Origin: Mesaphorura yosii
Taxonomy: Eukaryota; Arthropoda; Collembola; Poduromorpha; Tullbergiidae
NCBI GenBank assembly: GCA_009869945.1
Contig: WIXG01000006.1
Coordinates: 558,001-622,000 of the forward strand
DNA: 64,000 nt
Reading direction: 5' to 3'
Part shown: positions 1-64,000 of the stretch, one piece after another
Layout: the number at the start of each line of letters is the position of its first letter
How positions within the stretch are numbered: position 1 is the first letter of the stretch
Position numbers and translations under genes: made by a program
The notes under the pieces: generated by a model
The model's input: only the letters and a program-made list of their open reading frames with translations
What the model was told of the DNA's origin: nothing
Database searches by the model: none

Positions 1-1021
1 TAGGCGCACGGGACGCAGTTGCCACTCCGTGGAAATGATTTATGAGAGAGTTTGGAAGCAGCCGGTGCTTGATTGAGTTAGTGCGTGTGACAGTCATAAA
101 TCCAAAGTTGAATTTGTAACCGTCAACTTGGTATGTGATTCGAGGCAGCCAGTCGGGGATGAGGGGAGTTTGTTTTCGAGTTCCGCTCTACGGAGTAATA
201 ATGGAGCGGGTCTCCGAAGAGGAAACGAGAAGAGTGAAGGACAAGGTGTGCGCAGATTAAAGTGTGAAGAGATCTTTTCAACTTCACTCCAGAATAAGTG
301 TGAAGAAGTTAAGAGAGAGCGACAGCTCCACCGCAGAGGAGTATTTTACTCGTGGCTTCCAATTTTGATCCTACCAACTTTCTCCGTTGCAAAACAGTGA
401 GACGTGAATGTAATAATGATACGGGATGCGAACAATAACATGAAATGATTGAAACGAAATGCGAGACACGCAGGCCCAAAATATAATGCCTTCGCCAGAA
501 TAGAACAAGAAAGAAAGAAAAGCACAAAATGTGATGGGAAGTGGCTATCAAAGAACGTTGTTGTGGCCAATTCACCAACCACAAAATCAAACCAACGGAA
601 TCTACCTCAAAAATCTATTGTCATCGTCGACCGCCTGACTTGAAATCACAAAATCCTGTCCGGCTGCTCTTCCACACACGAATTACGAAATGGGTGGCTG
701 AAAAGTGTGCTAGCAGAGTATTGAGCACGCAGCACGGAGACTGGAAGACTGGTGACATGCGACTGTGGAATTGAAATGCATATCCCAAACTGCCCTCCGT
801 GTTTGCGCTCTATTTTTGCACGCGCCTGTTAATCCTCTCCCAAATATCCATTTGCATGCTAAGCAGTTGTGAATTACCAGAGTTCACTCCAACTTTGTCT
901 AATTGCATTCCTTTCAAATTGCCTCTGAAGTTGGCGTAGCTCTAAAACGAGGGCTGGCATTTAATTATTCGCGTGCCGTCTCATCTGAATGTATTTTAAT
1001 GCGCTTGGTTCCGTTTGAAAG
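1..1021 (+). other. Non-coding sequence upstream of the first visible dpr exon
   Basis: No exon could be supported here. The first visible dpr exon starts at 1022 behind an AG at 1020-1021 and encodes the second half of the first Ig domain. The signal peptide and the first Ig cysteine must therefore be encoded upstream, probably outside the window. Short open frames here have no recognisable motif. Confidence 0.6.
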
Positions 1022-4000
1022 GTTTCTTGGATGAAACGTGACGCAAAAGGAGGTCTTCAACTGCTCACCGTTGGGCTGGCCACCTATTCGGCCGACGCCA
1101 GATACAGTCTTCAGTTTGAAGAGCCAAACAACTGGAAGTTGAAAATCCTGACTCTCCAGAAGACGGATGCGGGACTCTACCAGTGCACAATAAATGCACA
1201 TCCTCCGAGAATCCTGCGTTATTTTCTAAACGTAGTTGGTAAGTCCAATAATGATAATAGTAAATAAAAAACATGTGCTTTCTCTCCCCGCTAATCTTCC
1301 TGCCCAGCACGCACCCGTCCGTTCGGCTCGGGACAGTCGAACAGTTTCACTTTTGATTCCTTCCGAATGCCGAGAGACACGTTCACATCCATCGAGAAGG
1401 CGAATGTCCAGGAAAATGAAAGAATTCGTTCCATTATTGGAATTATTAGCCTCGTACTGCTCTTGCGAACTGACACATTAAACTCTGAACCAACACGACT
1501 GTCCGCTTTGTGTCTGTCTCTCATCGAGCGTCGTCAGTGAGAATGAGCCGAGCGGGCGACTGCCGAAGCAAGTCTGGGCTCGTGCGGGCCGTGCATGGCG
1601 AATTGTAATGTACTGGTTCATATGTTTATAGATGGGATAGTTTGTATGAAATCACATTATTTTTATAGGCAAGGACTGCAATCCGTAAGCAGAGAGTCGT
1701 AAGGAGAAAGGGAGTAAAAATTCTTGGGAATGCTTCCAAAAAATAAGAACACTGTTGAAGGAAGGAGAAAAGTGCAATGTCGCTCCAGCAGTGGAAGAAA
1801 CGAGCACAGTGGCAGTATGATAATGTATCCATGTGCCCTGCATTGTGCACACAGGCCCAGTACAAAGGCTCAGTTTCATCTTGCGCCGAATTCCGTTCTT
1901 TCTTCTTCTCATCTCGTGCAGAGCAGCGTCTTGTTTCCAGTCGCCCGCGTTTCACTTGAATGTCATGCTGTCCGAATCCGAATCCAATCACTTGTCATGT
2001 TCCTCTCTTTCCCTCGTCCTCTGTTTACTTGTGCCGCTGCATTTCTGCGCACAGACATCTTTTGTGCTTTGTCCCCGTCGCGTCGCCGTCCTTATCGCGA
2101 GCATTATCTCGCAGCTCCAGCATCTCGCGTCTTGTTACATTAAGTGATTCGCTTTTCCAATCACTGACACTGCACGAGTCATGCAACTGCGGCGGCAGGC
2201 TCGTGACTTTGGCAGCGCTCCGTCTCTGCTGTTGACTCGAATCCCCATTCACGTTTCTGCGTCTTTTCCATAATGCATTGCATTTCTATTGGCATTATAA
2301 ACTACGCCAGATTTGGATTTAAACGACTGTGTGGTGGCACATTTCATGCATAACGATGGCTACAATTGAGACCAGCAACGCGTACGAGACGTTAATAACC
2401 CAATTTCAATGCTCATAATTCCGTTGCTGTGTCTGTCGGGCACTGCTGGCTAAGAACGTGCTTTCTTTCTTCCCGCGCACTAACTGACACGATTTCTCTG
2501 TAACAAGGCTTGGATTTGGCCGTCCCGCACGGCATTCCGACGAAACGAGTTCAACAGCAGGAAATGTGATTATATTTCAAAGTAGTTTATTGCAGGGCGC
2601 CCGAGATTCGGATTCGCCATTCACAGCGCGCCCCTGCACGACTGCTCCATTGTCACATACGTAATAATAACTTTCTCATTCAATTTGGGAGACGAGCTGG
2701 GATGTCTCACTGCGTAATGTGCCGAGTTGCGAGTTGGTTTTTATTTCTCAAGTTGATACAAATTGATACTGCTTGAATGGTTAAATAAAGTGCACTGCGT
2801 TGACCAGACGAGAGGCGAATGATGGCGACAGGCGAAGGCCGGGGAAGGCATAAAAGTAAGACGCTATTGTTGTTGTCATGTTGTAAAACGCCGAATGGAA
2901 AAGACAACGGGAAGGAGGCCGAGAGAGACTCGCCGTTAGTCTTGATTTGACCATAAATTGAATGAATGAAGAGTAGATAAGTGAATACGGTTGTAGGTGG
3001 CCATGTTATTGTTGTTCCGCTCCAGGATCTTGTCTATGGTGTCCGCGCTCAGTGCCTCGCGCAGTACCTTTGTGGTTTTCAGCGAAGAGGCTGAAACGGA
3101 AAGCAGTTGCGGAGCAAGACTCTGGGACTTTCTCAAGTGTGTCGTGGGACTTTTGTCGGCCGTCTTCCACTTCCACTCTGCCATGATTACGCCGCCATGA
3201 TAACGTATTTAGAGTTAAGCTCCTCTCTGGACTGTTGGGACTCGCTCTTGTCTTTTCCTTAATCTCCTCCGTCGTTCGGTGTGCCGAGGGAAAACATAAA
3301 CTAATAGCAGTCAAGTGCTCACTGCGGATCTCGCAGATCATTCTCAGCGCCGAATTCAATAAGGATTATTCTCGCCTTCTCGCCAAGCGTGGGTAACGCG
3401 ATCGCAAAGCGGATCTCGTGAATATTAGCAAACTGATCTAATTTCTATAGCGAGACCCATTTTTTGCGCTTAGATCTTCGCTTCTAAGAAATTCTTTTTG
3501 GCTCCGATTCACACTCGACAAATAAAAACAATGCGAGACGAGCTTCAGCCGTCGCTTGCAGCTTTTTTTGTCATCGTCAACATGCTCCATTTCTGAAAAC
3601 AAAACAGCTGAGATGTTGTTATCGACCAAGTGCGCTCTTCTTAATTAAGCTGCCAAGCTCTTCGCCAGCTCTACTATCAAATGAATAAACAAGAGTTGTA
3701 GTATAAGGCCTTCAGTCAATGGAAAAACGGGAGGCCTCGTTCTAAGTTGAGTCCTGAGCTAAATAAACGAAGTTACAGTTTAGGAGCCCTACAGTCTTTA
3801 CGGTTGTCCAATCTGTACCTGAAATATTCAGCAATGATCAGACCTAAAGTTGGTCCACGTTGCAGCATTCCCTTGAAAAATACATTCCCAAGAAAGAATC
3901 GCCTGCACTTATTCGGTAATTCTGAGATTGGGTCACATCGTCTCGAGTTGCTGAACCAAAAGCATCGCCTCGGCGAAAATCGAACGTTCGAAGTGGATGC

Positions 4001-7000
4001 GATAATATAAATGAGACCATAAAAATTAATGAAACGACCTCTAGTTAATCCAGCCTCCACCGTACGAGAAGCGATTTCGGTTAAAGTGCAAGCGGGAAAA
4101 CTTCAATTTTTGCTGAATTGTAGGAGGTCGTTGGCTTTGAAGTTCGATGACACACTGAAACGCTGGCCTCGGACTCGGACAAGTGTGCGGTCCTTTCAGA
4201 GTAATTAATCTGTACCGACTAAAATGATAAAAGGTTTTCTTGACTTGTTGTCTTTGCCTCCTCAGCAGTTTAATTACGTATCAATGCGAGAGTGGAAGCG
4301 AACGGAGAAGAGTTGAACAGTTTGTTTACATTTCTGAATAGAGAAATGATTGTGCGCGTGTGTGTTCGCCAGTTAACGTGATAGGTTTGGAAATCAGGTT
4401 TGACAAGAGGAAAGAAGACATTCCCTGAAAAAGTAAACACTGCAGAAAAGCGACAGACCAAAGAGAAATAATGAAAATCTTGATGTATCAAGTATTCTCT
4501 TCCACATGCGAGCACATGCCGGCCCACTCGCACTTCTCCCAGCCGCGCTGCTTTTGAACCAAAATTCGTCCAGATTGCTTCGGTTCGCGGCACGAGTTCC
4601 TGCGTGCGAGTGAGGACATAAATTGGAAAACTATACACGAGAATCTATTATCGCAACTCCACTTTGTGCTGCTGTCCCCAATAACCGAATGGAAGCGAGT
4701 GCTGCTGCCACCACACTTGACACAATATCGTGCTGATGGTGCTTGTGATGTTGGCGTTGGAAGTTGGCGTGTCGTTATTAGAAAGGTAGCATCTGTATTA
4801 CAAATCATAACTTTCTCCCACCGATCATCGGTGCCACTTGCACCAACTCAGGAGCCACGTAAGGAGCATGAACGACGACGACAGTGGTCCGTGATCTGAG
4901 GCCCACGTCCATTAACGCGCCGGAATGAAGAGACTACAGACGCCTGTCCGTTTGCCCCCATAATGTTTGATCACAAAGTGTGGCTATTAAAAGTTGTGAA
5001 ATAAAGCCAAACACATGCACAAATGCGCGTTTCCTTTCGCGTGCAATCGTCTTCATCTCGAAGTATCGCATGGCATGCAGCAGCAGCAGAAAAAGATGTC
5101 TAGTTTTACGATTGTTTGCGACTTTTTCTTTGTGTTCCGAGAAGGAGAAGCGCGTGCAGCGTTCTTGTGCTTAATGTTGGCTGGCGTACGACGATCTTTG
5201 GGTCGGATCATCTTTCTTGCTCTCATCTCATCTCTTTATAAGGCCGACTCCCTTCAGAAACATTTTAACAACATTAACTTTGCAGAAGAAAGAGAAGACG
5301 ACAGCTAGACCTGGATCAGGATCAACATCAGCAACAGCAGCAGCAGTGAAGTGGAGGCCAAGGCAGTGGAGGGAAAGTGAAGCCAATCTAATAAATAGAC
5401 CAAACAGAGAATGTGCACAATATGCCCCAGCACAAAAATATCGTACATGAGAATAAACTTTTGCTCCTCTTCCGCGACTCGGCTCGTACTTGTTCATTTT
5501 TTATACTTAACTTTTGACTCATTTGAACATTTTTCTTTCTTTCATGTGCACAACGCGATGATGACGAAGTGGCTTCTGAAATGCGCGCTCGCCTCCTCCT
5601 TGGCTTCGTTCGCCGTTTCTTTTGTCTCCGGCTGTTATTAAACGGACAGAAAGCGTTGTCTTCTCGTTTTTCTCATTCAAGTTGTTTTGTTTTGTTGACT
5701 CGCGCGAGCAGACGGGGGAAAGTAGGTAAACTGTCACACTACAGTCATCTAATAAAGTAGGTTCCTTTTCTTCGCATTCTTCCGTCACTTTTTCACAAAG
5801 GGAGAAATTGAGCAAGGCATGAAATTGATCACTTCATCTCACCTTACATCCTTTCTTTTCGAGAATCTGGATTGGAAATTTGTGTCATAGTATCAAAATG
5901 GTCTCATCCTTTCGACCTGCTTGCCGAATATTGCGGAGTTTAAAGCGGCCGAGTTCATATCGTGATCATCCAAGTCCTGTCCGAAACTTGGGTCTTGATA
6001 AGCAAAGCTATGTAAGAGCAATAGGGCAAAACCGTTATTGAGTACGCAGAAACTGTATGACGAAGATTACTTGTGGGTCATCAGCGAATGAGGAAATAGT
6101 TCTGCGTTAATAAATGAAGAGAAGTAGTGGCGTGGCGAGTCAAGAACGTATTTATTCATTCAATTTAATATTACGCCCATAAAAATGCGGAGAATGGGGC
6201 AATGTGGAAAGAAATCTTGTACGGCTTTACTCGCTAAGCCTCGCTTCATCCCGTACAATATGTTTATTTAGTATTTATCGTGCTCACAAGTTAAATATGT
6301 ACGAGGCAAACAAAACGACCGAGTTGCGCCTACTCACTTTACTTTCTCCGGAGTAAAGTCCGCATTACGCTCTTGACGCGGCCTGTACAGCAAATTTACC
6401 GAGAGAACGTAAGTATCAGTTGTTAAACCACAACAGCAGATCGTCGTTTCAAAATCTTTTCATGCATATTATGCTGTAATAACAATAATAATAATTCTGC
6501 CAATATACACTAAAGCCTGCCCCACTGAGACTTCTGCCTTCAGTCTCACAACTTTCTCTGGTTCTCGGAAGTCTCGCGCAGTGCAAAATAAAAACATCCG
6601 AACTGAAAGTGGAGACGCAGGAATTATGATACTTCTTTTTCCGACGTAGCGTCCGAAATCTGTGCACAGCGAGGCTCAAATTTATTGAGGAATGATGCGG
6701 AAGGCTAGAGAAGCAGCTCGCACAAGTGGAATTTGAAAGCCTGGAGTCAGAGCGGACGATTTCTTTATAGACTGGAAGAAAGAGTGAGCGAAAGTCAAAA
6801 GTTCTGATGCTTTACTATTTGCGATATTGCTGAAATACTTGTTACAGTAATAAAGTAGGGCTATAATATTACATGTACAAAGTGTCTCCCATTCGCCCTC
6901 GCAGCCAGCTGAGCTAAGTCGAGCTGGCTGCTGCGGACACGGAAGCATGTTAACCAACTTTTACATTTTAGTGTATTCTGAGCCAGCCAGCCGAGGTTGT

Positions 7001-10000
7001 GAACGTAGAAAGTTGTTCATAACGCGCACGCAGAGCACGCAACCTCTGCATAATGCGCCCACTGTATGAATGGACGATAACCAGAGTAAATCTTTTAACT
7101 TGCTGCACTCGAGACGTTTAGTACTTTTTGGTGCAGTTATTTTATATTTATTTTGCACGGCCTCTTCTTTCCTCTTGTCTCTTGGCCGTAATAATGCCTC
7201 CGCTACTCCCACGTCCCGATCCCTTGCGCGTCTGACAAGATGGCAAGAGAACGAACGCCCGAGCAGAAAGGACCTTTTACTTTCCCTGGTGACTTGTTCT
7301 CCCGAACACTCCAAACTTAAAAATTCTTCGACTTCTTTTGAACATAATGTAATAGTTTTCTATTTCTGCCTCTCGCTCGCTCCTTCAAAGACAAGGGAGC
7401 GGAGCGATATTATTCCAGTCAAATTGTGCGACGAGAGAAAACAAGAAGGAAAAGAGAAAAAGAATGTGACAGGCGAGTATTTAATTGAACAAGTTAGTAT
7501 CACTTGGTCCTGTCGTGATTGATTCACTCCTTCGAGCTGGAGCATATAAAACCAGCCATCCTCCTCTGCCGGAAGACTCGAAGCAGCACGCCAGAAAGTA
7601 TTTTACTGCAAGAAAATGGATGACGTCTCTTTGGCAGCCCGTCTTGGGAAGTGTATAAAATAAATCTCCACAATAAATGTAGCATGAGTGCCATAAACAT
7701 GCATCAGTGTCTTTATTTTATCATGCTGACGTGCAGCAAAGCGGAGCTCTTATTTACGTATGCAAATTCGATGACAGTCGCTGGAGTATTGTTCAAACAA
7801 ATTCCCAAACTAGCCGTCCAGCTGACATTCTTCGGTCTGCCCAGTGACACTCGCGAGATGAAGTTGGAAGAGTTAATTAGAAGGCTGCCTGTTGGACGGC
7901 AATAATCTTAAATAAATTGCTTTCACACGTGCCAGTCTTAATTTCTCGACCCTGGCCAGATTCGAGTTTCGAGTCTTCACTCCATTTTTATAATTACAAA
8001 CTGTTTCTCGAAGTTGGGTCGTGAAAATCCTTTTACTAGATTTTAGGCTCTAGACGTAAACTTTGTTTGTTCTTTTTAAAGTTCTGCGCGCGTGCGTCGT
8101 GGTTAAAACCTTCAAATGCAATAACTGTGAGTCCAGCAGCGGCGCAGTTTGTGAATTCCATTGTGATGGCGAAATGCCTCCATAATGCCAGTTTAGTTCC
8201 GCTGTTGTGTTCTGTCGTGTTACACATGTTCAAACAAGTCGTGATTGTATTTATTATTTGCACAATTTACATGATTTGGCACAGAAATTATGAGAAAACT
8301 TTTGCCCTCACATACTTTTGCGCTTTATTAAAAAGTTTACAACTTTTATTTCTTGTTCGTGCCTCGTGAATCGTTATTACAGCCATTTGCATTGCAAAGA
8401 TGTTGGTGGCTTACGAATACAAGTCCACTGTCCAAATAACTTGTGCTCTAATAACAAAGTTATTTCCAAACCCGAAATGCGCGGTTGGCTGGCCGGCCGA
8501 GAAATGTCAGTCAAACTTAATTGAAATTCTTGTTTAATTGTTGCAGCTCCGACTGTGGAAATAGTTGACGATGGTGATAAGCCTTTGAAGGATAAAATTT
8601 TCAAGACGGACTCCACTCTCGAGCTGCGTTGCATCGTGCGACAAGTGCAGCCCACCAACTCCCAGCACGTGAGCTGGTACCACAGACACCCGCATCTCAA
8701 CTACGAAGTGCTTCTCAATAACGACACGAGACACCGCGGCGGAATTAGGTGAGCGTCCCCACACTCAACTTTCATCGACGCTTTGCCCAGTGGTTCCTGC
8801 CTGCCATTGTCATTGTCGTTATGATTTACACTCCGCGCATTGGGGCTCGAGAATGTTGAGCATTCGCACATTTGCGATATTCTCACCGCGCACTGCAGCG
8901 CGCACTCAAAGCGTTAAATGAAAGATGCATTCAGTCACGAGAAACTCGGCTTTTGTGCAGCAGACCAAGTTAATCTTTTGTGTGCTCCCATAAACCAATA
9001 AATTACAGAAATCCCTGTCTCTTTCTCTCACTCAGACACTTCCTCAGCAAGATTAGTTCATTTATAATGTAACTTCCAATTGGGAATATAAATATTAACT
9101 CAACCCAAAACACACATTTGTTCTTGCACGGCCTCCTCGCCGTGCTTGCCAATGATGCCGTGCCTTCGGAAGGGTTATGGCGGCATTAAAAAGACTACGC
9201 TCAGTGCTGTGAGTTTAGGTAGAAGCTGCAGTGCACTTAATGCGGTTACCTTCTCGCAATGCGGACGGAACGTTGCGAACATTGCTTCCATTTAAGTTTA
9301 CGGCACTGGCGCTTGAGTCGGTTTATGTTGCTCAGACATCGTTTCTGTGCTCTGAAGTGTACACGGCGCACAAAATGTTTAATGAACGGCAGAGAGCAAA
9401 GGGCTGCTGCGCTGCTTGTGTATAGTTTGATTACATAATCAGAGTATTACAACCCCGTTTGACGCGAGTTTAAACTTTGGAGGAAATTCGACCTGACGCA
9501 TGCATGCGGAATTATGACATAAGAATTTTGATTAAAGCTGAGCCGAAGCTTTAACGGCATGTGTAAAGTTAAATTGTAACGAGAGCAAGATACTTTTAAT
9601 CGGAGAGATAAGGAAACAAATGTGTTTTCTTTCGCCTGTTTAGCTCGTGCGGAGAAAGTGAAAGTGGGGCTCTCCAAAGTCTGAAGCAATGCACAAAATC
9701 TTTGCGTCTTATAATAATCTCGCGGGTTTATTATGTTGTAAGCACTAAACACATCATACTTGCAAGTTGTGACGTTGTAACACACACAGCAGCCTACGTG
9801 CGTTTCACACTCGCACGTACGACACGCCGACTTAAGCCCCTTTATGCAGATTTTGTTGGTGATGCGTTAATACCAGCTCTTAATAACCTCGCCTTAGTTG
9901 GATTACCATTATGATTATGATTATGAACTTCAAGGCATGCAAAGTTTGAAACAACAATCTCGCATGTGTGCGCGGAAGTCCACGAATGCATATCTCTTTC

Positions 10001-10983
10001 TCTTTCTTGTGCACAGTGTGAAGAGCGAGGTGCGTAATGACTTTGGAATTTTCGTCACGACAAGTCGTCTTCTGATCGCCAACCTGAACGTCCAGGAAAC
10101 TGGCTTCTACAGCTGTTCAATGGGGACATTCGGAAAGGCGACCGTTTTTGTGTCGGTGGTGAACGGTAAGTTACGTTATTAATGCGTTTGCGAACCTGTT
10201 TAGCAGCACTGTGTTGAAATGTGGCACAGCAGCAAAAGCAACATGCAAAATTTAACAAACCACAACACTTCCTCAAGAATTCTGCTTTCCTATTCGAAAG
10301 AAAGAACAACGCCCGAGAGCGCTCAGCAGTTAGTTTCGATTCACATTCGAGACTCTTGTCTGCGCAATGGCGTTAATACACTTTCCTCATTCATTCTTTA
10401 TTGTGAGCATGAATTATAATATTATATCATGTGTCTTGCATTTGCATTCTAATCATAAACGCCACGACCGCGCCGCAACAGCGAAAGCAGTTCATTTCTT
10501 TTCTTATTATTCCTGCCACCACTAAACCACCATTTCATAATGCATAATTCCACACTTGTCTTTCCTTTATTCGGTGCAGAGAATGGGAACGGCAACATTT
10601 AGATCGTGCACATGTATTCATTCAGTTGTGGGGAAAATGAACGTGCGTACGCACGCAGAGAAAGTGCCAAGTGCGTGCGTACCGCGTGGCTTAAGCGTAC
10701 GCGGTAGACTGAGTAGTGGAACCTTTCAGGACTCTGAAGTTTATTAATAAATACTTCACTGCGTTCCGACTCCGCTCCGCACTGCGCCGTGTACATAAAT
10801 TCACTCATTTAAGTTTTGATTTATTGCCAAATTTAAGGAGAAACTCCGGCCGCCATGCAGCATGGCCACGCCAGCACTCGACACCTTCTACCTGTCTACT
10901 TCTTCACGACTCCAATCATCCCACTCAACATCCCCATCCTAACCAGCGTCCTGGCTCTCGTCACTCTCTTCCTCTTCCACTAA
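1022..10983 (+). CDS. dpr: Dpr-family two-Ig cell-surface protein (3' part)
   Basis: Visible exons are 1022-1238, 8547-8748, 10017-10165 and 10838-10983, giving 237 codons plus stop with matching phases (1, 2, 1). The first exon encodes the end of Ig1, from VSWMKRD through the DAGLYQC cysteine motif. The second and third encode Ig2, with LRC, the VSWYH tryptophan, RGGIS across the junction, and ETGFYSC. The last exon continues NGETPAAMQ, which closely matches the junction after Ig2 in insect Dpr proteins, and ends in a hydrophobic run before TAA. In insects, Dprs bind DIP partners and specify synaptic contacts at the neuronal surface. The 5' exons lie outside the window. Family assignment is strong; which paralogue is not determinable. 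Nematode zig-8-like two-Ig proteins are related, but the tail fits Dpr better. Confidence 0.88.
1239..8546 (+). other. Long dpr intron between Ig1 and Ig2 exons
   Basis: This 7.3 kb intron runs from a GTAAGT donor at 1239 to a TTGTTGCAG acceptor ending at 8546. It contains scattered short open frames on both strands, none with a recognisable domain or compelling splice context. No RNA gene or transposon was recognised. Enhancers are plausible in an intron of this size but nothing specific can be assigned. Confidence 0.75.
8749..10016 (+). other. Dpr intron within Ig2
   Basis: This intron of about 1.27 kb splits the RGGIS motif of Ig2 in phase 2. It has a GTGAGC donor and a pyrimidine-rich acceptor ending GTGCACAG. 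Nothing else was recognised inside it. Confidence 0.75.
10580..10602 (+). CDS. Candidate alternative terminal exon of dpr (no membrane anchor)
   Basis: A strong acceptor (pyrimidine-rich tract ending GGTGCAG at 10579) follows the last Ig2 exon. Joined to the Ig2 exon in phase 1, it adds ENGNGNI and stops with TAG at 10600-10602. A perfect AATAAA lies at 10746-10751, still upstream of the GPI-type exon. If used, this end would give an Ig protein without the hydrophobic tail, hence a secreted form. The signals are seen in the sequence; use of this end is inference without transcript support. Confidence 0.35.
10642..10655. repeat. 14-bp perfect palindrome in the last dpr intron
   Basis: CGTGCGTACGCACG is its own reverse complement. 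It is followed 15 bp later by a GTGCGTGCGTACCGCGTG tract that repeats the GTGCGT word. It could be a binding site for a dimeric factor; no specific factor is assigned. Confidence 0.5.
10746..10751 (+). terminator. AATAAA poly(A) signal inside the last dpr intron
   Basis: A perfect AATAAA about 145 nt after the TAG of the candidate short terminal exon and before the GPI-type exon. It could end the short isoform. It may also be a chance occurrence in AT-rich sequence. Confidence 0.35.
10838..10983 (+). CDS. dpr: Dpr terminal exon with GPI-type hydrophobic tail
   Basis: The acceptor TTTAAG ends at 10837, and the exon joins the Ig2 exon in phase 1 to restore NGETPAAMQ, the hallmark continuation of Dpr proteins. 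The exon encodes 48 complete codons and a TAA at 10981-10983. The last 18 residues, from NIPILTS onward, are almost entirely hydrophobic with no basic stop-transfer segment. That is the expected form of a GPI-attachment signal rather than a transmembrane helix with a cytoplasmic tail. Confidence 0.85.
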
Positions 10984-11928
10984 ACACACTCTCGGAAGGA
11001 TCTGAATTTATTATTTGGAAGAGCGGAATTAAGGACCGCGCAAATATTTCGCGGACTTGGACGTCGGAGCCGTCGCTTCTACTTCTACTTCGTCTTGGAT
11101 GGACGCGACGCTACGTGCCGGTGCAAGGCTGAAAATGGATTTCTCTAAACGCCACAGCAGAGGTCATCGAGTTTTATGACGACATTGTGAATTTAGTGCG
11201 TAGCTTTCCATTTTCGACGGCGGCTAGTGAACCAACGTGAATTAATTATATATTTTGTACGAATTATGGTGCTCATGACCTCAAACGAATCTCATCCACA
11301 TTCCGCATCTCTGCAAAGAGTAACACAATAATGAGTGAATCCAAAAATACGCGGTTGATCGCGACTGCCATTGTTTTCACGTTCTGTGTGAAACTGGATA
11401 TAGATCCATTTTAGTCGTGCTTTTGGCATGTCACGTTCGTCAGAGCGCATCTCCCATGCTACACGTTCATCATGGCAGCCAAAGAACGATTTTATTTCAT
11501 AAGTATCATAAGTGTTGGTGATGGCTGGCAAACGATGAAAGCGTTGGTTGTGTGTGAAATGTGAAGAAAATTGTGAAGTGTGTGATATGATGCAAGTGAA
11601 AGTAGGCAGTGTTTTTAATTTGCTCGTTCTAACCAGTTTTGGTATTAAAAAAGTCTCCACCATTTCCATTGACGATCACTTTTGGATGGTACAAAGCTGA
11701 AGCGAAAAATTAAGAAATTGAATGGTAAATGGCATGGAATTAAAGAACATGTCCTAATGACGGCGACAGCGAAAGGTTTAATGGAAAGACTTTTTCATTC
11801 TTTAATTTGTGCGTAAAATATTATTTTAAGATGCTAAAAGCGTCACATTCTAGATTACTAATGCCAATATTGTTAATTGTGGGCATCGTGTTCGTTTTCT
11901 AATTATAAGAGTGTAAATGTAAATGTAG

Positions 11929-11934
11929 AATAAA
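11929..11934 (+). terminator. Dpr poly(A) signal preceded by UGUA motifs
   Basis: AATAAA lies about 945 nt downstream of the dpr stop. It is directly preceded by three TGTA words at about 11912-11927, the element bound by cleavage factor Im. This combination makes it the best candidate for the end of the main dpr transcript. Confidence 0.6.
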
Positions 11935-11959
11935 ATATGACTTCTTGTGACATTTGAGC

Positions 11960-14900
11960 TTTTCATTAATCTGGAGTCAAGAACGAACATCGGGTTCCAT
12001 TTCTCAAGAACAACAAGACATCAATCGTGATCAAATCTGTCGCCAGATTGGCACCTTGCTGGAGGTTGACTGGATTCGTCCGGCATCCGGAGCACGTCCG
12101 CATTATTCTCTCATCAGAGCACGAATGCTGCCTACAAATGAGGGTTTCAGCAATGAGGGAGCCTGAGCAACGGAGGCGAAAATAAAGCTGTCAATAATGA
12201 CTAATGAATGAGTTTACATACCGACACCTTGATTGTCTCCGATTCCACGATTCTTATTTCCTCGTGCAACCAATTTGCACTTAGCCACGGCTTCTCCGTT
12301 TATTCATCTCGTTTATGAAGGTCTCTCTGCGCTCGTCGTCGGCTGCTGTAGCATGACAATGGAACAACTCGGGCGTTGTGCTCCTTGTAACATTCGACTA
12401 ATTTGAATAAATTTAAATAGAACAAGGAGATTATGCGAGATTTTTTCAATTTTCTTCGCATTCATCCTGCAAACTTTCTTGATGGCGTTGCGTCGGAGAG
12501 ACAAGAAATTATAATGAACGAACAAAGAGACGAGGAACACAACCTCGACAAATCTGTCGACGTGTTTGCGACAACGTGATTCTGAAGAAAAATTAGCATG
12601 AAACCGTTTCACGCCCATCCTCCCTCCAAATTACGACAGACGAGGCTTCAGCAGCTCCTTGTAAAATAACACGTTCCGAGATCATTCCAATGAGCCCTGC
12701 AAATAGTCAGAAACACGGAGTCGACTCCTCGACTCAATGCGCCTTCGAAGCGAAGAACATCATCAAAAGCGTGCAATGTGTTGCGTGCGTAATGGAAAGT
12801 AAATCGTATCCTATTTAGTCGTATTATCAAATATTATGTTTCTAGTTAACAGTGACAGAGTTGAAGAGCGAGTGCAAATGTGCAGGGCATTATTCAAACG
12901 AGATGAGGGGAAATGAAAGAGACAAATTGCATGTAACAACATCAAATGATTACACTGTGCTGCTTCAAACGAACGTCACGGCTAATGTCACATCGCAACA
13001 GGGCGAGTAAAATGTAGTGTGTAATGAGACTAGTTCCTGTTGGCATTAGTTTGCGCCCGCTTCTGTGACACGACGCAGAGCACACAGTTGGGGAAAAAAA
13101 ATTGTGTTCCAATTTTGGGCCTGGAAATCAGAAGTGATCAACTCGGGCGAAAGAAACGCGACTGAGCGAGACGAAGAGGTCTGATGATGAATGAAACTAG
13201 GAAGGAGTTGAAGGTATTACGACGGAAAAATGCGACGATTGAAAAATATGAGATTGTATTTTAGGGTATGCAAACAACGATCAAATCTGCTTTGAAGCTG
13301 AAGATGAAGTCGATATAACGCCTTAATCGAATTCTTATGGTTGACAAATCCCAACAGGTGAGTTCGTCCGTGCAACGAGAAAGGAAATCCCAATCTTCAA
13401 TCTTGAGGTTCTACTTGAAATTGAGAGTCATGAAACTGAGATTTTAATCATTCATTAAGTTCGAAGATGCTCATAACAAGCGTGCATTGACAGTGCGTAT
13501 TGCACGATACTGTTGAGTTAAAATTTAAGGCAGCGAGTGTGGAGTCGATGTGTGTTGCAAATTGAAAGGAGGCACACTAATGAGATGTGACAATCGATAC
13601 GCTGCACATGTCGACGAATGAATGTTCGACACGACGAAGAACACGGGAAATTGAAAGGATAAGGGAAAGGTGGAAATAGATTTCTGAAGAAAATGAAAGG
13701 TGAATGCGGAAAGAAGTGAGCATGCTGCGAAATCTCATCAAGTCGTGCCAGATGAAGTTGTAAACAAAAATTTGAGAGGAAGATAAGCAACAGAAGTTGA
13801 CAAATGAGTAACGCTTTGTTGTGTCTCAATCCGTTTTCGAAATTTCGACAAATGGAACGCTGACAATTTTTGCAGCCGTTCTGATGCAACACATGCAACG
13901 GACGACAAGTTCAAGCCTTTTTCTTGAGCGAGACCGTGGCATGACTGAGATTGAAATTCCGTCGTTACTGCGATTGGAACATTATAACAGCCCTTTATAA
14001 TCATCTTTCTCACCGAAAATTCAGACCAGCTTTTATCCTCGGAGTATTTCCAGGCCAAAGTTAACAAAGCAGGCTCGTGGAAAGGGAAAACGATCGAAAC
14101 AGCGGCACTTTCGGGCGCAGTGTTCGAGTGCACATCTCTGCATTATAATAATCCGAGTTGGGAAGTATTAGAAAATGGAAAAGAGTGGAAGATGATGATT
14201 TTCTTTTCATCATATCAAAAGTAAGTTTCCTTTTGCAACAAAACAAGCACGGCGCCGATTAACACTAAGAAATACTGCGTTCTAACCCAGGGCCCGCGCC
14301 AGTCGATTTGGGCCCCCTTCAGCGCCGTGCTGGTGAGCACGGAGAAAAGTGGGCCCACATCAGCGGGCCCAGCGAGTCCCTGCCTGTTCGCACTCCATCC
14401 ATGAGTGACCCAGCAGCAGTGAAACTACGACAGAGATTAATGGTCTCCCGTTCTTCTCCTTATTCAGGAAACGTCTGAAAATTTCACACACAGACACTCG
14501 CTCGCAATCGTCTCCTCGTCTTCGCAGACTTGGTGCGGAAAGCAGAAACGGTTATGCAGTATTTAGTGGTACCTTTAGTTTATGCTTTAAATCTCAGCCT
14601 CCCTCTGCAATAATCCTTTAGTCAAGTCTTTACGCTGTACCGCAGCCATTTCATCATCTCCTATTCAAAGGTCTCGCATCGTCTCGAGCAAAGTATCTTG
14701 AATTCGATCAAATCTACGTTCTGTCACTTTTCCAGACATTTATGCGTCACTTTGCTTGACGACTTGCTCAACACTGTCCTCTGTTCTTTTCCACGGTGCT
14801 TTCGTGATGAATCCAAACGAAATGCCTGTTCAATTTCCTAATACTCCTTGGTTGTAATACTTTAATTAGAGCGAGAGCCTCTCGACTTTGAATCATTTAA

Positions 14901-16735
14901 AGAGCTACTTTCATTTCCAAATTTAAGCATTCAAGGCGAACGAGTTTGCAAATCAGTTCAATAATTGGAAGTTTCGCAGACTGCAGGAATTTATTGAGCC
15001 AACTTCTCAGTACGTGACTTTATTTTCTCCTTCGACCGAATTAGGAGCTTAGGCGAACGACACGCTCGCTGAGATAATAAAGAGCAAAGCTCTTCCGATG
15101 CTGCTCTGTATTATAATATTTCATAGGCTCGAAATTTGGATTTAGCGAGCGATGTATACGAGAGGGCTTAGACTCATTTTCGCATCTTTCACCAACTTTC
15201 TATTAAAATTGGCAATGCATTGAGGGCATTCCCGGGAAGGCTGGTTGAGTGCATCGCTTTCGATACACTAACACACGAACATGAAACAAACTTCTTTAAA
15301 TAGAAATCCAACACTTCCCTTTGTGAAGTTCACTCAACAAGATGAATCTTTTGTTGGGGTGACGCTGCCTTTCCCGATTATGCACAAACTGAACACAGCG
15401 TGTGTCGACTGAAATTCCATTTGCACAAGAGAAAGTGAATGATCGCAGATTGCTGGTGAAATGCTTCCACTGGAGACACTTTCATCTCGTGAGAAACACT
15501 GAACTCGAGTGTTAATTCTTATCAGCGTGAACTCCAAGCTACGAGTCAGCGGATCTCTCCAAGTTCAAAATTATTACCTGCGTAAATGGGGTCTGAATGG
15601 ATTTTTGTTCCTCTTTTTCAATATTGGTCAGTGTAATGAAAAGATATCAAACAAGCGAAAACGCGCCCATAAAAATATTGCTAGTCCCCTTCACAAAGGG
15701 CCACTTTACGTCTCACGGCATTGTTCTGCAATAGATAAACGCCGCCGTGGTGCTGGGGCGCGTACTTGCTAACTGAAATATATTATCCTCGTTTTAGTGA
15801 CAAACGACCAGATTGCAGTTTCTCAAGATGTTCCATACGCACATTGAGAATGAACTACTACTGGAGTCCTACACCGTGGAATTTCAAAATTTCTTCCGTA
15901 CACCTTCCGTAATATTTTACATGTGTACAGTTTCCAGTCTCGAGTCCGTGCTTCCTGCGAACAGGCGAATTCTTTTGATCATTTTAGACTCGTACATTAT
16001 GATTTCCCCGTGCTTTCTTTATTTGCTCAAGAAAGATTACAGCCGGATAAAAAGAAATTGCGAGAAGAGAGGGACAGGATTTATTTTAATGCAATATATT
16101 ATTTTTGGAAGTATTAAATCTGCGAGCGGTCCGAAACACGCCAAACTTCAGACTCAAGGACTAGAAGGCTTGGAGTCGGAACGAAAGAGGTTCAGGACAG
16201 TGAAATTCAATTCCAGCTTTCTTTGTGTTGGATAGGAATTACGAGACCTCTTTCCTTCTTCCAGTGAATTCCGCGTGTGCAAGCTTCCAATGTTCGCGAG
16301 CGATCGCTTGGAGAACTGGTAGTATCACCAAGCTGACTGAACAATGAAACGCTCTCTCAAAATATCACCCAAACCCTTTTGTAGATGGAGTCTGGAGATG
16401 TTCCACGTCTCGACAACTACTAAACACCGAAGTCACTTCCGACCGTTGATCGTTCATAGACTGAACAAAATTTATAAATTTATGACTGCTGTTGAGCAAA
16501 CGCTTTGAAACGAGAGTGCAATGCATTACACCAGATTGACCAGATTAATGCTAGCAGATATATGAACGGTAAGATACAGCCAATTTTGTCGAAATGGACC
16601 AGAATAATTTTTATTCTGGTAGTCATGAGGGTTTACCACTCGACATGAGCACTGCTTATGTTACGTACGCAGGTTCGAAGCTTGACTCGAATGAATTACG
16701 ATTGGACAACTAGTAATTAGAAAGGTACCGTGTGT
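11960..16735. other. Convergent intergenic region between dpr and the glutamate receptor
   Basis: About 4.8 kb without a supportable gene. Open frames up to 140 codons occur on both strands but lack domains or consistent splice structure. The only distinctive element is the GC-rich GGGCCC cluster at 14286-14375. Confidence 0.65.
14286..14375. repeat. GC-rich cluster of four GGGCCC palindromes around a hairpin
   Basis: GGGCCC occurs at 14290-14295, 14310-14315, 14351-14356 and 14365-14370, in sequence far more GC-rich than its surroundings. Between the second and third copies, CCGTGCT (14325-14331) and AGCACGG (14336-14342) form a perfect 7-bp stem with a four-base loop. No reading frame explains it. 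It may be a regulatory island or part of an unrecognised non-coding RNA. Confidence 0.55.
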
Positions 16736-16739
16736 TCCA

Positions 16740-16745
16740 TTTATT
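16740..16745 (-). terminator. Receptor distal poly(A) signal
   Basis: TTTATT on the plus strand reads AATAAA on the minus strand, about 160 nt downstream of the stop codon in the last receptor exon. It is the best candidate for the end of the long-tailed transcript. Confidence 0.5.
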
Positions 16746-16902
16746 CTTACAGTTTACAATTGCAAAATTACTGTCAGCAATTTTAACAAGCTTGGGTTTA
16801 CTAGTAAACCCCATTGGACTACATTTTGAGAAACTTTTTGTTTGTGCTATTCTTATGATTTGCCTACGTTTAACTTATTGGACTGTTTAGCACAGACTTT
16901 CA

Positions 16903-17097
16903 TTACGATGTCGTCGATTCGAACGAGGATCTTGGAATTTCAAACATTGCGTGTGTGGTGGCTGAGTCTGGAACATATGTCGACGATGGCGATGCTCGGC
17001 GGTAGGACGGGTGCTCCAAAATCATTTCATTTCGGGCAGGCCGACAGCAGCACAGCGCAGTTTTCAACTCTCCGCCAATCTCTGAACACAGATGGGT
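16903..17097 (-). CDS. Grik: Receptor last exon: cytoplasmic C-terminal tail
   Basis: The acceptor is a long pyrimidine-rich stretch ending TTCGCAG at 17098. It joins phase 0 to exon 17 when that exon ends at 17523 (donor GTAGGC). The exon encodes 64 residues and TAA at 16903-16905. It begins [17 protein letters not shown], recalling the Cys-Ser-Glu-Leu and cysteine pair in kainate receptor tails of vertebrates and insects. That similarity and the frame-keeping junction make this the likely principal C-terminus. Confidence 0.8.
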   Translation of the reverse strand, partial: THLCSEIGGELKTALCCCRPARNEMILEHPSYRRASPSSTYVPDSATTHAMFEIPRSSFESTTS

Positions 17098-20000
17098 CTG
17101 CGAATAAAGAGGCAAGGACAAGTATTTGAATAAATAGACAATAACAATATCGCTTAGATTTATACCATAATATTTTATTGCAATTCATAAATCAACCTGG
17201 CAATAACCACGCGTGAGTGGGTTTTTGCTGTGTTTCACAAAAGTGTATATACCACTCGGATCAAAATAAAATTGGAGAAAGTCTGTTGCAATGCTTCCGA
17301 TGTCAACTTCCAAATATTTGAAAAATGTAGCCGAAGACCCAGGAGGTTTAATTTATCCTATCTGGAACAAGCTTTTCTTCAAGTTCAACAAAACAGAAGG
17401 ATATTCATTGTCTACACGGCAGACGCGGTTGAGAATGAAAAATTGCAATCCTTTGACCCTGATCCCGATCCGCACTATTTATCTTGCATCATGCATGCAC
17501 GTGGAATTCATTGAAAGCCTACTTTTTTCAACGTAGCACTCTTCTTGGCGTGGCAGCAAAATTCGCATATTGCTACAACGAGGGCGAGCACGAGTCCAGC
17601 AAAGAGCACCACAAAGACACCGCCAATATTGTCCACTCCGAGAGGTGACGCCTTGGAGTCTTTCTTGTCGTCTCGATTGCACACGTCTCCAGTGTTTTTC
17701 CACCATTTATTATACAGCAATTGAATCATGCCTTTCTCCTGGAGCTCGAGAATTGCTAAGGACAGCTTGTCACGCCACGGCGAGCCTGCAAAATGAAAAG
17801 AGAAATTAGTTGCCGAAATCTGAGTTGAGAAAAATAGTTGCAACTTGAGTCGCTGTTCCTGTTCTGGAAATGTCATACTTTCGTTAAGTTCACAAGCAAA
17901 TTAGTGGTGTGGCACAGACAGAATTATCATCAATTTTCACCGGAGACATGAAGCAGAGGAAAGGTAATCAAAAGAGAGAAATGGGACGGAGAGCGCAGAC
18001 TTGGCGAAAGACGCGTGGAAGAAACTGTGCTGGAGAGATTAATGAGTTGTAAATACTGAGGCGAGAGACTCGCATAGAAAGTTTGCCATCGCGCCACAAT
18101 TCGGAGACTGACTTTGCTGAAAAAGCTTTTGCCTAAAGGCACATCTTTTGACTTTATTTTTTGAGAGCTGAAATCGCATTAAGTAAATTAGTGGAGGTGG
18201 AGGAGATATTTCAGATTTTAACCTAGCCATTCAGATTCAAAGCACTGCGTCCCGTACCTTTAGGCATTGCTATTCCGTATCCTTTAGAATCCAGCAGTCC
18301 GCCGATCTGTGTGAGATTGCAGTCTCTTTGCACGACGTAGTCCAGCATCGGCGACTCTATGAGGAATGCGTAGTTTCCTTGCAGCACTCTTTTGATTCCC
18401 TGTTCGTACGTCTGGACAAACACTTCTGGACGCGACTCCATGTACCTCCACATCTTCTTGTACGTCTCGCTGCTGGAATTCTGAAACAGAAAGAAATATT
18501 TTGTATTTTGAGCAGTCTTTCTCGTCTACAGCTTCTGGAATAAGGCAGATTTCTAATTTGATTTTCTAATTTAAATACAAATTGCAATTAATGACTGCAT
18601 GCAAGCGAATATCAAAAACATTTTCCGAAGTTAAACACAAAGTGCACTGGCATCAGCGGCCAAGTGCAGTAATCGCGCTACTAGCGGGTGGGTGCATGGA
18701 TAAGTTTATTGTGCACTTCCACCAGAGATTTAATCTACATATAATTTGAAAAGTACTTTAGCAACTGAATCATTCTATTCTGAAACTGTCGCCGTTGCAG
18801 TTCCTCCTCTTCCGCCGCCGCTTCGCTCTACTCATGCCTGCTTTTTTCTCTTTTCGCCTCAGAAACTGTCTCATCTGGGCACAGGTTCAACTTTATTTGC
18901 CTGGAAAAAGGCCAAAAGTATAATCAAATTAAATCATTCCTCTTTCTTTTAGTTCCTCGTCTTTATTGTTGTTGAGACAGGGTGGAGAGAGCCCGTTGAC
19001 GGGGAGCCGCAGTGGAGACGGCGGCGGACGACGGGCTTTCGCTTGATTCCTCTTTTATGATAATCAATATAGAAATATTGCAGTGCAAATTGTTTATTGT
19101 AGTCTCATGAACTCCCGCACAATAGTCTGCAGACTCCGACCGCGCGTCTGCCAGAGAAAGGTTACTTGAGCATTCAGTGCATGCTCTCGATTAATAGGCC
19201 AGCCACTTTCTCTTCTTTGTTTTCTTTGAGTTAATGGTTCAGGCGAACCAGTTAATAATAAAACAACAGCAAGACTAATGATTTAAAATGCCTCGAGAAA
19301 TAATCGCGGAAGGCAGCACGAAGCAGACAGACAGAAGCTGCTGTCTGAGCAAGGGCGCAGCTCATTATAACAGTTGCTTTCAAATATGCACGGGACTTTA
19401 CCCGAAAGAAGTCCATGGTGGATCCACTGTCGAGAGTTCCGTATGAAATTTCCGACTGGTCTGCAAGGTCTTCTGCCGACTCGATCGGCGTGCTCTTCCT
19501 GTCGACTGCAAAACACAATCACAGCGTCATTCGTCGTACTTCTCGCATGCGGAACAGGTTTTGAAGTCTTAAGTACCTGTGAGGAAGGCCGCCAGATTAG
19601 CCGTGTACGTGGATACGATTATCAGTGTAAAGAACCACCAAATGCCTCCGACCAAGCGAGTGGAAGTTGTCTGCAATAAAGAACGGGTTTACAAGACCCA
19701 CACAACAACAGCGAATAAGCTTTTATTGTGCTGTAAAATGGCGTGGATAATAGAAATTTTATGTTGTCGGTTTCCTTCTCCAGAAATAAAGCGGTCGTGT
19801 GCACATATGATGTCATTTTTAAGTCTTTATAAGATTTAGTATTCCACTTGCTTGGGCAGCGTAGAGAGTAATTCAGCAAACGAGCCAAGAAACAGCGACT
19901 TGACTCGAGAGTCCAGACGACTGCCAAAAGTGCACCCATAAATACGAGACTATACCTTCGGATTAAGTCCGGATCCTTGGCGGAGGAGCGTGCCAGTAAT

Positions 20001-23000
20001 AAACCAGACCGAGTTTGGAAATGAGAATTGATTCTCCAGCACTCCTTCGGAACCAACGCACGGAGGTGGGGCCAACCACTCGTTTGGCGTGAAACGGGCC
20101 ACCACAAAAAGTGTGAAACAAACCGTCACGTACGCACCTGAAATAGTTGGACAATTCCCAGTATTAAGCAGGAAGCCTTAAAGAAAGCAACTCAACAACT
20201 TTCATTCGGCGATAAGTCAGGAAAATCACTTCGATCCACTTCGATTCTCAACTTACAAGAATTCGGGCACAAAAGTTGACCGACGAAGATCCGGAAGGAA
20301 ATACTTTGCCGGGAAAAGCAAACTATTACATAACTACACTAAACCTCTCTCCAAAACACAACACAATACCTCAAATGCAAATCTCAGTGTTCACGAAGTT
20401 TGTGGAAAAATTTTGAGGAACTTTCTTTCGTAAACTTAGATCATCCTAAGATCGTTTGGTTTGTCATGTGGCTCCATGAAACCCAGTCATCAAGCATTGC
20501 GTAAATGAGTGTGCCAGTTGCAGGCACCGTTCGTCAATAAATATTTGAGTTATACAAGGAAAAAAGATTATGGTCGTGTTCATGCAAGTAAATTTCGTAC
20601 GATGTGAAAAGCACTTTTCAATAAGGGCATCCTTGTATTGCGATACCAATAGATAACGTGTCCGCCCAGATTAAATATTTAGACCGAAAGGATTTAAATG
20701 ACACGTTGCTTTCGGCTAGAAATCACATTAGCAATCGCATTCGAGTGCTCGCAGAGGAAAACTTAAATGGATGCAGGCGAGAGCAGATTAAACTTTGCAC
20801 TCACTTTCCAAACTTGTGCATACAATGCAAAACTTGAAACAATAACAACTCGCGTTCCCCACAACTAATTCGGTTAATCTGAATATGTATGTAACTGTAA
20901 ACTGGGGACAGGAACCGCGAAATCTGGCTGGCTCGCACTCAACTACGGGCAGTAGGTGGAAGTAATCTGGTCACACAATAGCCAAGTATTGATCCCTTAA
21001 TTAATTTCTGTGTCGCTCCAACAAGCGTATCGTGACTCTCGTGACCAAGTCGCCTGACGAGAATTGAGGTTGGCAATGGAGCTGTCGTGTTCTTACTTAC
21101 ATGCAACATATCCCCATATTTCAATCGAGAGTGGGTTGAGGAAGCTGAAAAGTCTTGCAGGTGGTTTCTTGGGAAGCTGTAACGAGAAGAAACAAGATGA
21201 ATGGACAAGAGCCCATGCAGTGCACAATCTAGGTGAAAAGGTCATAAAAACTAATGACGGAGAAATAAGAAGTCAAATAATGCACTGCCGATGCAGTGTG
21301 AGCGCTACAAGAGGGACTACTGAACAGAAACAAAAGCGATTCAAGTTTTTGGCTGTCATCTGCGGAAAGTACCTTGAACAGAATTGAGATTCCCAAGTTG
21401 CGGAAAGGTTTTGTGAAATCAATGACTTTCTCCCTAAAATTTCGCCCGTTCATCGTTTTAGAACCAACGATTCGCAGCAAAACATGCTTTCATACTTTCA
21501 CCGGCAATGTCATCATGTGAAAAATATCACGTAATAACATGCGTTGCTCACAAAAGAGCAGATTTCGAGTTACTGGCGTTAGTCTCTTCTTTTCGTCTAA
21601 TCTCAATCACCAGAATCAAATCAAAACTCAAGGGACGCAAACAAAGAGTGACTATTTGAGATCATGAAAGTCTGGCGTCTGTGTCTACTCACTGTATTCG
21701 CTAATGAAGCAGAAAATGCTGGCAACAATAATATGGAAAGACATTTGATGGTCTATTAATTGTATAACATTGTCTCAGGCTCTGGCCTTCCGTTGCCTCG
21801 AAATTACGAGCCAATATTTCATTTCAATTTAAGTGGACCAAAGAAAAGCCATCAAGATCAACTGTTTTCTGCAGTATTTGCTGAGACTGTTGATGGATTG
21901 AGATTAGATGATAGAGACTGTGAGAGAAGGAAATAAAATGTCGTGAGTGTATAAGAAACGAAAGTTTGCGAATAAAAATTGTTGGTTCTAAATGTTATAT
22001 CCCTTGCAGAGTTAATCGTCATGGATCCAACTGCCAAGTCTGACTTCTGCAATAACAAAAAGAGAATGTGAGCCCGGAGAAGACAGCATGCATTTTTGGC
22101 ATCCGATCGAAAGGGCGTGTAGTATCAGCACGGAAATATATCTGGTGGACCATAATCATCAGTCTTGCATGGCTCGCGAGACAAACACGTCCTTCTTTGC
22201 CGGTGCAAGCTCACAAACTCAAATAAGATATTGTGTTTATGGACGGTATTCGGCTCGTACATATTTTCGTGCCTCTGTGCTGGCATCATTGTCAGTGCAA
22301 GCATTCGTCACTTGAGAGAAGAGACACGCACAATAAGAGAGAAAGAAAGCCAGCCACCAGGGAAAGGAAAATAAAAATTCCGACAAAGGAAAAGTGAAAG
22401 AACTTCGACGGCATGAATGAAATTTCGGTTATTGTGTAAACGTATAGTTTTCTTACTCCATGAATGAGCTCCTTTACAACTCCGTTCCATTCTTTCGTCA
22501 AAGGGTCTTCCACGCCGTATTTCCCATCTTCGACAGCTTCTATTGTGTACTGAAACCCAACCAAATTGGCCACGTCTTTGAGCAAATCTATGCAAAATCC
22601 CTCGTATCTCGCATTCCCTGTGAGGTTCGACTCGAGCTTTTTCATTACGTAGGGCTTCTCCTGCACAACACAACAGAGTATCATGAAAAATGTAATGAAC
22701 AACAACAGAAGGCCCAACATATCGAATTGAATTCGCCTTTCGCTCCGTACTCAATAATAATGTCTTGCAGTGCGCCAGATTTCTCAGTTACACTTCACTA
22801 ATCTTCTTCAAGGCAATCTCACCTCTTTTCGTTATATTTCCTGACAGCTATATGCCTACATGTCACTTCAAAAATACACTTTCTCGTTTCGTTGGCTTTA
22901 TTCCTTCATATTTCCCTTCACAATTTGCTGCCAACCAAAATTTTGAAACCAGAATTGCAACCCAACCTTAACCTCAGGAAGCCTTATTTTATTAAGAACA

Positions 23001-26000
23001 CGTCGACACATGACGAACGCGCCTACTCTGCTCGCTAAAAGCCCTCGCACGCATTTCACTTACGAGGACAGTCGTTACACGAAGTGTGATATTCACCACG
23101 TCACCACTGCTAAAGGCAAGATGGTCATGAACTACAAGTCGGCTTGAGCTGGACCACTGCCCCACAGGTTGGAGGAAATGGTTCTTTAATTTGAGGAGTG
23201 TCAGAGTGGGATCATTGCGATTTCCATCACGAAGCTGAATTTTCCCAGTGAGACCATCAAAGGAAACCTGCCAAGAACAAGAATTGATTTAAGTAGTGGC
23301 TGTAAGGGGATTTCCGTGCACTAAGCCACAGATACAAATTACAGTATGAATCGAGGGAGACACCACGCGTGAAGAGTGAGGTGTTTAAGACATGTAAGGA
23401 AAGCGGGGCTAGGAAATTAAAATGAAATATTTTGGTGTAAAGAGTGCAGAGTGAATGAAGCGAATTGTACGCAGGTAAAATGAATGGGAAGCGAGAAGAG
23501 CAGTGAAACATGGTTTCGAACGAGGAAGGAAGAAGGCGAGAAATGAAAGTAAAAAGTATGAGGACGGGATTACAGCGAGAAAACAATGTGAGCAAAGGAG
23601 ATTATTATTTCCTGAGGATTTCCAGAGTGCGAAACAGCAAGAGTAAAAGGAAAGCGGGGTACAAGCGAGGAGCTGCTGTGCTCGTGCTAAGCTTTGTAGC
23701 AAATGAGCGCTGATAAATGAGTCCAGGAGCACACAAGCATTGAGAGATGAGTTGGGCCCGAAAGTGAAATTGAAAGGCTGGCAAATGAAGGCGAGATGAG
23801 GAAGTGTAAATGTGGTTAGTTTGAAGCACAATTGAATGATGTGGGCAAAGAAAGGAACGTACACTGTTTATGTAGTTGAGTAGTGAAAGACCATCAGACC
23901 ATGATTGTTCCCTGTCACAAGACATATTTGCTGGGCGAATTTCATGACTTGAATCAAATTGCTTGAGTCCATGCGAGAAAGATAAAACGGCATCGTAGAT
24001 CAATGCCGCCTCACTCTGCAAGAGAAGAGAAACATTAGTTTTGTGGAATGTGGGACTCTCGCGATCCACAATCGCGGAGAAACAATAAAAATGTGGTGGA
24101 CATTACTTTCATCCTTACAAATTGTTGCGGTTCCATATTTTCTACGCGGAGAGGACTCTAATTTGCATATTCTGGCTCTGGCCATTTATATGCACTGCCA
24201 TGCATATAATTTACTTACATTGAAGACACCAGAAAAGAGCACTGCTCGGAAACTTTTGTGTCTCTTGTAAATAAACTCGACGAGAAAGTAAATGAGCTAA
24301 TATTAAGAGGAAAGTGTATCTTGCGTTTCTCTTCATTATCAAGGCACGTACATGTGTCACGACAAGACTCCAGAAAAGCTTTTCTCTTCCAGGCGTTGAT
24401 TCACACTCTATTATTCTCCACTGCACTGAGCAAGTGTGCACAAACTTTAAAACTATGCGGCTTTATACTCGGCTGGAATATAACTGGAAGCTTGCTCTAC
24501 AACTTTTCTCCTTTATATTTTTCCGCATTTATACACGATTTATGCCAGGCAACCACTTACGGCAACAATGTCGGAGGACAAGGAGAAAGTGAGACTCGGA
24601 GAAAGTTGGAGAAAGGCGAGAATCTTTAAGCTGACATTCCATGCAAATTCAATTCATCCCGAAAACAAACACCGCGACTCTTCCCTCGTGACAAAAATAT
24701 GCCCGGCTACGGGAAAAGATTTCAGCATTTGTCACCATTGTCTTCATACACTCATTCAGACAAAGATCTTCACAAAGCAGACAAAATCTCACAGATTTCA
24801 TCGTACCATAAATTCAGGACTTGGAGACAGTATGCTAAATTTTGTCCATATCCATTTCACAAAAGAAGGAAAACAAGAGGAGGAAGGTAGACAGGCACAA
24901 GCGAATTTAAATATATTATTACCCGGAAAACTTTAGAAGAGCTCTTCGGATGGGTAAATCTTTGCATATCTTCAAACACATGTAAATTTTCTGGTGTGTA
25001 CTTGATGAGACGATATGAGGTTATGTTCACGCTGTTGTACGCGAAATCTTCCAAGTCGTACATTTCTAAATCCTGCAAAACCAAATGTTTATTACTTGGA
25101 GTGTTATTCGAATTACTAATTACGACTGCCAGCGCTGGAGTGCGCAATGCATTAAATTGGGACACAAGCACTTTGTGACTGTACGCCGCTAGCGCCGCAT
25201 TTGTATGCACGCTTAAACAACTAATTGGTCTCAGAGGACTGCCAACCGCATTCCCGCTCATTGTAATAGCTTGATTAGACGGCGCTTTGATAGTGCACTC
25301 ATAAAAATATTTGTCTCATTTCCTTGGTTCTCTGCCAAATGAGTGCGCCGGTGGCTGAAGTGCACTAGAATTATTTTGTCCTTCTCAGGATCTCTGATCC
25401 TGGCCAGTACGTCGCGGCTGCTAGAATTAGCGGTTCTCTATTCGATACAAATTTTATGCTTCCACGTGTTTCGAGCCAGAAAATTTCTACTTCTAACAGG
25501 AAGTGGAACTTTCGATTTGGTACGAAAAATGGTATGTAACAAATTCTGGCCTGCGTGCAGTTGGTCACTGTGCTGTGCACTGCATTGAGGGAGTTGCAAG
25601 TCTGCAGATTCACCGCAGAAAGCACATTGTTGATTCTATCTTCTGTGAATCATAAATAATATCTATCACATTATTTCCTTCCTCTATCTCCTTTCCTTTG
25701 GAATCAGATTAGACTGCTTTTTCTTGGTGCATTCATACAGCCCTATCCTGTTGTATCTTTCTTTATCAAGACTGACACAAATGCTCCCAGCAGTATCCCT
25801 CTATTGCATTAGGCATTATATGATAAGTTTACGCATAACTTTCTCCTTTGAAAATATCATTGCCAGTCACGGCCAGGAACCTGGCTTCTCTCCTTCACGA
25901 CTCACGAAAGGAAAATCATGAAAACTTGCGTCGTGGCTACTTTCTTTTGAAATGTTTTCTTTCATGTCCTAACCATCTATGCATGCCGAAGTTCAGTTTT

Positions 26001-29000
26001 TGCGTTTTGTCAGGGCCTGACATTCATTTCATTAACTTTGTCTTGTCTCACATTCTTCGCAATTTCTTAATATTAACAAATACTGATTATTGCTTGGATT
26101 TCGCAAATTCGCAGGAATGACGAGCTTACCATTGTTGTGAAATGATAATGATACCGAGCATCGTTCATCTGCAATTGGAGTACCTGTGAGATGTCATTCA
26201 CTATATTAATTGAGCGTCTTAATAAGCTTGAGTAATTCAGAGGGTACTCACAGTACGAAACAGTAATGGCAAATGGTTTGTATCAACAATTATATGGAAA
26301 ATATTCCTTCTCTTGATTTCCTTCAATATTTCGCGCAAGGTACTTGGTGCCACTTGTCTCGGGAATATTTCGCCACGTCGGCTTCCGACACCTCCTTTGG
26401 GTACAAGGAATGGATCTTCTTTCTCTTTGCGAATCAAATCCTGCACTTGCAAGAGATCTGCAATGAAGTGTTCAAGAATAATTTAACGACCTTCAATAAC
26501 GTCTTTTAGATGAAGCTAATAAAGTAAATAGAAATGACGTAGTTTGGCAGTTTGGCTCTGCATCCTCAAAGTCAATTTCTTTATGTGGTTCTAGTTTAGA
26601 ATTTAGGTCATGTTAATCTACCAAGATTCATCGTTTGGACTTTATACGCTTCCTCAATTCTTCACACTGAACGCTGTCGAAACTCAGACTTCCCATAATT
26701 ATTAAAGTTTCCGGCTCATGAAGCGAAATGGCCGTAAGTTGTACAGGAAAACTTTCAGGTGTTGAAAGCACTTTAAGCTATTAGGTGCCTTTACTGCCAC
26801 TTTCGCCAGATAAACGAAATTAAAAACCATTTCATCGGCTCGAGTCATCATGAACTGGCAAGCACGAGTCAGATACTGGTCCCGAAACACAGCTAACGAA
26901 CGCGTTCTTAAATCAAAGTTGATTTCTAATAAAAATCTTCAGGTTCTTCCGGTCACTACTCTTTCACAGTAACTTAGAGGATATTTCATACGGAACATAA
27001 AAATATTGCTTCGGAATCCTTGATGAGATTAAGTTAGCCTTCCGCCTCGTACTTTATGACTCAACTACGAAATATGATAATGAAAACTGGAAGTTTTTTC
27101 AAGAGGTTTGGTTATTTGGGTTTCCTGTGCGGTCGCAAATCGGTGAAAGGTTATAAAACAAACATACAATGTGAAGTCTGAATTCGGTCTTCCTAAGTTC
27201 AGATTTTCTATATGTTGTTCAATTCTTCGTCCTCCTACTGCGTTAACCAACAGTGGACTGAATGACCTTACCGTCATATTCCTCATACAGAAGTGCCACT
27301 CGAGTCCAGTTGAAGAAATTGACGGCGTCCTTGAGTGCTTCGCCCAGGATCGTCTTCGATGGGGCGAGTTTTGTGGGAAAGGAAGCATGTGCATACGAAG
27401 ACTCTGAAGCTGGTTCGTGGGCTGATGAGGTGGGAAGAATGAGAGGCAAGTCAAGGGCGAAGGAGAGCGATTTCAAGTGGGATTCAAGTGACGAATCTAT
27501 CCCAGTGGCGAAGAGCGCTGAAATCCCAGCACTTATCAATTGACATCCTGACAATTTAATGAGAATGGAATTAGATTGCGGTTATAAATCTGGAAATGCA
27601 GGTGAGAATTAAATTACTCTCCATCTTTCCGTATGGTCACGCTGTGTGGTACGATTTTCATTTTCATATCCGCACACCTGCGGATACTTTGCGTAGTCGC
27701 AAACGGATCTCATCACATATAGAATTGAATCAAGCTAAGTGAAAGGCCCACTTTTAAGTAATAACAAGACTCCGGCGAATCTCCTCGACACATTCCAGCC
27801 ATCTTCAGATTGATAATCTGAATATTCAATAACCGGTTTATAGCCTGTAATTTGGTCGTGTCTTGCCAACTGAGAACCTTGAACGATTAGAGCAGGACTC
27901 AACCTCCTCTGCATTGCAACCGCCACTGCTTCTCGAAACGGGTGGCATTTTGTATGTAAATTAAAAGAGAAAACCGAAGAGCGAGGAAGAAACACAAGAA
28001 GATAAGATTTTTTAAAGTGGAGTCAAGGGAGAATGAATAAAATATAAAAAGACACGAGATGCACTTGGAAAGTCATCAGTTTCCTCAGATGTTGTCGTGT
28101 CCTGTTCATGTTCCTTCCCCAAGCAACGCAAGAGCAGGCGAACACAAGGCAAAAGACTAGCGCATAATGTGCAATATGACTCTCATGGGTTCATGAGTAA
28201 AATTGCCATTTTCTTGACTCAAAAAACTATTTGCACTCTCTTTAAGTAACTCGCCTGAGACTCGGCGTATTAAAACTCCTTTACGGGCTGTGTTATCGCG
28301 ACTCTTTTAAAGCTTAATGACAATTTTATTTCGCACAACTTCCGCGTACAAATGTGAAATTCCCGCCTTGATTCTTCTTCCAGATACGCTAACTAATTAG
28401 ACTACAATTTGTTTCAAACTTTAATCTCTGCGAGGCAACTTCCGTAGGAATGTTTATTGATTCGTAAAAATTAAGGACGCTCTTTCCGAATTTCTTTTCG
28501 GGAGGGAGAAACAAAAGAATTAGTTGAAGACGGCCTGACAGCCAGCCTTATTATGATTGTTACAGTAATTGTGCATTTCTCCTCGCAAGACATCGAAAAA
28601 TTCGTTCATTCTACAGTGGAACAAGACCACGCAAAAACATGCAATCGGGTTGAGAAATATGAAGAAGGAAGAGAACATGTTCTGTTAATTTGCTCCGCGA
28701 TGGAATATATAAATTGTAATGAAGCTGTTCTCGTTCTCGTGCTTCACTAGCTTGTACGGTACGAGTCTGGAAGACACTGGTTCCTACATGTGCGAGTTTT
28801 CGATGTATTCTCGTAACAATTGTTTGTAGACAGCTAGTTTTACAAGAACCACAGAATAAGGACGCAGTTCGATATAACGCTTCCTCCGCCCGCACATGTG
28901 AATCTTTATTTTTGGCTTTTTCCTTTGCTGTTGGCTGTCGACTGCCGACTTCACTTGTCTCCGTCTCATTTTCCCTACTTTCACTCTGTGAATAATGAAA

Positions 29001-32000
29001 ATGAGCCTCAAACTTAATTCACGAACTCATAAGCGAACAATTTACATGATGCGTCTCATTTTGTATCGCACTGCGCGCTTTCACCTGCACAAACTGGAGT
29101 CAAATTGCAATGTATATTTCTTGCGAGTGAGGTTGTCGTGGCTGTGGTCTGGCTATCATGCTCCAAGCTAAATAAAGTAAACCCTGTGCGTAGTCTTTTG
29201 TTTTAGACCCAGACATGTCGATCACAGAGCGTTGAAACAGAAAAATAAGACGCACAACTAATTAAAGCCAACTAAATCGACTAATCACAAGTGCACAGAA
29301 AATGAAATAGCTCATATTGTTCATGAAGACGATGAACCGAAGATTGGGACTGAATTAACGGCATTTATGCAAGCATGCAAGTAATCACAAGCTAACTAAA
29401 TAAAAAACAATTTAATATTGACTCACTGATGGACTGACTTCTGAGAGAAGCAAACCTGAAAGCGCTCGTCATGGAGAGTGTTTACATTCTGGTAACTATT
29501 TTTCTCTCGGTTGATTTGCCGTAATATGATACTCATATAAACTATTAAAGTCGGAATTGCCAATTGCAAAAGAGAAGAAAATGCTCCATGAAATGCGGCA
29601 TTTCCCGCATTATCAACGAATTTCTTCATTCTACCTCAATTTATATTTTAAGACTCTGGCGACTGGCTGAATGCGTATATTGCATCGCATCCTGAGCCAG
29701 TGTGAGAAGAGGAAGTCAGGAATTCCTTCTAATATCATGACAAACATGTTCACTGTAAAGTCAATGGTCCCGTCGGCATCCGAACCCATAAAGAACCTCA
29801 TCAATCATATTTTAGGTTCCTACTTGGTACACATAAACTTTTGCAGGGATCTTGCAGAAAACCACATGGCCAATGATCGCTTGCTTTCACTCACTCGTAC
29901 GCATCGCACGTATTGACCATCTGTTGGCTGGACACACGGCTGTTGTGGCCAGCATTTTAGTACATTAAAGAATAATAAAATGTGGAATGCTGACAAGCGG
30001 AATTAGGCGGCCGAAATAAAATGGAGTCTCATTGCCCGAAACCGGAGATCGGCAAGCACTGGTACTCTGACCTGAAACTTACCGATTCTCGTGGCTTGGA
30101 AGACGTCGTTGTGCTTGAAGAACAGCGTTCTGTGGACGAGTGTCGAGTTGCCGAGCAGCTTACGTTCTCGATTCACTGCGAACACGGCATACTTGAAAGC
30201 GATTTCGACCGGAGTGGCTTTGAATTCCTCTGGAAATATTCCACCTGAATAAATAAACAATAGACCAACAGATTAGAAGAGAGGTTAACAAGTTAGCGCG
30301 CCGTGATGAGATTTTTCGATGGCTCGGACGCGAGTGAGCTGCTGCACAAAATCGCAAGGAACTTGGCCGTCTCTCCTAAATGTCAACATAATGTGTGGAT
30401 TGATTTCTGCATTGAGTTATCGCCTGTGAGTAATTTCTTCTTGATATGAAAAGCCACCATACGAAATACGAAAGACGATGATGAATAACAGAAAGTAATC
30501 GTTTCTTTTTCTCAACTTTAAGCCTTCCGCTGTCTTTTTGTGATACAGAGATTTCTTCCGCTGAGACAGCGACCGGGTAATAGATACGTTGCACCCTGCG
30601 AAAATGGCTTTTATATTTTGTCTGGGACTGGGAGGCGCAATCAATCTCTTTCTCCCTCGAGTGCGTTCCCGAGAATATGTACTCACGCCATTTGTTCTAT
30701 AAATATGGTGGCATTATTGTCATCAAGTGAACGCTCATCGCTTCTGCTGCAGGGATCCACGCCAACACATGTACATATCTCCATCGTCTTGTGACGATGT
30801 CGGCATGTCGTCGTAATAACATAATGATGAAAGGCACGCATAACTCAACATGAAAGTTCAAACTTGCTTGGCAAGAGGAAATTTCAAAGAAATGAGGTTA
30901 AATTCCCGACATGATTTCATGATTATAAATTACTGTAGGAGAGTGAGTATAAGTGACAGTCAAATTAGGCCGTGCTCTGTGGAGGTGGAGGAAGCGGGGT
31001 GACGTTGTGAAGTCTCGTAATGAATATAAATACTCTCTCGTGATGGCAAAACCAACACCTCACGTAAATTAACTTTCACAGAAGTTTGGGAATTCCAAAC
31101 ATTTCACATCTTTCTATCATCATCAAAAGGTGATTGAATCGCAGCTGAGCGTCTGGCTGCCTCAGCTGACACCTACGCGTTGAAAGCGCGTTTGTGTGAA
31201 ACTTTGTAATGTATTTAGGCTGTCATCGAAACTAGCTTCGGCTGATTTCTGAAATATCGAGGCTCTTTATTGAAGGCAGGCTGAACGAGTTTGGCCGCTC
31301 ACATGTGAGGTTGGTGCAACGAGGAAATTAGTTTGAACGTGAAGTGTGAAATTAGCTGAAAGGAGAAGAAAGCCGCCTGCCTCCTCCGGCGGAGAAGTGG
31401 AAGTGGAACCACTTTGCACAGGCGGAGTGGATGCAGACGACTTGGGCTGAGATTGAGAAAGTACAATTGGTTTAGCAATACGATGTCTGTACATTATCAT
31501 CAGCTGTCGACTTAAGAAGAAATACGTGTACATTATTGTATTATTATACAGTGAGCAATATATTAGTGTTCCAGCCGAGTGTCGGTGGCGTGCACTTGTA
31601 GCGATATTGATTTAAGTACAATATTTTTCATATGAGCCAAAGAAAAGGAAATGGCACTTCTGTCGTTTCCTATTCATTCGCCCAGCTGACGATCCAGAAA
31701 GCTTTTAAGGCCATTGTGGAGAATGCAGAAGACGCGACTGCGAGAAGGCAGCGAAAGTCAAGGCAGATTAATAAGAAATCGATGATGGCCTCTTCTCCTC
31801 TTAACGTCTTCGCATGACCACCCTTTTTAAAGAAAAATAAGATAAGATGACAATCTTTATATGTTTGCTTTCTCTTCCTCAAAGACATTTTCATTGCTCG
31901 CTTTCACTCAGAGACTTATTTGCTTCCGTATTGTTGAGCGTGACTTCCAAGCTGCAGCTGTAAAAGGCAGAACGGTCGAACGACTTGATCTTGTAATCTT

Positions 32001-35000
32001 GTCGCTTTCCCAAACGACCTGAATTATCAATCTCGAAGTGACGCCAACGTTGTCTGCTCACAGAATTCTTATCCCATTTCACACCAACCAACGCAAACTT
32101 TTCCTTCAAAGGTGGCTCACCAAAGAATTTCAAATGTCTGGTAAACGATCGTGATTCCGATAAAAGGTCTACAACTTCTTTCTTGAAGCTTCTTTCTTAC
32201 AGATGACATTTGACAATTTCTCCAGCTCAATAAACCGTTGTTAAGAAGTTTACAAAGAAAGGTCGCCAGCACAGTAATTCTTCACGACGATTTCGACACT
32301 TCGTGAATAGAGTAATGAAAAGCGGAAGTTAATCCGGGAAAAGAAACACGAGTTAGAAAACGTATAAATGTAAAGGGTGAATAAAATCGGGAGTGTGAAA
32401 ATGGAGGGCATAAAAGCGAATAAAAGCAGAAACCGTTTCAGTTGACTTTATTGCTCTGGAATGAAGAAAGCACTGGAAGGGAGCAGAAAAAGGAGGAAGT
32501 TGACTAAGTACAGGAAGATAAGTTTAATCATGAACTAACCTCAATCTTAATTTCACAAATGAGTGACTCATTCACTCAGACGTGTAAGAAAGAAAGGAAA
32601 AACGCACAGGAACTTTTGAACAAAAGGCAAATAAAAGAAAAGTCGTAAGAAAGGATTGGAATCGGAATTACATATGTACACGCGGTGGATGCGGTGGGCT
32701 GCCTCACCAGGAAGCAACCATTTCATAATGCAGCACTTGTACAATGCACGACATAATAATCTTACGTATTACCTCACTCAAAAGAAACCAAATCTCGGTA
32801 CTGGAAGAACGAATCACTTCCATACGAGTGCATTGCTTTGCCCCGACGAGGTCTCTTCGATATACATCAAGATTGTGACTGCGAGAAGCTGTTAATCCAA
32901 GTTTGCTCACTTTTATTAGCATTTGCAAGAGTACGGCTTCTTCTTGGACGGAGGCATGAATAGGAGCAAATGAAACGGATTCTGCTGTGTATTTTTCGGT
33001 CGCTTGTTTCGGATTTGCAACTTATTCCTCATTCGTTCTTCACGGAGTCTCAACTTTCTCCGAGAAAGTTATTTCCGCAAGGTAAGTTCCGACTTTGTGT
33101 TTGGAGGACCCGAGACTGGGAAAGCTTCCTCATTCCGAGTTATAGAAATACTGAACAAGGGCGAAAATTCATTCGTGTGAACAAAATATCAAAAAACTTT
33201 ATTGTCTACCATCCCGGAAAGAAGTTTCTCTCGCTTTTTACTTTCTTCCTCTGTGGCCGGTCTGCAGCTTCCTTTCCTCGTGCGACAGGGGAAGTTATGT
33301 ACTCTTCTGTGGTTTGCTGCTTTGGTCGTGGCGGTCTCCCTTCGTTCTCTGCTGCGCCTGCAGCTCGCACTCGTTCTTATTTGCTCGTCTCTTCATCATC
33401 GTCCATCGCGAAACACCACGCGATTGGTGACGATGTTGGTTTCGGTGGTGTTGGCTTGCCCGGCAAAGAATCTGAACCGTTTAGAAATTCTTTTCACGTT
33501 CTAAAATCAACACTCTGGTTTGAGGTCAACTAAAACGGCATAACCCGCGTGTACCAGTGACTTTCGCCAGACTCTTTATTGCGCTACGTTTCCTTCCGAT
33601 TTTTATATGAAAGCCACACAGCGGGACGACGCCGACTATGTATGAGCAACTCGGAACAAGGAAAAGGTGTTTGCTGGTCCCAAGCGGGTTTATTTATAGT
33701 CGTGGTCGACTCCAACGAATTCAGCACACGTGTTGCGACGACGATGAGGTCACTAAACAAGTCAGTCCATTACGATTATTATTATTGGCGATTCCCGATT
33801 CCGTGACCATGGTCAGAGCAGGTCCCATGTCTGGATGAGGGAGGCCTGTGCACAACATCGCACACGACACATAAAGATAACTCATTTCCTCCGAAACGCG
33901 GTTGACTTTTATAAACTTCCAATCCATTAAGGTTCTCCACTTTATCAGACCAAGTTATTCAGAAAGAAATGATTTCGTCCATTCATTCTTCGTTTCTTCT
34001 GACTCCTGGCTGTAGAACGCCGAGCTACATTTTATGAACGATACTGAACTATCAATGAAGGAGTAAAGTGATTGTAAATATCGCGTTCTCTTCAATATCT
34101 TTCGGTTTCCCAATTTTAGTTTCAGTCTGCAGTTTCATCCCTCTGCTAATACGAGCACCATTTCATTGGACTTTTCACAAAATTTCCAATCTAATTCCGA
34201 TCTTTGACTAAGAGAGAAAGTAGATCGGAGAGGATTTCAAACATTATTGATTTGAACTCTATCCTCCAAGATTATCCATTTTTGGGGCATCATTTTATAC
34301 TTTTCACGTCATCACTTTCTTTCAGATGGCGGCCATACACAAGCCGTGCCATTACACCGGGAGAAGAAGGAGAGAGAAAGAAAATCCCCCGTGGGGTTTC
34401 GGCATGATGAAATCCTTTCATCTTTCCTCAATACTTTAATATATACATTAATGTTACATGAATGAATATCTTTATGACGGCAGATATGCAAACCCTCCGC
34501 GCTGCACCAAGTATTGAGGCATATCTTGTTTACGGAATAACAGGGCACACCACAAAGAAAAGAGACGCGAGACATGGTCGCCGCTGCCACGTGGCCTCTG
34601 ATATAATAACCCCGAGCTCAAACGACGAAAATTATTATCGTATTAATGCCGTCTATCACATTAGCTTATTATAATCAGCAATGCACGTATACACGGCGTG
34701 TGAGTGTTCAGGCAAAAGCTATCATGCCATCTGCAAGCAATGCTTTCTTATTCAAGGAATCAAAGCGTTATTCCCGTGCATAGGTTGTAAAGTAATCTCT
34801 CATGCAAATGGGAATGATGCTCAAACCTTTCACCCCGCTGTGCAGCTGCATATGAGACTAGACGCACGGAATGCAAAAGTGAGCCCAGACCCCGTATATC
34901 ATTGCTAACGGAAATAAATCTTGATACAAATTAGTTTTTTTAATTCTGCATCCCAGCTCCATCGCACTCGAACTCAGCAGCGAGGCCAAAAAGGGAAAGC

Positions 35001-37600
35001 CCAAGAGAGGCAGGATAGTGAGAAAGAAAGAGTAATTGCTGGTGCATGAATTTGAAGAGCAAACGGCAGCAAATTCAAAGATTTGTCTGTGGGTCTAGTC
35101 ACTAGTTAAGTGCCGCACTCCCGCTGAACGCCAAGCCGTGCTGATTTGTTCAGAGTCAAGGCAGCGAGACGAGGAAGTGGATTTCATGTCTTCCCATTCA
35201 CACTTTGCTTCTCCTTCCCTTTACCGTGCTTGCCCGAGCGGTGCTGCGAAATGCATTCATCATGTACGCCGAAGTTCTCAGTTGTCCATTTCGGGATGTT
35301 GGCTGGCGGCGAAGAAAAATAAAATATTTGCTAATCTCGAGCAGGGCAAGTGAGGCGTGGTGCAAGTCGCGCCACGTTTCGTTCAACTGAAACTGACGTC
35401 AAAGACAGCACGGGCCAGGCCAAGTCTTCATGTACGATAAAACAGAGTCACGAATTTATAGAATTGGCGTGTTTGCGAGCGTGACAGAGAACAACAGCCA
35501 TTAAGTCTTCCATTACAGACTTTCCTCTCAGAGTTTGGTTCATGATTAAACTTCTCTCGCAACTTTTCTAATTGAGTATGCAAAGACTTCGTTCTGCACA
35601 TTGTATCCTCGTTCGTGCGTCTGATACGGACCCTGAAACCGAAACGATCAGGAGCAGCGGAATCAAGTACGTGCGGGGCACCGATCCCGGTTCCGGTCTC
35701 ACATTCTCATCCAATAACAATTTTTAGTTACCGGTAACTTTTTCTCAAAGTAAATGGCATGCCGATATATTTTAAAACACTTTCGGGAGAAAGTCGCCAA
35801 AAGTTACGCAATCAAAATTAGAGTTAAAAGTGTAATAAACTATTTTTCATTTGCTCGTTATTTGTCTCCGTTTACTCAACCCGGGTCACAGTGCCAACCA
35901 GCCACCGGAGCCACTCATTCAGTTCTTTCATCATCGCAAATTCCGGCACGCAGTCCGGCGACTCGTGCTTGTCTACTACATTTCACGTTCCACTTTAATT
36001 TCCATTTGCTCGTACTCAAATTTGTAAAGTTTCGCCGGTCCTCTGTAAAAATAAATTAAACGTCAACAGACCATCTTGCACTTTCTTCGGCATGGCGGGC
36101 TTTAATTCAAAGACGTGAGTTTCACCCGCATGGAAATTCGGGCGTATTCTACGGAGATAACAATGACAAACGATGAAAACCGACCGAGAGCGAGCTCTGA
36201 ATTGCATTGCACTTGAGGAAACGGTTCTTTCGCGTCGTGCGTTTGGTCATGCTAGCCGGAGTCTAACATTTATTCAACGTGACACGCGTAAGTTATGGCA
36301 TTAGGCGCAGTGACAGCAGAATGAATGGCTTTATGATGATGACGGGGCTACACGATAGCGGACATATGTAAAAGTTCAACAGCTTTGAACTCTGTCGAAA
36401 GACGAATGCGAGCGGACGAGCTCAGGCTCCGCGCTGAAATTGTTTATCTTTTGTATTTACTGGTAAGCGGATGAGCTCTAATCTGTTTCCCATGAGAAAA
36501 AGCATTCGTTTCTATTAAACAACTGCTACCAGTGTGGCCGGCAGGTTTACGGCGTACTGCTAGAGAAAACAATGCTGAAATCCGAACCGTGCGACCGTTG
36601 AACAAGAGTAGATTGATTCGGTGGCAAAAATAGCATCAGGCATTTAATCGAGCAAAGTGTGGGCGAATTTTGAACACAGATCAATGAGAAATTTAGCAAA
36701 AACACGTCGAAAATCGTATAGCCTGAGAAATGCCTGAAAATTATTGAATGAATGCCGTGACTTCTTTATACGAAGGCGAGTTAGCTAATAGTGCCTGGCA
36801 GAGGCAATAAAATGTCTTGTCGTTTGTATTCAAACGATATTGGATTACAGGACCCTCGGCACATCGCTACAGAAAATGTAGTGCTAGAATCAGGGTATAA
36901 AATTATAGAAAATTAGTTATGAAAGAGATTGTGAAAATTTGAGACTCGTAAATTGGAATTTATCTGCCTTTCCTCTCACGACATAAAACTAAACTACCTT
37001 GCCATGGCCGTTGCATTCTACCGTTGTGCAGCTCACGTAAACATGAACGAAGGTGGAGAGAGTAAAAAGTTAAAAGCAAAGGAACATTTACTCCTGCTGC
37101 TATTCACTTTGCTTATTACATTCATTTATACGTGCAGGTCTCGTGTACACAAAGTTGGCGAGTCACGTCGTGTAATAGCTTGATGGCTTATGAAATGAGA
37201 TTTTATAGAAATGACATCGGACGAAGTGCACGAGAAGGAGACATCACATTCGGCAATAGAATTATTATTAATATTAACAGTTGATATTGCAGCCTCGCAG
37301 TATATGTATTAGTTTATCACAAAACACAGCGAGCTCATTACGAAATCAATCACTCTGACTCTCTCGGGGCGGGTGTCTTATCGCAGAACACGAACTGAAG
37401 AGCGCGTCGAATGTCACATCACTTTTACGCTTGCATTTTATAGTGGGTATAAACTTTTGACGACACATAAAATTGTCTTACGACAATTTTAATTAAGACT
37501 TACCTATGCGAATCACTGCGGGAAGAGGTAACACACTTTCAATGCTCCAACATAAAAAGAGTATGAAATGAAGTCGCATTGTGTCCTCCACATTTGACAT
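16903..37600 (-). CDS. Grik: Kainate-type ionotropic glutamate receptor subunit (18 exons, about 915 aa)
   Basis: Minus-strand exons in transcript order: 37600-37504, 30244-30083, 27547-27272, 26457-26252, 26183-26130, 25072-24923, 24015-23863, 23267-23064, 22660-22457, 22046-22003, 21433-21373, 21176-21101, 20137-19956, 19670-19577, 19505-19402, 18480-18258, 17785-17523 and 17097-16903. All phases agree and the total is 916 codons. Order: signal peptide; amino-terminal domain (about 30-420); S1 with EKPYVM and REKVIDF; M1; pore loop M2; M3 with [10 protein letters not shown]2; M4 (about 820-839); a 76-residue cytoplasmic tail. Glutamate-contact residues are R517, S683-T684 and E731; the usual proline before R517 is serine. 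This is a ligand-gated cation channel subunit of synaptic membranes. Oddities: arginine at the Q/R site, a GG donor after 22003, and alternative 3' ends. The start may instead be the in-frame Met at 37579. Family very secure; orthology to one named insect subunit not claimed. Confidence 0.96.
17174..17179 (-). terminator. Intronic poly(A) signal for a short receptor isoform
   Basis: AATAAA on the minus strand lies inside the last receptor intron, about 330 nt after the read-through stop at 17508-17510. It could end a transcript in which exon 17 is not spliced and the protein ends VGFQ after LKK. Confidence 0.4.
17508..17785 (-). CDS. Grik: Receptor exon 17 with read-through end (M4)
   Basis: Encodes the end of S2 from [16 protein letters not shown], the KWW motif, and transmembrane helix M4. 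Unspliced, it runs to TGA at 17508-17510 and gives an 855-residue protein with almost no cytoplasmic tail. Spliced at 17523 it continues into the tail exon. Both ends are open in the genome. The spliced form is favoured by tail similarity. Confidence 0.85.
17786..19401 (-). other. Two receptor introns around exon 16
   Basis: Introns 17786-18257 and 18481-19401 flank the exon for MWRYMESRP through YGIAMPK (18258-18480). Both have GT..AG ends. No other feature was recognised in them. Confidence 0.7.
19956..20137 (-). CDS. Grik: Receptor exon 13: M1 and pore loop M2 with arginine at the Q/R site
   Basis: This exon encodes the rest of M1 and the re-entrant pore loop, ending [20 protein letters not shown] before a GTATAG donor. 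Aligned to the canonical kainate loop ending M-Q-Q-G-S-E-L-M-P-K, the first glutamine of the pair is replaced by Arg615, codon CGC, at plus-strand 19980-19982. In mammals, arginine at this site arises by A-to-I editing and lowers calcium permeability and polyamine block. Here it is fixed in the DNA. The rest of the selectivity region is intact. Confidence 0.93.
20138..21100 (-). other. Receptor intron 12
   Basis: A 963-bp GT..AG intron that splits the M1 helix in phase 1. Nothing else was recognised inside it. Confidence 0.7.
21434..22002 (-). other. Receptor intron 10 (GG..AG)
   Basis: This 569-bp intron starts GG rather than GT and ends in a normal TTTTAG. No canonical donor nearby keeps the frame and Arg517. 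Confidence 0.6.
22003..22046 (-). CDS. Grik: Receptor exon 10 micro-exon with non-canonical donor
   Basis: A 44-nt exon encoding [14 protein letters not shown] plus the first two bases of the codon for Arg517, which binds the ligand alpha-carboxylate in this family. The acceptor is TTATTGCAG. The expected donor position reads GGATAT instead of GT. The next exon begins at 21433 behind TTTTAG and supplies the last base of that codon, giving REKVIDF. The word AGGG occurs at both junctions, so the exact breakpoint is ambiguous by a few bases. Confidence 0.8.
22047..26129 (-). other. Receptor introns 5-9 between amino-terminal-domain and S1 exons
   Basis: Introns 22047-22456, 22661-23063, 23268-23862, 24016-24922 and 25073-26129 all have GT..AG ends and separate phase-0 exons. 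Exon 8 (23064-23267) has no methionine and is easy to miss. It carries [10 protein letters not shown], the usual motif near the end of the amino-terminal domain, and then [10 protein letters not shown], the start of S1. No other features were recognised in these introns. Confidence 0.75.
26458..30082 (-). other. Receptor introns 2 and 3
   Basis: Introns 26458-27271 and 27548-30082 flank exon 3 (27272-27547), which encodes amino-terminal-domain sequence from [13 protein letters not shown] to ALLYEEYD. Both introns end in standard splice signals. Short open frames inside them look random. Confidence 0.7.
30083..30244 (-). CDS. Grik: Receptor exon 2: start of the amino-terminal domain
   Basis: Encodes [20 protein letters not shown] and onward, matching the conserved opening of kainate receptor amino-terminal domains (a G-G-I-F motif, then a helix with A-F-x-Y-A). 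It joins the signal-peptide exon in phase 1 across a 7.3 kb intron. Donor GTAAGT, acceptor TTATTCAG. Confidence 0.92.
35726..35739. promoter_or_regulatory. Palindromic ACCGGT site, possible CP2/Grainyhead-type element
   Basis: AGTTACCGGTAACT is a perfect 14-bp palindrome centred on ACCGGT. It lies about 40 bp from CCCGGTTCCGGTC at about 35687-35699. Grainyhead/CP2 factors bind sites related to AACCGGTT. The match is partial, so this is a suggestion only. Confidence 0.25.
37469..37490. repeat. Perfect 9-bp inverted repeat beside the first receptor donor
   Basis: AAAATTGTC (37469-37477) and GACAATTTT (37482-37490) are perfect complements around a four-base loop. The hairpin ends 13 bp from the last base of exon 1 and could fold near the 5' splice site in the pre-mRNA. 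Confidence 0.45.
37504..37600 (-). CDS. Grik: Receptor exon 1: signal peptide
   Basis: Encodes [18 protein letters not shown] and on to PAVIRI before a GTAAGT donor at 37503. The stretch LHFILFLCW is a typical signal-peptide core, and AVIRIG then GGIF is the normal start of a mature kainate receptor. A second in-frame methionine at 37579 has A at -3 and gives a tighter signal peptide, so the start could be seven residues further in. Confidence 0.85.
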
Positions 37601-40600
37601 CACACGCAGGCACGCACGCACCCTCGTCAACACGCAAAGGGATAACCTGAATTAGCGAATTAGCAACTCTGTGCGAAGGGTCACAATTTGTCAACTTTTC
37701 TTGAGATAATCACAGAACGTGAAAAATGAAGAGGCATCACACACCGGGCCGATTATGTTCGAATCAGTCATGCAAGAGCACGAGTCTAGCGTGTTCACGG
37801 CGTCAGCGTCTGAGCCGTGAGCGACTTTCGTTTTGAGGGATGAAGTTTTCTGAGTTCCGGCACGGAACACCACACACGGTTGACTGTTGCCTGACCTCTT
37901 CCCGCTTCCTGTATGGGGTACTTTCTCCTGCTGTCGTGAACGATGTTGTCTGTGCCAAACCAAGCCGCGATGTGATTCTGGTGATTCGAGTCTCACTTTC
38001 TGTTCAGACGCTCGCTCTGGCTTGGCTTTCATTTTGGCTGAACCTCTTCATTGGAATTCTGTCTCACCCGCTCTGTCTGTGAATGCCGCGCCACGCTCTG
38101 CCTATAGTTTCATATAGTATATTTGTGTGTACGGGTTTGCAATATGCGCTGTCCCTACACTACACTTGCGTTCTTCGTTATTAACTTTCCATCTTCGCTT
38201 TGCTTATGTTGTTGCAAGCAAAGCATCTGAGGTGGGTCAACCTCGCCAGTTCTTTCCCATGACATTGCTGAAATTGCACATACACGCATTAAACTGCGTA
38301 CTTCGCTTATTAATCTCCGTAATCCAGTTAATTGTACACATTAACTGGCAGAAGAAACGCTTTGACGTGAGATTCTTCTGTTTATAGCCGGTTTCTGGCA
38401 TTCGGGCTTAAGATTTGGCGTTCTGGCTTGGCGTCAGGCGACCCATCAGCTGTCAAGAAGAGTTGCACAGATGTCGGAAACATGGAAGTATTGCCAGGAA
38501 TGACTTAATCAGCTTTCCTGTTAAAAGTTAAATATATGGCTGCTTTCCTTTGTGTTTATTCCGCTTTGTTCTCATTTTTGTGTGGACTCAGCAAAAAGCT
38601 TAACTTAACTGCAGCTGCGGGTGGAAAGGAAAAAGACTGCTCGAGAGCCTGCTGCTGGAGAGGCACCGCTAAAAGCAATGATCCAATATAACGAGTGCAA
38701 TTTATACAACAACAAATTCTGGCTTGTTCAATGGCACACGGCCAGAATCAATGCTTATAAAAACTTACTCATTTGTCTATTGCATTTTTCGTTGTGCTAG
38801 TACTCGCTCATATTTCGGATTTCGTTTCAAGAGCGTACGCGCTGGTTTATGGACCAGCTTTATCATCTCGTGTTTTGACCAACCGAAGTAAAACTGGTTG
38901 CGTGGTTCAAATGTCGGAACCGAAGAACTGGACGCAAGTTATGCAGAACGGCCACGCTTAAGGATAACGGAATTATAATCTTATGCGCTTCCCCTGGCGC
39001 ATATTCCAGAAAGGCTACAAGAATGGGCAAATTACTTAAATTGAGTAGCCCATAATATGAAGATCATCATTTTGTAGAAGCCAAGATTTTTAATACCACA
39101 GCCTTGATTGCGACTGTAAATGAAGCAATTGCCTTCACTCGCGAGGTGAGATTGTATGGCAATGTAGCATTCATTTAATCTTGTGAGAGTGTAGAAACAG
39201 AACGAGAATAAGCTAAGAGTCGGTCAGGCCAGTCTAAAGTAATTAAACATGAGTGCAAGTTGGTTGAATAAAGCGGATCAATTGAGCTTTCACTCTCGCA
39301 TACACACTTGGAAGTGATTAAGTCGCATGTACTTTCACTTATTGTAAATTAATTACATTTTGTCTTGCTTTCAGATTCAGCTCTTCTGATCTTACGTGCT
39401 TTTCATCAAAAGTCTAATTCCATATCCATATTGAGAACTATTCAAGCTGGAGACATGAGTGCATTTAAGCTCCAAATCTTATTACGCTCCTCATTCGTTT
39501 CCTGATGGAAATACGAGCGATGCAATGACTTGTCATATTCGTACGCATTCAGTCAAAAGTGAAAATCGCATGAGTGTACATTACATCAGGCTGGCAAAGC
39601 ACAGCTTGTGCACAAGACACACACTTCAAATTAATATCATCTTTGGGTAATTTTCTGGAATATTAAATTTCAGAGAAGGAGAGGCAAGAAAAGTTGAAAT
39701 TGGTTTTCCAGAGACGGGATTCATCAGCAGCAGCGGACTCGGGTTTGCTTCCTCTGACTTAATGACGTTTGTGGAATATGCATAGAGTTGGATGGGGTTT
39801 GATGGTAATGATGATGAGTTGAGGTATTCCGAATTACGGGGCTTAGAAAAATGTGTGATGCGGATTAAGTTCAAATGCCGTCTTAATGTGAGCCTATTAG
39901 GCCCAATCTGCCTAGGTCTGACTACCAGAGTCAACAAACAATGCCTGGCAACTGGGAATCATTCATTGTCACTTGCGGCGTGAATGATGGGAGAAATTCG
40001 CCAAGTCTTTGAACTCGATTTGTGACCTCGCAATGTTGATTGTGCGAGAAAAGTAGGGCGGCAATTGAACCGGCATTCCTGCACGAATTTCATCTTTCGT
40101 CATAATATTGCCGTCGTTGTTGTCCACGGGCCAGCAGTAGTCTGGCTCTTCACGTAAGCTATTCTGGCTAGGTCCAGGAGCGTGGCACAATGAAATGCAG
40201 TGCGTATTAAATGGGTTGAATGAAGTCGTTCGATGCAAGATGGCATTCCTTCTTCACATTTTTGTTTGTCAATGCCTTCTGAGGTTGTGATGTATGGAAT
40301 CTTGGTTGGATGCCATGCGAGACGATGGATGGGGCAACTGAACATGATATGTGCACTGACGTTAAATTTTTTCGTTTTAAACGGAGGAGAAACTTGAAAG
40401 CTGTCCCGTGCCCCGTGCCATTAAGGAGATGAACTTTCTCCATTGATTTTCCATCTCGCAAAGATCAAAATAACTTTGTCAATAATGTTCAGATGAAAAT
40501 AAAAACCGGGAAAGAATTTCGTCAGTCTGCTATTTGAATACCAAGTCCAGGCCGACTTCAGTTCTGGATTCGACCTCGAGTCGTGCCGCGAGTTCACTCG

Positions 40601-43600
40601 GCCGTCATGAATGCGATTCGTTGCTCCGAAGCATGTTTTACTGCAGTCGTGGTGCTTGGTGTTCGCTTTCTCCCTGGCGCCTATAATAGCCGCGATTTTG
40701 AACCGCTTATTTGTTGAGGGAAGTCAAGAAGTTGAGACAGAATCAACAAGAAAGTAAATAATGTCGTAGTAATAGGAGGTACGGGAGAAGAACGGGAACA
40801 AGAACATGATCTTTTGACACGTCATCAAATCCCTCGAGCTTTACTTTGTGCTTTACACCGAAGACGGCGACGAGACGAGGCGAAGCAACTGCATGCCCGC
40901 AAGAGCCAGTCACTTTCTTGTCATAAGAAGCAGCAAACTTTAATCCTCATAATGTGAACTTGAAAGATCCCTGCATCGTTTCCATTATGCCCGTCTCATG
41001 TTTTTTCAATTCACTTTCTCTCGAGTGAACCACACCGCTTTCTTTCACGACGCTCGTTCGCATACTTGAATAATATTAAAAGATTTAATAATCCGTTCTA
41101 CTTGTTTCTCAAATCCGTGCGCGAGCCATTACACCAAAGCACTGCCATGAGCAAGATCATAAAAATAAGGTAGTCGACCTCATCCAACACGAATGGATCT
41201 CTTTCTGATGCTCCACATTGCCCTTTAATCTGCAGGTTGCGATTGAACTGACGGCAGCTCACTGACTTTCGCAAATGTGGAAGACGAGAGCTGGGACGTT
41301 GCTCAAATTGCGGGGCAAAGGAGAAAGAATTATCTCTTTGCCATCTTTACATCATACCTTGTAAAATTATACATTAAGTACTTGCTGAGAACAGCGAAAA
41401 CTACCGTGCCTTAGAATGAGATGGCAATCACCGCACCGCACAGCATACAGCCAAAGCGGAAGAGCAGGTCCTCGCTCCACATTCGGCATCCCATTACACT
41501 CTGAATTGTCTGCGACAGATTTTTATCTTTAGCTAGCAGAGAGCAACTTTGTGTTCTAAAATTGCCAATTGTGAATGTGACATGTCATCGTCTCTTCCTC
41601 AACGGCAGCAATAAGCGCATTACACAAACAGATGAACAAGCGAAAGGAGCACGGCACCGACACACTGTCAACAAGAGAAAGTTTTGCTCTACTCCATTTT
41701 TCGCTTGCAAGCAAGCCGATCGAGTCGTTTCACTGTACCTGGCACTCTGATACTGATGCTGATGCAGTTTGGAGGGAATGAGTGCGACTGACACTGCGTT
41801 CCTTCTTGCCTAATTTATTTATGTATGTCAGCACTCGACGCTAATTTTCGAGATTGCTGCTAAACTCAATTCCTGAAAGTGAAGCCAAGTGCAGATTGTC
41901 TTCACTGGAAGACGGCACAACTCATCTTCTGATGGCAATCCACAATTTCAAGACGGGTATGAAAATGCTTCTTGACAATTTCAAGTGCGGCTTACTTTGT
42001 CAAGCCCAGGCGTCTCAAATTTTCTTCGTTGATAGTACAAGAAAAGCTTGCAATAGTAGAGATAGCACTGGCGGAGTTTAGACGAGACGGTGGCCAAATC
42101 TCAAAATGTGAGCGGAGAAAGCAATAGCTCATTTAAACACGCCTGCCTGGTTGTTGTTGTCTTTTGAGAGCGCGCCGTCTTCAGCCTAAAGAAAACGAAG
42201 AACTCGAGCCGTAATGAAATTTTCTACTCGGCTTTGATATTTAAATTGCAGGCAGCCAACTTTTTTTTCCATTTCTTACACTCACAGTCCTCCATTCATG
42301 GACTGATTTGCACCGGTATGAATATTCCAGACAGCGCAGTGGGGCATTGACTTATTCAACGAGAGTTGGACAAGATTTTCTACGTACACTAAGAGCGCAT
42401 TCAGCTTGTGTCGTGTCGTGGAGCACGAATTCTCAAAGGCCTATTTCCAAAATATTTCACAGCGTGTCATGTCTCAATTTGTCTTGTGATGTAACGTGTA
42501 AGACGAATGTGCTGTGCACAATTTGGATGGACAAAAGCAGAACACGACTTGGATAAGTTGACTTTCACCGGGCAAGTGGTCTCTCGCGAAGCTTTCCGAC
42601 CTCGCAGACACTTCAGTGGCCTCCCCCGGGATTTGTGCAAAATTCTTATATGCACTTCATGTCCATCTCAATCAGCAAATAAAAGAGGAATGCACGGGCG
42701 AGTAAGTTTTACAATTCAGTTTAGAGATAAGACGTGCACTCACGACTTCCGTTTGACAATTCGGAACATTGTATCATATCATGTATTCCGAGTACGCTAC
42801 TTCATGGAATTTATGTGCATGAACTCGGTACGAGTGACCGACTAAATCATATTACATGGGAAGTGTCGCAATAAAACTAAATACCCGTCTTTTATTTTTA
42901 TTTCCTAGTATTATGCCGGGCCTGCACTTTGCGGCAGCCGATCCGGTAAATTGCTTCTTGCTCCCTGACGCTGCAACGCTTCGGAAGTGCTTTTAAGAGT
43001 GAAGGCTGATTACTAATTGAAAAATGCACTAAAGCGCACTCCGCTCAGGCCAGAAATCGAATTAACTCCATTTTGCATGCTGTGACTGTTTTCGTAGTTA
43101 AAAAGGAAAGCGAGTTGGTAGTGAAGTGACAGCGTTGCATGAAGTTAATAAAAAATTTCTCCCAATAAAACTGTGCTCTACTTTGTCTAGCATAAAAATA
43201 TTATGTTCTATGAACCAAATCATTGCACATTGAGCTATGGCGACACTCGAACCGAGAAACCTTGGGCTTGGGCGCAGGTTGACGGATCTCGGTCAGATAA
43301 AAGAGGCTTAAATTCGGCATATGAAAAATAGATGGGAAAAGTGTTCACGGCAACGAGTTCGTGAACGGAATTACAGAGTTCGTTTCCATCGTGCGCTGTA
43401 AGTAAGGAGAATTCTGACTTGTAGTTGGCGCTGCGTCCCCTCCAACTAAAAGTCCTTCAGGGAAATAAGTCGACTCTTTCATTTTTCAGTTCCAGTCACG
43501 CTTTGCAAGGTCATTATGCCTCATTGTTGTTTCAATCTTATTTCGGTGGACATTCTCTGTTCGCAATCAGTGTCTGTGCCTCTCGTGTACTCAGCGATCA

Positions 43601-45174
43601 TTTGGAATTGGCTCGCAAATTCACACCCGAGTTGGAAACAAGCTCGTACTGCTATGTTGCAGGCGAGTGATGAATACGCCTGTCAAATTCAATGTTTCTC
43701 GCCACCTGAGTAAGGAGCACACGATAATTATGTGTTTGTGTCACAGCAGCGTGGGAATAAAAATAAATTATTTTGATGAAACCTTGAATTCTGCCCTGTT
43801 TTGAGGAAAAGCAATAAATAACCCCCGGCCAGAGCCATGTCTCCGGGCTGCTTGTGTTTGTCACTGCCAACTGCCAGCACGGCGCGTGTGCTGTGTAATG
43901 ACACGGTTCCTATGATATACAGCCTTTGCGTGTGAACTGGGCAAATTGATTGATCAATGAATGTCTTAACGGCAACGGTCTCGTTTGATCGTTTGCAGGA
44001 AACAATACTTGTTGGCTTCTGTTGTTGCTGGTGTGCGTCTTTTATCGGAGACGCACCGTCGCTACAAGTCATTACTCGGCCCAGAGATTCACTTACTTCC
44101 ATAATTCTCATCATCGTAACCTCATTCGCGACTTAGTTGACTTTTGGTTGTGGCCCAAAGTGAGTTTAGCAGGCTATTCTAGCATGGTAGGTCCACAAGA
44201 GAAAACGAACAACATTCTCGCCAGCCTTCCAAACTCGATCCGATCACCGTCCGTGTACTTTACATACTCAAGTCCGCCGAAACCCATTCATTATGTTGGC
44301 CTAGAAAGACAACAAAGAAAAGTTTATCGTAATAACATCAGCAGGTAAGCCACATTCCCGTCTTCATTACTTTATTAATTGCGTTTGTGTTCTCTCCTCC
44401 TCGACATTGTGTCCTCTGACTGCGATTCGCAATTTTACTTTTCGCGAGTGCCGAAAATGCGTATCTCGATTTGGTGTGTAAATAAATGGAAAAATGACAA
44501 CGACGGTTCTCATTCATTGCCCGTCCTTCATTCACATATGTCATTAGCGCGCTGCTCGCATTTGCGGAAGAGAGTACGAATTACGGGTGCGATGAATGAA
44601 TTCAGAGAACAATTGATGGAGGAAGTCAACCACTATTTCTATTGTGCAGACTAGAATTAAGGTTAATCGTTATGTGTGCAGACTGGCATATTTATGCCCG
44701 CACTGTTAGGAATTAGAGTTGTTTTGCGGATTCCTCTGGATTATTAAGTAGGAGGACTGACTCACGTAACTGCGATCGTGCAAGGCAAAGAACAAAAGAC
44801 ATCGAGTCACAGTTGTATAACTTTGAAATCAATAAGGAGACGTCAGACACGGGCATGGAAAGACTGGAAAAAAACTCGGAGCGTATTTCATGCATACAAA
44901 ATGCGAAATTGAGATAGGAAGAAAGCGATGCCTGGGAAGGAATTTCTGACTCGCAATATCGCACACGCTCGGCTCTCAAGTTGGTGCGTTTTGCATCAGG
45001 AAAGTGCAGACTGGAAGTCAATTCCGTGGTTTTAGCGTGTGTCATGTCGGTACGAATTAAATTGATCGATGGCCCATACATAATAATATAATATGCAGTT
45101 TCGGAAAGAAATCAGTCTCAGAATGTTGCTGAAACGAGATAATTTACCGTCCCTGTGCTAGTCGTGGCCGAGCC
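37601..45174. other. Divergent intergenic region between receptor and radial-spoke genes
   Basis: About 7.6 kb that must hold the promoters and 5' UTRs of both divergent genes. No gene could be supported. The most coding-like frame is on the minus strand at 39969-40238, where a possible acceptor precedes EEPDYCWPVDNNDGNIMTK. It has no recognised domain. Remaining open frames look random. Confidence 0.6.
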
Positions 45175-47568
45175 ATGCTTGGTGCAGAATCTCAATTTAA
45201 CAACAGTAATCATGTTCGTAGTCATAATGTTTCGGGCAATGTTACTGCTCAACTCTCGTGTACAACGACCACTTTGATCAAATACAGAGTCAAGAACTTA
45301 GACAGTGTCAACAACATAGCAAATTTCGAGGGCGGCCAAGACGCGGAAGCGAAAACAGGACAGCAGCAGCCGCCGCCGCCGCCAAGAGACGGAAGCGGCG
45401 TGCTTCAGAATGGACTGGGTTCGTGCACGACGTCGTTGTGCGACTGCACCACCGCGAAGACCACGACCACGACTACATTCAACCTCAACAGCAACAACCC
45501 GCCTTCAGAGACGCCACAACATCGAAATATGCAGCAATCTACTGAGGGAGAGAAAATAACGCGACCGCCCTTCATTACGACGGTCACTCGCGGAAAGTTT
45601 TTGCCGTCAAAATTTGACTTGCTAGTCGAGAAAAGTCTCTTCACCTTCGCCAGTCGTCCGCGACCTGTGAACTTGATCAAGAAGCACTGCTGCTCGTCGA
45701 CCCCGTCTCCAGCGCCAACTTCGACGACTCCGTTCAGCAAAACCAGCCGATACTCTACACTGGGTCCTGCAAGCAGGAATGAATCCTCGATTCCTTCGCG
45801 AACTTCAACGATAACGCCGTAAATTGCATAATACATGTTGTCTAACTTTGAATTGGCGCTCATGAAATTGCGAACGCACAAACAGAAATGTTCACTCATT
45901 TCCGATTAATCATTCTTGGCCCTAAATTTATATTGTTCTACAAGAACGATTCGAGTTCCGCAAATTTTGAACCGAGGAGCTAGAATTATAGGTTTAGGCT
46001 TCTGGAAGGACAAAATTTGAACTAATCCCGTTTTCATTATTAGACCACGGGGCGCACACGATTACTACAATGTTATGTGGGATCCTCACGTCGTCAGAGG
46101 CACCACGGCAGCAACGACCAGAGTCAGCGAACAGACTGTAAGAAGATCGAGGATTGGTCTTTCTGCTTCAGGTTTACTTTTTTCTAATTGCTCTGAATTT
46201 CAGAAGGAAGTGAAGCCCACTGCGAATGAGACACAGTCACAGAACGATTCCAAGCTGCCGAAAGTTAAACGGTCAACCACAACACAGAAACCTGGCACGA
46301 GGTTCAGGTACAAACCGTTCTTAAACTCTCTGTCGCCACCATTCCCGCCGACTCCAGGGCGGCTCAGCACCATGATGCAGACGGAAAGATTTCTGGAGGA
46401 ACTTCCTACTGACGACAGAGTGCAAATTCACCAAGCAATACAGACTGAGCCAATTTACGCGAGCGCGACGGCAGGCAGCCAGGCCGAAGCACAAGTCCAA
46501 GTCAAGTACGGAGTTGACAACTCGACTCAGATTCTTCCCGGTGAATTGTTCAACTTTGACGATGAAGTGCAGCCGGTTTTGGAGTCATTGATCGGGAAAA
46601 TATTGGAGCAGGCAATGTTTGAGACCGTCGAGGAGGAAGAAATTGCTGCACTCCGCGAAGAGAAGAACCGATTTCAGCAGCAAAGGTGGCGAGAGGAGAA
46701 GGAGCTGCTCGAGCTCCGGAAGGAGCATGAAAGAATTAGTGCAGAAAAGGTAAGGGATCTCAAAATTGGACCCTAGTGCCTTCAAGCTAAGTTTTTGGCG
46801 AATGACCTTCATTTAGGAGCAATTGCGACGACGGCTTGAGGATGAACGCAGCAACCAGAGCCGTGCATCCTCCAATATGAGCAGCGAGTTCTTTAAGCGA
46901 GAGTCGATGGACTCTCTGCAAAGAGTTACTGGTGGGACAACAGTCTATACGACTTCGTACTTGCTGGAACTTCTTCCGTCCGTTCTCAATTCACTGCGCC
47001 AGGAAGGCTTCCTCAGCGACACCATTGATGAAGGTGAATACGATGGCCTCATTAGCATGCGACATGGTTGATTGATCGGATAAGAATACTGACAAGATGC
47101 CTCTGTTAGACACATTTTCCAGAACCACTTCAGTCCAACGTGGAGATTCCTGTTCTCCGCCAATCAGTAAAGAGGACGATGGCCGGGTCGAAGAAGAGGA
47201 ACGAATTCTTGATATTAATGCTACTAATGAGACTCAAGCAGAGATTAGTTACAAGGATGACGCGGAGGCAAGCCAGCCAGCGAATGACGTTCCTGATGAA
47301 CGTGAGTTGCAACCAAGTGCAAAATCGTAGCATTTTGTGTACTTGTGGCCTTATTTCAGGGGACGGACAAAAGTGGCAGAGGTCGTGCGACAGCCAGTCG
47401 ATGGAGAAGGAGCTGGAGGACTTGTCCGCGTCGTCGCCATTGTCCTGGAGTGTGGACTCGAGGACTCCACGCACGCAGGGGTCGGAGTTGTCCCGTGACA
47501 CGTCAACGACCACGACAGTTACGATGATTATTAATCAGCGTTCTTCAACCCTTGACGAGGAGCAATGA
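45175..47568 (+). CDS. rsph3: Radial spoke head protein 3 (six exons, about 633 aa)
   Basis: Exons 45175-45818, 46044-46137, 46204-46749, 46817-47033, 47110-47301 and 47360-47568; phases agree, and an in-frame stop at 45130-45132 precedes the first ATG. RSPH3 is the axial dimeric scaffold of axonemal radial spokes and an A-kinase anchor. Seen in order: a disordered N-terminal exon with FTFASRPRP; MWDPHVVRG (226-234), a near-invariant RSPH3 motif; TQT-type words MQTE, IQTE and TQI (305, 326, 355), which bind LC8 in Chlamydomonas RSP3; the PKA-anchoring helix EVQPVLESLIGKILEQAMFE (367-386); a coiled coil to about 450; and YLLELLPSVLNSLR. The usual segment after that motif, with F-L-P-W-L, is not found, so the C-terminus is divergent or an exon is missing. 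The N-terminal 210 residues are longer than usual and low in complexity. Confidence 0.92.
45361..45384 (+). repeat. CAG/CCG triplet run in rsph3 exon 1
   Basis: CAGCAGCAG followed by CCGCCGCCGCCGCC encodes a short glutamine-proline run in the disordered N-terminus. It is a typical unstable microsatellite in frame. Confidence 0.7.
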
Positions 47569-47743
47569 AGCATGCGATGTGAACGTGTGGTGTTTCTTGC
47601 CCGGAACCTGTGCAGGGGAATGTTCGTAAACGAATTGCGTGGATGAGGTAGAAAGTTACTTTGCGTGTGTACCCTAGAATAGTAATTTCCAATTGTGTTC
47701 CATTCATTATTTATTCAGCCACGTAATGCAATATATATAATTA

Positions 47744-47749
47744 AATAAA
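47744..47749 (+). terminator. rsph3 poly(A) signal
   Basis: AATAAA about 176 nt after the rsph3 TGA, in an AT-rich stretch. It is the expected end of the transcript. Confidence 0.65.
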
Positions 47750-50495
47750 ATGAACGGGAAGCCATCAGACTTCCATCCTTGAACGCTTATCAACGGCATG
47801 GTGCTTGGCCTCGATGTTTTCACGTAGCGAGGATCATGTTCACAGTCTGGAAATTGTCAATTATGCCATTTTTATTCTTAGACTCTATTGGGATTTGTAT
47901 CTAGTGAATCGTTTGACGAGTTCTTCTATTCACGTTCACGTTTATTTTCAAGGAGCTCTCAGAGCCGTTCGACACGACACGACTAGTACGAGTTCAGATA
48001 ATATTTATGGGATCGAAATTGAAAACGTAACATTGACATGATTTCTCACATCAAACCTGTCATGTCAAACCTGGACTGACATTTGTTTTCGTCTTAAAGT
48101 TGATGTGCGTTTTTGGTACTTTTATCCTCCTAAATACTTACTCCGCTCGATTAATCCTCTCAACGTTGAACGTAGTCAAGTCAGAGACTCATATTTCAAA
48201 TCGGTCATTTGCCTTAAACTTCGACGAACAAAGGGTCTTTATTTTTCTTCGCGTGAATACTCATTGCCAGTGCTGATGATAATTTGGAAGTGTTTCATTT
48301 CACAGTGATAAAAATATATAAAATTTAGCCTTGAGATGCGAAATATTCAATTATCAGCCCGCATACATTCGCATGCTGGCCGTGTATTTACTCGAAGGCA
48401 TCTTCCACGGTTGACTGCGAAAATAGAATGTGTGATTACGAGTCGAAATGAAACATGCCACTACTAATTTTATTGTTGTGAGTTCTTGGAGCCAAACAGA
48501 ATTGATCGTAAACCACACAACGAGAGACAGATAACAGACGTCGACCTGGGAAAATTAATCTCATGTTCAAAAATAGGCTTTATGGCTCACGAGAAGAATC
48601 ATAAAATCTGAATCTGCTCATCTTCTTCACCTCCTTCTCAACTCGACTAAAAACTACCAACCGCATCATGCGAAAAATCACAGTTTAGCATTCTAAACAT
48701 CCTTTTGGTATTCTCCATTGTTCGCAGAGCGGGTCAGCAGCCCTCAACAACGACACTACATACCGTAATTATAAGGCAGTTTATTTTAATGATCTCACGA
48801 GATGAGATCATGGTTGCGCCGTAAAACTGTTCTTAATGCATTAATTTTGCTGAGTCAGTCAACTGCTGGTGCGAGTTTCGCACAAGTAAAAGAGAAAAGC
48901 GATATAAGAGGCCTAAGCAATTTTTATCATTCAAAGTCGAAGCCAAGCCAAACCAGAGCAGAGTGTTCATGCAGAAAAGCTGAAACCGAGAAGCATTTCG
49001 TTGCACAGTATTTTTGCATGAGATCGTAATCGTACCTCATAAATTTGGTTCTTACCAACAAGTCACCTATTATTATTCACAGCAATTCTTTTGTGTTTCA
49101 CGGATGGTTGACTTGAATTGAATCGTGTTCTTCTTGAAAGCCTACACGCAAAAATAGACAAGATTATAGTAACGCACAATAACATTAGCATGCGAGTTGC
49201 AATGTAGAGTTGCAAGGCACGCCAGCGTATGACTGCGTAAACGCATTGCAAACACGCTGTCGAGTTTCATTTTGCAATGGGAAGATGAAACACGGTGGAG
49301 AGTTTCTGTGCTCTACAATGAGAATTCTTGGTCAGGGTTTTCCAATTTCATGACTTTCTTGAACTCGACATAAACTTGCTGCTGTCGACGGTAGAGAATC
49401 AACAGGACGCCTCTCACCAAACGAGAACATGCAATTAAAGCTTCGAACAACAAATTGCTGCAAAATGAATTGGGTACAAAAACTGGCATTTAATTGGTGT
49501 GCTTTTGTTTTACAATTCATTGTGCTGATGATTGCCTGGTCAGTCTGGTGATGAAGTACGAGTTATCGGACCAGAGGCTCAGCATTCAGTCTCAAGGAAA
49601 GTGCATGCCTTCAGAAGAGCATATAATTTACTCGGGCAAGCACCGAGCAATGCGGCAAAGAGGGGTTGTTTTTACAGGCAATGCTGCCGCTCGTAAAATG
49701 GTCTTTTAAAAGTGAGGAACGAGAACCCAAACATTTTCCGACTCGGTTCAGTCTTTGTTGTTGAGGGACGACTCGACCCGGCACCGCATCGTTGCCATTG
49801 CAATAATGAAACGAACCCAGGCAGACAACGTAAACTGTACACAGCTTTGTAGGGTAGCAGCTCACCACTACATTGTTGTGAAATAGGACTCCTCTGTTTG
49901 TGTATTCTCAGCCATGCATGAGCCGAGAGAATCGTTGGATGGAGGCATCAAATACGCCACGAGAGAGGGTAGTAAAATTCGAGCCCCAAAATAAAATACA
50001 CAATAAACAACTACACTTAGCATAAGTACAACTTGTACTCTCAATTCATCTATTCGAAAGCTCCCATCTTTCGCACTGCAGCGAACTCAATACCAAGTGA
50101 TCATACCCCGTCTTGCGCTGCGTTGATTCTCACCCCGCCTGCTGCAGCCCTGGCTGATCGGCCAGGTTTTCACTTTATCCCTCGCTTGTTTAGTGTTTGT
50201 TGACATCAGAACGAGACAACACGTCAACTGCCAACTTGCAATTCTGTCTGTAATCGAGCACAATTAAATTAGTCCCTGATTTAGTCTTGCTTCTGTACCA
50301 AGAGAGACAGACGCGCGTTTTTATTACTACCACTACGCACTAAATCAATAAAGTCACACATTCTCTGCTTATCGAGCAATAAATCGTTCCATGTCAAAGT
50401 TTATCAAATGAGCCCACTTTGATCGGCCGTTTTGTGGCTTGTGTTTGGACAGCCAATTTGAATTAACTGAAATGTGACCAAGCCAATCGAGCAGC
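47750..50495. other. Intergenic region before the GUK-holder-like gene
   Basis: About 2.7 kb with no supportable gene. It should hold the promoter and 5' UTR of the downstream gene. Nothing else was recognised. Confidence 0.65.
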
Positions 50496-53400
50496 ATGCC
50501 GTTGGTTCATCGCACAGTGACTCCAGTCAAAGTAAGTTCAGCAAAGCTTAACCTCAGCAAGACAGACTCGGAGTTCTTTGCCGTCAACAATGGGAGTCTG
50601 GTCAACATCTTGCGACAGCTTTCATCGCTGGTGACACACGCGGGTGATATTTTCGCACAAATCTCCATCGTCGCTGGTGATGTTGGACTTCGAATTCAGT
50701 CCATAAAGCTGCGTCTTGATGAGTTGGAGGCCAAAGTTGAACTCTTCGACCCTAAACTCGTTCCTGTTCGTAAGTACACATTTTATTAGTTCTTGACGTT
50801 CATACTCGAGGTATTATTGGTATTAGAAGTGATCTGAGATTGAGAGCACGCATATTTTCATCTCGAGCCACAAAAACCCTGCAGCCAAATCATGAAGCGA
50901 AAAGACGTTACTCATCTCGTGTCCAGTATTCATGCGCAGTTATTCTTCATATATACTTCTCGGTCTCGTGCAGCAGGCAGCTACTGACGAGTCGATGTTC
51001 TTTGTTGTGTTGTGAAATTATTTCCATTATCGAAATTACCATTTACCTGTCCGCCGTCTGCGTCTTTGCAGCACTTCATTGTTAGTTGCATATCGAGGCG
51101 GAGAGCGCACATGATATTTTAACCAACATCATCCGAGCCTGAGTTGGCGTTGCATTTTGCAAGCTTTTAAGTGGAGAAACGTGCATGCCATAAAATACCT
51201 CCAAAGGAAGTCTTTTCATAAGAAACGCAAGTTGGTTTCATTTAATTTCGACTCGTCCTTTGTGATTATCTGCAGAAGACGCAATTTGAGCGTTTTCTGT
51301 CATGCAAATCTCCCTCCACTATTTACTGCCGATTTTATGCTTTTGGAATGAGAAGCTCCACTCTTATTTTAAAATGATGTTTCCTTTGCTTGAACTGTCG
51401 TCCAATCTCATTCTCGTTTTATCACAACTTCACTAGTTTACTGTGTGCGTAATTTCAGAGTCTTACGATAATTACGAAATTCCATCTAAAGCAAGTCGTC
51501 GGAAAGAGATTTTATGTGAGCGCATGATAATCATGAGAGCATTAGCAAATTACTTAACCTTCCTTTGCTTTTTTGCGAGTTTTTGAATTTCAAACTTCTG
51601 AAAGGCATAAAACTCGTCTCACAAAACTTATCTTTGTGTAATGCGTGCAAGGACTTTTGACTGCCGCTCACTGATATGAAGGCTAGTTCGATTTACTCGC
51701 GTTAATTTTCTTGAGGGTTGATGTTGAGCTGAGTTTGTGTACATTAGATTTAATTTTCAGCTCTCGTACATAATATACAGGCAGTTTCGTTTTTATTTGA
51801 TTTGCTTGGCCGTTGAACGGACTCGCATCGAATCTTCAAAACAGACCGAAGCCGAGGCAGGAAGGCAGCTCGGAAATGAAGTGACGCTCTGATCCACAAA
51901 TAACGAGCACTTTCAACGAAGGCGATCAAGTTCCACTTTTGCATTGTGAGAGGCTTTCAATTAAGATGGTGAATGAGCGATTCTCATACACACGACAGCA
52001 CAACGTGAGATAGTGCTGCTTGAAATGAAGCCGACGTCACACACGCTAAACGATATTAATCGAAGTTTGCACTTTAATGCATAAATATTCTATTTACCTT
52101 TCTGATTTGAGTGTAACTGTTTCGTGTCCGCTTCTTTTGTTGTGCTCAAATCATTATCATGTGCTCATGTGGTCAGATGCATCCATGCAACGGCTTAATA
52201 ATAGCCAATGCAGTCGTCGTCATTCCAGGTCGCCATCGAATTCAGTTCATGTCAAGTGGGAAGTAAACCCTTGCGTGCTCAATAGCACATTTTGTGTCTG
52301 CATCAAGGTAGCATTTTTCTTTTCCATTCAATCATGCGGCTCATGAATAATAAGTCACAAAAGGCGCAAAGCTGCAGCACCATTATGGCTTCTAGATAAC
52401 AAGGGCCAGGCGAGAACCACAGCCGTAGGGACAGATTTCGTTGATGATACGAGGACGAACAGAATTCAATAATCCATTTGGTTATCCTAATTAAATTTAA
52501 TGCATTTAAGGAACGTTCTGCTTCGTAAATTAATACGTGATTGCTTCCAACTCACAATACGAAACACATGCACAAAAATTTCGTAATGCTGGAAACTCCA
52601 AATTGAGTTAATTTGTCAGGCGGCAGTCTCGCACCGAAACCAAAGCCTAAGCTAGTACTAGTGCATGGCTGGGTGATTGGCTCCGGAGCATTTCACCTGA
52701 AGCATTTGCGTTTGCCTGGCAGAGCAGGATATCCAAATATAGATCTGTAAACTCACATTCATTACGCAGGAATAAATTACCAGCAGCAGGGCATCGTTTA
52801 TGTTTAATGAGAACACACACCACGTGCCCGACTTTCTGTACCGTGCACTGTACTTTGCTGTCGAGATGCATTTTTTATTTTTGATTGCACTTGAAACTGA
52901 ATATTCCAGTTAACAGGAGGAGAATACGCACAAATGAACACTTTCTGGTCTGGATTTAATTTAAACCTCGTAATCTTTTGAGACTCTGTACTGTGAGCGT
53001 GAATGAATGATTGTACACTCCTCCACAGTAGTCCAATAAATTATGAGCCCAATGAATTTGCAACTGCGTAATGCCGGATGGATTTAGCACACTGACATGA
53101 AAAGATGAACGGGCTGAGGACAGATACGAAGCATGCGTGCAAGTCCTCTCGAAATAACTTGTCATCTATTCTCAAGATGAATGAAAAGATTCATGTCCAT
53201 GTTTTTAAGTTATTTGAAAGCCCACGCATGTGATTAACCGGCTGAACACGATTAGTGCCAGAGATTTGTCTCACGCAGTGGCATTTACCATTTGGGCCGC
53301 TCCAAGTTATGAGGACTAGACTGTTTCGCTCATTCATATCACCCTGAGCTCATTAGTGATAAAATAACATTGCCAAGCATGAGAAATGGAGTCGCTGGAA

Positions 53401-56400
53401 AAGACACGGACTCTGAAGGCGTCTTCGTGCTGACAAAGGTTTTTGCCATGCCGTATTGTTCGAAACGGGAAGAATATTTTGGGTGTGGGCTTATCTTGCT
53501 TAGCGAAACATATTTGTAATAATAGACAGCAGCTTTAACTTTTTTATGATGTAAGAACTCGGAACGAAAGGCAAAGAATGGAGCATGAAAGGGAATACGA
53601 AAAGTAACCGAGTGGAAAAGTGTTGCATATTCTTCCTTCTGTAAAAGCTTTGTCTTGTCAGTCGTGTACATTTCTTTCGCTGCTCATTCCGAGAAGATTT
53701 CAGCAGCAAATGAAAAGGTATTCAGCACTTTTAAATACAGCTCAGCTTTATTGCTTCGCTGGAAGACGACTGCTGGTGATGATGAAATACATTTCTCGTT
53801 TGTTTGGTTGGTTGCGAGCACGGCGCGGCACGCCACTGCAGGAATTCAGACTCGAAAGAAAGGAGACTAAAGTCATTCGAATCTGGGTTTGTACAACAGG
53901 ATTCGGTTCACGCAGTCCGTCGCAGCTTCCAGCACTTGTACCCGGCCTCTAATCTTGTTCATCTTCCTCAGAGATTAGCATTACGACTTTTTTTATTTGT
54001 GTGAAGCTTTGGTTCTCTATTCCAGCACAAAGCCGTACAAATACTACGTAATAATGAGTACACGCATTCATACATAAAATTATGCTCGGCCGCCATGCAT
54101 TATGCATACGCTGCAGGTTCGAGCCATGAACCTGGTCAGGAAACATTCTTCTTTTAATGGCAAGGCTAAGGTAAGGTTTAAGGCAAATGTTAAGGCCCGT
54201 TGTCAAAGGACTGCAGTACTGTCCATCGCCTGCCCATTTGCTCAAGGGAAGACAAACTATCGCAGAGACTGTGTGCGCTTAACATTTAAAACACTCGCGA
54301 AGTCCGTTGTCCATTTATACTTTGAGAAAACACTTTCTACGCACGAATGTGACTTGGGCTGAGCAAGTTATGAAATGCTGAGCAGAGATGTGACGTGGCG
54401 GAACGAACGAGACTTGAGACTGTGTCTGGGAGACTGGACTGGACGATGACGGCGCTTAAAATGAAACCTCGTCTTGCATTAAAACCTCCACTTCTTCTGC
54501 ATCGTCTCCTTCTCCGTGCCCGTGCGATCTTTCTCAGTTTGATAACAAAGAAACATTCCTTCGGTTAATGAAATGTTTACACACTCAACCAGGACTCTTT
54601 TCTGCATGCTGGTGTGCTTAGAATAACAGATGAGAGTCCCTGGCTGGTATTAAAATACGTGTATCGCGACCACAGATCAGGTAACTCTAAAGAATGAGCT
54701 CTTAATCTTTCATTCAAACTTACGCAGCTTTTGTCTTACCATTCGAAAGACTCCAACCATTGTTTAATACTTAATGTGAAATACACCATCTTGACCATTA
54801 TACACGTCAATGCGTTGGTTTAATGGAAATAAAATGTAGGCAAACCAAAGCTAAAGCCAAGTCCTATTTTCTTTAAAAGTTCGGCACGTCTTCACGCTAA
54901 ATTCTTTTGTTATTTTGTCATAAACCCTTTTGAAGTTGGTTTGGACGTCCTGCTGATTTCGCTCACATAATAAAATATCAGTTTTCTGCGTTGCGAATCT
55001 GTGTTGTAATTCCACTCTCTGCATAGTGTCTTCTGTTAGCAAACCGAATCGTAGAAGATCTCAGAAAGTAGCTTACACTTCAAAATGCAATGGCATCCCA
55101 ATTCCAGGGCATAAAACACAAGTCATAATTCTTGAGTAAGGCATTTGGAGAGACTAGCGTAATGAAATAATGAAAATGAATTAATTTTTGCAAAAATTGT
55201 GCAAAGCAGGGCACGCTCCAAGCAAAGAACACCACAACATAGCTGAGTAGTGTAGAAAGGCTTCCAGTATTTCATCGAAATCAATGCGAATGACAGAGGA
55301 ACAGGCGCGCTGCTGTCAGTAATGATGACGAATGGAGCGTCAGAAAGGGTTACGTGTGCATGTGACAGTACAATTTGGGACTCGGCTTGTTCATCCCGCT
55401 CTCTATTGATTTAATGGATCTCATAATAATGATGATAATGTAATAATGACATTAATCTCTTTATTACTTCGCAGCCGAGGGAACCTTGGACGATGAACCA
55501 ATTTCGCATGAGATTCGACCTGCCGTGCAGCTCCACTCGCAACTGTTTCTGAAAAGCAGTCGACCACCATTCCTCATTCAGCTGTACGACAAGACTGGGA
55601 AGCGAATACCGCAGTTTCCACTCAGGTCACCCGTCCTACTCGCCAAATCACGGCATAATGCAAATACCTTGGAGGGAAGCAGAAGGGTAAGGGAAATGTT
55701 CAAACTCAGACTCTGAGTCTCAGAGCGCCTAATCGTTCAGGAGGGATCGTTCGCCGTCTATCTTCCAGCCCAAGCCTTCCTGCCTTGACTGCCGCGTACT
55801 CAACCGTCGCTGTGCATATTTATTTTTCGGTCTTGGTCTCAATGTCCATGCTGATGCTTTTATTTTCACATTCATTAATAGCCTATTTTTGGAAGAACCG
55901 TTCTTTGAGTCAAAGTTTTCATCTGCTGTGCCGCGCGATGCCCTATTAATGTTTTGTCGTGTGTTCTGGATACGTATGAAATCGGTTTCGGTTTCCAGAC
56001 TGCTCCGTGCTTTCTTCTTGCATAGCCTGCTATTTCCGTGCATTGTGTGATGGGAGCCGAGCACAAGCAAGGGTTGGGTGCCAGAAGTGGAGCACGACAG
56101 TCTGTCGATGATGCTGTTTCTGGAATGCCAGATGTGTGATTCTAAATTATAAAAAGTAGACTCCGGGTTGTTTTGTATGTTTATTTTCTCTCACAATTTC
56201 CATACAGAATTACGACAATACTTAACGCACGAACGACTGCACTCGCATTCTGCGCCAGCTCAAGACTTACTGCCTTGTGCGGTTTCCACACACTTATGCC
56301 CTTCCGCACAGATTTCACTGCATTGCATCTGCTAATAATAACATTATCATAAATTCAATATGATTTACATTTTTACACGCAGCCTGCCAGCATCGCCGCG

Positions 56401-59400
56401 CTGCGCGACTGGAAGCTTGATGACTACGTCGATGAGAAGCTGACGACGCTGGAGAGAAAGAAGAAATCGACACCGGAGGAGCTGAACCAAACCGTTTGTG
56501 GGTCCTTCGGACCCACTCAGGTGGTTCAGGTGGACGTCACTGGCAGCGGCTTTGACCGCATGAAGTCAAACAGGCGATCACTCACGATACACACAAAGCG
56601 AATCAGAAGCAAGAAGAAGAGAAGAAATACGATTTGCGGAGCTATGCCAAACAAAGAGTATGCACTCATAGAATTCGACAAGCACGGGCATAATTGACAG
56701 AGTTTAATGCGTGCATTTGCTGGTTTTACGAAGGTGTGGAATTCAAACCAGCTTTTCGTCGGTGCTCGCCGCTTCGGACAATAAAAAGTACGGAATCGAC
56801 TCTGGTCACTGGAGTAGCTGCACGACTTCTGGTGTTGGCGGTGCGAGTTCGACCTCGGCACCCTCGCCCTGGGACCCAAATTCCATCACAACGTCGTCGG
56901 ATTTTCTGTATGACGACGAGGACCGCTCTCTCACACCACAATTGGAGAACTTCACTGTGAGTCCAACTCGACTTTTGCTCAAACCTTAAGCCTTGTCTCC
57001 TCTCAAGCCGATCTGCTGTTCATTTCGCCTTTGACTTGGCCTGGTCTTGTAAAAGGAAAATGACACTGATAAATTGTGCGTGAATGTTTTAAAGAACCCG
57101 TCGTAAAGAAAGCTTAAGAGTAAAATGCAACAGGAAATGATTTTATTGTACAATGCTCAAGTTCCTTTGTGCGGGATCCCTCTCTATGGTGCCATGGTCC
57201 AACACCCTTTGTTTGCTTAATGTGTGTACCCTTCTGCTTAATCCGCAGGATGGGCTCGTTTCGGACTCTGATTGTTCAGTGGATTCTGCGGGATTTTTCA
57301 CGTCATTCAGGAACGATTGCGGGTTTCCAAAATCCAAGAAGGCTGTGAAAGATAAAGAGGACTCGACAAATGCTCCGTCCACGCCAGCGACGGTGACTGA
57401 GAATGAGTACGAACTGTTCGGGAAGGGATCCACAAGTACGACAGCAAGTTCGTGTGGGACAGTCGTTCTTCGCAGAAAGCCGGACGGCGCAGAGACGTCA
57501 ACTGAACAACAAGAGAAGAAGGTAAAGGCCAGAAACTCTCTTCATTTAAGAATTGGAAGTATATTGCCTTTCAATCAGAGCACGGTCAGATGTGAAGACC
57601 TCCTCTGCGTCTACGTCGACTTGCCTTTGTGAACTTGTGAATTACAATTTGTCATGTATTCCATCTCTGTCCGCACTAAACACCATGCCCAATTTTGCTT
57701 ACAATTCAGGGAGACGATGTCGGATGGGAAGAGCGCGTGAAAAGGAAATCTCTCATTGAAATCGTCCCATCAATGGTCGTGGTGACACCGTCGCCATCTT
57801 GCTCACTGAACGGAGGAAGTCCTCCTCCACTGAAGGAGCCGGAGCACGCAGATATTCCTTACGCAGACGAGGACGATGGGAGCAGCGATGACAGACTCAC
57901 ACCGCGGATAATGGAAAGCGACAGCGAGTCGGGAACCCTGAGCGACAACGATGACCTCGAAAACAGAAGGCTCTTGGACTCAGCAACTCCACCCGCCGTC
58001 CCGCCTGACATTCCCCCACGCGAACCTCACCTCCTAATTACATCGGACGCTAGCAGCAGCAGCAGTTGTAGTAGTAACGCGACTGTCAGCGGCAGCGGAA
58101 GTGGCAGCAGCAGCAACAATGCAAAACAAGACGAACAAGAAAGGTCCCCGTGCGGCTTGCCAAAACCAGACGTTATTCCTGACGTGCAACAACTGCAAGT
58201 CATCCGTACCTCAACAACGCCTAAGCTGAAGTCCGGGACGGACTATGTGTCGCTGGACACCGTCCAGTTGGAATGCAGAGGGCAGCAGAATGGTAACAGC
58301 AGCAGCAGCAATGAAACTCTGGACGACATGGACGGCGAAGCAAAACCCAGCAACAGCAATTTTCACCAGCGACCAGGAGTTTCTGCCAGAATTCGAGGTG
58401 CCAAAGTAGTACTTGACCCGAATGGCGAAATAATATTCTCATCCGAAACTCTTAAACGAAAACGGCGCCAGAAGATTTCGTTCGATCCAGGTGCTTCTGT
58501 CAAACCAGCCGAGTACGACAGCAAAAGCAGCTACAATCGAGCACGAGAGTCCATCTACGACAGGCTCAGACCGGAGAAGGTGGACGACGAAATTTATGAG
58601 TGCATTGAGAAGATTCGACAGCATAATTTGAAAGAGAGCGAGGCCATCGAAAAGAAGTACGACTCGCTGGCACCACTAAACACCACAGTGGCGAATGGGT
58701 CGTCCCTAGATCACCAGGTTGCGGGTAACTCATCTCACCAGTCTTCTGCGCTGCCCTCGCCATCCATTAGCATGATCCTGGAGACCGATCTTGACAACTT
58801 ACCGCCAGTGATGCCGGAATTGGAGACGCTCCCGAAAATCAAAGACAGATTGAAACGCAACGAAAGCTACCGCATGGCGAACGAAGAGTTGGCGCTCCGT
58901 CCCGCCTTGTCCATCCATAATCGCCAGTTGAACGGCCTGAATGGACACAAGAGCACGCTAGCTAGTGCAGGCGCAAGCAGGAAGAGGGACATACCGGAAG
59001 AGGATCCGGTCTTCGTCCAGCAAATCCTGAGTCTGAGCAGCTCGACCAACTCTCTGAGTCGCAACTCACCAATTCCGAGTACGAACCACCACTCCCTATT
59101 TGGTCGTGCCAGTTCGAGTAATTCTAACCATAACGCTCATATTAGTAACAATAGCCTTGTTCTGGCGCCTTCGTCACCGTCTAAGTTTGCTCTTTCGCCT
59201 GACGACCGTCCATCTTTCTTGCGAAGAGGTAAATTATTCTACACTGATATTTGGTAACGTCATTGGACGAGCCGAATTGTCGTAAGACGTTTCCTGCTCG
59301 TTGAAGATTTCTCAGTTATTCTTTGTTTCCTTTTTCCACTGTACTGCATTCTCCAAATGAACGCGAAATGCCTTGCATTTCTGATGGTGTTGGGGTACTT

Positions 59401-61269
59401 CATGACACTTTAGACCGAGTGAGAGCGTCAGCAGTTGATTGGGATTGTCCTTCATTACTTTAAACGTGCTATACTTGCACTGTGTCCTCGTGCATGATTT
59501 CTTCCGGTTGACTGTGCTCGTTTCACGCTTGTCGCAAATTTAACAATTTCTTGTAAAAATATGTGTGCTTTCCTTTGCTACTTTGACAATCATTTGCTTA
59601 ATTGCTTTAAAAATCGCGTTCTTCTCTTAAGGCTACGTTGTCTTTCATTCATTAAGCTACCAGTCCTATCAGCATTAGCTGATAGCTTTTGAAACTATGT
59701 TTTACATTACTACTTACGACTAGTAAATGGGCAAGTCCGTGTTACGGGTTCTGTGTACCATAAACCAATCTTTTAAGTTAGTACTAATTTTAGTTGGCCC
59801 TTCCTTCCACTTTTACTGTAATTTAATTTCTAGTTAGCCATCTAGTTTTATTGTTTTGTTGCAATTGTAGAGTCACCTTTGGCTAATTCACGTAAAAGAG
59901 CTTGTTTGTAGCTGTGCATTTTAGTTTTGGAATTGGATCAATGCAATGGATTTTTGATGTACAGTATAAATGCTGTAAATACACTTTTTGTATCATTTGC
60001 CGTTTTGTAAATATTTGCCTCCCACATTTGCACATTTATCAGCCAGCTAATTCGTCATTTTAGATTCTGTATGTAATTTTTGTACTTGACATTAGGCGTG
60101 TGCCAAATCGTCACTGTTCTTCCGCAACTGTCCTTCATGTGCCAATTTTGTCCGGTTGTACATGTCACCGCTTATGTTTTATGTTCTTGTTTGGCCCGCT
60201 TCAGTATTGTGTCGTCCATATATTTATGTTCCTGTTCCAGCTTTGTGTATGCGTTTAGTTTTTGCACTGGCCGTGTTCATTAACATTTCACGTGCGTTTA
60301 GTCCGTTTAGAGCACCTCACTAACTAACCACCACGCCTTAGACAATCAGCAAAGTTAACAGCTGACAATCACTCTTATCACGCGCTGAAAATCATGCCCC
60401 TTCCTCGTCTGTACACCTCTCCTCCGTTCCAATTTGTAATTAATCGAGTGGAAAGGGAAAGAAAGAGTGACTGAGCGATCGTAGTATTTGACAACCATCG
60501 GAATGCAATTAAGAACAAGTGATGAGATTGTGATTCCATTGATTTTAAAACAGAATCGCCACCATCAATGGACTCGATCACAAAGGAAATTTATCGCTTC
60601 CGAAAAAAGTTCAACATTCATCCAAATGCATCCTCCGCGTCGTTGCTCCGGTCTCCATTCCCGCAGAAGGGACAGAAGTCGAACAACTCCAGCTCGGATT
60701 TGTACGCCCAAATTCTCCCTAAATCGTCGAGATTGCGGTTAACGCAGAATGAGAAGAAAGTTCCGCCGAGCACACCACTTCGAAGCATTTTCAACTACAC
60801 TGGCTCTCCGCTGTCCACTTCTACGCCAATTAGAAGCACAGCAGTGACGAGCAAATCCGTGCCGGTCACTCAAGGCAGTGTCTTACTTCGTCAGCCCTTC
60901 TTCGGGAGAAAACAAGTCTACTCTTCGTTCAAGCAGAGTGGGACACAAGCATTCGACGACCCGAAGAAGGACAAGTCGATCAAGTCTGTTACATTTCAAT
61001 TTCCTAAATTGGCACCTGGAACTCCGGGCATTGCAGACTCAAGCACTGGAGTTGCTGGAATCAGTTACTCCGCCATCAAGTCTCCAGGCTCTGAATCCGC
61101 GACTCGCACTACAAACAATAACACTGCCAGCCATCAGAACCGAAGTGGTACTTCTTTGAATGACTTCAAGAAACTGCTTCAAGCGACGCGGGCCAGCAGC
61201 GTGGTGAAAAAGAGCCCAATTTCGGCGATGGAGATTCTCAAGCCGAAGATCGGCAAAGATCAGCTCTGA
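50496..61269 (+). CDS. gukh: WAVE-homology-domain protein of the Nance-Horan/GUK-holder type (seven exons, 1157 aa)
   Basis: Exons 50496-50769, 55475-55686, 56383-56657, 56752-56956, 57249-57521, 57710-59228 and 60554-61269; phases agree. Residues 1-91 resemble the WAVE homology domain: MPLVHRTVTP, then LVNILRQLSSL, GDIFAQI and a heptad-rich helix, which in WAVE and NHS proteins enters the WAVE/ABI/BRK1 coiled-coil bundle. The body is long, Ser/Pro-rich and acidic. No verprolin-central-acidic actin module is seen, which argues against WAVE itself. Supporting NHS/GUK-holder are DSAGFFTSFRNDCGF in exon 5 (compare G-Y-Y/F-T-S-M-H-x-D-x-G in NHS) and SLNDFKKLLQ with ISAMEILKP near the end. In flies GUK-holder links Dlg and Scribble at synapses and epithelia. 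The C-terminus KDQL fits a class III PDZ ligand. Exon structure secure; family name moderate. Confidence 0.72.
50770..55474 (+). other. Long first intron of the GUK-holder-like gene
   Basis: A 4.7 kb intron with GTAAGT donor and TTCGCAG acceptor, in phase 1, directly after the WAVE-homology exon. No internal exon or RNA gene was recognised. Its length would allow alternative first exons, which are common in vertebrate NHS genes. Confidence 0.7.
57710..59257 (+). CDS. gukh: Large exon 6 with possible read-through end
   Basis: The spliced exon ends at 59228 (donor GTAAAT) after RPSFLRR. Without splicing the frame adds GKLFYTDIW and stops with TAA at 59255-59257. The exon holds acidic and poly-Ser tracts (AGC repeats near 58053-58073 and 58104-58120), the basic motif TLKRKRRQKISFDPG, and a helical stretch around YECIEKIRQHNLKES. 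Confidence 0.75.
   Translation, partial: GDDVGWEERVKRKSLIEIVPSMVVVTPSPSCSLNGGSPPPLKEPEHADIPYADEDDGSSDDRLTPRIMESDSESGTLSDNDDLENRRLLDSATPPAVPPDIPPREPHLLITSDASSSSSCSSNATVSGSGSGSSSNNAKQDEQERSPCGLPKPDVIPDVQQLQVIRTSTTPKLKSGTDYVSLDTVQLECRGQQNGNSSSSNETLDDMDGEAKPSNSNFHQRPGVSARIRGAKVVLDPNGEIIFSSETLKRKRRQKISFDPGASVKPAEYDSKSSYNRARESIYDRLRPEKVDDEIYECIEKIRQHNLKESEAIEKKYDSLAPLNTTVANGSSLDHQVAGNSSHQSSALPSPSISMILETDLDNLPPVMPELETLPKIKDRLKRNESYRMANEELALRPALSIHNRQLNGLNGHKSTLASAGASRKRDIPEEDPVFVQQILSLSSSTNSLSRNSPIPSTNHHSLFGRASSSNSNHNAHISNNSLVLAPSSPSKFALSPDDRPSFLRRGKLFYTDIW
59258..60553 (+). other. Last intron, or 3' UTR of a short isoform, with two Pumilio elements
   Basis: This T-rich stretch follows the read-through stop. 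It carries two perfect TGTAAATA words at 59974-59981 and 60006-60013, matching the Pumilio consensus UGUANAUA. A TATAAA variant poly(A) hexamer lies close by. As an intron it spans 59229-60553 and ends TTTAAAACAG. No perfect AATAAA was found in it. Confidence 0.45.
60554..61269 (+). CDS. gukh: GUK-holder-like C-terminal exon
   Basis: Joins exon 6 in phase 1 to give ESPPSMDSITKEIYRF. Encodes 238 residues rich in Ser, Thr and Lys with short conserved-looking blocks TPLRSIFNYTGSPL, SLNDFKKLLQ and AMEILKP, and ends KDQL. The NHS/GUK-holder family typically keeps such a terminal block. Confidence 0.75.
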
Positions 61270-61432
61270 TAATAGCAGCATCTCCAGTTCCAGCCCCAGC
61301 AACAGCAGTAACAATGTTGAAACAACGCTTTAATTTTGTACTTTTACCACAAGAAGCTAGGTCAGTAATGAACTGAGGGGCCAGAACATAACTTTAAATT
61401 AGTGCTAAGGAATAGCTGTACTTTTGACATCT

Positions 61433-61438
61433 AATAAA
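61433..61438 (+). terminator. GUK-holder-like poly(A) signal
   Basis: AATAAA 164 nt after the TGA at 61267-61269. The first supported exon of the next gene begins about 450 bp later, so the two genes are closely spaced head to tail. Confidence 0.65.
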
Positions 61439-61890
61439 CTTTTGACATGTTAGTCGTTTGCAAAAAATCCATGCTAGTTGAAATTACGCCCAAGCAAGGC
61501 ATAAAAGATGACTGGACAAAGAAATCACTTGCATCCTCCTGCCTGCGGAGAATTCCGAGCTTGACATCACATTCCTGCAAAGAATGCCCAGCTTTGCAGT
61601 TTCAACTGTATTGCACTTGCATACAAATCGAAAGCAAAAACCCCTCAACATAAGCATGTCTTGAAACTTGTTTTGGGTTCCATAAGCTGGGAATTATGGC
61701 AGTTGTTTAAAATCAAAAACAATTCTTGCACTAATTCCGACCTAAATTCATATCACTTCAAATCAACCCCCAAATGATTCTCGTATCGCGCTTTAGGTTT
61801 GATAGTTAGATTATCAATTAGCTCACAAGATGTGAAGAAATCCATTTAAAGTAATACTTCATAAACCTGTGATTCGATTGAAATTGGCAG
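61439..61890 (+). other. Short intergenic region and unresolved 5' end of the next gene
   Basis: The next gene's start codon must lie here, because the exon at 61891 has no in-frame ATG and an in-frame stop occurs at 61879-61881. A possible mini-exon is ATGATTCTC before GTATCG near 61774, which would give MIL in phase 0. Its donor is weak and it is not claimed. Confidence 0.4.
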
Positions 61891-64000
61891 TGTTTATTGC
61901 TGGAATGCTGGTTTGCTGTCTTCATCTTTGTAGCCCAATTGGTGTCTGGCTCTACCAGGCAGCCCGGTCCCGAGCAAGAACATATCATTTTGACATCAAA
62001 TTATATCGGATATAAATTGCAATTCGAACAATCGGTCAATCGTACAGAGGTAAAGGCTTTCGTCCTGATTTCGTATGTGCCCACAATATATCACTAGGTT
62101 GATTTCGTGAATTCCCTTTCGAATTCAGGTACATGATTCACATGGCAGGAACGCACGGATTGAGATTCTGTTCTCGGCAGCGATCTGGGAACTGATTGGA
62201 AATGACGCTCGAAGTACTGAAGTATTTCGTGCTGTTCATGTTAATTAGACTAGGTAACCGATCAACTCCTTTACAGGAGGTTGCTCTGAAGCTCTCAGTT
62301 TTTTGTCCCATTATATTTAAGTCACTAAATGGAATATACTGCTTTCCAGGAACATTTGGGGCCATTGTTGATGACAGCCGAGATGAAGAACATCCTCAAG
62401 GACTCATGGATAATACCAAGAACGGATGGAAGTTAATCATTTATCCACAAACTCAACCAAACATCAACATTTTGCTTAAACGAGTAGATGACACGTTGAA
62501 CCTCACTTGCAAAATTGAAGCTGTCGAGACTGACAAACAGAATAATAGTAGCATAAGTGCAGAAGACCATCCCGCTGATCTGGTGTTTAGACTCTCGTGG
62601 TACCTTCCGTTTGGACTGGAAAACAGGTAAGACGTGAAGTGAAACTTTATTATCTCAAGCAGACAAAATAGACATGATCAAATAAATCACGTAATTACTA
62701 CGAATGGGAAAAGCATAAGTAACTAAGTAAGATTTATATTTTTGGGTATTTACAGCAAGAATCGCGTCCATATTTATGAATCTCGCAATTCATTGCAACT
62801 GGTGGTAGAAAAGCTTCGAGAAGCAGACTCCGGAGAGTACAAGTGCCAAACAGAATCATTATCGGAAGTTTACACCTCTAACCGCTATAATCATACATCA
62901 TCGGTGATTCTCCGAGTTAAACCAAGTAAGTACACCAGTGTTTGTTGAACGCAAGGTGACTTGATTTCTATGACAATAAAATTCCGTATTTCTAGAAAAA
63001 GGAACATGTTCGGATCCACTGTTCTCATGCACATCAGGCGAATGTATTGCCCGGCGATATTTATGTGATGGTAAGTTTGGTCGAATACTCGCTGTAATTG
63101 TAATACAATCCAATCGGTATATGGCTTTGGTTTGACCAGGAAAGAAAGACTGTAAGAGCAATGACGATGAGAGTCAACAACAATGTGGTGAGTTTTTCTC
63201 AAAACTGGATTTGTAAATGCATGATTTACTAATTTTCTCTTGATTTTGCTAGGAACTTGGAGTCCATGCGAGGGAAAACTGCGATGTGAGGATGGAAGAT
63301 GCATACCTAGGTACGCACTTTTCATTAAAGCGCAGTTAAAATTCTTCGTATCTTATTCACTTCTTCTTGCAGCAATTGGTGTTGTGATCGCTTGATTGAT
63401 CGGAACTGCACAGCGCGAAGTGTCCCGAAGTGCTGCCTCCAGCCGCAATCAAGTAGGTTAACTTGTGACAATCTGGAAGTTCAATAATCTAATTTCCGTT
63501 CTCATTCTCATTCAAGTAAATCTGGATGTCAGCCAATACGCACCCCAGCCACATCATTACAACGACATGGGGTTTCTGCAAACCACAATTTATACAGTCA
63601 TTGGTTTGAAAAACATACACAATTTGTTTGACAATATTCCAAGCATATTTCTTAATTCCAGACTTTTGTCGATTTCAGGCTGTGCAATGGCGTTTATGTT
63701 CATAATTACCATCATAGTCATTGCAATATGCAGAGTTCACTTGAAAAGGGCAGCTATAGCTCGATATCCTCACCTCGCCCAACCAGGTGTGACTCAAAGG
63801 CAAGACTCTTGGGGAAACATTTTTCTACATCCGCCAGGTTTGTTTTTATATGCTGTTGCATGTTACAAAGAAATATGGAGCATTTCATTTTTGCTCTCTT
63901 CCAATCGCTACAGGCGTGCCATATACGTCTCCCACATCAGGTCTGCTAGTCACCTACAACATCAACAACGGTGTGCAATTTATGGGCAACAGACCACTAC
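61891..64000 (+). CDS. Single-pass membrane protein with Ig domain and LDL-receptor class A modules (partial)
   Basis: Exons 61891-62049, 62129-62221, 62277-62626, 62756-62925, 62996-63070, 63140-63187, 63253-63310, 63373-63452, 63517-63603, 63679-63837 and 63914 to the window edge; phases agree. Seen in order: a hydrophobic leader CWFAVFIFVAQLVSG; an Ig domain (DDTLNLTCKIEA, LSWYL, DSGEYKCQ); an LDLa repeat with six cysteines from GTCSDPLFSC to ESQQQC and an acidic calcium-type end; a second, cysteine-rich module (SPCEGKLRC, GRCI, NWCCD, PKCC); a transmembrane helix from TTIYTVIG to IIVIAIC; a basic stop-transfer RVHLKRAA; and a cytoplasmic tail running off the window. It is probably a surface receptor or co-receptor. 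I do not recognise the named family. The first three exons are less certain; an alternative acceptor at 62350 exists but breaks phase. Confidence 0.82.
62996..63452 (+). CDS. Cluster of four micro-exons encoding the LDLa modules
   Basis: Four exons of 75, 48, 58 and 80 nt, with introns of 60-69 bp, encode both LDLa-type modules. Each module is split once. None is long enough to appear as an open frame, so this domain is easily missed. The second module keeps the RCEDGRCIP core but ends with two cysteine pairs instead of the usual spacing. Confidence 0.85.
63517..63837 (+). CDS. Transmembrane exons and start of cytoplasmic tail
   Basis: Exon 63517-63603 carries the juxtamembrane region and the first part of the helix; exon 63679-63837 carries CAMAFMFIITIIVIAIC and the basic RVHLKRAAIAR. 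The helix is split in phase 1. The tail reads on as YPHLAQPGVTQRQDSWGN and continues into the next exon at 63914. Confidence 0.85.

Follow-up and report, generated by a model that had tools for sequence, protein, structure and literature searches.

Organization of the locus

The window, a stretch of 64,000 nucleotides from the collembolan Mesaphorura yosii (C6:558001-622000), belongs to an assembly of 93,006,257 bases in 1,127 contigs. A search of this assembly for COX1 gave no match, and its receptor repertoire reads as that of an invertebrate, probably an arthropod. It carries on its minus strand a gene for a glutamate receptor subunit, of which 11 exons, running from 24015 down to 17508, join into a single open frame of 540 residues that covers the last part of the ATD and all that follows it through the stop codon; the exon borders were chosen by eye and the ATD is modelled in part. 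All 11 acceptors are AG and nine of the ten internal donors are GT, and the joined exons contain S1, M1, the pore, M3, S2 and M4. Two further open frames lie on the plus strand: one of 251 residues at 46021-46776, the end of which resembles what we take to be radial spoke head protein 3, and one of 525 residues at 57680-59257 that is rich in Ser, Pro and Asn.

Reading along the minus strand, an ATD stretch is marked by a PF01094 match at 27276-27545 (31.4 bits, cut-off 25.4). The ATD continues in the exon at 23863-24015, which ends NYINS, and closes with the linker in the exon at 23064-23267, which ends ITLRVTTVL; both were placed by frame and borders. The S1 ligand-binding half occupies 22457-22660 (EKPYVMKK...ELIHG), an exon recognized by its AG/GT borders, its frame and PF10613, and the carboxylate-binding Arg of S1 lies in a short exon at 22003-22046, whose donor is GG and not GT. 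An exon at 21373-21433 separates the S1 and M1 exons. M1 starts at 21101-21176 and ends, together with the pore loop, in the exon at 19956-20137, which aligns to GluK2 without gaps. The M3 gate follows at 19577-19670, then the start of S2 with the Ser-Thr glutamate contact at 19402-19505, S2 with the amino-binding Glu at 18258-18480, and the end of S2, M4 and the stop codon at 17508-17785. Borders and frame define these last four exons, as they do the two between S1 and the pore exon.

The 406-residue stretch from S1 to M4 is recognized in Pfam as Lig_chan (154.4 bits, cut-off 30.8) and Lig_chan-Glu_bd (138.9 bits, cut-off 30), and the domain set of a kainate-type subunit is present, with PF00060 and PF10613 on the spliced protein and the PF01094 match upstream. 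The residues that contact glutamate, Arg in S1 and Ser-Thr and Glu in S2, are all found in the spliced protein. When the protein was compared with the PDB by phmmer, the best 18 of the 60 sequences shown were 16 kainate-named chains and two unnamed entries (‘Glutamate receptor’), with AMPA receptors next, at scores of 403 bits for kainate against 360 bits for AMPA. An unrooted FastTree of 11 partial sequences grouped the AMPA-like genes with GluA1 (0.977) and placed GluK2 apart from the invertebrate kainate-like genes, on their AMPA side (0.799). The gene thus appears nearer to kainate than to AMPA subunits, although the tree is less clear on this than phmmer.

The Q/R site and the +4 position

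How much calcium passes AMPA and kainate receptors depends for the most part on a single residue of the pore, which mammals set by RNA editing. In the window gene the codon for this residue is at 19980-19982, where the plus strand reads GCG and the minus strand accordingly CGC, within an intact pore exon (20137-19956) that has the acceptor ...tttcag and the donor gtatag. Alignment by phmmer to the GluK1 and GluK2 chains of the PDB needs no gap and pairs the R with the first glutamine in MQQGSELMPK, and since GluK2 is 56% identical over 310 columns, the placement of the Arg at the Q/R site is not in doubt. In rat GluK2 the Q/R site is reported as position 621 (PMC11599716). A chromosomal R therefore occupies the aligned position, in place of the genomic Q codon with an editable A that characterizes the Q/R-edited GluA2, GluK1 and GluK2. 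Because CGC has no adenosine, A-to-I editing can neither make this Arg nor revert it. The preliminary description of this DNA had proposed an Arg written in the DNA at the Q/R site of a kainate-type subunit, and the gapless GluK1/GluK2 alignment and the CGC codon bear this out; it had allowed that the Arg might align off the Q/R position, and in the alignment that was run it falls on the site.

When the assembly was searched with a 2,731-base probe covering the locus, the single match was the locus itself. The codon is read from a single assembly, so that an assembly or sequencing error might be considered; it is barely credible, however, as changing CAG or CAA into CGC needs two wrong bases and the codon at the +4 position differs too.

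Four residues past the Q/R site, the codon GGA at 19970-19968 (minus) encodes Gly, a feature that had been overlooked. The alignment has Glu at this position in GluK2 and Asp in GluA1. The acidic residue at +4 governs polyamine block.

The sister paralogue and the integrity of the gene

A profile search of the assembly with PF00060 gave 64 matches, of which 34 were translated; the remaining 30 include 28 inside open frames longer than 300 residues. Among 11 pore stretches in genes classed as AMPA- or kainate-type, the Q/R site is Q in eight (L025, two in L032, two in L028, L033, L030 and the standard pore of L031), R in two (the window gene and an alternative pore in L031) and G in one (the first pore exon of L032). 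This count leaves out, as NMDA- or IR-like, L027, L034, L035 and L040, L026 and L029, whose pores are split by exon borders, and L036-L039 and L041, the placement and class of all of these being judged by eye. By eye, two IR-like pores have a DNA-encoded Lys at the equivalent of the Q/R site, ALLKQGS at about 4221-4553 of L027 (C822) and ALMKQGS at about 2550-3083 of L035 (C20). Judged in the same way, the pore of L034 (TLVLRGSD) has Leu at the site with an adjoining Arg, that of L040 has Q at the site, and an NMDA1-like pore in L035 reads LLNSG.

The sister of the window gene in the FastTree of 11 partial sequences (support 0.951) is the gene on C116 (L025). The two are 66% identical over 386 columns and share GSMTI in S1, where GluA1 has APLTI, but C116 has CAG (Q) at the Q/R site and GAC (Asp) at +4.

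Comparison of the pair bears on whether the window gene is still maintained. The comparison covers 172 codons in seven pieces that were chosen for clear alignment, which biases them towards conserved parts of the genes. Of these codons, 40 differ at the first position, 19 at the second and 111 at the third, which makes second-position changes nearly six times rarer than third-position changes. This pattern suggests purifying selection. The main reservation about the window gene is the exon at 22046-22003, ending ...ATTAACTCTGCAAG, where the donor (window 22002-22003, minus) reads GG instead of GT, another point that the preliminary description did not mention. One intron may consequently not be removed normally, yet splicing to the following exon would leave the reading frame unbroken and yield the expected SAR-EKVIDF. 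A motif search of the window found no other S1b-like stretch. The gene could be losing its function, with the transcript broken at the GG donor, no second S1b-like stretch picked up in the window by the motif search, and the R and the Gly as relaxed changes. We consider this improbable, given that the other internal donors and all of the acceptors are regular, the frame is open to the stop codon, second-position changes are far rarer than third-position changes, and a single irregular base could reflect an error or allelic variation.

Alternative pore exons

Two relatives of the window gene appear to have additional pore exons. For the window gene itself, a tblastn search of the 64 kb window with five pore peptides found no second pore exon, returning 20135-19956 and two weak matches elsewhere (E 0.88 and 0.91). 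In the AMPA-like gene on C341, an extra block at L031:7192-7508 lies between the S1a exon (6891-6985) and the ordinary S1b and pore exons (L031:7643-7727 and L031:7807-8068, the latter reading LVQQGSDRTPR). The block starts after AG and ends before GTAAGC, its entry and exit phases equal those of the ordinary pair, and joining either set to its neighbours leaves an uninterrupted reading frame. It encodes EAHMAVAPLTIT...WFSIASIFRQETSIYPR, with CGC at the Q/R site, and its filter reads RQETS, with Glu where Gly is usual; on account of this unusual filter it may conduct poorly.

The extra block and the ordinary exons share 42% protein identity, and of 105 codons 47% differ at the first position, 33% at the second and 70% at the third. 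Such a pattern is not what neutral decay would be expected to leave, although constraint on the ordinary exons accounts for part of the signal. In a simulation that allowed substitutions only and started from the ordinary exons, 732, 281, 138, 69 and 41 of 5,000 copies were free of stops at 15, 25, 35, 45 and 55% difference, respectively. A genome search with the peptide of the extra block returned the block itself and 11 further matches at 36 to 61% identity.

The kainate-like gene on C69 has two pore options before one M3 exon, and again both products are in frame. One option, at L032:3421-3552, has Gly (GGG) at the site (MMGQGSDVLPK); the other, at L032:3951-4069 plus 4147-4165, has Gln (CAG) (LMQQGSDIAPR), with a GC donor at its second piece. 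Both sets look like candidate cassettes for the pore that would be used in a mutually exclusive way and bring different residues to the Q/R site. The extra exons may instead be remnants of duplication. Should they be cassettes, the animal might set its Q/R site through genome and splicing and not through editing, with a fixed R in the window gene, Q or R in C341 and G or Q in C69. We put this forward tentatively, as an idea slightly on the doubtful side of even. If true, the choice of exon could let cells adjust how much calcium enters, doing by splicing what the editing switch does in vertebrates.

Search for traces of RNA editing

Both Q to R and E/D to G are changes of the A-to-G type, and a relic of an editing hairpin was looked for in the window gene. 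The candidate was rejected: the pore exon with the downstream intron (window:19600-20140) folds with z = -0.48, 31 of 100 shuffles being at least as stable, and the corresponding stretch of C116 gives z = 0.00, with 53 of 100 shuffles at least as stable. With no hint of a special duplex, the proposal that the site was formerly edited and then hard-wired by mutation is left with the A-to-G type of the changes. Loss of ADAR as the cause of hard-wiring was likewise rejected, as ADAR-type adenosine deaminase matches occur at two places, C175:75742-76842 and C43:321451-322695, and indicate that RNA editing machinery is present in the animal.

Relation to known receptors

The edited forms of GluK1 and GluK2 have the same domains, the same site and the same Arg as the window gene. 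In GluK2, however, the R is reported to arise by editing of a Q codon (PMC10504484) and +4 is Glu, whereas here CGC stands in the DNA and +4 is Gly. A chromosomal R at the Q/R site is already known from teleost gria2 (GluA2), some fish genes of this type being reported to have, like the window gene, the Arg codon in the DNA (PMC4018279). The interpretation given in the preliminary description consequently needs revision in two respects: its statement that vertebrates obtain Arg at this site “only” from editing does not hold, and it overlooked the loss of the +4 acid, while the R, its encoding in the DNA and the kainate type of the subunit stand. Teleost gria2 is of the AMPA class, unlike the kainate-type window gene. 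It probably keeps Asp at +4, where the window gene has Gly. A third point of comparison is the placozoan receptor GluE1alphaA, which is also reported to have a natural residue other than Q at the site and an altered calcium and polyamine behaviour (PMC12226733); it belongs to the epsilon class, with Ser at the Q/R/N site and the +4 Asp kept, in contrast to the Arg and Gly of the window gene.

A kainate subunit that combines R with loss of the +4 acid was not found described in the literature searched, which includes few subscription papers and in which the slash of “Q/R” hampers searching, and the pore peptide was not found there as text. Among other sequence collections, searches for relatives of the window locus gave five stretches in viral_contigs and 73 in genome_contigs, none of them a relative. 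The pore pattern occurred at four loci in viral_contigs and 19 in genome_contigs, and tblastn of the window protein on these 23 gave no match at E 0.01. Plasmids gave no animal relative and one distant bacterial match (24.3% identity).

It is rather probable that the R and the +4 Gly are an old and ordinary feature, common to the whole arthropod orthologue group, which would be compatible with a working subunit. Insect kainate-2-like proteins probably have much of the window pore motif, possibly with R, and if they do share the R the trait is old and arthropod-wide. Residues other than Q are common at the site in other receptor classes: newly described groups include 84 proteins in which the +4 acid is present, and just one third of these are reported to have Q (PMC6307864). 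Against this, the literature searched gave no statement that R and +4 Gly occur throughout the arthropods.

Predicted channel behaviour

What the R most naturally suggests is a subunit that limits calcium in heteromers, as the preliminary description proposed. The window subunit would form tetramers together with subunits from the same genome that bear Q, for which the sister paralogue C116, with Q and Asp, would be the first candidate partner. The Arg would place a permanent positive charge where the pore is narrowest, and the absence of the +4 acid would weaken the cation site that holds polyamines, so that the expected channel would admit little calcium, show little inward rectification and conduct less. 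Assembly with Q subunits, delivery to the membrane and effects on permeation are here inferred by way of GluK2(R), GluA2(R) and the placozoan receptor.

These models do not all point the same way. In the placozoan receptor, the substitution S642R is reported to increase rectification and to raise the relative calcium permeability mildly, while inward calcium currents became very small and the mutant expressed poorly (PMC12226733), for which reason R alone is no guarantee of the expected behaviour. The +4 substitution D646A in the same receptor is reported there to have eliminated the voltage-dependent block by polyamines, with a slight drop in relative calcium permeability. Because D646A alone abolished block and S642R increased rectification, the polyamine resistance predicted for the window subunit is better argued from its +4 Gly than from its Arg. 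A 2025 review adds that GluA2-containing AMPA receptors are now shown to pass some calcium (PMC12551409).

The main rival to a working subunit is one that is nearly silent or serves in signalling only, with a tiny conductance or retention in the ER and either a dominant-negative effect or a role as metabotropic kainate receptor. GluK2(R) is described as not gating calcium, with less than 1% of the conductance of the Q form, partial ER retention, less traffic to the surface and a suggested metabotropic role (PMC10504484), and the poor expression of the placozoan R mutant agrees with such a subunit. The pore, the M3 gate and the ligand residues of the window gene are intact, however, and its codon positions are constrained; moreover, mossy-fibre kainate currents are reported to persist in wild-type mice, in which GluK2 is mostly edited (PMC10504484). 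We regard a near-silent subunit as unlikely, and lean slightly towards the window gene encoding a working R-type kainate subunit that would join Q subunits and lower calcium entry and polyamine block in heteromers.

If these readings are true, the R in the DNA, the lost +4 acid and the alternative pore exons would together indicate that the control of calcium entry that mammals exert by RNA editing is also attainable by gene duplication and splicing. The window gene and its relatives would then offer a natural test of the separate effects of the R and of the +4 residue.
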